Positions 1 to 43,230 of a DNA stretch of 43,230 nt are shown one piece after another; within the stretch, counting starts at the first letter, position 1, and each line of letters begins with the position of its first letter. This DNA comes from a virus, in IMG/VR virus record IMGVR_UViG_3300035698_017915, positions 1 through 43,230 of that record. One strand, written 5' to 3'. A program made the translations under genes and the position numbers. The notes beneath the pieces were generated by a model. That model was given only the letters and a program-made list of their open reading frames with translations, did not search any database and was not told the DNA's origin.

Positions 1-33
1 CCAATGTTGCACTCGCAAAAACACGGCAACAAA

Positions 34-93
34 GTCGCAGATGTGCGACCCCAAAGTCGCAGATGTGCGACCCCAAAGTCGCAGATGTGCGAC
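34..93. repeat. Three palindromic iterons, 22-bp period
   Basis: The 16-mer GTCGCAGATGTGCGAC occurs at 34-49, 56-71 and 78-93, separated by CCCCAAA-type spacers. Each copy is itself an inverted repeat (GTCGCA / TGCGAC, 4-nt centre). The repeats lie just upstream of, or overlap the start of, the first ORF and are followed by an AT-rich stretch. Iterons beside a replication gene and helicase suggest an origin or an autoregulatory operator; that role is inference. Confidence 0.85.
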
Positions 94-698
94 ACATATA
101 TAATAGTAGATATAAAAGTAAAAATAACATAGGAAAAACCGGAAATGGCAGTGCCATTTCTGGGACTCGCAAGACTCGTCCTGTGTTCAATTACACAGAT
201 AAAGATAAACAATCTGGATTACTTCTTCGGGAAATATTACAAGGCACATCTTTAACACAAGGAAAGAAACAAGCTAAGAGGGAAAGTTTTTACAAAATGA
301 TTTCTCAGACTCGGATTAATCATGGTGTCTCAGAATCTGATATGACTACTATGATTAAATGGTTAAAGATATCCTATGGGAAAAAATACATACCCAAGAT
401 TTACAGATTAGAACATCTGGAAGATAAGTGGGAGCAGTTCGTAGCTGCTAAAGAGAAGTGGGAAGATAATGAAGACAACGTTACTGAGACAGACTATACA
501 AAAGTAGATTACTTAAATTTACCAAAAGATGATCCTCGGGTTAAACCTCATCAGTTGCGTTGTAAACAAGTTAGGCGATGGCTCAAGGACAATGGGCATT
601 ACGATAGATCGTCTGGTCCTATCATGTATAACTATCTGGTGGAGGCATCAAAAGAATTAGGGCTTGATCTACAATCATTCGATCCTTCTATGGTTTAG
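63..698 (+). CDS. Unclassified protein upstream of the replicative helicase, possible helicase loader or initiator
   Basis: The product is 211 aa from the ATG at 63 and I do not recognise its family with certainty. The first ~40 residues are encoded by the iteron and palindrome region, and the ATG has no good ribosome site, so true translation may begin further in (a GTG at 183 is in frame). From about residue 75 the protein is helical and charged, and a segment near residues 108-130 (KKYIPKIYRLEHLEDKW) recalls the winged-helix/loader proteins encoded beside phage helicases. It is followed 12 bp later by the ribosome site of the helicase unit. A replication role is inferred from position and the iterons, not from a diagnostic motif. 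Confidence 0.55.
   Translation: MCDPKVADVRHIYNSRYKSKNNIGKTGNGSAISGTRKTRPVFNYTDKDKQSGLLLREILQGTSLTQGKKQAKRESFYKMISQTRINHGVSESDMTTMIKWLKISYGKKYIPKIYRLEHLEDKWEQFVAAKEKWEDNEDNVTETDYTKVDYLNLPKDDPRVKPHQLRCKQVRRWLKDNGHYDRSSGPIMYNYLVEASKELGLDLQSFDPSMV
139..163. repeat. Long palindrome near the iterons
   Basis: GAAATGGCA (142-150) and TGCCATTTC (152-160) form a perfect 9-bp inverted repeat around one central base. It extends imperfectly to CC...GG at 139-163. It lies about 50 bp after the iterons, inside the open frame that starts at 63, which makes the N-terminus of that frame doubtful. It could be an operator or a cruciform at an origin. Confidence 0.7.
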
Positions 699-729
699 GA
701 GAAAACAAAAATGTTAAACAACGGAGCAA

Positions 730-2142
730 ATGCAAATGAAAGTGAAGAAACGAGAAAGATCGGGCTACAGGATAATCTTAATTGGAATGATAACCAATAA
801 GGCTGTACTGGGAAGAATTTCGAGCCAATGGAAAGATGGAGGATTGTTTAACGAAAGATGGCTTGACAGAATTGGTGGGTGGTGTATTAAGTACTACCGA
901 AAGTATGAGCGGGCACCAAAGAAACACATCAAACTGATCTTTGAAAGATGGGCAACGAAAGAGGGCAACGATAACGCGATGATTGATATCATCGAAAAAT
1001 TCCTGATCAGTGTCAGTGACGAATTTGAAAATGCTAATTACTCAACTGATTATATTCTGGATCAAGCCGATTTGTTGTTCAATAGGATTCGGCTCAAGTC
1101 CACCATTTCGGCAGTAGAAGATCACCTTGATAATGATGATATTGTAGAAGCAAAGCGTTTGATGATTGGTTTGGAACAAGTCACCTTGAGAACAAGTGGC
1201 ATGTCCAAAGCAGATGATTTCATGTCGATTAGGGAAGCGTTTGATGAAGACGAGAGGCAGGAAATTCTGGTTCCATATCCAAGGGAACTGTACAAATTTT
1301 TTGGGCAATGGTTACAACGGGATTCTTTGATTGCAATCATGGCTGAGGATAAATGTGGCAAAAGCATTTATCTTTTGGATATGGCCATTCGTGCTTTGAG
1401 AAACAAAAAACGAATAGCATTTTTTGATACGGGGGACATGTCGAAGCGTCAAGTGTTTCGTCGGTTGGCTGTGAGAGCATCAAGGAAACCTTTGTTTCCA
1501 GGAAATATCTCAGTTCCAACATGGGTGGGACATAAAGGAAGCATTGAATCAAAATCAGTAAAACACACAGATACTGTTACAGCTAGAAATGCTCACAAGG
1601 CGATAAAAAAATTAACGAGAGGAAGGGATTTGTTGAGGGTGGCTTGTCATCCAAATAGCTCAGTGAGTATTTTGGATATTCAAGCAGAGTTGAATGATTG
1701 GGCGAGGGATGGATACATACCTGATATAGTGATTATTGACTATGCTGATATCCTGGCTCCACCACCTGGATCACATGATGGCTTAGATGAGATTGACAAG
1801 ACATGGAAGCTGATGCGGAAGATGAGCCAGGAGATGCATTGCTTGGTAGTGACGGCTACACAGGCGAATGCAGCGGCTTACAGCAGGGGAGATAACAAGT
1901 TACTTGGCAAGAGCAATTTTAGTGGACGAAAAACGAAAATGGCCCATGTGAATGGGATGATTGGGCTAAATAATTTTCCAGGGGATAGGCAGAAGGGAAT
2001 CACAAGATTAAATTGGATCGTTAGGCGTGAAGGGAATTGGGCACAGAATGAATGGTTCACGGTGGCGGGGACTTGGGATTTTTATTCACCAGTGACTGTG
2101 GTGGAAGATCCTGATGAAGAAGATGAAATGGAAGAAAATTAA
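730..2142 (+). CDS. DnaB-like replicative DNA helicase
   Basis: RecA-fold hexameric helicase that would unwind DNA ahead of the phage fork. From the ATG at 730 the P-loop reads AEDKCGKS (residues 205-212), with Cys before GKS. Walker B is IVIIDYAD (Asp near 337), followed by a TATQAN segment and a C-terminal RREGNW arm, as in DnaB-family phage helicases. The N-terminal ~90 residues form a helical domain beginning near KAVLGRI. The start is uncertain. ATGs at 730, 736 and 787 are in this frame. The best ribosome site (AGGAG) instead serves an ATG at 711 in another frame, which reads 29 codons to a TAA at 798 exactly where the helicase domain starts (see findings). It sits between the putative loader and the class-B promoter block. 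Confidence 0.85.
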   Translation: MQMKVKKRERSGYRIILIGMITNKAVLGRISSQWKDGGLFNERWLDRIGGWCIKYYRKYERAPKKHIKLIFERWATKEGNDNAMIDIIEKFLISVSDEFENANYSTDYILDQADLLFNRIRLKSTISAVEDHLDNDDIVEAKRLMIGLEQVTLRTSGMSKADDFMSIREAFDEDERQEILVPYPRELYKFFGQWLQRDSLIAIMAEDKCGKSIYLLDMAIRALRNKKRIAFFDTGDMSKRQVFRRLAVRASRKPLFPGNISVPTWVGHKGSIESKSVKHTDTVTARNAHKAIKKLTRGRDLLRVACHPNSSVSILDIQAELNDWARDGYIPDIVIIDYADILAPPPGSHDGLDEIDKTWKLMRKMSQEMHCLVVTATQANAAAYSRGDNKLLGKSNFSGRKTKMAHVNGMIGLNNFPGDRQKGITRLNWIVRREGNWAQNEWFTVAGTWDFYSPVTVVEDPDEEDEMEEN

Positions 2143-2162
2143 ATAAAATTTCCATTTTGTAC

Positions 2163-2191
2163 CCAACTTTGTGTTTGGAATAGCCGATAAG
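2163..2191 (+). promoter_or_regulatory. Class B promoter-like element, copy 1
   Basis: CCAACT (2163-2168), a 17-nt spacer and GATAAG (2186-2191), with AATAGCC immediately before the -10-like hexamer. The A/T-rich block directly upstream is nearly identical to that of the copy at 19,252. It lies about 200 bp before the next gene. GCCGATAA matches the sigma-28 type -10 sequence, but the upstream box does not match that class well. Confidence 0.6.
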
Positions 2192-2351
2192 TTTACAGAG
2201 CAAAACAATCTAACTAGTTTGATTTGCAGTATAAAATGAGCTTGAAATGGATATCAGTGTTCCCCCAGGTGATGGTTAATTTTGTACGTTCGTAAACAAT
2301 TGCATGGGCCGGTCAGTGGATGAGTTGTCGTTCGCACTTCCATTGGCTTGG

Positions 2352-2381
2352 CCTGTGTTATTTTACACTTAGCAACACAGG
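2352..2381 (+). promoter_or_regulatory. Hairpin overlapping the ribosome site of the acidic-protein gene
   Basis: CCTGTGTT (2352-2359) and AACACAGG (2374-2381) are perfect complements. The 3' arm contains the first two bases of the GGAG ribosome site (2380-2383) of the gene starting at 2393. In RNA the stem would partly hide the ribosome site, so translation may be controlled. The rest of 2143-2392 holds only the class B promoter; I see no gene in it. Confidence 0.5.
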
Positions 2382-2392
2382 AGAAATAGAAG

Positions 2393-3172
2393 ATGAAGAT
2401 TTGTAGAAGTGATGCCATTGCTGTTTTTGAAGGATTGGGTTTTGCCACAGCATCCACTTGGGACAAAAAGAGGATGCATAAAAAGGTGGAAGCTATTCAA
2501 CAGATGGGGGCATCCGATCTTGATCTTGAACTTGATTTGGATGAAGATGATTTAGATAAGAAGGAGATAAAAAGGCTTGGTGATTTGTTAGATAAAATCA
2601 TTGCTTGCGGAGTAGATGAAAAAGTTCAAGTTGTTTCAGATAAGGCAATGAAAGCCGCTGCTGAAGAAACAGAAGAAGTTGAGCCTGAAGAAGAACTAGA
2701 AGATGACAAACCAGAAGAGGATGATGCTTCAGAGTTGGAAGATGATGACGAAGAAGTACCTGATGTTGAGCCGGAAGAGGATGAAGAGGATTTGATTGAC
2801 GAAGAGGATGAAGAAGAGGAAGAGGATGCAATCGAGGATGAAAAGATTGTTGAAGCTGAAGCCAAAGAAGAGTTGATTGAAGAAGAGGATGCAAAGGAAG
2901 AGGAGCCTGAAAAGAAACCAGTAGAGAAGAAAAAGAAGGAAAAGAAGAAGCAGACAAGAGCCAAAAGGACAAAGCGGGTGAACACAAGATCCAGAACGTA
3001 TATGGCTGGACAGGTGCTCCGTGAGTTTGGGATGAAATCTCCTACTATAAAGATGGCTGAAGAATTAGCCAAGCGGTTTGGAGATGACAAGGTAAAGCAT
3101 TGCAGTTGGCTGCTGAATATGGCTTGGCACATGATTCAAGGATATGAGGCAGAAGAAAACAAAATCGACTGA
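2393..3172 (+). CDS. Acidic, low-complexity protein of unknown function
   Basis: The product is 259 aa. The N-terminal ~80 residues look folded (IAVFEGLGFATASTW) and contain helices. Residues ~85-170 are almost entirely Glu/Asp with scattered Pro and Val. A Lys-rich patch follows (KKKKEKKKQTRAKRTKR). The last ~60 residues look folded again (VLREFGMKSPTIKMAEEL). This acid-then-basic tail layout resembles phage DNA-binding or DNA-mimic accessory proteins, but no family is identified. It has a GGAG ribosome site and is the first gene after the class B promoter. A long Ser-rich open frame on the opposite strand is only a by-product of the GAA/GAT repeats. Confidence 0.75.
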   Translation: MKICRSDAIAVFEGLGFATASTWDKKRMHKKVEAIQQMGASDLDLELDLDEDDLDKKEIKRLGDLLDKIIACGVDEKVQVVSDKAMKAAAEETEEVEPEEELEDDKPEEDDASELEDDDEEVPDVEPEEDEEDLIDEEDEEEEEDAIEDEKIVEAEAKEELIEEEDAKEEEPEKKPVEKKKKEKKKQTRAKRTKRVNTRSRTYMAGQVLREFGMKSPTIKMAEELAKRFGDDKVKHCSWLLNMAWHMIQGYEAEENKID

Positions 3173-3204
3173 AAATCAATGGGTTAATCAAGTAAGGATA
3201 CAGG

Positions 3205-3390
3205 ATGCTAGTTTTAACAAGGAAGCAAAACGAGAGCATTGTTATAAATGACGATATTGTAATCTCAGTAGTAGAGATTCGTGGAGATAAGGTACGAATA
3301 GGAATAATGGCACCAGCAGAAGTTCCTGTACATCGTCGTGAAGTGTATGATGCTATTCAACGGGAAATGAAACGAGATGAAGATACATAG
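3205..3390 (+). CDS. csrA: CsrA, carbon storage regulator / translational regulator
   Basis: The 61-aa protein starts [14 protein letters not shown] and carries [19 protein letters not shown], the diagnostic CsrA strands and RNA-binding Arg region, at normal CsrA length. CsrA dimers bind GGA-containing hairpins, usually at ribosome sites, to block or stabilise mRNAs. Here it precedes the sliding clamp and overlaps it by 14 nt, so the two are co-expressed. The leader contains AAGGA and CAGGATG at the start codon, which would allow autoregulation (inference). Its presence in a replication operon suggests phage control of host or phage translation. Confidence 0.95.
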
Positions 3391-4393
3391 AGAACGATTG
3401 CTAAGGCAGTTGCATTTAGTATCAGTTGGTCTTGCGAAAAAAGAGGAGTTGGAACAGGGCTCCTCTTTTGTTTTTCAGGATGGCAAGGTGGTGACTTTTA
3501 ATGATGAGGTTGCTGCCACTACTGAGTGTGATCTAAAAATTGAAGGATCAATCGCAGCCAAGGCTTTTTTGGCATTGCTTGAAAAATTGTCTGAAGAAGA
3601 ATTGGTTTTTGTTCCCAAGGAAAACGAGGATGGAAAACTCGTAGAGTTACGGATAAAGGGAAAAGGAAAGAGGGCATCTTTTACGGTGAATGCTGATATT
3701 CGATTGCCAGTTGATTGTGTGGAAAGTCCCACAGACTGGCAGCCAATACCGGATAAATTCTTTCGGGCCATTGATCTGGTAAGCAACTGTGCTTGCAAGA
3801 ATCAAGATTACTTCATGCTCACATGTATTCACATACATCCTAAATGGATTGAAGCATCGGATAGTTATCGGATTGCTAGATTCAAAATCAATACAGGTTT
3901 GGAAGAATCAGTATTGGTACGTAAGGAAACGTTTAGACAGATCTCCAAATTGGATTTGGCTGAGTGTTGCTTGACTGAGAACTGGTTACATTTCCGTGGA
4001 GAAGATGGTCTTGATATTAGTTGCCGTAGGCATCTTGGTAACTACATGGATCTGAGTGATCTGTTTAAGTTCAAGGGAACGAAGATGACTCTTCCCAAGG
4101 ACATGGGAAAGATCCTAGACAAGGCCAAGGTTTTTGCTTCTGAGAATGCAGATGATGTTGTGATCGTCAGTCTAAGTGATGGTGTGATTGAGATCAAAGG
4201 CACCAGTGACCATGGATGGTATGCAGAGAGACAGAAGGTGGATTATGATGGTGATCCTGTGTCCTTTGGTGTTTCTTATCGTATGCTAGGAGAGATCCAG
4301 AAAAAAGAAGGCAACAGTGTACGGGTAGGAGAGGGCAAACTGAAAGTACAAACGAAGGAATGGGTTTATGCTGTTGTTACATGGGTGGACTAA
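3377..4393 (+). CDS. dnaN: DNA polymerase sliding clamp, DnaN-like
   Basis: The 338-aa protein has the beta-clamp pattern: repeated beta-rich domains, a middle domain with a hydrophobic SYRIARF-like strand, and a C-terminal end ([20 protein letters not shown]) like the last clamp strands near the polymerase-binding pocket. It is somewhat shorter than bacterial DnaN. It would encircle DNA as a processivity factor and be loaded by the DnaX-like ATPase encoded at 9,785. The start overlaps the csrA end; the stop TAA shares its last A with the next ATG. Sequence similarity is weak by eye, so the family call rests on pattern and context. Confidence 0.72.
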
Positions 4394-4545
4394 TGTCAAA
4401 AGAAACACCTAGTTTTTTGATTGATTTGTTTTTCAATGTCTTGGCGTGGATGTTAGTGATAGGAAGTCTCATCGTCTTCACTCCGATCTGCATGGCCATT
4501 TGGTGTTGGGATTGGATGAATGGTTATGGAAGGGGGAAACATTGA
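4393..4545 (+). CDS. Small membrane protein
   Basis: 50 aa, starting at the ATG that overlaps the clamp stop (TAATG). Residues ~10-40 form one long hydrophobic, Trp-rich segment, consistent with a membrane helix. The stop TGA overlaps the TTG start of the next gene, so it lies inside a coupled replication operon. Function unknown. Confidence 0.6.
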   Translation: MSKETPSFLIDLFFNVLAWMLVIGSLIVFTPICMAIWCWDWMNGYGRGKH

Positions 4546-6764
4546 GAAAAGGATTTTTCACACCATCTGTGACCAAGCAAAAGGCTTCTCTTATTCCCAA
4601 ATGTGGAGCGTGTGGGTTACATAAAACTTGTCTTAGTCCCAAGATGGAGGCGTCAGGTCAAGGTAGGATGGGCATTCTGATCGTAGGAGAGTACCCAGGA
4701 GGCGTTGAAGACAGGGAAGGGACACATCTAGCCGGAAGGTACGGGAGGCGATTAGAGAGGGAACTGAGCGATCTGGGGGTGGATGTAGAGCAGGACTGTT
4801 GGAAGACCAATGCTTTGATGTGTTTTGTTAATCCAAAGGTAAAGATTTATACATTAGAGGGGTATAAATATATAAAGGATGTACAGGTAGGAGATTGGGT
4901 TTTAACACATCATGGAAGATTTAGAAAAGTACTTTCCAGAACACATGATCTTCCAAAGGAAGAGAGAAAAAATAATGAACCAATAATTGATGTGTATTAT
5001 GGAAGATACAAATTGGCTATGACTGCTAATCATCAATTACTTTGTAATGGTCAATGGAAGGAAGTTAAAGATTTAATACCAGGAGAAAAAGTAAGGGCTT
5101 TGGGAAAGAAGTGTTGTATTTGTGATACGGTTTATTTTAAGAATCCTGGAGTGTTTGAAACTGCTGAGAGTACATGTAGTCAGAAATGCCATAACATAGC
5201 GGCTGCTCGTAAAAGTGGACCTGCTCTTTCAAGATATATGAAAAAGCAGTATGCAGATGGGGCACGGGATGGGAACGAAACAACAAAAAAAGCTAGGGAG
5301 GCACATCTCAAAAAGATAGCTGATGGATTGTGGGAGCATCCATCTGTTATAAATCCTGAGAGTTATAGGAAAGGCCGAGAAAAAACAGCAATAACCAGAG
5401 AAGCTGTTAATGAGTTATCCAAATCATATCAATTAGAAGGATTTGGTGAAAAGGAATTGAGCGAGTATCTTTTCTCAGAGAATATAAATTTTGTGCATCA
5501 ATTTGCTATTGAAACAAGTAATTATGATTTTTTTCTTTCTGATTATGATTTGCTTATAGAAGTGGATGGTAATTGGAAAAATGTTAGAAAAGAAGTTTGG
5601 GCAAAAAGGAAAATTAGAAAAAATAAATTAGCAGAAAAATATGGGTATGAATTGATTAGGGTTCCAGCGAGTGATCCAATCAGTCCTATGAAACGGCTTT
5701 TAAAAAATCACAAATCTGAATATTGTTTTTTGGATATAGAGGTATGTGATGTAAAAATAAGGAAATCAACTACACAGAGATATCTTTATTGTTTAGAAGT
5801 AGAGGAGGATACTAGTTTTGTGGCGTCTGGTTTAGTTAGCCATAATTGTAGACCCCCCGATGGAAAAATACCTACACCAAAAGAGATATATTCCTGCCGT
5901 CCAAACCTCATCAAATTGATAGACAAGTACAAGCCAAATGTGATCATCCCTTTAGGGACCACAGCAACCAAGGCTGTGATAGGAAGTCACTATAAGGAGA
6001 GTTTGGGGTCCATTGACCAGTGGGTTGGATGGATGATTCCTTCTAGGGAATACAATGCTTGGGTTTGTCCTAATTGGGATATTTTTCATCTGTATCAGGA
6101 AGACAAAGAGGTTCTCAATCTATGGTTCAGTAGGTATTTGGATCGAGCCATAATGAAAAGCCAGTCAGCACCATGGAAGGAGATTGCTGATTACGAAAAA
6201 ATGGTGGAGACTATCCTTGATCCAGATGAAGCTGTTGCACGTATCTTGAAGATAGTTGAAGAGAACAAACCGACAGCATTTGATTATGAAACAGATCGGT
6301 TGAAACCTGATCACGCAGATGCTGATATTTTTTGTTGTTCTCTATGTAACAGGGAAGACAAGGCAATATCATTTCCTTGGCATCGTAAAGTTGTTGAAGC
6401 CATGAAAACATTTCTGTTTTCGGATGTGCCTAAGATAGCAGCCAACTTGAAGATGGAAGATCGGTGGACCAGGAGGTTGTTTGGAAAGCCTGTTAGGAAA
6501 TGGGTTTTTGATACGATGCAATCGGCACATCTTTTGGATAATCGTAGGGGAATAACTTCTCTTAAGTTTCAGACCTTTGTTCATTTTGGGGTGGGTGATT
6601 ACGATAGCCACATGACTCCATTTTTGAAGTCTTCAGGAAAAGGTGGTAATGCTCCAAATAAAATACGTGATGCTGATGTGGAACAGGTGTTAATGTATAA
6701 CGGATTGGATTCATTATTTACATTGAAGTTGGCTAAAATTCAGAGGAGCAAGGTGTGGCAATAA
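4542..6764 (+). CDS. Family-4-like uracil-DNA glycosylase fused to PolA 3'-5' exonuclease domain, intein-containing
   Basis: Start chosen at the TTG at 4542, after GGAAGGGGG and overlapping the previous TGA; the frame is also open upstream to an ATG at 4446. After intein removal the protein has a UDG domain. It contains CGAC (first two Fe-S cysteines), GEYPGGVED (variant of the GEAPG catalytic motif), NALM-CRPP, and a second cysteine 16 residues on, then IIPLGTTA. The spacing CxxC...C-x15-C matches the 4Fe-4S ligands of family 4 UDGs. Next comes a DnaQ-type exonuclease: FDYETD (exo I), NLKMEDRWT (exo II region) and YNGLDS (exo III). The UDG-exo order is as in SPO1-type phage polymerases, but this protein ends where the polymerase domain should begin; that domain is a separate gene at 6,943. 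Likely role: proofreading and uracil surveillance at the fork. Confidence 0.85.
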   Translation: MRKGFFTPSVTKQKASLIPKCGACGLHKTCLSPKMEASGQGRMGILIVGEYPGGVEDREGTHLAGRYGRRLERELSDLGVDVEQDCWKTNALMCFVNPKVKIYTLEGYKYIKDVQVGDWVLTHHGRFRKVLSRTHDLPKEERKNNEPIIDVYYGRYKLAMTANHQLLCNGQWKEVKDLIPGEKVRALGKKCCICDTVYFKNPGVFETAESTCSQKCHNIAAARKSGPALSRYMKKQYADGARDGNETTKKAREAHLKKIADGLWEHPSVINPESYRKGREKTAITREAVNELSKSYQLEGFGEKELSEYLFSENINFVHQFAIETSNYDFFLSDYDLLIEVDGNWKNVRKEVWAKRKIRKNKLAEKYGYELIRVPASDPISPMKRLLKNHKSEYCFLDIEVCDVKIRKSTTQRYLYCLEVEEDTSFVASGLVSHNCRPPDGKIPTPKEIYSCRPNLIKLIDKYKPNVIIPLGTTATKAVIGSHYKESLGSIDQWVGWMIPSREYNAWVCPNWDIFHLYQEDKEVLNLWFSRYLDRAIMKSQSAPWKEIADYEKMVETILDPDEAVARILKIVEENKPTAFDYETDRLKPDHADADIFCCSLCNREDKAISFPWHRKVVEAMKTFLFSDVPKIAANLKMEDRWTRRLFGKPVRKWVFDTMQSAHLLDNRRGITSLKFQTFVHFGVGDYDSHMTPFLKSSGKGGNAPNKIRDADVEQVLMYNGLDSLFTLKLAKIQRSKVWQ
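4821..5846 (+). mobile_element. Intein 1, in the UDG domain, with degenerate endonuclease domain
   Basis: 342 codons in frame. It begins at Cys after NALM and ends VSHN before the extein Cys. Block A (CFVNPKVKIYTLEG, VGDWVL), block B (MTANHQLL) and blocks F/G (YCLEVEEDTSFVASG, HN) are clear. The central part has a zinc-type cluster (CCICD...CSQKC) and a region like Vsr/PD-(D/E)XK homing endonucleases (YDFFLSDYDLLIEVDG). The catalytic His expected shortly after EVDG is absent (NWKN), so the nuclease may be dead. The +1 Cys is the third Fe-S ligand of the host protein. Confidence 0.9.
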
Positions 6765-6946
6765 AATCAGATAAAAAATTAACTAGTGTAGATATTTTTA
6801 CGTGGCCAGAGTTTGAGGCTTTTGTTAAACGACTTGGTATAGATACAAAAAGAAAAACACGAAAATTAACTATCATATTAGAAGCAGATCGTATTTCTCC
6901 GTTCGTTAGACATGAGTATTATCCCAATGATGAAAAAGTACAATGA
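6755..6946 (+). CDS. Small protein encoded between the split exonuclease and polymerase genes
   Basis: 63 aa from a GTG with a GGAG ribosome site six bases upstream. It overlaps the exonuclease stop by 10 nt and the polymerase start by 4 nt (ATGA). Sequence begins MAIKSDKK and includes a WPEFEAFVKRLGI helix and a beta-like LTIILEAD strand. I recognise no family. It occupies exactly the point where a single-chain PolA would continue from exonuclease to polymerase, so it might bridge or co-fold with the two halves (inference). Confidence 0.7.
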   Translation: MAIKSDKKLTSVDIFTWPEFEAFVKRLGIDTKRKTRKLTIILEADRISPFVRHEYYPNDEKVQ

Positions 6947-9378
6947 AAGCAACTAACAAGGATGCTTATAGATTGTTGCATGAGGGTGCCATCACCCTTA
7001 GTCAGATGGAGCATAATGGAATATGCATAGATACAGATAGGCTAAACAAGACGATAAGAAAAGTAGGGAAACGAATAGAGAATATAGAAAGGAAGTTGAA
7101 GGAAGATCCTTTCTGGAAAGCATGGAAGAAAAAGTACAAAGCAAAAACAAACATGGCAAGCCGTTATCAGATGGCTGATATGCTTTATGAAGAGATGGGA
7201 TTTGAGAAGGAAGATCAAGACCCAAAAAAGAAAAGGAGTGTGGATGAAAAAGCATTACTTGAAGTAAACACACCTTTTGTGAAACGTTATTTAAGAGTGG
7301 AGAAGTTGAAGAAACTGCAATCCACTTATTTAACAGGGATATTGAGAGAAGTGGTTGACGGTTACCTACATCCATCTTTTAATCTTCATTTGGTACTTAC
7401 CTTTAGATCTTGTGTGGCAAAAGGGACTGTGGTTGAAGTTGTAAGGGATGTGTCCAAAGAACCAAAAGGAAGGCGTATAGAGGATATAAAAGAAGGTGAC
7501 TATGTTTACTGTTATGATGCCAGAAAAAAATTAGCCATAAGAAAAGTGCTGTGGGCTGGAAAAACAGGAAGAAGAAAAGTAATAAGGCTTCATTGGAGTG
7601 CTAGAGGGAAGAAGGGCTTTTTGGATGTGACCCCTGAGCATAAAATAAGAATGGCCAATGGCAAATATGTAAGAGCAGATTCTTTAGAAGGCAGTGACCA
7701 AAGGAGTCTCACAGATAGCAAGCATTCACCAAAATTAAGAACATTAGCAATGGGACGAAATGGGGACAGGGTATATGAAACCAATAATGTAGATGGGATA
7801 TTAGATCATAGGTTAGTTTACACAGAATTAGTTGGTCCTTTAGAAGAGGGTGAAATTATACATCATTCAGATGAAAATCATCTGAATAATAATGTTGATA
7901 ATTTAGTGGTCACCACACTGTCTGAGCATTCTTCTGTGTATCATAATTTTTTTACGGAAGAGGGTAGAAAAAAAGCACAAATTACCAGGGCAGAAAATAT
8001 AAGAAGTGGAAAAATAAAATATCCAAGAGGACAAGACAACCCCCTTTGGATGAAAATAACAAGATATGAGATGCTCCGTCTTTTAGCAGAAAATGGAGGA
8101 AGAGTAACAAAGATTCCACATGATTTTGATGTGATGAAAAAGAAGGCAAGGTTTTTAGGAATTGATTTGCAGAAAGTTAAGGATAGATATAATTCTAAGG
8201 GCATTTTTATTTCTAAGGGACTGCTTATTAGAGCAATGGAAGAGGGCATCAGTGTTGCACAAAAAACCTTGGGGATAAATTATTATAAATTGAGAGAGTT
8301 GTGTGAGTATAGGGATATCCCATTTGAGCGGAGGTGTTGGGCTAATCAGTTTGGTGAATTCATACCAAACAATCACAAGATAGTAAAAATAGAAGAACTT
8401 GAACAAGAGGTTGATGTATATGACATAGAGGTAGAAGAGTGCCATAATTTCATTGCGAATGAAATTTGTGTTCATAATTCTTCCAGTCAGCCAAATTTTC
8501 AAAATATACCTATACGAAATCCTGAGATTGGCAAATTGATACGGTCCTGTTTTGTGCCTAGGCCAGGACGAGTGTTAGTTGAGATTGACTTTGGATCGCT
8601 CGAAGTACGCATATCTGCTTGTATCAATAAAGATCCTAAAATGTTGGATTACTGCCGTGATCCGTCAACAGACATGCATCGAGATATGGCAATGGAATGC
8701 TTCATGTTGGAGCAAGGGGAAATCAGTAAAGAGATTAGATTTTATACCAAGAACCAATTCGTTTTTCCAGAATTTTATGGATCGTACTATGGACAAGTAG
8801 CACCAGACTTGTGGGAAAGTTCGGTACTTGGAGAGTTAAAGACAGCTAGCGATGTGTTGGTGAAAGAGCATCTGAGAACGAAGGGCATTAAACGGTTAGG
8901 GCAGATAAAAGATCCAAATCGTGGAACGTTCATGAGACATATTAAGGAAGTAGAGCGTGCCTTTTGGAATGATAGATTTTCCGTATATGCTCAGTGGAAA
9001 CTTGATTGGATAGAGAAGTACACAAAAAGAGGATGGTTTGAGCTTCCCACAGGGTTTAGAGAATCAGGAGTTTACTCTGACAATGATGTTACAAATCACG
9101 TTATACAGGGGGCTAGTTTTCATTGCTTGCTGTGGAGTTTGATTCAAATACAAAAGGAAATGAATAAGTGTAAGATGGACTCCCTTCTTATTGGCCAAAT
9201 CCATGATTCAGTAATAGCGGATGTACCTGAAAATGAACTGGAAGATTATATCGCATTGGTTCTTAAGACTACGACGGTGGACTTACCACAAGCTTGGAAG
9301 TGGATCATCGTTCCGCTTGAAGTTGAAGTGGAGACTTCACGAACTAACTGGTGGGAAAAAGAGGAGATAAAGGTATGA
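6943..9378 (+). CDS. Family A DNA polymerase, polymerase domain, intein-containing
   Basis: 811 aa before splicing; about 455 aa after. It begins with the PolA palm-proximal segment (LSQMEHNGICID). It then shows TFRS-SSQPNFQNIP (spliced), motif A VEIDFGSLEVR, motif B/O-helix RFYTKNQFVFPEFYG and motif C GQIHDSVIADV, in which HDS replaces the common HDE. It has no exonuclease domain; that activity is in the protein encoded two genes upstream. Together with the clamp and clamp loader it is the likely replicative polymerase. The start ATGA overlaps the 63-aa gene; the stop overlaps the next ATG. Confidence 0.93.
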   Translation: MKATNKDAYRLLHEGAITLSQMEHNGICIDTDRLNKTIRKVGKRIENIERKLKEDPFWKAWKKKYKAKTNMASRYQMADMLYEEMGFEKEDQDPKKKRSVDEKALLEVNTPFVKRYLRVEKLKKLQSTYLTGILREVVDGYLHPSFNLHLVLTFRSCVAKGTVVEVVRDVSKEPKGRRIEDIKEGDYVYCYDARKKLAIRKVLWAGKTGRRKVIRLHWSARGKKGFLDVTPEHKIRMANGKYVRADSLEGSDQRSLTDSKHSPKLRTLAMGRNGDRVYETNNVDGILDHRLVYTELVGPLEEGEIIHHSDENHLNNNVDNLVVTTLSEHSSVYHNFFTEEGRKKAQITRAENIRSGKIKYPRGQDNPLWMKITRYEMLRLLAENGGRVTKIPHDFDVMKKKARFLGIDLQKVKDRYNSKGIFISKGLLIRAMEEGISVAQKTLGINYYKLRELCEYRDIPFERRCWANQFGEFIPNNHKIVKIEELEQEVDVYDIEVEECHNFIANEICVHNSSSQPNFQNIPIRNPEIGKLIRSCFVPRPGRVLVEIDFGSLEVRISACINKDPKMLDYCRDPSTDMHRDMAMECFMLEQGEISKEIRFYTKNQFVFPEFYGSYYGQVAPDLWESSVLGELKTASDVLVKEHLRTKGIKRLGQIKDPNRGTFMRHIKEVERAFWNDRFSVYAQWKLDWIEKYTKRGWFELPTGFRESGVYSDNDVTNHVIQGASFHCLLWSLIQIQKEMNKCKMDSLLIGQIHDSVIADVPENELEDYIALVLKTTTVDLPQAWKWIIVPLEVEVETSRTNWWEKEEIKV
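7411..8478 (+). mobile_element. Intein 2, in PolA, with HNH homing endonuclease domain
   Basis: 356 codons from Cys (CVAKGTVVEVV) to CVHN, followed by Ser as the +1 nucleophile. Block A, block B (DVTPEHKIR), F (VDVYDIEVEECHNFIAN) and G (VHN) are present. The middle holds an HNH core: DHRLVYTEL, IIHHSDENHLNNNVDNLV and SEHSSVYH. The helical region after it may bind DNA. It interrupts the conserved region just before SSSQPNFQNIP, near the polymerase active site, a typical conserved intein site. Confidence 0.93.
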
Positions 9379-9782
9379 ATAAAATAGCATATTCTATAGG
9401 TGATACAGTAAAGGTATGTGCTGAAGTTGTGAGAAGAAGCGAGGGCTGTTACTTAACACATGAGCGTGTAGTAAGAGAGTCTTTTGTTGCTCAAGTAACA
9501 GGCATTACGGTATGCTTTGATGGCACAATGGAAAGGGATGATTACCGTGAGCCTTCGTATTTTATGCCATCTGGGAAACCAAAAAAGGTGTATCTGGTAC
9601 GTCGTGGTATGATGAATAAAGAAATACGTGTACTTGAAGAAGATATGGAGTCAATGCCTTTGCAGTATGTTCCTTTAAAGTATTGCAGACAAGTCCCATG
9701 GACAGAAAGAGAACGAGAGTATGCAAGGGAATTTGCTAAAGGAGAAGCAAGGGATAAGAAGGGACGATTCATAAAGGAGTAA
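9375..9782 (+). CDS. Hypothetical protein between polymerase and clamp loader
   Basis: 135 aa from the ATG at 9375 (GTATGA overlap with the polymerase stop, ribosome site GAGGAG). Beta-rich N-terminal half (YSIGDTVKVCAEVV), charged C-terminal tail ending RDKKGRFIKE. No family recognised. Its position within the polymerase operon suggests a replication accessory. Confidence 0.7.
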   Translation: MNKIAYSIGDTVKVCAEVVRRSEGCYLTHERVVRESFVAQVTGITVCFDGTMERDDYREPSYFMPSGKPKKVYLVRRGMMNKEIRVLEEDMESMPLQYVPLKYCRQVPWTEREREYAREFAKGEARDKKGRFIKE

Positions 9783-9784
9783 TA

Positions 9785-12004
9785 ATGGAACTGTATAAGA
9801 AACACCGGCCAAAATCTTTTGATGATATGGTAGGGAACAGTGGTTCTCTGGATAGTCTCACTGCTTTTTTTGAGAGGGATGAGGTTCCTCATTTTATATT
9901 GCTGAGTGGTCCCAGCGGTACAGGGAAGACAACTGTAGCCAGAATTCTTAGAAAGAAGTTGAAATGTGGAGATATTGATTTCAAAGAATTGAACACTGCT
10001 GATTTTCGTGGCATTGATATGGTGCGGGAGATCAGAACCAATATGAATCTCAGTCCTGTTAGTGGAAAGACTAGGGTGTGGTTACTAGATGAGTGTTTTT
10101 CTTCTGGAACATTAGTAAGAACCCCTTTAGGAATGGTTAAGATTAAATCATTAGTAGAAGGAGATGTGTTAAACAATATAGAAGGAAAATCTGTTGTTGA
10201 AAAAGTGTTTAAGAATAAAATTTCTTTAGACAGGGTTGTGAAGATTCATTTTTCAGATGGCTCATTTGTGTATACCACTAAGCAGCATAGATTTTTAAGT
10301 CAAAATGGGTGGTATGAAGCATCTGGATTGGAGAAACAGGATTGCGTGTTCAGCAAATTTTGTTATATTGATAAGACCCCTAACAAAAGGAGTCTTTTTG
10401 ATGTTGAAAATTTGCGAAATCTGCGGAAAAGAATTCAATGTTCCTATGAAGAAGCAGGTGACTTGTTCCCGACAATGTGGGTACAAGCTGAAGATAAAAA
10501 GATACGGAAAGGATGTACATGGAATAAGGAAGAAGAATCTCCCAAAAGGAAAATGCCTTTATTGTGGAAAGGATTTTGTCTCAACTCAGTATGGCAAAAG
10601 TCAGTCAAAATGTTGTTCCAAGTCATGTGCTGGGAAGTTGAGACAGAAAAAGGAAGGGCATGGGAAAACAGAAAAACGAAAATGTTTGGAGTGTGGGAAA
10701 GAATTTGTAGTATTGCAATCGGATCGAAAAAGATATTGCAATCAATCTTGTGTTGGAAAAAACAAGATGAAAAGAAAAGAGTTTCGGGCAAAGATACACA
10801 ACGAGATTACCAGAAAAAAAATATCCGAATCAAAAAAGAAATATGCACAAACAGAAAAAGGGAAACAACAAGCAAAAGAATTAGCAGAAAAAAAAATGGG
10901 TGTGTCTATGCCCAAATGGGCTGTGGAGAAAGCCATGAAGGTGAAGGAAGAGAATGGAACTCTACATGTATGGTTGGGGGAAAGAGGAGGGAATGGGAAG
11001 CATACGAAGCCACAGTTGGTGTTGTGGGAAGAATTAAAAAAGAAAGGATGGGAATTGGAAATAGCAGTTCTCACGTTAGTGAAACCAGGGAATGGTTATC
11101 CAACTTGTTACAAGGTGGATATAGGTCATCAGGAATTGATGATAGGGATAGAAGTAGATGGGAAAGGGCATCGGTGGAAAAAGAATGTATTGAAAGATTC
11201 AAAAAAGACAAAGCTTTTAAGGAAGTTGGGGTGGACCGTGTGGAGGTTTACGAACGAGGAAATAATGACGAATCTTTCAGAGGTGTTATTGGTGATAGAG
11301 AAAAAACTCAAGGTTATGTAGAGTTTTATGATTTACAAGTATCTGGTCATCCTTCTTATTTTGCAAATGGGGTTCCAGTACATAACTGCCACCAATTGTC
11401 GTCACAGGGGATGCAGTCTTTTTTGAAGCTGTTGGAAGATACTCCCGATCATGTGTACTTCATTTTTGCTACTACTGATCCACAAAAATTGATTAAAACA
11501 ATACGCACAAGGGCAACTGAATTTCAGTTAAAGTCTCTAAAAAATTCAGAGATGGTGTATTTGTTAAACGGTGTGTTAAAGGCTGAAGAAAAAGAAATAG
11601 CGGAAGACGTTGTAGATAAGATTGCGGAAGCGTCTGAGGGGTCACCACGTAAGGCTCTGGTGATCCTGAACCAAGTGATTGATTTGGTTGGGGAGGATGC
11701 CCAACTCGAAGCCATAACGGGTGCTGTGGCTTCTGAGGAGGCAATCACGGTTGCAAGAGCCTTGTTGAATCCCAAGACAACGTGGGGAGTTATGGCCAAG
11801 ATCCTCAAAGGCATAGATGGATTACCTGACCAAGCTGAAGGAATCCGTTGGTTGGTGTTGAGTTACATGTCTACAGTAGCCTTAAACAATGCACGTACAG
11901 CAGCACAAGCTGTTAATATCATAGATGTTTTTTCAGAAACTTTTTGGAATACCAAGCAAGCGGGCTTGATTTCTGCTTGCCATGAGATAATTTCTGGAGA
12001 TTAG
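9785..12004 (+). CDS. Clamp loader ATPase, DnaX/RFC-like, intein-containing
   Basis: 739 aa before splicing, about 308 after. It starts ELYKKHRPKSFDDMVGN, the DnaX/RFC signature. Walker A is GPSGTGKT (residues 42-49), Walker B VWLLDE, then (after splicing) CHQLSSQGMQSFLKLLEDTP and sensor-1/SRC-like IFATTDPQKL and IRTRATEF. C-terminal helices follow. It would open and load the clamp encoded at 3,377. The AAAGGAG ribosome site precedes the ATG by five bases. The DE-C junction of Walker B is interrupted by an intein, so ATPase activity depends on splicing. Confidence 0.92.
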   Translation: MELYKKHRPKSFDDMVGNSGSLDSLTAFFERDEVPHFILLSGPSGTGKTTVARILRKKLKCGDIDFKELNTADFRGIDMVREIRTNMNLSPVSGKTRVWLLDECFSSGTLVRTPLGMVKIKSLVEGDVLNNIEGKSVVEKVFKNKISLDRVVKIHFSDGSFVYTTKQHRFLSQNGWYEASGLEKQDCVFSKFCYIDKTPNKRSLFDVENLRNLRKRIQCSYEEAGDLFPTMWVQAEDKKIRKGCTWNKEEESPKRKMPLLWKGFCLNSVWQKSVKMLFQVMCWEVETEKGRAWENRKTKMFGVWERICSIAIGSKKILQSILCWKKQDEKKRVSGKDTQRDYQKKNIRIKKEICTNRKRETTSKRISRKKNGCVYAQMGCGESHEGEGREWNSTCMVGGKRREWEAYEATVGVVGRIKKERMGIGNSSSHVSETREWLSNLLQGGYRSSGIDDRDRSRWERASVEKECIERFKKDKAFKEVGVDRVEVYERGNNDESFRGVIGDREKTQGYVEFYDLQVSGHPSYFANGVPVHNCHQLSSQGMQSFLKLLEDTPDHVYFIFATTDPQKLIKTIRTRATEFQLKSLKNSEMVYLLNGVLKAEEKEIAEDVVDKIAEASEGSPRKALVILNQVIDLVGEDAQLEAITGAVASEEAITVARALLNPKTTWGVMAKILKGIDGLPDQAEGIRWLVLSYMSTVALNNARTAAQAVNIIDVFSETFWNTKQAGLISACHEIISGD
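10094..11386 (+). mobile_element. Intein 3, in the clamp loader Walker B, with an out-of-frame endonuclease gene inside
   Basis: 431 codons from Cys (CFSSGTLVRTPLG) to PVHN, followed by the extein Cys. Blocks A (VEGDVL), B (TTKQHRFLS) and F/G (VEFYDLQVSGHPSYFANG, VHN) are in the clamp-loader frame. The stretch from about 10,400 to 11,320 in this frame is open but has no recognisable domain: it is rich in Lys, Arg, Trp and Cys. The homing endonuclease of this intein is instead encoded in the next frame (10401-11321). Confidence 0.9.
10401..11321 (+). CDS. Vsr-like (EDxHD type) homing endonuclease nested out of frame in intein 3
   Basis: 306 aa, ATG at 10401 with ribosome site AAAGGAG eight bases upstream. 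It has three consecutive zinc-ribbon units (CEICGKEF...CSRQC, CLYCGKDF...CSKSC, CLECGKEF...CNQSC) and a basic helical linker. The C-terminal nuclease domain has KPQLVLWEEL, YKVDIG, IEVDGKGH (Glu251, Asp253, His257), then D..K and KLGWTVWRFTNEEI. The pattern fits the Vsr-related phage homing endonucleases. The whole gene overlaps the open clamp-loader/intein frame by +1, so each base serves two proteins. It ends just before intein block F. Confidence 0.85.
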   Translation: MLKICEICGKEFNVPMKKQVTCSRQCGYKLKIKRYGKDVHGIRKKNLPKGKCLYCGKDFVSTQYGKSQSKCCSKSCAGKLRQKKEGHGKTEKRKCLECGKEFVVLQSDRKRYCNQSCVGKNKMKRKEFRAKIHNEITRKKISESKKKYAQTEKGKQQAKELAEKKMGVSMPKWAVEKAMKVKEENGTLHVWLGERGGNGKHTKPQLVLWEELKKKGWELEIAVLTLVKPGNGYPTCYKVDIGHQELMIGIEVDGKGHRWKKNVLKDSKKTKLLRKLGWTVWRFTNEEIMTNLSEVLLVIEKKLKVM

Positions 12005-12006
12005 TA

Positions 12007-12035
12007 CCAACTTAGGTTCCAAAATAGCCGATAAG
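12007..12035 (+). promoter_or_regulatory. Class B promoter-like element, copy 2
   Basis: CCAACT (12007-12012), 17 nt, GATAAG (12030-12035), preceded by AATAGCC. It begins three bases after the clamp-loader stop and lies about 20 bp before the next start codon, so the transcript leader would be very short. It has the same layout as 2163 and 19252. Confidence 0.6.
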
Positions 12036-12056
12036 TATGTAGAGGAGAACGATACC

Positions 12057-12608
12057 ATGAAAAAATACATCACAGAAGTAGAGGCAGTTCAGTTTGATGG
12101 GACGATCAGATCTTTGGGAAGTATGACACGGTCGCTATTAACAAGTAGTGCTTTGCCTTGTGTGATGACAGAGAATGGTCCTGTATATTTGCATGTGAGT
12201 GATTGGATAATCAAAGCATTGGATGGTGCAATCAATGTTATGAGTAACTATGACTTTGAAAATTACTACAGGGAAGCAGGTGAGGTGGATACAGTACAAG
12301 CTTTTGGTAATCCAGAGGTTGGTGAAGCATCTGAGGAAGTACCAGAGGAGGTTGAGGGGATCAAGAACATAGCAACAGTTGTAAGACCCAAAAGAGGATT
12401 CACATCTAAAGTGATGGAAGATATTATAAAAAGGGCTATTATTTCAATATTGCCAGAGTATCCTACGGTGGCAAAAATATGTGAGTACATGGGACGTAAG
12501 ACAAATAAGTTAAGTGGGTCAGAGTCTCGTTCTAAAAACAAGATATTGGAAGAATTAGGTGTCACAAAGCAACATAAAAACACAAGAACAAATAGTAGAA
12601 AGAATTGA
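12057..12608 (+). CDS. Hypothetical phage protein with an N-terminal SDWII-type fold
   Basis: 183 aa. Residues 1-70 (EVEAVQFDG, HVSDWIIKALDGAINVMSNYDFENYY) match the general form of a common small phage protein in which a GDWIV strand is followed by xFxxxY. A Glu/Pro linker follows. The C-terminal ~80 residues are helical and basic (FTSKVMEDIIKRAIISILPEYP), perhaps DNA binding. Good GAGGAG ribosome site. The C-terminus overlaps the next gene by about 50 nt in another frame. Function unknown. Confidence 0.72.
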   Translation: MKKYITEVEAVQFDGTIRSLGSMTRSLLTSSALPCVMTENGPVYLHVSDWIIKALDGAINVMSNYDFENYYREAGEVDTVQAFGNPEVGEASEEVPEEVEGIKNIATVVRPKRGFTSKVMEDIIKRAIISILPEYPTVAKICEYMGRKTNKLSGSESRSKNKILEELGVTKQHKNTRTNSRKN

Positions 12609-12978
12609 GGCTATAAAGGAAAATGATTTTGGTCTTTTTCAGGTAGCAGGGCTTTTGAACTTCCTGGATTATGAGAAGGCAAAGCCATACATAGATGAGC
12701 ATCAGTTAGAGGAGGCATGGAAGCCTCTTCCTATTACAGGGGACATAATAACGGATTTGTTGAAAAAGCATGTAGAAATCATGTCTAGGATGGATTTTGA
12801 AGTGAGCAAGCAGGGGATAGATGCAAGACGTTACTTGTACTACTTTGTATCGTGGACATGGCTTATGGGAGATGATATCTTCAGTATTGATATCCATAGA
12901 GAAATAACAGGCAGTATTATTGAAAGTGTAGAAAAGATACAGCCTTGGATTAAAGAATACTTGAATTCAGAAAGGTGA
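12559..12978 (+). CDS. Hypothetical helical phage protein
   Basis: 139 aa from a GTG preceded by GGAAGA; the start lies inside the previous gene. The sequence (LLNFLDYEKAKPYID, RRYLYYFVSWTWLMGDDIF) resembles small phage proteins in which a conserved R-x6-W-x-W-L-x-GDD segment is found, but I know no function for them. It lies directly before the recombination mediator gene. Confidence 0.68.
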   Translation: MSQSNIKTQEQIVERIEAIKENDFGLFQVAGLLNFLDYEKAKPYIDEHQLEEAWKPLPITGDIITDLLKKHVEIMSRMDFEVSKQGIDARRYLYYFVSWTWLMGDDIFSIDIHREITGSIIESVEKIQPWIKEYLNSER

Positions 12979-12981
12979 CTT

Positions 12982-13461
12982 ATGGCTAAGACAGATTTTG
13001 AAGTAGATCTGGAAAACCTGGAGTTGGAATGGCAGAGACAGCCATTGTTGTACAGAAAGTATGCAGTGGTTGTGGCAGAAGCAAGGCGTGATTTGGATGA
13101 GATTCGTAATAATTTGAAAGTGATTGAGGCAGAGACAAGTTTGGCTGTTCGTAAAGATCCAGATTCGTTTGGATTGGAAAAGATCACAGAGGGCACTGTT
13201 TCTGCTGCTGTTGTGTCTAGTAGTGCGATGAAAAAAGCACAAGAGGAAGTAAGACAGGCTAGGTATGAAATGGATATTGCCCAAGCCGCTTTGACAGCAA
13301 TGGATCACAAGAAAAAGGCATTGGAAAAAGAAGTGGATTTATGGTTAAGTAGTTATTTTTCTGAACCAAGTGAAAAGAGGTTGAAATCAACAGACAAAAC
13401 AAAATTTGAAGATAAGAAAATGAAGGCTGAACGTAGACGGGGAAGGCGTACAAGTGAATGA
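12982..13461 (+). CDS. uvsY: UvsY-like recombination mediator
   Basis: 159 aa, helical coiled-coil. Features DFEVDLENLELEWQRQP at the start, VRKDPDSFGLEKITE in the middle and ALTAMDHKKKALEKEVDLWLSSYFSEP near the end. This is the pattern of phage proteins annotated as UvsY-type mediators, which help load the UvsX recombinase onto SSB-coated ssDNA. The neighbours support it: an SSB gene and a UvsX-like gene follow. The basic tail (KKMKAERRRGRR) is a plausible DNA contact. The assignment is by pattern memory, not alignment. Confidence 0.65.
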   Translation: MAKTDFEVDLENLELEWQRQPLLYRKYAVVVAEARRDLDEIRNNLKVIEAETSLAVRKDPDSFGLEKITEGTVSAAVVSSSAMKKAQEEVRQARYEMDIAQAALTAMDHKKKALEKEVDLWLSSYFSEPSEKRLKSTDKTKFEDKKMKAERRRGRRTSE

Positions 13462-13618
13462 TCCTATAAGTGTACTTGTCAACATGGTTGGATGTTGGTT
13501 ATTGCTATTGATATGTGCTCCTTTTGTTGTATATTACGCAAGCAAGATAGCATCACTAGGATGGCACAAGGGTAAGTTATTTTTTGAGCAACGTTATTTG
13601 GAGAAAAAAGATGAGTAA
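13454..13618 (+). CDS. Small membrane protein
   Basis: 54 aa from a GTG at 13454 that overlaps the end of the mediator gene. One hydrophobic segment at residues ~7-28 (VLVNMVGCWLLLLICAPFVV), then a charged tail ending EKKDE. The stop overlaps the SSB start by eight nt. Unknown function; tight coupling supports a real gene. Confidence 0.6.
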   Translation: MNDPISVLVNMVGCWLLLLICAPFVVYYASKIASLGWHKGKLFFEQRYLEKKDE

Positions 13619-14840
13619 GACTCGAAGTAGTACAAAGCGTAAGGAACGGAAGCGAGCAGGAAGTGGTGGACGGGACAAGTTTGCCCAGTCCCGTGGACGT
13701 AACACTATCAAGATCCCTGATGGTGTTGAGTTGTTTCGGCCACAAGAGAAATCTTATAGGTTGGATTTCCTTCTATATGAAGTGGGTGAGGGCAATAAGT
13801 GTGCTGCTCCTGGTTCATGGTATTACGAGCGTACTTTTTACACACATCGCATTGGTGCGGACAATCGTTATGTGATTTGTCCTGCCAAGACATTTGAAAA
13901 ACCATGTCCTGTATGTGAAGAACTTTCTAGGGTTATGAAAGATCCTGATGCAAGTGATGACGAAGAGAAAAGCTTGCGTGCTAGTCAAAGGCAATTGTGG
14001 TTGATCATCGACCGGGAAGAAAAGGAAAAGGGTATTCAGATCTTTGAACATTCTTTCCATCAATTTGGCCGGTTGTTGGATGAATTGCGTCGTGATGCTG
14101 ATGAGGATGAGGATCATGTATCAAACTTTGATGATCCTGAAAGTGGTGCTTGTCTGAAGGTTAAATTCAGGAAGAATCCTCCGTTTGGTATTGAGACTTC
14201 TTCTATTGATTTTCGTCCACGCCCGAAGGGAATTGATGAAGAGTTGTTGAATCATGGGATTTGCCTGGATGATATTTTGGTAGAGACTCCTTATGATGAG
14301 ATGAAGAAGATTTTTTATCAAATCACTGATGGGGGAGATGAAGATGGAGATGAGGGTGAGGATGAGCCCAAGTCTAAGTCCAAGCAGGGACGTACCAGGA
14401 AATCTTCTGGTGCGAAGTCCAGGACTAAAAAGGAGGATGAGGATGAGGATGAAAATCCAGCCAAGAAGAAGGGCTTGCATAAAGGCAAGGTTGTAGAGTT
14501 TGAAGATCTACGGATGGAGATCACACATATCAGTGGGGATGGAACCAGTCTAAAGCTTGAAGATGAGGATGGGGAAACTTATGCGGCTGTAGGTGTTGAT
14601 GAAATTGGGGAATGGGATGATTCTGACGATGACAAGGATGACGATATCCCTTTTGAAGAAGAGGAAAAGGAAGAGGAGAAGCCTAAGCCTAAACGTAGTA
14701 GTTCAAAGTCTAAGTCAAAGACTGCTTCTAAAAAGAAGAAGGTTGTAGAACCTGAACCTGAAGAAGACGATGATGATGACGACGATGACGATGACGATGA
14801 TGATGATCTTGAATGGGATGAAGACGACGACGATGATTGA
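13611..14840 (+). CDS. Single-stranded DNA-binding protein, gp32-like with long acidic tail
   Basis: 409 aa from the ATG at 13611 (GGAG seven bases upstream). A basic N-terminus is followed by an OB-type core with zinc ligands (CPAKTFEKPCPVCE) and FEHSFHQF/FRPRPKG strands, as in phage gp32-type SSBs. The C-terminus is long: alternating acidic and KSKS-type basic low-complexity segments around a small folded insert (residues ~280-330), ending in a run of more than ten Asp. Acidic tails of SSBs recruit partner proteins. It would coat ssDNA for the helicase, polymerase and UvsX system around it. Confidence 0.85.
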   Translation: MSKTRSSTKRKERKRAGSGGRDKFAQSRGRNTIKIPDGVELFRPQEKSYRLDFLLYEVGEGNKCAAPGSWYYERTFYTHRIGADNRYVICPAKTFEKPCPVCEELSRVMKDPDASDDEEKSLRASQRQLWLIIDREEKEKGIQIFEHSFHQFGRLLDELRRDADEDEDHVSNFDDPESGACLKVKFRKNPPFGIETSSIDFRPRPKGIDEELLNHGICLDDILVETPYDEMKKIFYQITDGGDEDGDEGEDEPKSKSKQGRTRKSSGAKSRTKKEDEDEDENPAKKKGLHKGKVVEFEDLRMEITHISGDGTSLKLEDEDGETYAAVGVDEIGEWDDSDDDKDDDIPFEEEEKEEEKPKPKRSSSKSKSKTASKKKKVVEPEPEEDDDDDDDDDDDDDDLEWDEDDDDD

Positions 14841-14891
14841 ACGAGATTTGACGTGAAACCGACACCTATTCTGTTTTGACATAATTAGGTC

Positions 14892-14961
14892 AGCCAGTCC
14901 TGTTTTTCATCCTTAGTTTTTTCTCCAATTGTACTAAGGTGAAGGCAGGGCTGGCTTTTTT
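14892..14961 (+). terminator. Rho-independent terminator with nested hairpin
   Basis: AGCCAGTCCTG (14892-14902) pairs with CAGGGCTGGCT (14946-14956), with one G-T pair, followed by a T run. Inside the loop CCTTAGT (14911-14917) pairs with ACTAAGG (14933-14939), giving a two-tier structure. It separates the SSB gene from the recombinase gene. Confidence 0.8.
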
Positions 14962-14975
14962 GATGGAGTAATCAC

Positions 14976-16073
14976 ATGGCCAAAACACGTACAGCAAAAA
15001 CCAAAAAAGATCTAGCAAAGAAAAGAGAACGTCCAAAGTGGGAAACATCTAAGCGATTGCACACAGGAAGCACCTTGCTTAATTTGGCTTGTTCTGATGA
15101 TGCTGAAGGTGGTTTCCCAATGGGAGGCTATGTGTTTTTTGTTGGTGATTCCATGTCTTGCAAAACTTGGATGTGTTTGTCGTGCATGGCTGAAGCATCC
15201 ATAAATGAAGAGTACAAGGATCATAGGTTCATCTATGACAACGTGGAACGTGGAGCAAGGATGGACATGGTTCGTTATTTTGGACAAGCTATGGCAGATC
15301 GTATAGAGCCTCCTAGGGTAGATGAAGAAGGAGAGCCTATATACAGTGAGTACACAGAGGAGTTTTACTTTAACGTAGCTGATGCACTGGAAGATGGTAG
15401 ACCTTTTATTTATGTGTTGGACAGCATGGATGCTTTAGACACAATGGACGATGATAAAAAGTTTGAAGATCAAAGGGAAGCACATGAAGAAGGAAAGACC
15501 ACAAAGGGTTCCTTTGGAATGTCAAAGGCCAAACTAAACAGCATGAATATCAGAAGGATTACAAGCAGGATAGAGCAATCAGACAGTTTGTTGATTGTTA
15601 TTTCACAAACCAGAGATAACGTTGACCCCATGTCTTTTGTCAAGAAGACCAGGAGTGGTGGGAAGTCTTTAAGGTTTTATGCTACGTTAGAAGTATGGTC
15701 TTCAGTGACCAAGAAGATCACAAAGGAATATAAGAAAAAGAAGAGACACATAGGCAGTATGATCAAATTGGTTTTAAAGAAAAACCGATTAACAGGAAAG
15801 GAAGCTGAAGTGACCATTCCTGTGTACCACAGTTATGGAATAGACGATGTGGGGACATGTGTTGATTTTTTAGTAGATGAAAGTGATTGGACAAATAATC
15901 GAGGGATAATCACACCAACGGGGATTGAAGGATTGGAGAAAAGTAAAAGAGATAAACTGATCGTTCAAATAGAAGAAAGTGGAAAAGTTCCTGAACTAAG
16001 GGCATTGGTACAAAAAGAATGGAGTGCGATTGCAGATGCAGTTGCTTTGAAAAGGAAACCAAGGTATGAGTGA
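14976..16073 (+). CDS. UvsX/RecA-like recombinase
   Basis: 365 aa. After a basic N-terminus comes TGSTLLNLACSD and a P-loop GDSMSCKT (residues 57-64), in which Cys replaces the usual Gly before KT. Then an Asn/Glu-rich segment (NVERGARMDMV), Walker B FIYVLDSMDALD, an L1-like region and LLIVISQTRDN, followed by VKKTRSGGKSLRFYA. This is the phage RecA-like layout. It forms filaments for strand exchange with the mediator and SSB encoded just upstream. The C-terminus overlaps the next start. Confidence 0.88.
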   Translation: MAKTRTAKTKKDLAKKRERPKWETSKRLHTGSTLLNLACSDDAEGGFPMGGYVFFVGDSMSCKTWMCLSCMAEASINEEYKDHRFIYDNVERGARMDMVRYFGQAMADRIEPPRVDEEGEPIYSEYTEEFYFNVADALEDGRPFIYVLDSMDALDTMDDDKKFEDQREAHEEGKTTKGSFGMSKAKLNSMNIRRITSRIEQSDSLLIVISQTRDNVDPMSFVKKTRSGGKSLRFYATLEVWSSVTKKITKEYKKKKRHIGSMIKLVLKKNRLTGKEAEVTIPVYHSYGIDDVGTCVDFLVDESDWTNNRGIITPTGIEGLEKSKRDKLIVQIEESGKVPELRALVQKEWSAIADAVALKRKPRYE

Positions 16074-17289
16074 CAAAGAACGGCGACGGTACGTGTTACA
16101 ACGTGATAGCGATGAATTTCTGTTTTCAACAATTCCATGCAAGAGCTTGGAAAAGGCTGGGGCTGCTTTAAGAAATCTCGGGCAGGCATACACAATTATG
16201 GAACTGTATCCCGCTGATGGGCTTCGTGAAGAGGTAGAGGCACCGCTGCTGGAACGTATTGCGGAGTTGGAGGCCCTTAGAGCCGTGGACGGGATCGACG
16301 GCAGTTACTGGCAGACGCAGGCAACGGAGCGGAAGGCGAGAATTGTGGAGTTGGAAACCAAATTAGAACACAAAATGGATTGTGATGTAGCATTGAAGGA
16401 TCAGGTTTCGTTGTTGGAGGCTGAAAACGGAAATCTTCGTGAACAGGTAGCGGAGTTGGAAGCGGAACTGAAAGCCATCTGCAAGGCTTGCAACGTCCCT
16501 GATGTTACGCCAGTCGTCCGCCTTATCGAGGTGCGGCGACAGAGTGAGTTTACGCTGTACGGGAGGGTTGAGGAGTTGGAAGCAACGGCTACGGAACATC
16601 GGAACACGATCGGCAATGACCGCAGAATGATTAAGGAATTGCAGGATTGGAATGGCATAGCCAAGGACCGCGAAAACCTGTTAAAAATGCAGGCTATATG
16701 GTACGCCGCGAATCCCACGGGGGCACCAGTACCGGAATGGGCCGATCTGAATATTATCGACGCATGTACGCCGGAGGAAATTCAGGAGATGATCGCTCAG
16801 GGCAAGGGCGAGCAAGAGCGATGCAACTGCCAAGACAATGCCACAGTGACGATCACGCCGGTTGATGAGGAGGTGCTTGCGACGGTCGAACTGGAAGGTC
16901 GACTCAACATGAATGGGGATGTCTTGCTTTCTTGCACTAAAGTTCTTCGTAACAGCAAAACAATCGAACTGTGTGAACCTTCCGAGCAGATCACCACGGA
17001 CAATCGAACAACCAAGGCCCACGCAGGCAAGCGAGTCAGGGTTGTCATCGAAGTCCTGGCCGACAAGCCAGAGGAGATGACACCGAGTGAGGCATGGGAT
17101 GTGTTTCGTAGAGAGCCCGGTAACTGTGAGGTGGAAGGTAAGTTTCTTCGACCGTTCTTGCTGTTGTGTGAGTATTTTCTCAAATCAGACAATCGTTTCA
17201 TGAAGGCGAGTTGGGTACAATGGCGAGCAGATAATTGTCCTCACGCTCGTGCTGCACTTGATTCCTGTTTCAAAGAAGATGAACAATGA
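16066..17289 (+). CDS. Coiled-coil protein of unknown function, GC-richer than its surroundings
   Basis: 407 aa. Residues ~55-195 are a long coiled coil (LLERIAELEAL, LLEAENGNLREQVAELEAELKA). The middle has CNCQDNATVTI and beta-like segments. The C-terminal ~90 residues contain EMTPSEAWDVFRREPG and CEYFLKSDNRFMKASWVQWR, like small phage proteins of unknown role. Codon use is visibly richer in G+C than in the flanking recombinase and exonuclease genes, suggesting separate acquisition. Confidence 0.7.
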   Translation: MSDKERRRYVLQRDSDEFLFSTIPCKSLEKAGAALRNLGQAYTIMELYPADGLREEVEAPLLERIAELEALRAVDGIDGSYWQTQATERKARIVELETKLEHKMDCDVALKDQVSLLEAENGNLREQVAELEAELKAICKACNVPDVTPVVRLIEVRRQSEFTLYGRVEELEATATEHRNTIGNDRRMIKELQDWNGIAKDRENLLKMQAIWYAANPTGAPVPEWADLNIIDACTPEEIQEMIAQGKGEQERCNCQDNATVTITPVDEEVLATVELEGRLNMNGDVLLSCTKVLRNSKTIELCEPSEQITTDNRTTKAHAGKRVRVVIEVLADKPEEMTPSEAWDVFRREPGNCEVEGKFLRPFLLLCEYFLKSDNRFMKASWVQWRADNCPHARAALDSCFKEDEQ

Positions 17290-17462
17290 TGACCATAGCG
17301 TTTATTGTTTCTATGTTATTGAATCTTATCGGGTGGACCCTATTTGCGTTTTGCAGGGATGCATTGTCTACCGTCAGCGAGTCCAGGGAGAACTGGATTA
17401 AATTGCTTGAGATTGAACGAAAGAAGAACAGGGTCAACGTAGTGAAAGAAAGCGAGAAGTGA
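17286..17462 (+). CDS. Small membrane-anchored protein
   Basis: 58 aa, ATG overlapping the previous stop (ATGATGA). An N-terminal hydrophobic helix (IAFIVSMLLNLIGWTLFAF) is followed by a charged helix rich in Glu and Lys. The single-anchor-plus-helix form resembles inner-membrane spanins, but it is short, so this is only a possibility. Confidence 0.5.
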   Translation: MMTIAFIVSMLLNLIGWTLFAFCRDALSTVSESRENWIKLLEIERKKNRVNVVKESEK

Positions 17463-17463
17463 T

Positions 17464-17547
17464 ATGGATTTACTAATACTTCAGATCATCCAATTCGTGA
17501 TTGGCATGGTCGCTGGCTGGAATCTCTGCCGCTGGATTGGGAGATAG
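17464..17547 (+). CDS. Very small membrane peptide
   Basis: 27 aa, almost wholly hydrophobic (LLILQIIQFVIGMVAGW) and ending RWIGR. It starts one base after the previous stop and lacks a strong ribosome site, so expression would depend on coupling. Tentative. Confidence 0.3.
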   Translation: MDLLILQIIQFVIGMVAGWNLCRWIGR

Positions 17548-17568
17548 TTAGCCGCAGAAGCGGCAGAG
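17523..17568 (+). repeat. Inverted repeat, possible attenuator hairpin
   Basis: CTCTGCCGC (17523-17531) is perfectly complementary to GCGGCAGAG (17560-17568). A shorter competing hairpin GCCGC-AGAA-GCGGC (17551-17564) uses the same 3' arm, so two exclusive foldings are possible just before the gene at 17577. No T run follows. Confidence 0.45.
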
Positions 17569-17576
17569 GAGGGAAG

Positions 17577-17753
17577 ATGAAGGTTGATGGAAAAATGGTT
17601 ATTGACTTGTTGAAACTGTCCGTTGAGCGTGGCACAGTGTACGCTGCAATCGACATAGCCATCGAGTGGATTGAGACTGCTGAAGCTGAAATCGGAAAAC
17701 TGAGAGCAGCCGCAAAAGCGGTAGAAAGTGAGGGAATGAATGATGGAATCTAG
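17577..17753 (+). CDS. Small helical protein
   Basis: 58 aa from the ATG at 17577 with a GAGGAGGGA ribosome site. Amphipathic helices (VIDLLKLSVERGTVYAAI, WIETAEAEIGKLRAAAKAV). No family recognised. It lies in the GC-richer island and overlaps the next tiny gene. Confidence 0.5.
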   Translation: MKVDGKMVIDLLKLSVERGTVYAAIDIAIEWIETAEAEIGKLRAAAKAVESEGMNDGI

Positions 17754-17844
17754 CAGTCTTACTATCGCTATCGCATTTTGGACAGGAGCGATAATGGCAC
17801 TCGTTGTTCGACATTACCGTTACGCGATCCGTGGGAGCCAGTAA
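17743..17844 (+). CDS. Very small membrane peptide
   Basis: 33 aa: short polar N-terminus, one hydrophobic helix (LTIAIAFWTGAIMALVV), basic C-terminus (RHYRYAIRG). It overlaps the 17577 gene and ends two bases before the exonuclease start. Tentative. Confidence 0.4.
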   Translation: MESSSLTIAIAFWTGAIMALVVRHYRYAIRGSQ

Positions 17845-17845
17845 T

Positions 17846-18700
17846 ATGAGAAAAAACACTTGGCTTCTTCTAGATGTAAGTTGTTTGGCTTATCGTGCCC
17901 ACTATTCTCGTCAAGTGGAAATGGGTGAAGCAGGAGAAATTGTCTATGCTCTTTTGCAGGATGTGTTGACACTACAAGAGGTACATGGCACATCCAACAT
18001 AGTTTTTTGTTTTGATGGTGGGTGTGATTGCAGGACCGAAATTTATCCAGAATACAAGCAGAACAGGCGTAAGCATCAGTTAGATATGCCCGAAGAAGAG
18101 TTGGAGAAAAGACGTTCTCTTCTTAAACAGTTGTATCTAATGAGGACTGAGTATCTTCTAGAGGTAGGTTATAAAAATATATTGCATCAGCCTGGGTATG
18201 AGGCTGATGATATCATAGCTTGGTTGACAAAAAATGTGGACGGGGATTTTGTTGTGGTGAGTGCTGATCAGGATTTGTATCAGTTGCTTGGAGAAAGTGT
18301 GACGGTATGGAATCCTATTAAAAGAAAACCATTCACAGCAGGGTCTTTCATAAAGAAATATGAGATTGATCCCAGCAAATGGTGGAAGGTCAAAGCCATT
18401 GCTGGGTGTTCTTCTGATAACATTCCAGGGATCTATGGGGTAGGTGAAAAAAATGCTGTTAAGTATTTAAACAAGGAATTGTCTGAAGATTCAACTAGGT
18501 TTGAGGCGATAAGGAAGGGGAAGGAAGAGATCAAGCGTAACGGAATTTTGACTAAGTTACCTTTCAAAGGATGTGGTCCTTTTGAATTGCAAGAGGAGTG
18601 TGTAGGAAGGAACCAATGGAACGGTTTGATGAGGCGTTTAGGTTTTGAGATTAATCCACAAAGTAAAGGAAGAACCAGGAGAAAAAGAAATGAAGAATAG
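17846..18700 (+). CDS. 5'-3' exonuclease / flap endonuclease
   Basis: 284 aa from the ATG at 17846 (GGGAG upstream; the frame is open further upstream without a ribosome site). It has LLLDVSCLAYRA (first metal Asp), FCFDGGCDCR, YKQNRR, GYEADDIIAWL and VSADQDLYQLL, then an H3TH region (IAGCSSDNIPGIYGVGEKNA). This is the PolA N-terminal/T5-type nuclease fold as a separate protein. The phage polymerase lacks this domain, so this gene supplies primer or flap removal. Confidence 0.92.
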   Translation: MRKNTWLLLDVSCLAYRAHYSRQVEMGEAGEIVYALLQDVLTLQEVHGTSNIVFCFDGGCDCRTEIYPEYKQNRRKHQLDMPEEELEKRRSLLKQLYLMRTEYLLEVGYKNILHQPGYEADDIIAWLTKNVDGDFVVVSADQDLYQLLGESVTVWNPIKRKPFTAGSFIKKYEIDPSKWWKVKAIAGCSSDNIPGIYGVGEKNAVKYLNKELSEDSTRFEAIRKGKEEIKRNGILTKLPFKGCGPFELQEECVGRNQWNGLMRRLGFEINPQSKGRTRRKRNEE

Positions 18701-19043
18701 TGCAACAGAAAAAAGCTATGGTTTGAAAAGAATAACGGGTATTTTGGAAAGGAAGGAAAAGGAGTTAAGGCGTAAGCATACACACAAGACGAAGCCCCTT
18801 ACTGTGAAAGCCAAGTTAGAAGCCATCAGGAATGGGGAAGCCTCTCTTAAATGGCGTGCAAGGATGGATATGACTTTGGAAGAGGCTTTTGATTATAACG
18901 ACGTAGAAAATGGGAATGTGTTAGATGATGTTTTTTATGCTGAATGGGCTAAAGTAGAAAAGGAAGGGAACAATATTAAAGACCTGATCATGCTTGGTGA
19001 TGCTGAACAGTCATTGGCTTTGATTCAAAAATTTGACAAGTAA
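18690..19043 (+). CDS. Hypothetical protein
   Basis: 117 aa from the ATG at 18690 (AGGAG nine bases upstream), overlapping the exonuclease end. Basic N-terminal half (RKEKELRRKHTHKTK), acidic C-terminal half. No recognised motif. Confidence 0.65.
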   Translation: MKNSATEKSYGLKRITGILERKEKELRRKHTHKTKPLTVKAKLEAIRNGEASLKWRARMDMTLEEAFDYNDVENGNVLDDVFYAEWAKVEKEGNNIKDLIMLGDAEQSLALIQKFDK

Positions 19044-19053
19044 GGAGAAAAAA

Positions 19054-19212
19054 ATGAAGTGGTCATGGATGATCCTTTTGGTGTTGTTGTGTGGTTGCAA
19101 AATGACAGGAACCATAGGTGTATCTAAGGAATGGTACACTGAGAGCCATAGGGGCTATAAATATACCAAACCAGATTTACAGGCTCATGGGGAAATTCAG
19201 TTCTCATCCTGA
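19054..19212 (+). CDS. Small lipoprotein
   Basis: 52 aa, AGGAG ribosome site. Signal peptide MKWSWMILLVLLCGC with a lipobox-like LCGC; the mature part would begin at the Cys and is short and polar with several Tyr. Could be an outer-membrane spanin subunit or superinfection-exclusion lipoprotein; nothing decides between them. Confidence 0.6.
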   Translation: MKWSWMILLVLLCGCKMTGTIGVSKEWYTESHRGYKYTKPDLQAHGEIQFSS

Positions 19213-19251
19213 TGTTTTTTGGAATTGTTTAACAAAATTTCCATTTTGTAC

Positions 19252-19280
19252 CCAATTTTGGTTTTAAAATAGCCGATAAG
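19252..19280 (+). promoter_or_regulatory. Class B promoter-like element, copy 3
   Basis: CCAATT (19252-19257), 17 nt, GATAAG (19275-19280), with AATAGCC before it. The preceding ~20 bp are nearly identical to those before copy 1. The leader to the gene at 19391 is about 110 nt. Nothing else is seen in 19213-19390 apart from a GGAACCGA related to the array at 19913. Confidence 0.6.
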
Positions 19281-19390
19281 TATACAGAGCAAGAGACTGC
19301 TGTGAGTAATGAAGCCGAATAGAACTTTCTTAGTACGAAGATGAGTCGTATGGAACCGAAAATTTTGATTAAAACAAAGGAGAAAATTAG

Positions 19391-19912
19391 ATGACAGAGA
19401 TTCCTGAAGCTTATATGGTGATCATTAAGAAGTGTGCTTTGAAGTATAAAGATGACATCAACAAAGCAGTGCAAGAGGCAGTAAAACAGATCAAAAAGCT
19501 GCCCCACTTTGATGAGATTGCAGAGATATTTGTGAAGGGTGATGTGAGACACCGTATTGCTGATGCAAGACATACTGAGAACGTTGCTATTCGCAAGGAA
19601 CTGGGATTGTACGGGAAGCCTACCAAGGTTTTGGAATGTGATGATGTAGAAGTTCAAAAATTGGATAAGTCGATTTTCAATCTGTTCATGGACGGCAGGC
19701 GATTGGGCAGTATTCTGGTTGAAGATTTGCCCAGGATTGAGGCAGAGCAACGAAGCAGAGTCAATACCCATAGTGCTTATGCCGATTTTTGTAGGAAGCT
19801 ATATAAAGCAACTAAGAAATCAGTTGGCAAGAGAGTAGAGCAGTGTGTTACACAAGCTAGGCTGACTAAGATGTGGAATGACTCCATGAAAGATTTGAAC
19901 GAAGAGGCATAG
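19391..19912 (+). CDS. Hypothetical protein
   Basis: 173 aa, AGGAG ribosome site. Mostly helical and charged, with VRHRIADARHTENVAIRKELG in the middle and a basic C-terminal helix (FCRKLYKATKKSVGKRV). No family recognised. First gene behind the third class B element. Confidence 0.65.
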   Translation: MTEIPEAYMVIIKKCALKYKDDINKAVQEAVKQIKKLPHFDEIAEIFVKGDVRHRIADARHTENVAIRKELGLYGKPTKVLECDDVEVQKLDKSIFNLFMDGRRLGSILVEDLPRIEAEQRSRVNTHSAYADFCRKLYKATKKSVGKRVEQCVTQARLTKMWNDSMKDLNEEA

Positions 19913-20111
19913 AACCGAGATTGCCACTGAAACCGAGTGAGAGTTTTAAAGTATTGAACAGATATCGGTTGTGAAACCGAGCCTTATACTTTATCTGCTG
20001 AGAAACGACATTGGTATGAAACCGATAAACCTTATGCTTTAATACAGAATCGACCTGTCCAATGAAACCGAAGGATATGTTACTAACTTTTTAACCAATT
20101 GGAGAACTAAA
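19913..20111 (+). repeat. Regularly spaced GAAACCGA array with hairpins
   Basis: GAAACCGA occurs at 19929, 19973, 20018 and 20064, at intervals of 44, 45 and 46 nt, with GAACCGA just before at 19912. Units 2 and 3 also share CCTTAT.CTTTA and AGAA.CGAC. Some units form hairpins: TCGGTT-GTGA-AACCGA (19965-19980) and ATTGGT...ACCGAT (20010-20026). The region precedes the IS110-like gene and holds no ORF. Single further copies occur near 14,854 and 43,019. Confidence 0.7.
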
Positions 20112-21008
20112 ATGAGTACTGTGAATGAAACCGTGAGTGAAGTTGATGTTGCTGAATTGTGTGCAAGCCTACAGAAATTGCAGAAGAGGCGAGCATGGTA
20201 CAAGAAGTCTAAGAACATGATCCACAACCGACTCAGAGCAACGGTTGCTGGGGGCATGGGATTCAATACGGGATTGTCAGAAGCAGAGCGGAAGAAGCTT
20301 TATGGAAAAGCTGATGCCGAGATCAAGAAGATCGTGAAGAGTGATGATCCCGATTCTGTGGACACTGTTGTCCCTGAAATGATCAATCTGATCATCCCTA
20401 CGTGGGAGGTAATTAGTACTTTTCAACGTAATGAGGATAGCTTCTCAAGGCGTATGGAAAAGCTGGTGGGGAATCTACCCATTGCTGAGTGGGTGAAGCA
20501 GCCAGAGCAACGTGGGTTTGGTATGCTCATGTTGGCTGTGACTATCGGTGAAACTGGTGATCTAAACAACTATGATAATCCTGGAAAGGTTTGGAGGCGT
20601 TTGGGCTGTGCTCCCTACACCAAGGAAGAGGTCACTTTGATGGGCTCTACTTGGCGTCGAAAGAAGACCAAGCCACGAATGGAAGCAGAGGATTGGACGA
20701 ATTTTGGATACTCTCCAAGGCGTCGTAGCATTGCCTTCAATATCCAGGATGGGCTGATCAAGCTGAACAAGGGTGTGTACCGAAAGCGGTATGATGATGT
20801 GAAGTTTGCCGCACAGACAAAGCATCCTGAATGGGATTGGAAGAAGCATGATTTGTGTAAGGGTGAGGGCTGTCCCAAGTGTTATGGGACAGGCAAGCAG
20901 TGTGGACGGGCCTCTAATCATGCGGCATTGCTGGCTGTTAAGTTGCTGCTGAAGAACCTGTGGATTGAGTGGACTGGCAGTGAGCTTGATCCTAATGGCA
21001 CTTTTTAG
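20112..21008 (+). CDS. IS110-like transposase C-terminal-domain protein with zinc motif, lacking the DEDD domain
   Basis: 298 aa. Residues ~140-165 (FGMLMLAVTIGETGDLNNYDNPGKVWRRLGCAPY) correspond to the GvG..ta..laeiGd...f.....l....GLaP segment of IS110/IS116 transposases. FGYSPRRRS matches the later G.s.kgnr..R part. The N-terminal ~130 residues are helical and show none of the DEDD/RuvC residues of a full IS110 enzyme. A CKGEGCPKCYG zinc-type motif lies near the C-terminus. Probably a domesticated phage relative used for DNA binding or recombination; the function is inferred. Confidence 0.6.
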   Translation: MSTVNETVSEVDVAELCASLQKLQKRRAWYKKSKNMIHNRLRATVAGGMGFNTGLSEAERKKLYGKADAEIKKIVKSDDPDSVDTVVPEMINLIIPTWEVISTFQRNEDSFSRRMEKLVGNLPIAEWVKQPEQRGFGMLMLAVTIGETGDLNNYDNPGKVWRRLGCAPYTKEEVTLMGSTWRRKKTKPRMEAEDWTNFGYSPRRRSIAFNIQDGLIKLNKGVYRKRYDDVKFAAQTKHPEWDWKKHDLCKGEGCPKCYGTGKQCGRASNHAALLAVKLLLKNLWIEWTGSELDPNGTF

Positions 21009-21012
21009 AGAT

Positions 21013-21093
21013 AAGGTGCGGTGCGGTAGGGTTCGGCTCGGCACGGCTCGGCATGGTAGGGTTAGGTCGGGTAAGGCAAGGGGACTGAGTTCC
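21013..21093 (+). repeat. Degenerate pentanucleotide array 1: fourteen GG doublets every 5 nt
   Basis: GG occurs at 21015, 21020, 21025 and every five bases to 21080, fourteen times without a gap. The three bases between vary, but the first is nearly always T or C (YNNGG). The array ends in GGACTGAGTTCC (21082-21093), which can fold as GGGAC-TGA-GTTCC. It sits between the IS110-like and Tat-signal genes. Confidence 0.9.
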
Positions 21094-21110
21094 ATAAAGG
21101 AAAATGCACA

Positions 21111-21596
21111 ATGAAAACCAGACGTAACTTTTTGAAAAGAACTTTATCAGTGTTTGGTCTGCCTTTTCTAGTTCCTTCTGTATCAGAAGCTGGAGAAGTA
21201 GATCCATGTATTACTTATACTGCGAAATGGATGGAAGAGGTTTCATCAGGGCCTTACCGTTTGATTAAAGTAGAGACAAAACATTATATCCATACAAGAT
21301 ATAAATCACATAGATATGGTTTGAAAAAAGGAGAAGACAAATGCCCAGTGTGTGGAGAGGTGGGGTATTATAGTGCTTTCCATCTTGTAGTGGTAGAAGC
21401 ACTGCAATTAACTGGTTGTGCTATGGCTTGTGACAAATGTGGTTATCTAGCACAGAAACTATTGTCAAGGTGTAAGGGAAAAGGATGTGGCAGATGCTGG
21501 GGAAGCCCAGAAGAGAATGAATTGAACACAAAGAAATGTTTATTTTTTAAGAGGTCGTTTGTGTGGGAACCTGAAGAACAGAGGGGATTAAAATGA
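21111..21596 (+). CDS. Exported zinc-ribbon protein with a Tat-type signal peptide
   Basis: 161 aa. The N-terminus (KTRRNFLKRTLSVFGLPFLVPSVSEA) has the twin-arginine RRxFLK motif, a hydrophobic core and an AxA-like cleavage region (SEA). The mature part has four Cys pairs: CPVCG, CDKCG and CKGKGCGRC. The last is close to CKGEGCPKC in the protein encoded just upstream at 20112. Tat export implies folding with metal in the cytoplasm before secretion. Unknown function. The RuvC-like gene starts within its stop codon. Confidence 0.75.
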   Translation: MKTRRNFLKRTLSVFGLPFLVPSVSEAGEVDPCITYTAKWMEEVSSGPYRLIKVETKHYIHTRYKSHRYGLKKGEDKCPVCGEVGYYSAFHLVVVEALQLTGCAMACDKCGYLAQKLLSRCKGKGCGRCWGSPEENELNTKKCLFFKRSFVWEPEEQRGLK

Positions 21597-22057
21597 AGTA
21601 CCTTTCTCTCGATCCAGCCACAAAAACTGGTTGGGCACATTCATGTGGAGTGTCAGGAACTTGGGATTTGTCAGTCAAACGTGATGAATCCGGTGGCATG
21701 AGACTTATTCGTTTTCGTACAAAACTAAAGGAGATTTATAAAAAAGAAGGAATTGACTTGTTGGTGTATGAGGCAGCGAGACATGCTACTCCTAAGATGC
21801 AAGGAGCTTTAGTTGTGCAATCTGAATTGCAGGGAGTGTTAAAAGAATTTTGTGAAATTAGAAAAATTGATTATCGAGGATATTCTCCCAGTGAAATAAA
21901 GAAACATGCTACTGGAAAAGGTGGCAGTGGCAAGCCAGCTATGCGTGAGGCTGCTATGGAAAAATGGGGACCGACAGTAGTGCGTGAGAGTGTTGATGAT
22001 AACGAAATTGATGCCCTGTGGTTATTGGATCTAGCTGTATCTGAATACGAAAAATAA
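21593..22057 (+). CDS. ruvC: RuvC-like Holliday-junction resolvase
   Basis: 154 aa. It has the RNase H-fold acidic residues of RuvC: LSLDPATKTGWA, LVYEAARHATPKMQG, the basic YSPSEIKKHATGKGGSGK loop and DDNEIDALWLLDLA. Size is normal for RuvC. It would cleave four-way junctions or branched DNA before packaging. It overlaps the upstream stop by four nt and is followed by the second GG array. Confidence 0.88.
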   Translation: MKYLSLDPATKTGWAHSCGVSGTWDLSVKRDESGGMRLIRFRTKLKEIYKKEGIDLLVYEAARHATPKMQGALVVQSELQGVLKEFCEIRKIDYRGYSPSEIKKHATGKGGSGKPAMREAAMEKWGPTVVRESVDDNEIDALWLLDLAVSEYEK

Positions 22058-22076
22058 AAAGATAACAAGGCTGAGT

Positions 22077-22157
22077 TTGGTTTGGTGAGGCTTGGTGCGG
22101 CACGGTAAGGTAAGGTGAGGTTAGGTGGGGTGAGGTCAGGCTAGGGGACTGAGTTCC
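22077..22157 (+). repeat. Degenerate pentanucleotide array 2: fourteen GG doublets every 5 nt
   Basis: GG at 22079, 22084, 22089 and every five bases to 22144, fourteen times, spacers YNN. A GG at 22069 is in phase, two units before. It ends in GGACTGAGTTCC (22146-22157), the same tail as array 1, although the variable bases of the two arrays differ. It lies between the RuvC-like gene and the gene at 22200. Confidence 0.9.
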
Positions 22158-22199
22158 TTTAAGAAAATAAACGAAAAACTATTTTAATGGAGACTAAAA

Positions 22200-22493
22200 A
22201 TGATTTTGCCAGATGGTGTTGGTTCACCAGGACAAGAGAAACAGCAAGAGCGTGCCTATGTGCAGCAGATATTCATGCAAGCATATATGAATGTTTTTGG
22301 AACAGTTGCTGCCTCAAGGATGGAGCAATGGAAATCAAGATCAGAGGAAAGAGATCTAATAATGAATGAACATGTTTGTAGTATGATTGCTGCCGAGACA
22401 GCTTCTTTGGCCAAGGCTGTTGTCAAGGAATTGACAGGGATTGAATTGAGGGATCGCAAGGAGAAAAGTGATGCTGAAACGTCTGTTGATTGA
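22200..22493 (+). CDS. Hypothetical helical protein
   Basis: 97 aa from the ATG at 22200 (GGAG upstream). Gln/Ala-rich helices (YVQQIFMQAYMNVFGTVAA). Its end overlaps the SbcC-like start by about 25 nt. No family recognised. Confidence 0.65.
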   Translation: MILPDGVGSPGQEKQQERAYVQQIFMQAYMNVFGTVAASRMEQWKSRSEERDLIMNEHVCSMIAAETASLAKAVVKELTGIELRDRKEKSDAETSVD

Positions 22494-23508
22494 AAATTAT
22501 CAGGCTCATGATAGATTGGATATTCGCTTTGATCCTCAGATAACCACACTTGTTGGCCCCAGCGATGTGGGGAAGTCCAGCATCATACGGGCAATGCGTT
22601 GGTTGATGTTGAATAGTCCTAGAGGGGAAGCCTTCATACGTACTGGTAGCAAATCAACTACAGTGCGTATGAAGATAGATGATGCTGTAGTACGTCGTCA
22701 AAAAGGGGGAAAAGATAATGTTTATTCTATTGGCAAAGGAAAAACATTTAGGGCATTTGGAAATGATGTTCCTCCTGATATTCAGGAAATTCTGTGTGTT
22801 GATGATTTGAATTTCCAGTTACAACACTCGGTACCTTTCTGGTTTAGTCTATCTGCTGCTGAAGTGGGAAGGCAGTTAAACAAAATTGTAGACTTGGAAG
22901 TTATTGACAAGGTTGCCAAGAAGCTGAACAGCAAGGTGAGGAAGCATCGAGTAGAGTTAGAGATAAGTGAAAAACGAATACAAGAGGCAGAAGACAAAGA
23001 AAAAGAAACTGCTTTTGCTGTGGACATGTCAGAAGATCTGGCAGGCTTAGAGGGATTACAAAAAAAGATAAGTGAGGGAAAGGATGCAGCAGAATCCTTG
23101 CTTCTCATTATCAATCCGATCAAGATCATAAGCAGAGAAAAGAAGCAACTGAAAGCAAAGCTAGAAGACATAAAGATTGTAAGAGATACTGGTCAAAAAT
23201 GCAGTGAGTTGTCCCTTGATTTAGAGGAACTGGATGAAGTTCTAGTGGACATAGAAGAAGTCACAGAACTAGTTTTGGTAGTAGTTCCTGATTACAGTGG
23301 ATTGGATAAAATTGTTGCTGAGTGTGGATTGGTTTTGGCAGAGATTAGTAGTACAGATGATTTGCTGAGACAGATAGAAACAATGAAGAAAAATTCAACT
23401 GTGAATGAGGATATGTTGCAAGGGGTTTTGCAGGAATTAGAAACAATGAACGATGGAATTTGCCCGGTGTGTGGGGGTGAATGGGATGGAGGGAATTATG
23501 AAGGGTAA
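22471..23508 (+). CDS. SbcC/Rad50/gp46-like ATPase, N-terminal half ending at the zinc hook
   Basis: 345 aa from the ATG at 22471 (GGAG seven bases upstream). It begins LKRLLIENYQAHDRLDI with Walker A GPSDVGKSS. The Q-loop region follows (FQLQHSVPFWFSL), then coiled coil from ~residue 150 onward. It ends with CPVCGG, the zinc hook, ten residues before the stop. The returning coil and the second ATPase half are absent from this chain; they are encoded at 24722 and 24960. It acts with SbcD in processing DNA ends. Confidence 0.88.
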   Translation: MLKRLLIENYQAHDRLDIRFDPQITTLVGPSDVGKSSIIRAMRWLMLNSPRGEAFIRTGSKSTTVRMKIDDAVVRRQKGGKDNVYSIGKGKTFRAFGNDVPPDIQEILCVDDLNFQLQHSVPFWFSLSAAEVGRQLNKIVDLEVIDKVAKKLNSKVRKHRVELEISEKRIQEAEDKEKETAFAVDMSEDLAGLEGLQKKISEGKDAAESLLLIINPIKIISREKKQLKAKLEDIKIVRDTGQKCSELSLDLEELDEVLVDIEEVTELVLVVVPDYSGLDKIVAECGLVLAEISSTDDLLRQIETMKKNSTVNEDMLQGVLQELETMNDGICPVCGGEWDGGNYEG

Positions 23509-24469
23509 AGTAATTGCAGTTACTTGTTCAGATGTTCATTTGACATTGAATGCTCCTGTTTCCAGATCAGCAGAACCTGATTGGTTGGAAGCACAGGGAA
23601 GGATTTTGGATCAAGTGGATGCCCTTGCCAAGATGCATGGGGCTCCTGTTATTTATGCTGGGGATATTTTTCATAAATGGAATGCATCCCCAGAGTTGAT
23701 CAACTGGGCAGCAGCAAGATTGCCGAACGGATGGGCTGTGCCAGGGCAGCATGATCTTCCTTTACACAATTACGAAGACATGTATAAGTCTGCTTTTCAT
23801 ACATTGGTAGAGATTGGCGTATTGATGTACATGCCTGTCAATGATCCCAGTGTGTTGTCAACATTCAATCATTCTCATCCTAAAATGAAAACAGTTCTCC
23901 ATGCTTTTCCATGGGGGACTCCTATTAAGTTTCCTGAAAAAACAGACAAGCAAAGAGAAGATTGGGATGAAGAAGGGCATATCCAGATAGCTGTTGTACA
24001 CAAGTATATTTGGAAATCAGGTAAGACGTATGTAGGAGCACCTGATGAGGAAAAATTGTCTGCATACAAAAAGAACCTGGAAGGATTTGATGTAGCCGTT
24101 TTTGGAGACAATCACAAAGCCTTCAAAGGAAGATCAGGTGATTGTCTTGTTTTAAACAATGGTTGTTTGATTCAACGAAAATCAGACGAAGCACCATTCC
24201 AGCCAACTGTTGGTTTGATAAAAATTGAAGATAATGTGATTAGCACAGAGGTTGTAGAGCTAGATACAAGCAAGGATCAGTGGTCCATAGATACTTCCAT
24301 GACGGCTGATGCTGAAGAAGTCAGGGAGGATATGAAAGGATTCTTGGATTGTTTAAAGCAAATGGGTGCTGATGGATTCAGTTTTCGGGATGCTGTCATC
24401 CATTACATGGCGGATCACACAGTATCGGATGGGGTAAAGAAAATCTTGCTAGAAGCGATGGAGGATTAA
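23498..24469 (+). CDS. SbcD/Mre11/gp47-like nuclease
   Basis: 323 aa from the ATG at 23498. Calcineurin-type phosphoesterase motifs: SDVHL, YAGDIFHKW, PGQHDLP (GNHD variant), VVHKYIW and GDNHKAF (GHxH variant), then a C-terminal helical domain. It overlaps the SbcC N-half gene by 11 nt. Partner of the split SbcC in double-strand end resection or degradation. Confidence 0.88.
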   Translation: MKGKVIAVTCSDVHLTLNAPVSRSAEPDWLEAQGRILDQVDALAKMHGAPVIYAGDIFHKWNASPELINWAAARLPNGWAVPGQHDLPLHNYEDMYKSAFHTLVEIGVLMYMPVNDPSVLSTFNHSHPKMKTVLHAFPWGTPIKFPEKTDKQREDWDEEGHIQIAVVHKYIWKSGKTYVGAPDEEKLSAYKKNLEGFDVAVFGDNHKAFKGRSGDCLVLNNGCLIQRKSDEAPFQPTVGLIKIEDNVISTEVVELDTSKDQWSIDTSMTADAEEVREDMKGFLDCLKQMGADGFSFRDAVIHYMADHTVSDGVKKILLEAMED

Positions 24470-24477
24470 AAAACATT

Positions 24478-24717
24478 ATGCCAAAAGCTGAAGAAATTAG
24501 ACGTTGTTTGATTCTTTTCTATGAATCAAGTAATCACGCAATGTATGTTAATTACAATGCTAGTGTAGATCGTATGACAGATATGTGCCGTAATCCAAAA
24601 GCTAAACGAGAGTTGGTTGGGTGCTTACGTAATTGGGCTGATGATATTGAAAAGAATTATCCCAAGGGTCCACCATGGGGAACACAGCCAGAAGAAGAAC
24701 TTGATAGAAAGGATTAA
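24478..24717 (+). CDS. Hypothetical protein
   Basis: 79 aa. Helical (IRRCLILFYESSNHAMYVNY, LRNWADDIEKN) with a Pro-rich tail (KGPPWGTQPEEE). Located between the SbcD gene and the SbcC C-terminal parts. No family recognised; its start has only a weak ribosome site. Confidence 0.55.
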   Translation: MPKAEEIRRCLILFYESSNHAMYVNYNASVDRMTDMCRNPKAKRELVGCLRNWADDIEKNYPKGPPWGTQPEEELDRKD

Positions 24718-24721
24718 CCTG

Positions 24722-24967
24722 ATGGATTTAGTATTGTTTAAGAAGTTGAAGCAATCAGCGGTTGATCTTCAACGATCCGTAGATAGGTCACAGGGACAAC
24801 TGAACGGGCTCATGGAGCGTCTACGGGACGAGAAGGGGTGTTCGTCCGTAAAGGAGGCACAAGACAAGAGAACGAAGCTGAAGGCCAAATTGGACGTATT
24901 GGAAAAGAGGTTTGATAAAGAGTTTAAGGTATTTGAAGAAACATGGAAGGAACACATGGATGAGTAA
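24722..24967 (+). CDS. Short coiled-coil protein, possible returning arm of split SbcC
   Basis: 81 aa from the ATG at 24722. Nearly all coiled coil (LKQSAVDLQRSVDRSQGQLNGLMERL, KRTKLKAKLDVLEKRFDKEF). It overlaps the SbcC C-half start by eight nt. In a one-chain SbcC the coil returning from the zinc hook would lie here, so it may complete the arm; this is inference from order and structure. Confidence 0.6.
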   Translation: MDLVLFKKLKQSAVDLQRSVDRSQGQLNGLMERLRDEKGCSSVKEAQDKRTKLKAKLDVLEKRFDKEFKVFEETWKEHMDE

Positions 24968-25544
24968 CCTTGGGGGGATAAGGAAGAATGTGGATGAACT
25001 GTTGGTAGCTCACAAACAGGCTGTGAACAATGTTGCTGATGAATCATCAAAAAAGACTTGCATTGAAACAGAGTTGAAAGATACTCTTGAAGCACAAGCA
25101 ATCTCCCAAAATATAGCTCAGACCCTTCAACAAAAAGCACAGGACCAGATTGCCAAGGTGGTTACTCAGTGTTTGCAGGGGGTGTTCCCTGATGACCCCT
25201 ATAATTTTGAGATACAATTAGAGATGAAGCGAGGGAAGACAGAAGCCCGATTAGTTTTCCTTCGTGATGGTGTGGAATCACTTGATCCTCTGAATGAAGT
25301 GGGTGGAGGGGTGATTGATGTGGCGGCATTAGCTTTGCGGTTAGCCTGTATACTTATGCTACAACCACCAAAAAGAAGAATCTTGATATTGGATGAGCCT
25401 TTTTCAAACATACGTGGAGTACAAAATAGAGCACGTACAAGACAAATGCTCATGGAGTTATCAAAAGAAATGGAGTTGCAGATTATAATCAATACAGACA
25501 TTCCAGAATTCAGATTAGGAACCGTTATTGAACTTACGAAATAA
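24960..25544 (+). CDS. SbcC/gp46-like ATPase, C-terminal half
   Basis: 194 aa from the ATG at 24960 (GGAAGG upstream). The N-terminal ~70 residues are coiled coil. The ABC signature region is VGGGVIDVAALALRLAC, Walker B RRILILDEPFSNI, and a D-loop/His-switch area ends with IIINTDIPEF. It must pair with the Walker A half encoded at 22471 to make an active ATP site. Confidence 0.88.
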   Translation: MSNLGGIRKNVDELLVAHKQAVNNVADESSKKTCIETELKDTLEAQAISQNIAQTLQQKAQDQIAKVVTQCLQGVFPDDPYNFEIQLEMKRGKTEARLVFLRDGVESLDPLNEVGGGVIDVAALALRLACILMLQPPKRRILILDEPFSNIRGVQNRARTRQMLMELSKEMELQIIINTDIPEFRLGTVIELTK

Positions 25545-25559
25545 TCAAAAGGAGAAATT

Positions 25560-26123
25560 GTGGAAGGAATTGATCTGGGTGAATTACAAAACAGGATTGA
25601 TCAGATATTAGATATGACAATCGCAGACATGGAAGGTAGTCACGATTTAACCATAAGGGAAGTAAACAAATTAGAAAAAGGAATCGGTTGCTGCATGATC
25701 AGAGAGCTATTGGATGTTCCTTTATATCGCATAAAACAGATCAGTGGATTTGGGGAAAAGGCTTTAACATCATTGAAGGATTGTTTACAGGAAGTACAAG
25801 ACAAGATAGCCCAATTAGCAGATGAGTATGATGCAAGAAAAAAGACAACGTTTAAAAAAAAGGGTTTGAAATGCATCCAATGTGGAAATTGTTGCAAGGT
25901 TGGTGGTCCATGTGATTGGCTTGGTTGGAGAAGTTCTAAGCATTGGAGTAGCCGTGATAATGACTTTGAAGGAACATGCCCCGAACTATGTGATGATGGG
26001 AAATGTGGCATCATCATTAAAGCAAGAGCCGGTAAACTGAACCTTCATCCAAATGCTTTATCATCCATGAATCGAATACTTAAAGGGGTGTGTACTGCTC
26101 CGAAGTTGAGGAGAAAACGTTGA
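25560..26123 (+). CDS. Protein with RNA-polymerase alpha-CTD-like helix-hairpin-helix and Cys-rich domain
   Basis: 187 aa from a GTG with AAGGAG six bases upstream. Residues ~35-80 (VNKLEKGIG, LLDVPLYRIKQISGFGEKALTSLKDCL) match the alpha-CTD helix-hairpin-helix pattern used for DNA UP-element contact. Residues ~100-145 have CIQCGNCCKVGGPC and later CPELCDDGKC, like the Cys clusters of YkgJ-type putative Fe-S/zinc proteins. The combination suggests a DNA-bound metalloprotein, perhaps a transcription modulator; unproven. Confidence 0.65.
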   Translation: MEGIDLGELQNRIDQILDMTIADMEGSHDLTIREVNKLEKGIGCCMIRELLDVPLYRIKQISGFGEKALTSLKDCLQEVQDKIAQLADEYDARKKTTFKKKGLKCIQCGNCCKVGGPCDWLGWRSSKHWSSRDNDFEGTCPELCDDGKCGIIIKARAGKLNLHPNALSSMNRILKGVCTAPKLRRKR

Positions 26124-26305
26124 TTACTATATTTGTTGTGCTAGTGGTGGTACTTTTTTTTGGCATTCTTATTAGTTTAGCGTTTCCTGAACATACAGGT
26201 TATTTTGGTTCACAACCAAGTTGCCTTGGAGTCGCTATTACAGGCATTGGTTTTATTGGTTTGCTTGTGTTGGCGTGCATGTATTTGGGGAAGTGGTTAC
26301 TTTGA
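26120..26305 (+). CDS. Two-helix membrane protein
   Basis: 61 aa from a TTG (GAGGAG upstream) overlapping the previous TGA. Two hydrophobic segments (IFVVLVVVLFFGILISLA and VAITGIGFIGLLVLACMYL) joined by a short polar loop. Unknown function. Confidence 0.6.
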   Translation: MITIFVVLVVVLFFGILISLAFPEHTGYFGSQPSCLGVAITGIGFIGLLVLACMYLGKWLL

Positions 26306-26315
26306 GGAGGAAACG

Positions 26316-27428
26316 ATGAACATACTAGTAACAGGTGGATTGGGATACATCGGTTCTCATACAGTTGCTTTGTTGTTGAGACAAGGGCACGAAGTAACTG
26401 TGTTGGACAATATAGAACGGGGCCATTTTTTGGCTATCTCACCTGAAGTGGATTTCTTCAACAGGGATTTGAAAAATACAGATGATGTTGCATGGGTGCT
26501 GTACAGGAAAAACATTGATCTAGTAATTCATTTTGCTGGTTATGCTTATGTTCAAGAGTCTTTCTACAAACCTTTGCAATACTGGGACAATAATGTAGTT
26601 GGCACAGCTAGTCTCATAGAAGCTATGTTGCAGAACAGCGTGAAGGATATCATCTTCAGCAGCACTTGTGCCACATACGGAAACCATGTTACTCCTATCA
26701 CAGAGAATACCCCACAAGAGCCCATAAACCCTTATGGAATGAGCAAGCTGGCTGTTGAGCAATTGTTGAAATCGTTTAGCATGAGCAAGTACAAAATAGC
26801 TTCTATAGCTTTGCGTTATTTCAATGCGGCTGGTTGTGATGATCTCAATGACCTTGGAGAAGACCATAGGCCAGAGACACATTTGATCCCTTCTATTTTG
26901 AGACATACTTATGATCAAGACGAAGTGCCCATTCCTATCTATGGTACAAGCAACAATACTTTTGATGGGACATGTTGCAGAGATTATGTGCATGTTATTG
27001 ATCTTGCTATGGCTCATGTGCAGGCTATTAAACAGTTAGAACGTGGAAAATTTAAGCCTTACAATTTAGGGACAGGAAAAACACATTCAGTATTGGAAGT
27101 AATCAAAGCTTGTGAAGAAGTAACTGGTTACAAAATACCGATTGAAAGCAGGAAGGGGCGTCCAGGTGATCCTGAAAGTCTGATGGCTGATGCCACTTTG
27201 GCTGAGACAGAATTAGGATGGATTCCAGAGCATCCAGATCTGTTGGAGATGGTGCAATCGGCATGGAATTGGCTGGTCAAAAATCCATTGGGATATGGCT
27301 GTCCAAGGTATGTGAGAGAACGTGTAAAAAAAGGAACAGTTGGTAGAAAGCCTAATGAAGAGATAAAGAAGAAAGAGAAGAAGAGGATAAAGGCTGAGAA
27401 AAGAAGGAAGAAGAATCGCAAGAAGTGA
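26316..27428 (+). CDS. galE: UDP-glucose 4-epimerase, GalE-like
   Basis: 370 aa from the ATG at 26316 (GAGGAG). Extended SDR enzyme: NILVTGGLGYIGSH (NAD binding), HFAGYAYV, SSTCATYG, PYGMSKL (Tyr-x3-Lys catalytic pair), RYFNAAG, RDYVHVIDLA and YNLGTGK. It would interconvert UDP-Glc and UDP-Gal (or GlcNAc forms). The end carries an unusual Lys/Arg tail of about 35 residues (EEIKKKEKKRIKAEKRRKK) not typical of GalE. With the dehydrogenase at 28385 it suggests a phage sugar-nucleotide pathway. Confidence 0.93.
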   Translation: MNILVTGGLGYIGSHTVALLLRQGHEVTVLDNIERGHFLAISPEVDFFNRDLKNTDDVAWVLYRKNIDLVIHFAGYAYVQESFYKPLQYWDNNVVGTASLIEAMLQNSVKDIIFSSTCATYGNHVTPITENTPQEPINPYGMSKLAVEQLLKSFSMSKYKIASIALRYFNAAGCDDLNDLGEDHRPETHLIPSILRHTYDQDEVPIPIYGTSNNTFDGTCCRDYVHVIDLAMAHVQAIKQLERGKFKPYNLGTGKTHSVLEVIKACEEVTGYKIPIESRKGRPGDPESLMADATLAETELGWIPEHPDLLEMVQSAWNWLVKNPLGYGCPRYVRERVKKGTVGRKPNEEIKKKEKKRIKAEKRRKKNRKK

Positions 27429-27458
27429 GGGGCACAGGTTTTGAACAAAGGAGAAGAT

Positions 27459-27749
27459 ATGTCTGAATTGACTGTGAGTGGTATTATTGGGGAACTAAAA
27501 GCAATAAAGCAAAAATGTGACGGTATGTTGCATCATGCTAATGTCAGTTTGGCTTTGAATCCTTCTGATGTGGACATGGTGCAAATAATGTTCATGTCAA
27601 AAGGTACTTCAGAACTTCTTACCCAAATGATTGAGTGTTACACAAATGGGCATTTGATGGTCGATATATCTCAAGAGAAGTTGGATGAAAAGATAGTAGA
27701 AGTGATGAGGGATATAACCATGGATTTCAAACCGGAAGAACTTAATTAG
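27459..27749 (+). CDS. Hypothetical protein
   Basis: 96 aa from the ATG at 27459 (AAGGAG). Helical (VSGIIGELKAIKQKCDGML), C-terminal acidic helix. No recognised family. Confidence 0.65.
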   Translation: MSELTVSGIIGELKAIKQKCDGMLHHANVSLALNPSDVDMVQIMFMSKGTSELLTQMIECYTNGHLMVDISQEKLDEKIVEVMRDITMDFKPEELN

Positions 27750-27758
27750 GAAAGTCTC

Positions 27759-28058
27759 ATGGTAGATTTCAAAAAGATATTTGAAAGAATAAACAAAAAT
27801 ATAGAAGGACGCAAAGCTGGCAGAGTAGTTGCAGAGATGGCTACTGAAGAGGCTAAAAAGCTTCAAGGAAAGTATTCTTTTTGGGAAGCAATCATAGGAG
27901 TCATTCCGAAGAAGTACATGCCTGTGCTTAAAAAATCGAAGTTTAAGCCGATGGATGATACGGAAGTCAAAGCATTTGAATCCAGGAAGATATCGTTTGG
28001 TAATTCAGAAATTCAAAAAGAATTGGAGAAGACAGATGGATATCAAGCGGATTTTTAG
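27759..28058 (+). CDS. Hypothetical protein
   Basis: 99 aa, ribosome site GGAAAG. Basic N-terminal helix (KKIFERINKNIEGRKAG), no known motif. Ends overlapping the next small membrane gene. Confidence 0.6.
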   Translation: MVDFKKIFERINKNIEGRKAGRVVAEMATEEAKKLQGKYSFWEAIIGVIPKKYMPVLKKSKFKPMDDTEVKAFESRKISFGNSEIQKELEKTDGYQADF

Positions 28059-28131
28059 ATGGTATGATTTCATTGCCGTTCTGGTAGTGATATTGTGTGT
28101 AATAGGCATTTTGTCTACACTGCTTGTGTAG
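28036..28131 (+). CDS. Very small membrane protein
   Basis: 31 aa with a strong GGAG ribosome site seven bases upstream. MDIKRIFRWYDF, then a hydrophobic helix (IAVLVVILCVIGILSTLLV). Overlaps the previous gene in another frame. Confidence 0.5.
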   Translation: MDIKRIFRWYDFIAVLVVILCVIGILSTLLV

Positions 28132-28160
28132 TATTAGGTAACATTACCTTTTTGGTAACG

Positions 28161-28264
28161 GTGCGACACTTTTGCCCAAGACTGATTTTGCCCTTATTGG
28201 TATCAAAGGACTTAGGTGTGTTTTGGAATCAAAACACGTATGAATGGGTAATATTTTGTCGCAC
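28161..28264 (+). ncRNA. Structured intergenic region, possible small RNA or leader
   Basis: GTGCGACA (28161-28168) pairs with TGTCGCAC (28257-28264) and encloses a perfect hairpin GTGTTTTG-GAAT-CAAAACAC (28218-28237). GGTAACATTACC followed by five T lies just before. The TGCGAC/GTCGCA core is the same as in the iterons at 34-93. A terminator follows at 28297. Whether it is an RNA or a DNA-binding region is open. Confidence 0.4.
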
Positions 28265-28296
28265 ACTTGTAAGGTATGATTGAGCCCCCAGAGGTG

Positions 28297-28358
28297 AGGG
28301 TGTTCCCAGTGTTAATAGCCAATTCCATGAGCGTCAGCCTGGGGACACCCTGCCTTTT
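28297..28358 (+). terminator. Rho-independent terminator
   Basis: AGGGTGTTCCCAG (28297-28309) pairs with CTGGGGACACCCT (28339-28351) through 13 bp with one G-T pair, followed by GCCTTTTTA. It lies just upstream of the dehydrogenase gene, so that gene needs either read-through or a promoter in the last ~25 bp; it may act as a leader attenuator. Confidence 0.75.
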
Positions 28359-28384
28359 TATAAACGTGTAAGGAAATATTTAGA

Positions 28385-29335
28385 ATGGATGTTGCTCCCC
28401 TTGAAGAGATCCTGGTAATTGGACATGGTTTTGTAGGCGAAGCTGTTTGCCAGGGTATGCGTCATGCAGTTGATGTGGTTGCCTATGATATCAAAAAAGG
28501 CATGTACATATATGACAAAGAGACAGTTAAGCACACACCTATAGGAAATCCACATATCCCTTCCTTGGACGACATGGTTGACGGACCTTCGGTTATTTTT
28601 GTCTGTGTGCCAACACCCATGAAAGAAGATGGAAGTTGTTGCACATCTATTGTGGAACAGGTGCTCAGTGATTTGGATGAGAGTGCTAGGAAGGCTGACA
28701 TAGTTGTTCCTGTTATTATCAAGAGCACAGTACCTCCAGGAACAACAAGGAGATTGAATGGGGAATGTGCTAATCTGGAAGTGATGTTCTCTCCTGAGTT
28801 TTTGACAGAGGCTAATCACATAGAGGATTTTAAGAGTCAGACAAGCATCTTCATTGGCTGCTGTACTCCAGGTGGGATGCATGTTTACACAGTGTTTGAT
28901 ATGTTTAATAAGGCTTATCCTGATGCAGAATGTGTGGATAGCACACCTGAGACAATGGAGATGGTTAAGTACACGATCAATTGTTATCTGGCTACCAAAG
29001 TCTCTTTTGCAAATGAGATTTTTCAAATCTGTGATAAGCTTGGAGTCGATTACAATCGGGTGCGACGTTACATCTTACATGATGAACGATTAGGAAAGAG
29101 TCATTGGCAAGTACCTGGACCCATGCCTCTTGACGATGGGAGCAATGGACCACCCTTCGGATTCGGGGGATCATGTTTTCCGAAGGATATCAACTCATTG
29201 ATCAATGTAGCAGAGAAATTGGGAGTGAGTTCCAAGGTACTGAAAGCGGCATGGAATAAGAATCTTGAGGTGCGTCCAGATATGGATTGGAAGAAGTTGG
29301 AAGGTAGGGCTGTTGTGCAGAGTGTGTGCAGATGA
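28385..29335 (+). CDS. UDP-glucose/GDP-mannose dehydrogenase family protein, short form
   Basis: 316 aa. N-terminal Rossmann segment ILVIGHGFVGEAV, then FVCVPTPM, IIKSTVPPGTT, FSPEFLTE, the central helix region VKYTINCYLATKVSFANE and the catalytic Cys motif GFGGSCFPKD. About 60 residues follow the Cys; the C-terminal UDP-binding domain of full-length enzymes (usually 390-450 aa) is missing. It could act with another subunit or be a specialised phage form. It may use UDP-sugars from the GalE-like enzyme. No strong ribosome site is seen. Confidence 0.85.
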   Translation: MDVAPLEEILVIGHGFVGEAVCQGMRHAVDVVAYDIKKGMYIYDKETVKHTPIGNPHIPSLDDMVDGPSVIFVCVPTPMKEDGSCCTSIVEQVLSDLDESARKADIVVPVIIKSTVPPGTTRRLNGECANLEVMFSPEFLTEANHIEDFKSQTSIFIGCCTPGGMHVYTVFDMFNKAYPDAECVDSTPETMEMVKYTINCYLATKVSFANEIFQICDKLGVDYNRVRRYILHDERLGKSHWQVPGPMPLDDGSNGPPFGFGGSCFPKDINSLINVAEKLGVSSKVLKAAWNKNLEVRPDMDWKKLEGRAVVQSVCR

Positions 29336-29384
29336 CAATTGTCATTTACTAATATCTACTAACATTTGACAATTCAGTATGAAG

Positions 29385-29432
29385 TCAAAAATTGTCTGGA
29401 CAAAAATTGTCTGGGCAAAAACTTGTCTAGGG
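29385..29432. repeat. Three direct repeats of about 15 nt
   Basis: TCAAAAATTGTCTGGA, CAAAAATTGTCTGGG and CAAAAACTTGTCTAGGG follow each other at 29385-29400, 29401-29415 and 29416-29432. They lie in the AT-rich stretch 29336-29543, which has no gene. That stretch also holds the palindrome GACAATTGTC near 29334 and the hairpin GTGAACT-TTCTAT-AGTTCAC (29483-29502). Possibly protein-binding sites. Confidence 0.65.
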
Positions 29433-29543
29433 TCTTTTTCATTTTTGGGTTGAATTGTATCTGGGTTTTGTTTTTTCTTTTGGTGAACTTTCTATAGTTC
29501 ACAATGTTGATAATTCATCAGCAATCGGGTTACTGTCTTTTAG

Positions 29544-31542
29544 CCCAAGTTGATCAGTTATAACCACGAAACCCCTTGTTTTGCAGGGTGGACACCGAGA
29601 TGTTTCCACTACATCTTGGGTTCAACTTTTAGCTGACGCGGCAAACGGAGCCCGAGGCGGTCCAGCAGGATGGCTTGGTGATCGGTGGGACGGGCTACAC
29701 AGCGGCGGCGGATTGCCGGGCCGTCGCGGGTTGGCAATACCACGTCGATCAGACTGATCTTGCCCAACTCCTCGAAGATCCGACGGGGCTCGTCGCCCAA
29801 GCCGGCGGCCCGAGTCATTTGGTGAAGCGTCTTCCAGAGGACATACGCCAAGAAACAGACAAGAATGTGGGACTGAACTCGCTCTTCAGTCTGGTGCCAA
29901 ACCGGACGGATCCGCAAATCGCCCTTGTGGATTCGAAAGGCCGCCTCTGCCTCGGTCAATTGGATGTACGCATGCCAGAGGTCTTCGGCCGACCAGTCCG
30001 TGACGTTCGTTCGTAGAAGATAGCAGCCCTCGTTCAGCGTCGCCCACTCGCGACAGGCCTCGTCTTTTTTCCAAGAGATGACCGCGCGACCATCGACGTC
30101 CTCGACGGTGACATTGTAAAGCCCGGCGGCCCGGGAGTTGTTTACCATGATCTTGCCGATGCGACGGTCGATCACTTCCTTTTTCCATTTGCGTTTGTCG
30201 CAACTCGCGAGGACCTTTTCCAACGCCTCGTCAATGCGACGCTCGAAACGCTCGTGCATCGCCTTTTCCTTTTCGCGGCGATCACGGCTGCGGCACAAAA
30301 TGTACGTTTCCTTGCCGCCGTCGGGCGAAGGACACATCTTTACTTCCAGACCTTCGCGGATCACCCGCCAATCTTCGTCAAGCAACTGACGCTCAAACTT
30401 CTTGAGCGTTCCTTTCGACGCGCCGATGATATAGCGACGGTCACCCGACTCCATGAACTCGATGTTCGCCTTGCTCATCATGCCGCGATCGCCGCACCAG
30501 ATCCGGTTCGCTCGGCCGTAACGCTTCTCCATCGTTGTGACAATCTCTTGCCACGTCGTGACGTCGTTTCGGTTGCCGTCGAAGACTTCATAGCCCAGCG
30601 GGACACCATCTTTGGTGACGACCAGCCCGATGCAGACTTGCTTGCAATCACCACGCTTGTCGCGGGAGTAACCGCGTTGGGCTTGCGGATTTCCTTCGCA
30701 GAGACCTTCAAAATAGGTCGACGTCACGTCGTATAGAAGTAAATCGTAATCCAGGTCGAACAGCGTGCCGAGCCGGTTTTTCAGGTGCTTTTCCAGAGCC
30801 TCCTTGTGCGGTAGCAGCCGATCCAACGCTCGATACAGTCGATGATGGTTGATTTTGTCCGCCGGAACGCCCAATAACTCGGGCAATGCCGTGCTCTTGT
30901 AATAATGTTCGGCGATATGCAGTTCGCTCGACGGGTTGCACAGTCGGCAAATGACAAGGATAAGCGCGGTCTTTGCCCACGGGATGTCTTCTTTGCCGCG
31001 AGGGATGACGTCTTCAAACAGGTCGTCGAGTCGCAATCGGCGGACCAATTCCATCGCCAGCCACGCTCCGCCGAACTCAAGTTGATTCTCGACCCTAACA
31101 TTCGCCGTATCGACCTCGACCCACTCGGGCTCGTGCTTGTCTTCATGATCGAAGAGTTGCAGTTGTGCATAAGGTGATTTCTTCTCGCGTTGTGCCGCTC
31201 GCTTGATGCCGGCGCGTTCGGACTGCTTGAGCTTGCCAAGCCAAGCAACCGTCCGCTGACGCGGCCCGCGATCGGTTCGATATGACTCGACCAACGCCCA
31301 ATACGCCTGGCGTTTCCCTTTGATTCTTCGGTAGCATGGCCTGATGAACATACCCGAATTATCGGCAACCGAAGCGCCTCGTCAAACGCAGATCTTTCCA
31401 CTACAACGCGATCTGCATTCTTCGAGAACGAAGATCGACGGTTTTCCGTGAAGCCAGGAAATCTACAACCGCCGTGGCACCCCCATTTCAGACCCAAAAA
31501 CTTCCGAAAAAACAATTTCGCCGTCCAACTGATCAACTTGGG
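29544..31542 (-). mobile_element. Complete insertion sequence, IS1634-type
   Basis: 16-bp perfect inverted repeats, CCCAAGTTGATCAGTT at 29544-29559 and its complement at 31527-31542, bound a 1,999-bp element with one transposase gene. TTAG flanks both ends (29540-29543 and 31543-31546), a likely 4-bp target duplication. It is far richer in G+C than the phage DNA and is the only minus-strand gene, so it is a recent arrival from a higher-GC genome, perhaps the host's. Confidence 0.9.
29609..31351 (-). CDS. IS1634-family (IS4 superfamily) DDE transposase
   Basis: 580 aa, intact. DDE residues: first Asp in LLLYDVTSTYFEG, second in WCGDRGMMSKAN, Glu in LTEAEAAFRIHK with the following R and K of the YREK-like element. 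The N-terminus (RGPRQRTVAWLGKL) is typical for this family. The frame runs from just inside the right inverted repeat to just inside the left. Codon use is GC-rich, unlike all neighbours. Confidence 0.93.
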   Translation of the reverse strand: MFIRPCYRRIKGKRQAYWALVESYRTDRGPRQRTVAWLGKLKQSERAGIKRAAQREKKSPYAQLQLFDHEDKHEPEWVEVDTANVRVENQLEFGGAWLAMELVRRLRLDDLFEDVIPRGKEDIPWAKTALILVICRLCNPSSELHIAEHYYKSTALPELLGVPADKINHHRLYRALDRLLPHKEALEKHLKNRLGTLFDLDYDLLLYDVTSTYFEGLCEGNPQAQRGYSRDKRGDCKQVCIGLVVTKDGVPLGYEVFDGNRNDVTTWQEIVTTMEKRYGRANRIWCGDRGMMSKANIEFMESGDRRYIIGASKGTLKKFERQLLDEDWRVIREGLEVKMCPSPDGGKETYILCRSRDRREKEKAMHERFERRIDEALEKVLASCDKRKWKKEVIDRRIGKIMVNNSRAAGLYNVTVEDVDGRAVISWKKDEACREWATLNEGCYLLRTNVTDWSAEDLWHAYIQLTEAEAAFRIHKGDLRIRPVWHQTEERVQSHILVCFLAYVLWKTLHQMTRAAGLGDEPRRIFEELGKISLIDVVLPTRDGPAIRRRCVARPTDHQAILLDRLGLRLPRQLKVEPKM

Positions 31543-31617
31543 TTAGATCCTAAGTGATCTACTTTTCTTTTTCTAAAAATAATCCAGATATTTTTTGGGC
31601 TTTAGTTGTTTTTAGTA

Positions 31618-31646
31618 TTGACTTATATAGTTTGATAGACGATAAT
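31618..31646 (+). promoter_or_regulatory. Class A promoter, copy 1
   Basis: TTGACT (31618-31623), 17-nt spacer, GATAAT (31641-31646), with GATAGAC at the end of the spacer. AAAAATAATCCAGAT lies just upstream, as at copy 3. It faces the AAA+ gene at 31697. Confidence 0.75.
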
Positions 31647-31696
31647 GCTTTCAGTCGAGGGCAAAAACAACTGAGAAACAATTAGGAGAAAAACAA

Positions 31697-33196
31697 ATGA
31701 AGTGGTTGGAAGCAATTAAACATGCCCGTCGAGTTAGTGTTCCTCTCATCGCTCTGAATTCCCCTGATCCTGCGAATACTATCCGCAAGGTTGCCAAGGA
31801 ACTGACAAGTGATAAAGTCACGATCCCTTTCGTATCTTGGGACATTTGCCGTGGAGCAATAGGATTGAATTCTGAGGGCTCTAGTGCCATTGCCGCTGCT
31901 GAAATGGGAGATGATGTCACCATCGGACAACCTAACGTGATGGTCACGTTGGCCAGCAAGCTGCCAGAGAATACCGTGATGTTCGTTCACAATGCCGATC
32001 TCTACTTTGAGATGACCCCTATCTTCGGTCAAGGACTGTGGAATCTGCGAGACACTTTCAAGACCAACAAACGGATGATTGTACTTTTGACGGTTGACTT
32101 CACACCCCCAGCTTACTTGAAGGATGACATTGTGGTCATTGATGAGCCGTTGCCGAGCACTGAGACTTTGACTGAAGTAGTCAAAGAATGTGATCTGTCC
32201 CGAATCAATGCCGGAAAAGAACCCCTTACGGATGAAGACGTTACTCATTCGGTGGAAGCCGTGCGTGGACTGAATGCCTTCTCTGCTGAACAAGCTGTCG
32301 CCATGTCGTTACGGAATGAGGGAATCGACATGGAGCATTTGTGGGAAGCCAAGCGAACTCAGGTGGAACTCACCAAGGGTCTTTCGGTTTGGCGTGGCAA
32401 CGAATCCTTTGAGGATGTGAAGGGTTTGGGATTCGTCAAGGAATTTTTGGGCAGGGTCATCAATGGAAAGAATCCTCCGAATGCTATCGTATGGGTTGAC
32501 GAGATCGAAAAAATGGTTGCGGGTGCTGGATCTGGTGGAGACTCTTCGGGAGTTTCGCAAGGAATTTTGGGTTCTATGTTGACTGAAATGCAAAACCAAA
32601 ATGCTGTTGGTGTCATACTCCTTGGCGTAGCAGGATCTGGTAAGAGTCTTGTTGCCAAGGCTATCGGAAAAGAAGCTGATGTGCCTACAATTAGTTGGGA
32701 TAGTAATGCTATGAAATCTGGTCTAGTTGGATCTTCAGAAGCATCGGTAAGGACTGCTCTCAAGGTGATCAGTGCTGTTTCCTCCAACAATGCCTTGTGG
32801 ATTGCGACTTGCAACAGTATCAAGAATATCCCTACTGCTTTGCGAAGACGATTCAGCTACGGAACTTACTTTTTCGATCTGCCGACCAGTGATGAAAAAG
32901 ATGCCATTTGGGAATACTACTTGGCAAAATGTGGAACCACCAAAGCACAATGCAAGGTGATGCCTGAGAGCAATTTGTGGACAGGTGCCGAGACCAAAAC
33001 CTGTTGTCAGTTGGCCTATAATCTGGACTGTACTTTGGTGGAAGCCAGTAAGTATTTTGTTCCGGTTGCTGTGGCTGCTCCAAAGGAATTGGAAGATCTG
33101 AGAAACGAAGCTGAAGGACGTTTTCTTTCGGCAAATCATGGTGAGACTTACACGAAGAAGCGTAGTGTGAAAACCCGTAACATCGACTTGAACTAA
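31697..33196 (+). CDS. AAA+ ATPase with Walker B before Walker A, Ycf46-like context
   Basis: 499 aa, AGGAG ribosome site. The N-terminal ~210 residues (VPLIALNSPDPANTIRKV, IPFVSWDICRGAIGLN) resemble the N-domain of Ycf46-type ATPases. The ATPase part is unusual in order. AIVWVDEIEKM (Walker B, Asp268) comes first, then SGVSQGILGSMLTEMQ, then GVAGSGKS (Walker A, 310-317). Next are LVGSSEASVR, WIATCNSI (sensor 1, 370-373) and LRRRF (Arg finger, 383-386). The normal Walker B between Walker A and sensor 1 is absent. Neighbours include DUF1257- and DUF2997-like proteins at 37592 and 37900, which accompany Ycf46 elsewhere. Confidence 0.85.
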   Translation: MKWLEAIKHARRVSVPLIALNSPDPANTIRKVAKELTSDKVTIPFVSWDICRGAIGLNSEGSSAIAAAEMGDDVTIGQPNVMVTLASKLPENTVMFVHNADLYFEMTPIFGQGLWNLRDTFKTNKRMIVLLTVDFTPPAYLKDDIVVIDEPLPSTETLTEVVKECDLSRINAGKEPLTDEDVTHSVEAVRGLNAFSAEQAVAMSLRNEGIDMEHLWEAKRTQVELTKGLSVWRGNESFEDVKGLGFVKEFLGRVINGKNPPNAIVWVDEIEKMVAGAGSGGDSSGVSQGILGSMLTEMQNQNAVGVILLGVAGSGKSLVAKAIGKEADVPTISWDSNAMKSGLVGSSEASVRTALKVISAVSSNNALWIATCNSIKNIPTALRRRFSYGTYFFDLPTSDEKDAIWEYYLAKCGTTKAQCKVMPESNLWTGAETKTCCQLAYNLDCTLVEASKYFVPVAVAAPKELEDLRNEAEGRFLSANHGETYTKKRSVKTRNIDLN

Positions 33197-33207
33197 GGAG
33201 AAAAACA

Positions 33208-33531
33208 ATGAAGAAGAACAAAAAGAAGAGTCAAGAGGCAAAGTATTTGGTACAGCACGTTAGGCACAACAAGATTCCATTTGCAACGGTTGTGGCTTTT
33301 TCTGTGGACAAGATTGGAATCAGTGTCTGTTGTCCTCGGGACCATTTCACTAAGAAAAAGGGAGTAGCTATCGCAAAGGGAAGGGCAGAGAAAATTGATC
33401 CAAGTCTCAAGCATGTAGGCACTGAGGTATCATGTTGTATGCAAGTTGGTGGTGATAAGATTGATGTATGCCGTCTGCTGGAAGAAAGTATCACTGCCAT
33501 GATCACAAGAGCCCAGAAATATTTCAAGTAG
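33208..33531 (+). CDS. Hypothetical protein
   Basis: 107 aa, AGGAG ribosome site. Lys-rich N-terminus, beta-rich middle (FATVVAFSVDKIGISVCC), C-terminal helix (LLEESITAMITRAQKYF). Second gene of the AAA+ operon. No family recognised. Confidence 0.65.
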   Translation: MKKNKKKSQEAKYLVQHVRHNKIPFATVVAFSVDKIGISVCCPRDHFTKKKGVAIAKGRAEKIDPSLKHVGTEVSCCMQVGGDKIDVCRLLEESITAMITRAQKYFK

Positions 33532-33546
33532 AAAGAAAGGGATCAC

Positions 33547-33912
33547 ATGAAAAAGGAAGTAGTAAAAATCAGGGTTGCCATAGAGCATGACATAGACAGT
33601 GCATCAGGATACCCATGTATGGAAGGATATCGAATCAGCATACAAATATTTGGGTGTACATTCTATGTTAATCGAGTATCTCTTTCTACTTTCAATATCT
33701 TAAAAAAAGGGGGCAAACAGGAGATCATCAAAGAGGGACTCATTATTGCCAAAAACATAGCTAACAGTGTAACCCGAGATGGTTATGTGGTTGATGTGTC
33801 GGATTCGTTGACAGTGGATCTGATTGCAAAAAAAGAAGAAGCAGAAAAGGCATTGAGAGTAGCCACAGATAATTTGGAAGCAGTTTACCGAGAAATAAAG
33901 GGAGAAAAATAA
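33547..33912 (+). CDS. Hypothetical protein
   Basis: 121 aa. Beta strands with Cys/Tyr (YRISIQIFGCTFYVNRVS), then a long helix at the end (KKEEAEKALRVATDNLEAVYREI). The stop shares a base with the next ATG (TAATG). No family recognised. Confidence 0.65.
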   Translation: MKKEVVKIRVAIEHDIDSASGYPCMEGYRISIQIFGCTFYVNRVSLSTFNILKKGGKQEIIKEGLIIAKNIANSVTRDGYVVDVSDSLTVDLIAKKEEAEKALRVATDNLEAVYREIKGEK

Positions 33913-34787
33913 TGAATGTATTAGTTGATAAATGTGTTTTGCTCAATCTTACCGTGCATCGTCCCGTTATGGTAAAGGCTGCTGATCTAGACAAGATCAG
34001 TGCTGACGCAAATAAGAACATGTTGAATCTATCCAAGAGGTTGATTCAAGGCAAATCGTTCACCAAAGCCAAGAATTACGCAACCATCATACGGAAGTGG
34101 TTGGACAAAAGGGGACTCCCTACCAAGGTTGGGAGGGGCTCTTGTTTGATTCCGGTTTCGTTAGTGGATGAAGTCATGGAGTACCTGGAGAAAGCTAGGG
34201 AAACTTATGCTGAACTGGTTGCTCAATTTGTTGCCGAATATCCCAAGATGCAGAACGAAGCAAGAGACAAGCTTGGGGATCAGTACAACCCAGATAATTA
34301 TCCTGCGGTTGAAGATATTGAAAAGCTATTTTGGATCGAAGCTTATTGGTTGGACCTGGGATTACCAAACCAGGAAAAAATGGGAATTAAGGCTTGGAAT
34401 ATGGAAAAAGCAAAAGCCGAAAAACTCTGGGACAAAGCCGCTAATGACATTCAGGTTGCTTTGCGTGAATCTTTCCGCGAGTTGATCAAGCATCTTGCCG
34501 ATAGGCTAGAAACTGGTGTGGATGGTAAGAAGAAGATATTCAAAGAGGCAACTATTGCTAATGTCACTTCTTTCATCGACCTGTTTAAGAAACGGAATTT
34601 GACAGATGATAAGGAACTTGAGAGGTTGGTTTCTCTGGCAGGGAGAGCCATGGATGGGGTTGATTCCGATACGTTGCGAGACTCGGAAGGGGTTCGGGAA
34701 AAGATCAAAAAGCAAATGGACAAGGTGGTAGGTTCTTTGGACAAGATGCTGTATGATGCCCCTAAACGACAAATTGATTTTGAATAG
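33912..34787 (+). CDS. DUF3150-like helical phage protein
   Basis: 291 aa, largely helical. N-terminal LLNLTVHRPVMVKAADL and YATIIRKWLDKRGLP, then long helices (VMEYLEKARETYAELVAQFV). The layout resembles DUF3150 proteins that occur near phage and plasmid AAA+ ATPases; the match is by general pattern only. Confidence 0.6.
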   Translation: MNVLVDKCVLLNLTVHRPVMVKAADLDKISADANKNMLNLSKRLIQGKSFTKAKNYATIIRKWLDKRGLPTKVGRGSCLIPVSLVDEVMEYLEKARETYAELVAQFVAEYPKMQNEARDKLGDQYNPDNYPAVEDIEKLFWIEAYWLDLGLPNQEKMGIKAWNMEKAKAEKLWDKAANDIQVALRESFRELIKHLADRLETGVDGKKKIFKEATIANVTSFIDLFKKRNLTDDKELERLVSLAGRAMDGVDSDTLRDSEGVREKIKKQMDKVVGSLDKMLYDAPKRQIDFE

Positions 34788-34802
34788 AAAGGAGGGTTTG
34801 CT

Positions 34803-34859
34803 TTGAAAACATATCCCCAAATGAGCAGTTATCAAATCCGAAAGGAAAGCAAAAAATGA
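34803..34859 (+). CDS. Possible 18-residue leader peptide
   Basis: TTG at 34803 follows AAAGGAGG, the strongest ribosome site nearby, and reads KTYPQMSSYQIRKESKK to a TGA that overlaps the ATG at 34856. It may couple translation of the next gene rather than make a functional peptide. Confidence 0.35.
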   Translation: MKTYPQMSSYQIRKESKK

Positions 34860-35098
34860 TAAAGGAATATAACAGCAAGAAAATCGAATCAGCAATGGAG
34901 TATGCTGAAAGTGAATTTGTACGCACTGATAAGAGTATGGCTGTCGTGACTTTAACAGGACAACTATTCCACGTTATGGATGTGTCATCGGCAAAAAATC
35001 TAGGCATTGCTATTGTTGGTGTGGTGTCGGAAGACATGGGACTTGTACAACAAATCAAGGATGCAGATCAAAACAAAAGAAAGGAGAATTGCCACTGA
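34856..35098 (+). CDS. Hypothetical protein
   Basis: 80 aa. Alternating helix and strands (SAMEYAESEFVRTDKSMAV, LGIAIVGVVSEDMG). The stop TGA overlaps the next start (TGATG). No family recognised. Confidence 0.62.
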   Translation: MIKEYNSKKIESAMEYAESEFVRTDKSMAVVTLTGQLFHVMDVSSAKNLGIAIVGVVSEDMGLVQQIKDADQNKRKENCH

Positions 35099-36507
35099 TG
35101 AAGTTTTATTTGGGAAAGCCATTTGATGTGAGCACAAATCAAGTGAAGGACGAGGAACTTTTTTTGCTTGATGCCCATGATCTAACTACCCATGCTATGT
35201 GTGTGGGTATGACAGGATCGGGCAAGACAGGTTTGTGTTTGAGCCTACTGGAAGAGGTTGCTTTAAATCAGATACCTGCCATCGTCATTGATGTGAAAGG
35301 TGATTTGGCCAATCTAGCTTTGGTGTTTCCTGATCTAGATTCTAAGTCTTTTGCACCATGGGTTAATCCAGAAGAAGACGCAGAAACAGTGGCAAACAAT
35401 TGGAAGAATGGTTTGGCCAAGTGGAACATTGAACCAGAACGATTGGCAATCCTGAAAAGAAAAGCCGTTATAGATATCTACACTCCTGGCAGTGTAGCTG
35501 GGCTGCCTCTAAGTGTGCTGCAATCATTTGATGTGTCGCCGCGAGAAGTTATGAATGATCATGATCTGTTTCGGGATCACTTGATCAACACGGTGTCAGG
35601 ACTGTTGACTTTGTTAGGACTCAAAGCCGATCCAATGAAATCAAAAGAGTATGTTTTGGTGGCAAATCTTTTGCAGAATGCTTGGCGAGGAAATAGGGCT
35701 ATGACTTTGAGCGATCTTGTGCATGAGATCAGAACACCACCCCTGAATCATATTGGTTGTTTGACCATGCAGAATTTCTATCCCGAGAAGGATCGTAAGA
35801 AGTTTTCGGTTAAGTTAAACAATTTGATTGCTTCACCATCCTTTGCCAGTTGGATGAGAGGAGAGCCGATGGATGTGGGCATGTTGCTGCAACCCGGAAG
35901 AGTGTCGGTGATTTCAATTGCTCACATGAATGATCAAGAGCGTATGTTTTTCATGACCATGTTGTTAAACAAGTTGGTAGCATGGGTGAGAACACAACCG
36001 GGATCGGATACGTTGAAGGCTTTGTTCTACATGGATGAAATTTTTGGGTTCTTTCCCCCTGTCGCAAACCCGCCAAGTAAACGTCCCTTGCTGACCCTGT
36101 TGAAACAAGCCAGAGCATTCGGTTTGGGCATTGTCTTGGCTACCCAAAACCCTGTTGACTTGGATTACCGGGGATTGTCCAATATTGGAACATGGTTCCT
36201 TGGCAGATTGCAGACAGAACGTGATCGGGATCGGGTTGTAAGTGGTTTGTCAGAATCGAATGCTATGGGCTCCAGAAAGGCTGTGGAGGGTTTGCTAGCA
36301 GGATTGCAGCCTAGGACGTTTGTGGTAAGCAGTGTCCACACCGATGATCTGAGCGTACTACACAGCCGATGGGCGATGAGTTATCTAAAGGGACCGATGA
36401 CCAGGGAGCAAATATCGAGTCTGAGTAGACCGATTGAAGAATACGTAATGAATGAAGAATTGTTTGCTTTGAATAATGATGTGTTTGATACTGTTTACAA
36501 ACCATAG
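35098..36507 (+). CDS. HerA/FtsK-like DNA-translocase ATPase
   Basis: 469 aa from the ATG at 35098. Walker A MCVGMTGSGKTGLCLSLLEE (GMTGSGKT core), then AIVIDVKGDLANL as in HerA/VirD4 proteins. Walker B is ALFYMDEIFGFFPP, followed by LLKQARAFGLGIVLATQNP and SNIGTWFLGRLQTERD, which are characteristic of the HerA group. It would translocate on duplex DNA, maybe in recombination or as a modification/defence motor. No NurA-like partner is seen beside it. Downstream a GGAG site starts the next gene at 36518. Confidence 0.88.
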   Translation: MKFYLGKPFDVSTNQVKDEELFLLDAHDLTTHAMCVGMTGSGKTGLCLSLLEEVALNQIPAIVIDVKGDLANLALVFPDLDSKSFAPWVNPEEDAETVANNWKNGLAKWNIEPERLAILKRKAVIDIYTPGSVAGLPLSVLQSFDVSPREVMNDHDLFRDHLINTVSGLLTLLGLKADPMKSKEYVLVANLLQNAWRGNRAMTLSDLVHEIRTPPLNHIGCLTMQNFYPEKDRKKFSVKLNNLIASPSFASWMRGEPMDVGMLLQPGRVSVISIAHMNDQERMFFMTMLLNKLVAWVRTQPGSDTLKALFYMDEIFGFFPPVANPPSKRPLLTLLKQARAFGLGIVLATQNPVDLDYRGLSNIGTWFLGRLQTERDRDRVVSGLSESNAMGSRKAVEGLLAGLQPRTFVVSSVHTDDLSVLHSRWAMSYLKGPMTREQISSLSRPIEEYVMNEELFALNNDVFDTVYKP

Positions 36508-36517
36508 GAGAAAAGAA

Positions 36518-36784
36518 ATGAAGATTGATGTTCTTTTTGATGATGCTACTTTTTATGAGGCTGGTTTCTGCAAAGAGGAGTTGTTGTTTGGGGCTGTCCC
36601 ACAAAGGGGGCACAGGATAACACTTCCAAAAAAATTGGAATTTGCAGATGCATCGGGAACTTTGTGGGATGCATTTGTAGCAGAAGTTGTTGAGGTTGAA
36701 TGGATGCCTGACTATGGGGAGAAAGGAAAAGTAAGGTGCGTTGTCACATGCCATATCGTATGGGAGAGATTGAAAAAAACTTAG
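36518..36784 (+). CDS. Hypothetical protein
   Basis: 88 aa from the ATG at 36518 (AGGAG). Beta-rich (ELLFGAVPQRGHRITL, DAFVAEVVEVEWMP), ends in a helix. Last gene before the second class A promoter. Confidence 0.65.
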   Translation: MKIDVLFDDATFYEAGFCKEELLFGAVPQRGHRITLPKKLEFADASGTLWDAFVAEVVEVEWMPDYGEKGKVRCVVTCHIVWERLKKT

Positions 36785-36813
36785 GATATTTTTAGATTTC
36801 CAGGTGATTGGTG

Positions 36814-36842
36814 TTGACTTTCATAGTACGATAGACGATAAT
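36814..36842 (+). promoter_or_regulatory. Class A promoter, copy 2
   Basis: TTGACT (36814-36819), 17 nt, GATAAT (36837-36842), with CGATAGAC before the -10. About 45 bp before the gene at 36889. The downstream leader (TTGAGGGAAACGAAG) resembles those of copies 1 and 3 (TCGAGGGCAAAAAC, TTGAGGGGCACAGC). Confidence 0.75.
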
Positions 36843-36888
36843 CACATGTAGTTGAGGGAAACGAAGTCAAAACAAAGGGAGAAAAGAA

Positions 36889-37464
36889 ATGCAACGTATC
36901 ACATCACAAAAGTTGGTCAACAAGCTTTCCGAGCGAAAGGGAGCCATCATTGTCTCCTGTATCACGAAGACCCAGCCAAAGTTGACCAAAAAGAGCAGGA
37001 TTGATGGTGTTCCTACTGACGAACGTTTTCCGGGTGGTGTCTATCGGGTTGCCTATGGTCGTTTCATGCTGGGCACCAATTACGAAGACAACGTGAATGC
37101 CCAGCGTGAACGAGAAGGGCACAGTCAAGCCGGTTGCTTCAAGGCGGAAGAAATGTGGGGAGGTAAGGGAAAGCAGGTTGGACGATTCCTGATTGAGCAT
37201 ACCGGAACGGGTGCTCTTTACCTGCGTGTTCGTCCACAAGCTGACGAAGTTGGTTCTCCTACCAAGATTGCTGATCGGTGGGAAGATACCGATGGAAAAG
37301 AACTGACCGAAGAGGAATTCCAAGTTCTTCAAGCTGGTTACCTTCCCACCCCAAGGAAGACCACCAAGCAGGAAGTTAGCAAGGAGATCCCGTACCGTTG
37401 TTACAAGCTTTCGGCCATCGAAAGCATCAGGTTTGGTGGCAACTCTTATCAACTGGTTCAGTAG
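36889..37464 (+). CDS. Hypothetical protein, probable high expression
   Basis: 191 aa, GGGAG ribosome site. Basic N-terminus (ITSQKLVNKLSERKGAIIV), then mixed alpha/beta. Contains TGTGALYLRVRPQAD. No family recognised. It directly follows a strong promoter and precedes a structured region. Confidence 0.65.
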   Translation: MQRITSQKLVNKLSERKGAIIVSCITKTQPKLTKKSRIDGVPTDERFPGGVYRVAYGRFMLGTNYEDNVNAQREREGHSQAGCFKAEEMWGGKGKQVGRFLIEHTGTGALYLRVRPQADEVGSPTKIADRWEDTDGKELTEEEFQVLQAGYLPTPRKTTKQEVSKEIPYRCYKLSAIESIRFGGNSYQLVQ

Positions 37465-37480
37465 ACATGGCATGGCATGA

Positions 37481-37556
37481 CATGGGAGAGAAGGCATAAG
37501 TGACGTAAGGGACATAGCCCTTAGTGATATGGCGTTAGTGGTCCTTCTCCCTCATG
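37481..37556 (+). ncRNA. Structured intergenic element: 14-bp outer stem and inner hairpin
   Basis: CATGGGAGAGAAGG (37481-37494) pairs with CCTTCTCCCTCATG (37543-37556) with one mismatch and one G-T. Inside, TAAGGG-ACATAG-CCCTTA (37506-37523) is a perfect hairpin. Upstream a short GGCAT/GGCAT/GACAT/GGGAG stretch again has a 5-nt period. There is no T run, so it is not a plain terminator; a leader structure or small RNA is possible. Confidence 0.5.
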
Positions 37557-37591
37557 TTTACAATTAAGTACAAATATAGAAGGAGAAAAAC

Positions 37592-37900
37592 ATGCCTTGT
37601 TGGGAAGTAAACACAGTATCTGTTGAATTTCATGCTGAGAATCGGGTCTTGCTAGACAAGGCAATCAAGGCACAAGGATTGACGTATGTAGAGAATGGCA
37701 ACAGCTTGTATCTGTCAAATGGAATTGATTTGAATTTGAATACAGGTCAGGCAATCATGCAAGAGGGCAGCCAATCGGGATTGAATGCTCTGAAGGTGGG
37801 GTATTCAAACCAAGCATTGAAACAGGTTGCTAATATGAATGGATGGCAGATGCAGAAGCAGGGCAAAAACAAGGGTCTGTTGGTAAAGGAGTCTTTCTGA
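37592..37900 (+). CDS. DUF1257/Ycf35-like protein
   Basis: 102 aa, AAGGAG ribosome site. NTVSVEFHAENRVLLDKAIKAQG at the start and YSNQALKQVANMNGWQM near the end follow the general DUF1257 pattern. In cyanobacteria and other phages DUF1257 and DUF2997 genes accompany a Ycf46 AAA ATPase. The next gene overlaps its stop (TGATG) and looks like DUF2997, which supports the call. Confidence 0.55.
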   Translation: MPCWEVNTVSVEFHAENRVLLDKAIKAQGLTYVENGNSLYLSNGIDLNLNTGQAIMQEGSQSGLNALKVGYSNQALKQVANMNGWQMQKQGKNKGLLVKESF

Positions 37901-38109
37901 TGGCACAGGATAAAATCAAATTTGAGATCCTCCAGGATGGCACGATCAGTGTCACCACAGATGGCGTCAGTGGCACTAATCATACATCGGCAGATGATCT
38001 GCTGAAGGGAATCACAGACGCACTGGGAGGGCAGAGAACGACGAAGAAACGTAATCGGTTGGGGATGACCCACAACCATAATCACAATGACCAACAACAT
38101 TTTCATTAA
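37900..38109 (+). CDS. DUF2997-like small protein with His-rich tail
   Basis: 69 aa. IKFEILQDGTISVTTDGVSG, then LLKGITDALGG, the form of DUF2997. The end is unusual: THNHNHNDQQHFH, a likely metal-binding tail. Coupled to the DUF1257-like gene; probably a partner of the AAA+ protein at 31697 (inference). Confidence 0.58.
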   Translation: MAQDKIKFEILQDGTISVTTDGVSGTNHTSADDLLKGITDALGGQRTTKKRNRLGMTHNHNHNDQQHFH

Positions 38110-38126
38110 ACAAAGGGAGAACAAGA

Positions 38127-38525
38127 TTGCTGAAATGCACTGAAAGATGTGGATTGCAGGCAAGAACCACACAAACTTTGGCAGATATGCCACAAGACTT
38201 TTTTCTAACTGGATCACGATTTTTTGGCCATGCCACAGAGAAAAGTGATTGGGATTTTTTTGTTGTTTCTGATGGCAGTGTTGGCAAGTCTTTGATGGAA
38301 AGAGGGTTTGCTTGTAACGAAATGACATCGTATCATTCTGACCATACCATCTGTGATGTGTACGTGAAAAACAATGTACATGTACAGGTGATCAAAAGGA
38401 GCAGCATTGAAAACAAGAAGAATGCACAAGTCAAAATTTTTAGGCTACATCAACATGGCATGATTGACTTGAAAAAGATTCCTAAAGAGAAACGTGCTCT
38501 TTTGTGGGATATCATGATGGGTTAG
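38127..38525 (+). CDS. Nucleotidyltransferase-fold protein
   Basis: 132 aa from a TTG with GGGAG seven bases upstream. FFLTGSRFFGHATEKSDWDFFV is the GS-x-x-x-G...S-D-x-D-F core of MNT/KNT-type nucleotidyltransferases; CDVYVKNNVHVQVIKR may give the third acidic residue. Substrate unknown. Confidence 0.65.
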   Translation: MLKCTERCGLQARTTQTLADMPQDFFLTGSRFFGHATEKSDWDFFVVSDGSVGKSLMERGFACNEMTSYHSDHTICDVYVKNNVHVQVIKRSSIENKKNAQVKIFRLHQHGMIDLKKIPKEKRALLWDIMMG

Positions 38526-38552
38526 TTTTTCAAAACCAATGGGAGAAAAGAC

Positions 38553-38864
38553 ATGACTAAAAAGAAACTGATGGTAACATTGTCAAAATCGCTGGAAGAA
38601 GTTCAGCGAAGAAAAGCAGTGATTGAGGAAGCAATTAAAGTTGCGATTTGCAAGTACATGAAGAAAATGTATCCTGATCACGAGGAAGGAGGGGGAATAG
38701 TAGTAAACCATGATGAGATTGTATTGTCTTTCTATGTCTGTGGGTATGAGGATGAAGGCAATCCTGGTTACAAGCCATCCGATGTTAAGTTACACACAGA
38801 TCCCCATAGGGATTCAGTTGTGATACATGAAAAGGACTTAGGGCACATTGTCATTGAAGGATAA
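38553..38864 (+). CDS. Hypothetical protein
   Basis: 103 aa, GGGAG ribosome site. N-terminal helix (KSLEEVQRRKAVIEEAIKVAICKY), beta-rich C-terminal half. No family recognised. Confidence 0.62.
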   Translation: MTKKKLMVTLSKSLEEVQRRKAVIEEAIKVAICKYMKKMYPDHEEGGGIVVNHDEIVLSFYVCGYEDEGNPGYKPSDVKLHTDPHRDSVVIHEKDLGHIVIEG

Positions 38865-38880
38865 GAACAAGTAGGGAATG

Positions 38881-38905
38881 GGCAGAGAAGAGGCACTTTT
38901 CTGCC
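38881..38905 (+). repeat. Small hairpin between genes
   Basis: GGCAGA (38881-38886) pairs with TCTGCC (38900-38905), loop 13 nt, no T run. It lies in the leader of the gene at 38934. Confidence 0.4.
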
Positions 38906-38933
38906 AGTCGTTCTGAATAAAGGGAGAATCAGT

Positions 38934-39206
38934 ATGGGACTTTGTAAGGTTTATTTTTGGGTGAAAAATTCATTTGATACCAGATGGTGTGCGAGTGGAA
39001 CAGGTTCCTTGATGTGTGATCAAAAATATGCCCATGCTCTCGCAAGGGATATCAATGATAGGGGACAGAAGGCTCTAGATGAGGCCATAGAAGCCAACCG
39101 GGTGACAGAGCTACAAATGGGAGAACATGCCGTAGGACCAGCTATGGGGCACGGGGCATCAGTCAAGTATCCTTCGGGACAAATGCGGTTTATCAAAAGA
39201 GGTTAA
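38934..39206 (+). CDS. Hypothetical protein
   Basis: 90 aa, GGGAG ribosome site. Contains FWVKNSFDTRWCASGTGSLMCD and a helix with HALARDINDRGQKALDEAI. No family recognised. Confidence 0.6.
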   Translation: MGLCKVYFWVKNSFDTRWCASGTGSLMCDQKYAHALARDINDRGQKALDEAIEANRVTELQMGEHAVGPAMGHGASVKYPSGQMRFIKRG

Positions 39207-39233
39207 AAAATTCAAAAATAATCCAGATTGCTA

Positions 39234-39262
39234 TTAACTAATATAGCTCGATGAACGATAAT
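39234..39262 (+). promoter_or_regulatory. Class A promoter, copy 3
   Basis: TTAACT (39234-39239), 17 nt, GATAAT (39257-39262), with CGATGAAC before the -10. AAAAATAATCCAGAT stands just upstream, as at copy 1. Confidence 0.7.
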
Positions 39263-39303
39263 ACTTAAAGACTTGAGGGGCACAGCAAACAACGGGAGAA
39301 AAC

Positions 39304-39534
39304 ATGGGAGCATCATACAAAAAACAGATGAAGGATGGACTGGCATTCATACTGACACTCCCCTTGCTGAGCATGTCAGAGGAAGAGAGGGAACGAATCT
39401 ATGGGGCTCATCGGGCTGCAAAAGAATTCTTAGATGGGGGTTGTCAGTCAACGTATTCTAACGAAGACTTTGACATTGCAAGTAGGCTTAATTCAGCTTT
39501 GGAACCATTCAAAACAATAGGAGAAACAAAATGA
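39304..39534 (+). CDS. Hypothetical protein
   Basis: 76 aa, GGGAG ribosome site. Helical (FILTLPLLSMSEEERERIYGAHRA). The stop overlaps the next start. First gene after the third class A promoter. Confidence 0.6.
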   Translation: MGASYKKQMKDGLAFILTLPLLSMSEEERERIYGAHRAAKEFLDGGCQSTYSNEDFDIASRLNSALEPFKTIGETK

Positions 39535-39779
39535 ACGATCCCACAGAAAACATTCGCAGACAGATGGTTGGTGAAATCAATGCAGAACCGGGAAGCCGGG
39601 AAGCACTGGAAGTACAGCATGGAGTAGTGTACGATACCCAGGAGATGAGCCAAGAGTTTGAGGCTTTGGGTTTTATGGCACCTTTTGTTGTTGTACGTCG
39701 AAAGACGGATGGTCAGAAAGGAACTCTCACTTTTCAGCATGACCCCAGGTTTTACTTTGACTCCACTGAGGTGAACTGA
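39531..39779 (+). CDS. Hypothetical protein
   Basis: 82 aa, GGAG ribosome site, overlaps both neighbours by one to four nt. Ends with beta strands (APFVVVRRKTDGQKGTLTFQH). No family recognised. Confidence 0.6.
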   Translation: MNDPTENIRRQMVGEINAEPGSREALEVQHGVVYDTQEMSQEFEALGFMAPFVVVRRKTDGQKGTLTFQHDPRFYFDSTEVN

Positions 39780-40018
39780 TGAAGAAGTTCATGCTAGTAG
39801 TAGATAGGGGGTACGGACACCGGCATGTTGTTTTCGATAGCTATGAGGCTTTGTTGCGATTTGCCAGATCAGAAAGTTGGGAACTTGGCAGACTTGGAGT
39901 TGAAGAGTTGGAAAAACTTTGGGTCAAGTTAGCATATGAAAAGATAGTTACAAAAGGCATTGCAACTATTCATAGTACTCTTCTAAATCCTAGCAATGCA
40001 AAGGAGGAAGCAGAATGA
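39779..40018 (+). CDS. Hypothetical protein
   Basis: 79 aa, begins KKFMLVVDRGYGHRHVVF, then helices. The stop overlaps the next ATG by four nt. No family recognised. Confidence 0.6.
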   Translation: MKKFMLVVDRGYGHRHVVFDSYEALLRFARSESWELGRLGVEELEKLWVKLAYEKIVTKGIATIHSTLLNPSNAKEEAE

Positions 40019-40365
40019 TTAACGATCCTCTATGGTCATTCACCAGTGAGTTGGAAAAGCTATCCCAATTGCATAAGGGGTGGGAAGAAATCTATTATGA
40101 ATTGCGTAATAGAATCAATCCATTGGATGAAGAGATATTCCGTTTGAAAGAACGTGTTAAGGCTCTTGAAAGGTATGAATTGTTATGGGTTGGCATATCG
40201 AAATGGGTTGGTGATAATGTGGAAGGGATAGTAACATGTGAGGATTGTGGATCAATCGAGGATCTTGTGTATGGTCCTGATCCGTTTGGAGAAGAGATAA
40301 AGGGGGATTCAACAAGACGGTGGTTGTGCAGAAGCTGTGTTCATTCCAGTGATATGGAAATTTAA
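40015..40365 (+). CDS. Coiled-coil protein with C-terminal zinc ribbon
   Basis: 116 aa, GGAGG ribosome site. Helical first half (LRNRINPLDEEIFRLKERVKALE). Four Cys as CEDCG...CRSC near the end form a probable zinc ribbon. Role unknown. Confidence 0.62.
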   Translation: MINDPLWSFTSELEKLSQLHKGWEEIYYELRNRINPLDEEIFRLKERVKALERYELLWVGISKWVGDNVEGIVTCEDCGSIEDLVYGPDPFGEEIKGDSTRRWLCRSCVHSSDMEI

Positions 40366-40366
40366 A

Positions 40367-40873
40367 ATGTATGAAGTTACTTTGTATTCAGATGCAATAG
40401 CAAGTAATGATCGTTTTGCAATATGTAATCGTAAAGGTGAACCAATATGGTATGGTAGATTTTTTGGAATCACTAAAGGATATAATGGGAGTCAGCCTAG
40501 TGGAGAATTATTTGCTGCAAAAAAAGCTGTATGGCTTGCAAGAAAAGTAGCAAAAGCTAACAATAAAAAAAAGATCAAGTTGAATTTAATAGTTAATTCC
40601 AGATGGCTTGTGTGGGCTAACATAGCGGCTGATTCTGATAATGATGATGGAAGGGGAGGGAAAGCAAGATCATTAGCTCATGTTGCTGAAAAATTAAAAG
40701 TCAAACTTCATGTGGAGTATGTACCAGGAAAGAAAAATCCTGCTAAAAGATACACTTCTGGTCATGGCCACAAGTTATGGGAAGACACAGATTTGAAGAC
40801 GTTGGTTAAAAAACCAAAACGAAAGTTAAGGAAAGGAAAAGATGGAAGTAAGAGATATAGTAAAACTGATTGA
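40367..40873 (+). CDS. RNase H-like protein
   Basis: 168 aa from the ATG at 40367. VTLYSDAIASNDRFAI gives the first strand with Asp. QPSGELFAAKKAVWLA supplies the Glu helix, LIVNSRWLVW the third site (Asn/Ser where Asp is usual) and VEYVPGKKNPAKRYTSGH the last strand and His-containing loop. A basic tail follows. It probably removes RNA primers, but substitution of the usual DS motif by NS makes activity uncertain. Confidence 0.68.
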   Translation: MYEVTLYSDAIASNDRFAICNRKGEPIWYGRFFGITKGYNGSQPSGELFAAKKAVWLARKVAKANNKKKIKLNLIVNSRWLVWANIAADSDNDDGRGGKARSLAHVAEKLKVKLHVEYVPGKKNPAKRYTSGHGHKLWEDTDLKTLVKKPKRKLRKGKDGSKRYSKTD

Positions 40874-41177
40874 CCAAGAGTTTCCTTTTGACAGAAAAGA
40901 TCACAGCAAAAAGAAACCAGAAGGCTTTGATCAAGCTATTGGGAACATTTTGGATGAATTGATGAAAGAAGCTGACAAGAAATACAGTCAGCATTTCAAT
41001 GGGTGCTTGGCAGTGCAAGAGAGCATCTACCGAGCACAGAATCAGAAATGGAAGAATGTTTGCCGTGCATCCAAGAACAGATCCAAGCTAGATCCCAGAA
41101 GTTTTCAGAAGAAATTGATAGTGGTTCATCCTGCCATGTTTCTGAAATTTAGGAAACTCAATAGGTATTGGTTGTAA
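40842..41177 (+). CDS. Hypothetical basic protein
   Basis: 111 aa, ribosome site GGAAAGG inside the RNase H gene, overlap 32 nt. Basic C-terminal half (KNVCRASKNRSKLDPRSFQKK). No family recognised. Confidence 0.6.
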   Translation: MEVRDIVKLIDQEFPFDRKDHSKKKPEGFDQAIGNILDELMKEADKKYSQHFNGCLAVQESIYRAQNQKWKNVCRASKNRSKLDPRSFQKKLIVVHPAMFLKFRKLNRYWL

Positions 41178-41207
41178 AATAACATAGACCAAAAAAGGAG
41201 CGATACA

Positions 41208-41741
41208 ATGGACGAAACGAGAGATGGTGTAACGACTGGTTGTTGTTGCAGTGATGGGCTGGAGAACGAACCGTCAAGGGAACAGCTACTAGAACAAGTT
41301 GAAGTACGATTGGCTTACGACAGAGCTATCGCAGACGGTCACGGAGTTACATGGACGACCCGAATGTGGGGCACTCTAGCCATTGATCTGGGTTGCGGTG
41401 GTGGAGCCCCATTGTGGAGCGGACTGTATGAGTACACCATCCACGTAGTACCGAAGAAGCCGGAACAGTACTTTGCGTTGCGACGGGTTGACGAGATTCG
41501 GGTACATTGTGATCGTTTGTACAAAACAAAAATAGAAGTTGGCACCGTTCACAGTGGAGTCGTAACACAGGATAATTGGGAACAGGTTGAATTGTTGCCT
41601 ATCACTACCACTACCTTGATCCGTGAAGCGTTGAATTTGGTGAAGGTTTACGATAAAGAAGGTGAACCGTTTGGAACGTGTGCTCCGTTGCAGTTGCGAT
41701 CGTGTATTATTGAATTGAAGAAACGATTGGGAGTAGACTAA
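41208..41741 (+). CDS. Hypothetical protein, longer member of a paralogous pair
   Basis: 177 aa, AGGAG ribosome site. Residues ~22-55 (PSREQLLEQVEVRLAYDRAI) are repeated in the protein encoded at 41800. The rest is beta-rich with a CGGG loop and ends in a helix. Unknown function; somewhat GC-richer than its neighbours. Confidence 0.62.
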   Translation: MDETRDGVTTGCCCSDGLENEPSREQLLEQVEVRLAYDRAIADGHGVTWTTRMWGTLAIDLGCGGGAPLWSGLYEYTIHVVPKKPEQYFALRRVDEIRVHCDRLYKTKIEVGTVHSGVVTQDNWEQVELLPITTTTLIREALNLVKVYDKEGEPFGTCAPLQLRSCIIELKKRLGVD

Positions 41742-41799
41742 TAAGTATAAGCAATGTTGGTTTTTGGCATAAGAGAACAGTAAACAAGGAGAACAAACG

Positions 41800-41982
41800 A
41801 TGCCAGTAAAGTTAAACAGTGAACCCAGTGCTGGGCAGATCTTGGAACAGGCTCAGATGCGGATCAGGTACAATAAAGAGATAGCTGAAGGAAATGATGT
41901 AAGGGTCAGTTATCGTCTGATGTGGGAAGAAGAAGACAAAAGAGTAGAGGGCATGATAGAAGATCGTGAACGAGAATCTTAA
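41800..41982 (+). CDS. Hypothetical protein, short paralogue of the preceding gene
   Basis: 60 aa, AGGAG ribosome site. PSAGQILEQAQMRIRYNKEIAEGNDV aligns with PSREQLLEQVEVRLAYDRAIADGHGV in the upstream protein, and R-x-M-W follows in both. The remaining ~120 residues are missing. Either a truncated duplicate or a small regulatory partner. Confidence 0.6.
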   Translation: MPVKLNSEPSAGQILEQAQMRIRYNKEIAEGNDVRVSYRLMWEEEDKRVEGMIEDRERES

Positions 41983-41999
41983 ACATTAAGGAAAGAACC

Positions 42000-42197
42000 A
42001 TGGCACGAAATTTAGTTCAAGTCACATTTAAACCAGGGCAATGAGCGTACACGTATGAAGCTGGTGGTCTGGATCTGTCCATAGGTGATCAGGTGGAAGT
42101 CCCCAATCATGAAGGGGAGCCAACCAAGGTGGAAGTGGTTGCCCTTGAGAGCGATTATACCGGACCAACGAAGAGTATTTTGAGGAAGATTGAATAG
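42000..42197 (+). pseudogene. Small gene interrupted by an in-frame TGA
   Basis: From the ATG at 42000 (GGAAAG upstream) the frame reads MARNLVQVTFKPGQ, then TGA at 42042-42044, then AYTYEAGGLDLSIGDQVEVP onward to TAG at 42195. The two parts fit one small beta-barrel-like phage protein, with the stop at a place where Trp (TGG) is likely. TGA is used as a normal stop by many genes here, so general recoding is unlikely; a point mutation, sequencing error or local read-through remains. Confidence 0.65.
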
Positions 42198-42235
42198 CTA
42201 CACGAAGGTTAAACAATCTTCATCACCAGTTCAGA

Positions 42236-42281
42236 TTGATTACACCCTAGAAAATAAGTATAATGCATCATATTTGATGCA
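42236..42281 (+). promoter_or_regulatory. Sigma-70-type promoter with overlapping operator palindrome
   Basis: TTGATT (42236-42241), 17-nt spacer, TATAAT (42259-42264). TGCATC-ATATTT-GATGCA (42264-42281) begins on the last base of the -10 and covers the expected start site, as a repressor operator would. It serves the terminase-like gene at 42337, with a leader of about 65 nt. Confidence 0.75.
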
Positions 42282-42336
42282 AATACTATTAGCAAAACTC
42301 TATTTCAAATACTAACCCATATTCTGAGGTTGCTTG

Positions 42337-43005
42337 ATGGCCAAACAATTGACCAAATCACAGTTATTGAAAAAGGATAGACTCAGAAGAATTCGACATG
42401 ATTGGTTGATCAAGGGAAAGAGGGATATTCAGAAGCTGGCAACAGAATATGGAGTGCAGCCATCGACAATCAAAGGGTATCTGGAACAGGTGCTGAAAAG
42501 CCTGAATGAGATCAATACGATTGAGATGAAGCATGAGTTGGGGCTAATCAAAACAGGGCTGTATGCTAATATCGAAATGGCAACTGAGGAATTTGAGGCA
42601 TCCAAGCAGCCAACCGTAGAAAAACGGGTGGAGTTGCTCCCGATCAAATGCCCGACTTGTGGAGGGGATGCAGAATACCAGCCTTGCACAAATTGTGAGG
42701 ATACAGGTACAGTTTTCCGAGAAAAGACAAGTATCAAAACAACTACCAAGGTAGGAGATGCCAACCTCCTGAAAGTACGCCACGAGGCTCTCAAGGAACT
42801 TGCGAAGGTAACGGGACAATATCCCGATCAGACGCTAAGGGTGGATGTAGGGGGCACTGTGGAGCACACACACAGGCAACTGGAGAATGTGCCAACTGCT
42901 AAGTTGTTGGAGTTTGTTAAGGAATTCGATTCCCTGGAAAAGCAGGCCAAGGAACAGACCATGAAAGAAGACGAAATCATTGACGTTGAAGTGATCGAGG
43001 ATTAA
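42337..43005 (+). CDS. Terminase small-subunit-like protein with zinc finger
   Basis: 222 aa from the ATG at 42337 (GAGG upstream; a TTG is directly before it). N-terminal helix-turn-helix (HDWLIKGKRDIQKLATEYGVQPSTIKGYL), a zinc-finger-like CPTCGG...CTNCEDTG, then HEALKELAKVTGQYPDQTLRVDV, a pattern seen at the end of many phage small terminases. It would recognise the packaging site. No large subunit is visible in the remaining ~200 bases. An alternative is a general HTH DNA-binding protein. Confidence 0.6.
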   Translation: MAKQLTKSQLLKKDRLRRIRHDWLIKGKRDIQKLATEYGVQPSTIKGYLEQVLKSLNEINTIEMKHELGLIKTGLYANIEMATEEFEASKQPTVEKRVELLPIKCPTCGGDAEYQPCTNCEDTGTVFREKTSIKTTTKVGDANLLKVRHEALKELAKVTGQYPDQTLRVDVGGTVEHTHRQLENVPTAKLLEFVKEFDSLEKQAKEQTMKEDEIIDVEVIED

Positions 43006-43058
43006 CGAAAAAGCCAGTGAAACCGATGAAGAGTTTCTTTAAACATAGGAGAAACAAA

Positions 43059-43199
43059 ATGCTAGAACTGATCAAGAGAATTCTCATGGGAGAAAGCATC
43101 AGTGACATGAGAGATGAAATGGATTGGAGAGACAATCAAAAATCCCCAGATGGTAAGCAACTCTATGTAAACTGTGACAATTTCTGGGACCAGAATTAA
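43059..43199 (+). CDS. Hypothetical small protein
   Basis: 46 aa from the ATG at 43059 (AGGAG). Begins LELIKRILMGESISDMRDEM. No family recognised. A GAAACCGA copy lies just upstream at 43019. Confidence 0.55.
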   Translation: MLELIKRILMGESISDMRDEMDWRDNQKSPDGKQLYVNCDNFWDQN

Positions 43200-43213
43200 A
43201 GGAGAATCAGAAT

Positions 43214-43230
43214 ATGCCGAAGAAGACCAC
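43214..43230 (+). CDS. Start of a gene cut by the window end
   Basis: ATG at 43214 after GGAGAATCAGAAT; only MPKKT is visible. The ribosome site (GGAG at 43201) and spacing match the other genes here. Confidence 0.5.

Follow-up and report, generated by a model that had tools for sequence, protein, structure and literature searches.

In the fractured genes of Dassa et al. 2009, which mostly belong to phage replication, split inteins are reportedly accompanied by a free-standing Vsr-like endonuclease. Conventional mobile inteins instead carry an in-frame LAGLIDADG or HNH endonuclease between the two halves of a Hint splicing domain and are inserted at active-site motifs, while a further type of homing endonuclease, the EDxHD type, is exemplified by the intron-encoded I-Bth0305I (PDB 3r3p). 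The ShiLan element, described in 2025, is an out-of-frame HNH endonuclease that has a methylase as host, contains no splicing domain, uses a GTG start without a detectable ribosome site, and is expected by its authors to be retained in the protein (PMC11855218). A literature search for alternate-frame intein endonucleases returned only ShiLan and a genome announcement mentioning an out-of-frame HNH endonuclease in a methylase; the literature that could be searched yielded no description of an overprinted endonuclease in an intact intein.

Here we analyze a clamp-loader gene in a viral DNA of 43,230 nucleotides (IMG/VR record IMGVR_UViG_3300035698_017915, in the following called the window), where an intein is overlapped by an endonuclease gene in another reading frame (Table 1). 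Judged from sequences and structure models, this is very probably a mobile intein with a homing endonuclease that is overprinted and not fused, and for which splicing, separate translation, cutting and homing are presumed. As in the fractured genes, the intein is associated with a Vsr/EDxHD-like endonuclease gene that is not fused to it, but here the host gene and the intein are unsplit and the host frame is kept open across the endonuclease by selection. The alternate-frame endonuclease, the stop-free host frame, the disjunct distribution and the AlphaFold models without a nuclease in the host frame are all reminiscent of ShiLan, whereas the intact intein, the EDxHD nuclease, the usual presence of a Shine-Dalgarno sequence and the number of copies (121 non-redundant) are not, and the relative frame of ShiLan is, by its coordinates, the other one. 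The Hint domain, the position of the nuclease between its halves and the insertion in an active-site motif are shared with conventional mobile inteins, such as the one in the PolA gene of the window, but the nuclease lies in another frame and is predicted to be a separate protein. Its catalytic fold and conserved acidic and histidine residues are those of I-Bth0305I and the DUF559/Vsr proteins; in contrast to the intron-encoded I-Bth0305I, the nucleases found here contain zinc ribbons and are encoded over an intein. We therefore regard the arrangement as close to a new class, although the out-of-frame insertion of an endonuclease has a precedent in ShiLan.

Table 1 Features of the overprinted intein locus, with positions in the window.
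Feature	Position	Strand	Basis or remark
Clamp-loader small subunit gene (DnaX/delta'-like AAA+ ATPase), host	9785..12004	+	open frame, Pfam, IMG/VR homologues
N-extein, last residues ...VWLLDE at Walker B	9785..10093	+	
Intein, 431 residues in host frame, Cys1 to HN/C	10094..11386	+	Pfam and junctions
Hint splicing domain, N-terminal half (intein residues 1-85)	10094..10348	+	AlphaFold2
Stop-free linker in intein frame, mostly disordered by prediction, amino-acid constraint not detectable	10349..11173	+	
Shine-Dalgarno AAAAGGAG, 8 nt upstream of nuclease ATG	10385..10392	+	
Homing endonuclease gene, 306 aa, own ATG and TAG	10401..11321	+	+1 relative to intein frame
Three zinc-ribbon-like CxxC...C motifs (nuclease residues 5-26, 52-76, 95-117)	10413..10751	+	translation, conserved cysteines
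Nuclease catalytic domain (residues 203-306)	11007..11318	+	invariant residues, model, fold match
Hint splicing domain, C-terminal half (intein residues 361-431)	11174..11386	+	AlphaFold2
Doubly coding tail: intein residues 361-408 and nuclease residues 259-306	11174..11318	+	both confidently folded (AlphaFold2)
C-extein, first residues CHQL	11387..12001	+	

The clamp-loader frame was originally predicted to be stop-free and to have clear intein ends, and the open reading frame, the Pfam matches and the mapped junctions all agree with this. The precursor of 739 aa contains zero internal stops through the intein, so that host gene and intein share one open frame in the window and are not distributed over separate ORFs as in a fractured gene. 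Clamp-loader domains flank a single Intein_splicing match (residues 134-534 of the precursor), and splicing would leave a clamp loader of 308 aa. The junctions read LLDE/CFSSG ... VHN/CHQL (slashes mark the intein ends), and all residues of a class 1 Hint-type intein are present, namely Cys1 (CFSSG), the TxxH block TTKQH and VHN/C. The Hint fold is supported by Pfam (PF14890, 1e-10) and by the AlphaFold2 model, for which Foldseek gave the gp41-1 intein as the closest solved structure (6qaz, E 1e-7). The gp41-1 intein reportedly belongs to the fractured-gene set of Dassa et al. 2009. The pLDDT values of the model are about 93-97 per block in the N-terminal Hint half (79 in the final block) and about 82-96 per block in the C-terminal half, and mostly below 50 in the middle (about residues 90-358), with the exception of a helix of low-to-moderate confidence near residues 156-226. 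The host frame had been described as structureless from approximately 10,400 to 11,320, which fits most of this middle part but not its end: the C-terminal half of the intein starts at about 11174, and the last ~48 codons of the nuclease therefore also encode structured intein. A second intein is present in the DNA polymerase I (PolA) gene of the window (6943-9378), and here an HNH_3 domain is encoded in the intein frame itself.

An RNA intron or a ribosomal bypass element would be another conceivable carrier of the endonuclease, as group I introns can contain free ORFs of the I-Bth0305I nuclease type (PMC3943268). It is extremely unlikely here, because a Hint domain with its splice residues sits at the exact ends of the insert and because an RNA intron would not require a stop-free host frame. 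Scans of the window for Rfam families and tRNAs gave no match, Rfam introns included, which likewise argues against an intron.

The +1 frame had been claimed to encode a zinc-ribbon and Vsr-like endonuclease of 306 aa with its own ribosome site, and each part of this was borne out, by the Shine-Dalgarno sequence, the CxxC motifs, the Pfam match and the folds listed below. When both translations were searched against databases, Intein_splicing was found in the host frame and DUF559 (Pfam, 3e-10, residues 237-303) in the nuclease frame only. The reading frame ends at the TAG codon at 11319-11321. Residues D240, E251, D253, H257 and D266 are invariant, the last four of them across 32 sequences, and the AlphaFold2 model is confident through the catalytic C-terminus. 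Foldseek, in line with a profile search, matched it to I-Bth0305I (3r3p), 3hrl and Vsr (1vsr), with 3r3p and 1vsr among the best, and the protein thus combines a Vsr-type catalytic fold with the conserved E, D, H and D of the EDxHD/Vsr-like nucleases.

No relatives were retrieved when the scans started from the complete precursor or from one nuclease sequence; they were recovered with the spliced extein and then with nuclease alignments of two and of ten sequences. The spliced clamp loader found 31 homologues in IMG/VR, and in 30 of these no intein was detected. The remaining one (L031) has the element with 44% nuclease identity, likewise out of frame, in an open host frame of 677 aa. The nuclease is present in 40 of 50,697 phage records, among them Vibrio phages including CP-T1, Pseudomonas phage MR14 and Corynebacterium phage phi673. 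In all eight cultured-phage records that we examined (L002-L005, L304-L307) it lies out of frame in an uninterrupted helicase-like gene, and in none of the eight is it annotated, which illustrates how the possible appearance of an intein gene changes: pipelines call a single long gene for a helicase or clamp loader and overlook the nuclease. A gp41-1 search of cultured phages listed inteins in terminase, PhoH and other phage proteins, and the overprinted element was absent from that list. The host proteins among those tested are clamp loaders or SF2/SNF2 helicases, and the insertion site is nearly always in Walker B, between DE and C (or S). Among the 119 loci with mapped junctions, HN or SN precedes the C or S. 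Position +1 is occupied by C in 112 loci and by S in 7, and frequently by A, T or L where a clamp-loader site is empty.

For an unbiased statement about the host frame we used the 180 fetched loci in which the nuclease scored at least 75 bits, and which were taken without selecting on openness. Zero host-frame stops were found in 174 of them, and the relative frame was always identical; the remaining six comprise three fractured inteins and three nuclease genes that stand free. Each of the 174 loci without stops thus has its endonuclease in another frame than the intein, where a conventional intein would have it fused in frame. Relatives with an in-frame endonuclease, which would have spoken against the original prediction, were sought and not found: the strong-match relatives with unsplit inteins are all out of frame, the arrangement holds in such relatives down to about 40% nuclease identity, cultured phages included, and the nuclease family was not found fused in frame in any intact intein. 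One sequence alone would look the same locally if compensating sequencing or assembly errors were masking an ordinary in-frame intein endonuclease. The probability of such errors is practically negligible, as 174 loci show the same frame relation, some of them in cultured phages from several groups that were sequenced independently, and as the nuclease has its own ribosome site, start and stop; the independent relatives refute this explanation.

It is clear that the open host frame is not a matter of chance, which was ruled out by synonymous permutation. Permuting the synonymous codons of the window nuclease gives 17.4 expected stops in the intein frame, where 0 are observed, in agreement with the predicted dual coding in which one frame is forced to avoid stops; the third frame over the nuclease gene has 28 stops. 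Among the 305 codon junctions of the gene there are 61 T-ending codons and 114 followers beginning with AA, AG or GA, and the two never coincide (hypergeometric P 5e-15). At positions that allow a T-ending synonym, T is used in 0 of 67 at-risk cases compared to 61 of 124 safe ones. The statistics were extended to 121 non-redundant overprinted loci, collapsed to <95% identity because some loci share a contig, and here 1209 host-frame stops were expected and 0 observed, with P<0.01 in 113 of the 121 loci individually. As these 121 were picked for openness, the count of 174 out of 180 is the unbiased figure. The N-exteins served as control and showed 570 stops against 589 expected, and in free-standing homologues of the nuclease the observed stops also match the expectation.

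Every amino acid with a T-ending codon has another codon too. Reasoning from the genetic code, any host-frame stop in the observed frame relation needs a T at the third position of a nuclease codon and can be removed synonymously, whereas in the alternative relation a Met followed by a codon starting with A makes TGA, which is often unavoidable. The possibility of removing all host-frame stops synonymously would explain why the same frame relation is always used.

Substitution patterns were determined in both frames for 21 non-overlapping pairs. In the nuclease body dN/dS is 0.16, compared to 1.43 for the intein frame over the same part. Over the final 32 codons dN/dS amounts to 0.48 in the nuclease frame and 0.83 in the intein frame, the latter being just moderately below 1 in this wider pair set, and pS in the nuclease frame drops from 0.65 in the body to 0.30. 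A narrower set of 17 pairs gave 0.58 and 0.53, respectively, for the last codons. Consequently, the absence of stops is the only constraint on the middle of the intein frame, whereas both proteins are encoded at its end. The proposed dual coding at the codon level is therefore seen in the tail, and the body is constrained in the nuclease frame only. The hydropathy of the linker is slightly below that of permuted sequences (mean z -1.2), which is too weak to claim selection. To our knowledge, the overlap of about 250-300 codons is among the longest well-supported same-strand overlaps. It stays open among phages with about 40% nuclease identity, and the selection can be measured codon by codon.

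A Shine-Dalgarno match of at least 5 nt precedes the likely nuclease start in 59% of the loci, compared to 7% at internal starts, which supports that the nuclease is made as a separate protein by internal initiation. Some loci, mostly helicase copies, have no clear Shine-Dalgarno sequence, and another route to the nuclease may be used there. Programmed frameshifting from the intein frame would produce the nuclease fused to the N-extein and N-intein with no internal initiation. Such a shift is geometrically possible, the stop-to-stop ORFs of the nuclease frame starting upstream of the proposed starts (at 10299 in the window), and the missing strong Shine-Dalgarno sequences in some helicase copies would fit with it. 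Frameshifting is nevertheless unlikely, considering that a well-spaced Shine-Dalgarno sequence and ATG are conserved in most clamp-loader copies, in addition to the overall enrichment, and that it cannot restore the C-terminal half because translation of the nuclease terminates at a stop codon of its own.

Three loci (L171, L197 and L219) are fractured helicases with split inteins, carrying the same nuclease and numerous stops in the host frame. The N-half terminates past the N-intein, the C-half is encoded by an ORF of its own for which there are candidate starts, and the nuclease overlaps both halves in the frame relation of the overprinted loci. Recoding of stop codons was ruled out, as all three stop codons occur in these loci. 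The existence of truly split forms, in which stops occur and the C-half has a candidate start, could be taken to mean that the open frame is incidental also in the other loci, i.e. that the intein is split, with separately initiated halves, and that full-length reading is unused. We find this very unlikely, because the unsplit loci have 0 stops where about 10 are expected in each, while the split relatives are at the neutral level with 25 observed stops against 26 (L197) and 25 (L219) expected. Openness is selected, and reading through the intein therefore matters.

In the unrooted nuclease tree the three fractured loci form one clade (100/100) among the overprinted sequences. The simplest history would be that an overprinted intein lost the selection on its host frame and left a fractured gene, and the split-intein form appears to be an escape product of the overprinted arrangement. 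On this unrooted tree, the direction would presumably be from overprinted to fractured. A specific path by which an intact intein could become split is thereby proposed, and makes the question of how split inteins originated testable. The free-standing nucleases in the set (L182, L189 and L191) have no intein match. In L189 (3956-4940) the nuclease lies immediately upstream of, and overlaps, a helicase gene, and the helicase reading is broken near the DE site, possibly because the gene is naturally split or because of an error in the assembly.

Empty sites were found in close relatives. The Corynebacterium phages phi673 and phi674, which have the same laboratory C. glutamicum strain as host, differ at the site by an insert of exactly 906 bp, and the flanks are 99% identical. 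The N-exteins match at 377 of 378 bases and the C-exteins at 1211 of 1227, and the mismatches cluster in the first 30 bases past the insert, where DE/V becomes DE/C. The same applies to CP-T1 and vB_VchM-138, with a filled and an empty site, respectively, and a change from DE/A to DE/C. Within one group of Vibrio phages the same site is empty in PS17B.1, contains the overprinted intein in 1.194.O and K391, and contains a mini-intein of 150 residues without nuclease in 268E42.1 (L311) and K459 (L312). In the nuclease tree, the helicase-hosted copy L111 nests in a group that is otherwise made up of clamp-loader copies and has support, which agrees with horizontal movement, as such movement predicts this placement. 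From the exact empty sites and the local cluster of mismatches, the nuclease may cut intein-less alleles site-specifically, and phi673 and phi674, differing by the insert at the site in a common host, are a ready homing assay. In Vibrio phage PS65A.1 (L310) the helicase has two inteins, a long one in the P-loop (GGGK/C ... HN/T) with an apparent in-frame LAGLIDADG-type endonuclease, and a mini-intein at DE/CH.

Based on the comparisons above, the element may function as follows. The ribosome would read the entire clamp-loader frame through the intein, and the two Hint halves at the intein ends would fold together, with the linker, free of stops and largely unstructured, between them, and splice the clamp loader. 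Ribosomes that initiate anew at the internal Shine-Dalgarno sequence and ATG would make the separate EDxHD (Vsr-like) zinc-ribbon endonuclease from the other frame, and this could cut intein-less alleles at the Walker B codons (DE/CH), whereupon repair would copy the element in. The host frame would be kept by selection against stops alone in the body, whereas its last ~48 codons would truly serve both proteins. Two meanings had been suggested for the arrangement, a stage in which the intein captured a free-standing endonuclease gene or a way to express the nuclease independently of splicing. The data favour the latter, in the form of a stable and widespread arrangement that permits nuclease translation independent of splicing, over a transient capture stage. 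On the whole we find it likely that phage mobile inteins with an overlapping homing endonuclease gene are an unrecognised and widespread class, always using the frame in which stops can be removed, and giving rise to split inteins and fractured genes when the selection is lost.

Some further observations were made during the analysis. An Azospirillum canadense contig (L228) has an overprinted intein within a very long open frame of a bacterial genome contig, and is probably a prophage or an integrated element. In a cyanobacterial methylase (L240:3430-4900), DUF559 is matched weakly and shares its frame with a C-intein; as the N-half sits in another frame, the case looks broken and unrelated, and has probably decayed. 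Downstream of the clamp-loader gene, the window encodes a gp32-like single-stranded DNA-binding protein (13584-14840) with a very long tail of poly-Asp/Glu and Lys, and a similar tail is also found in L031 (6278-7483).
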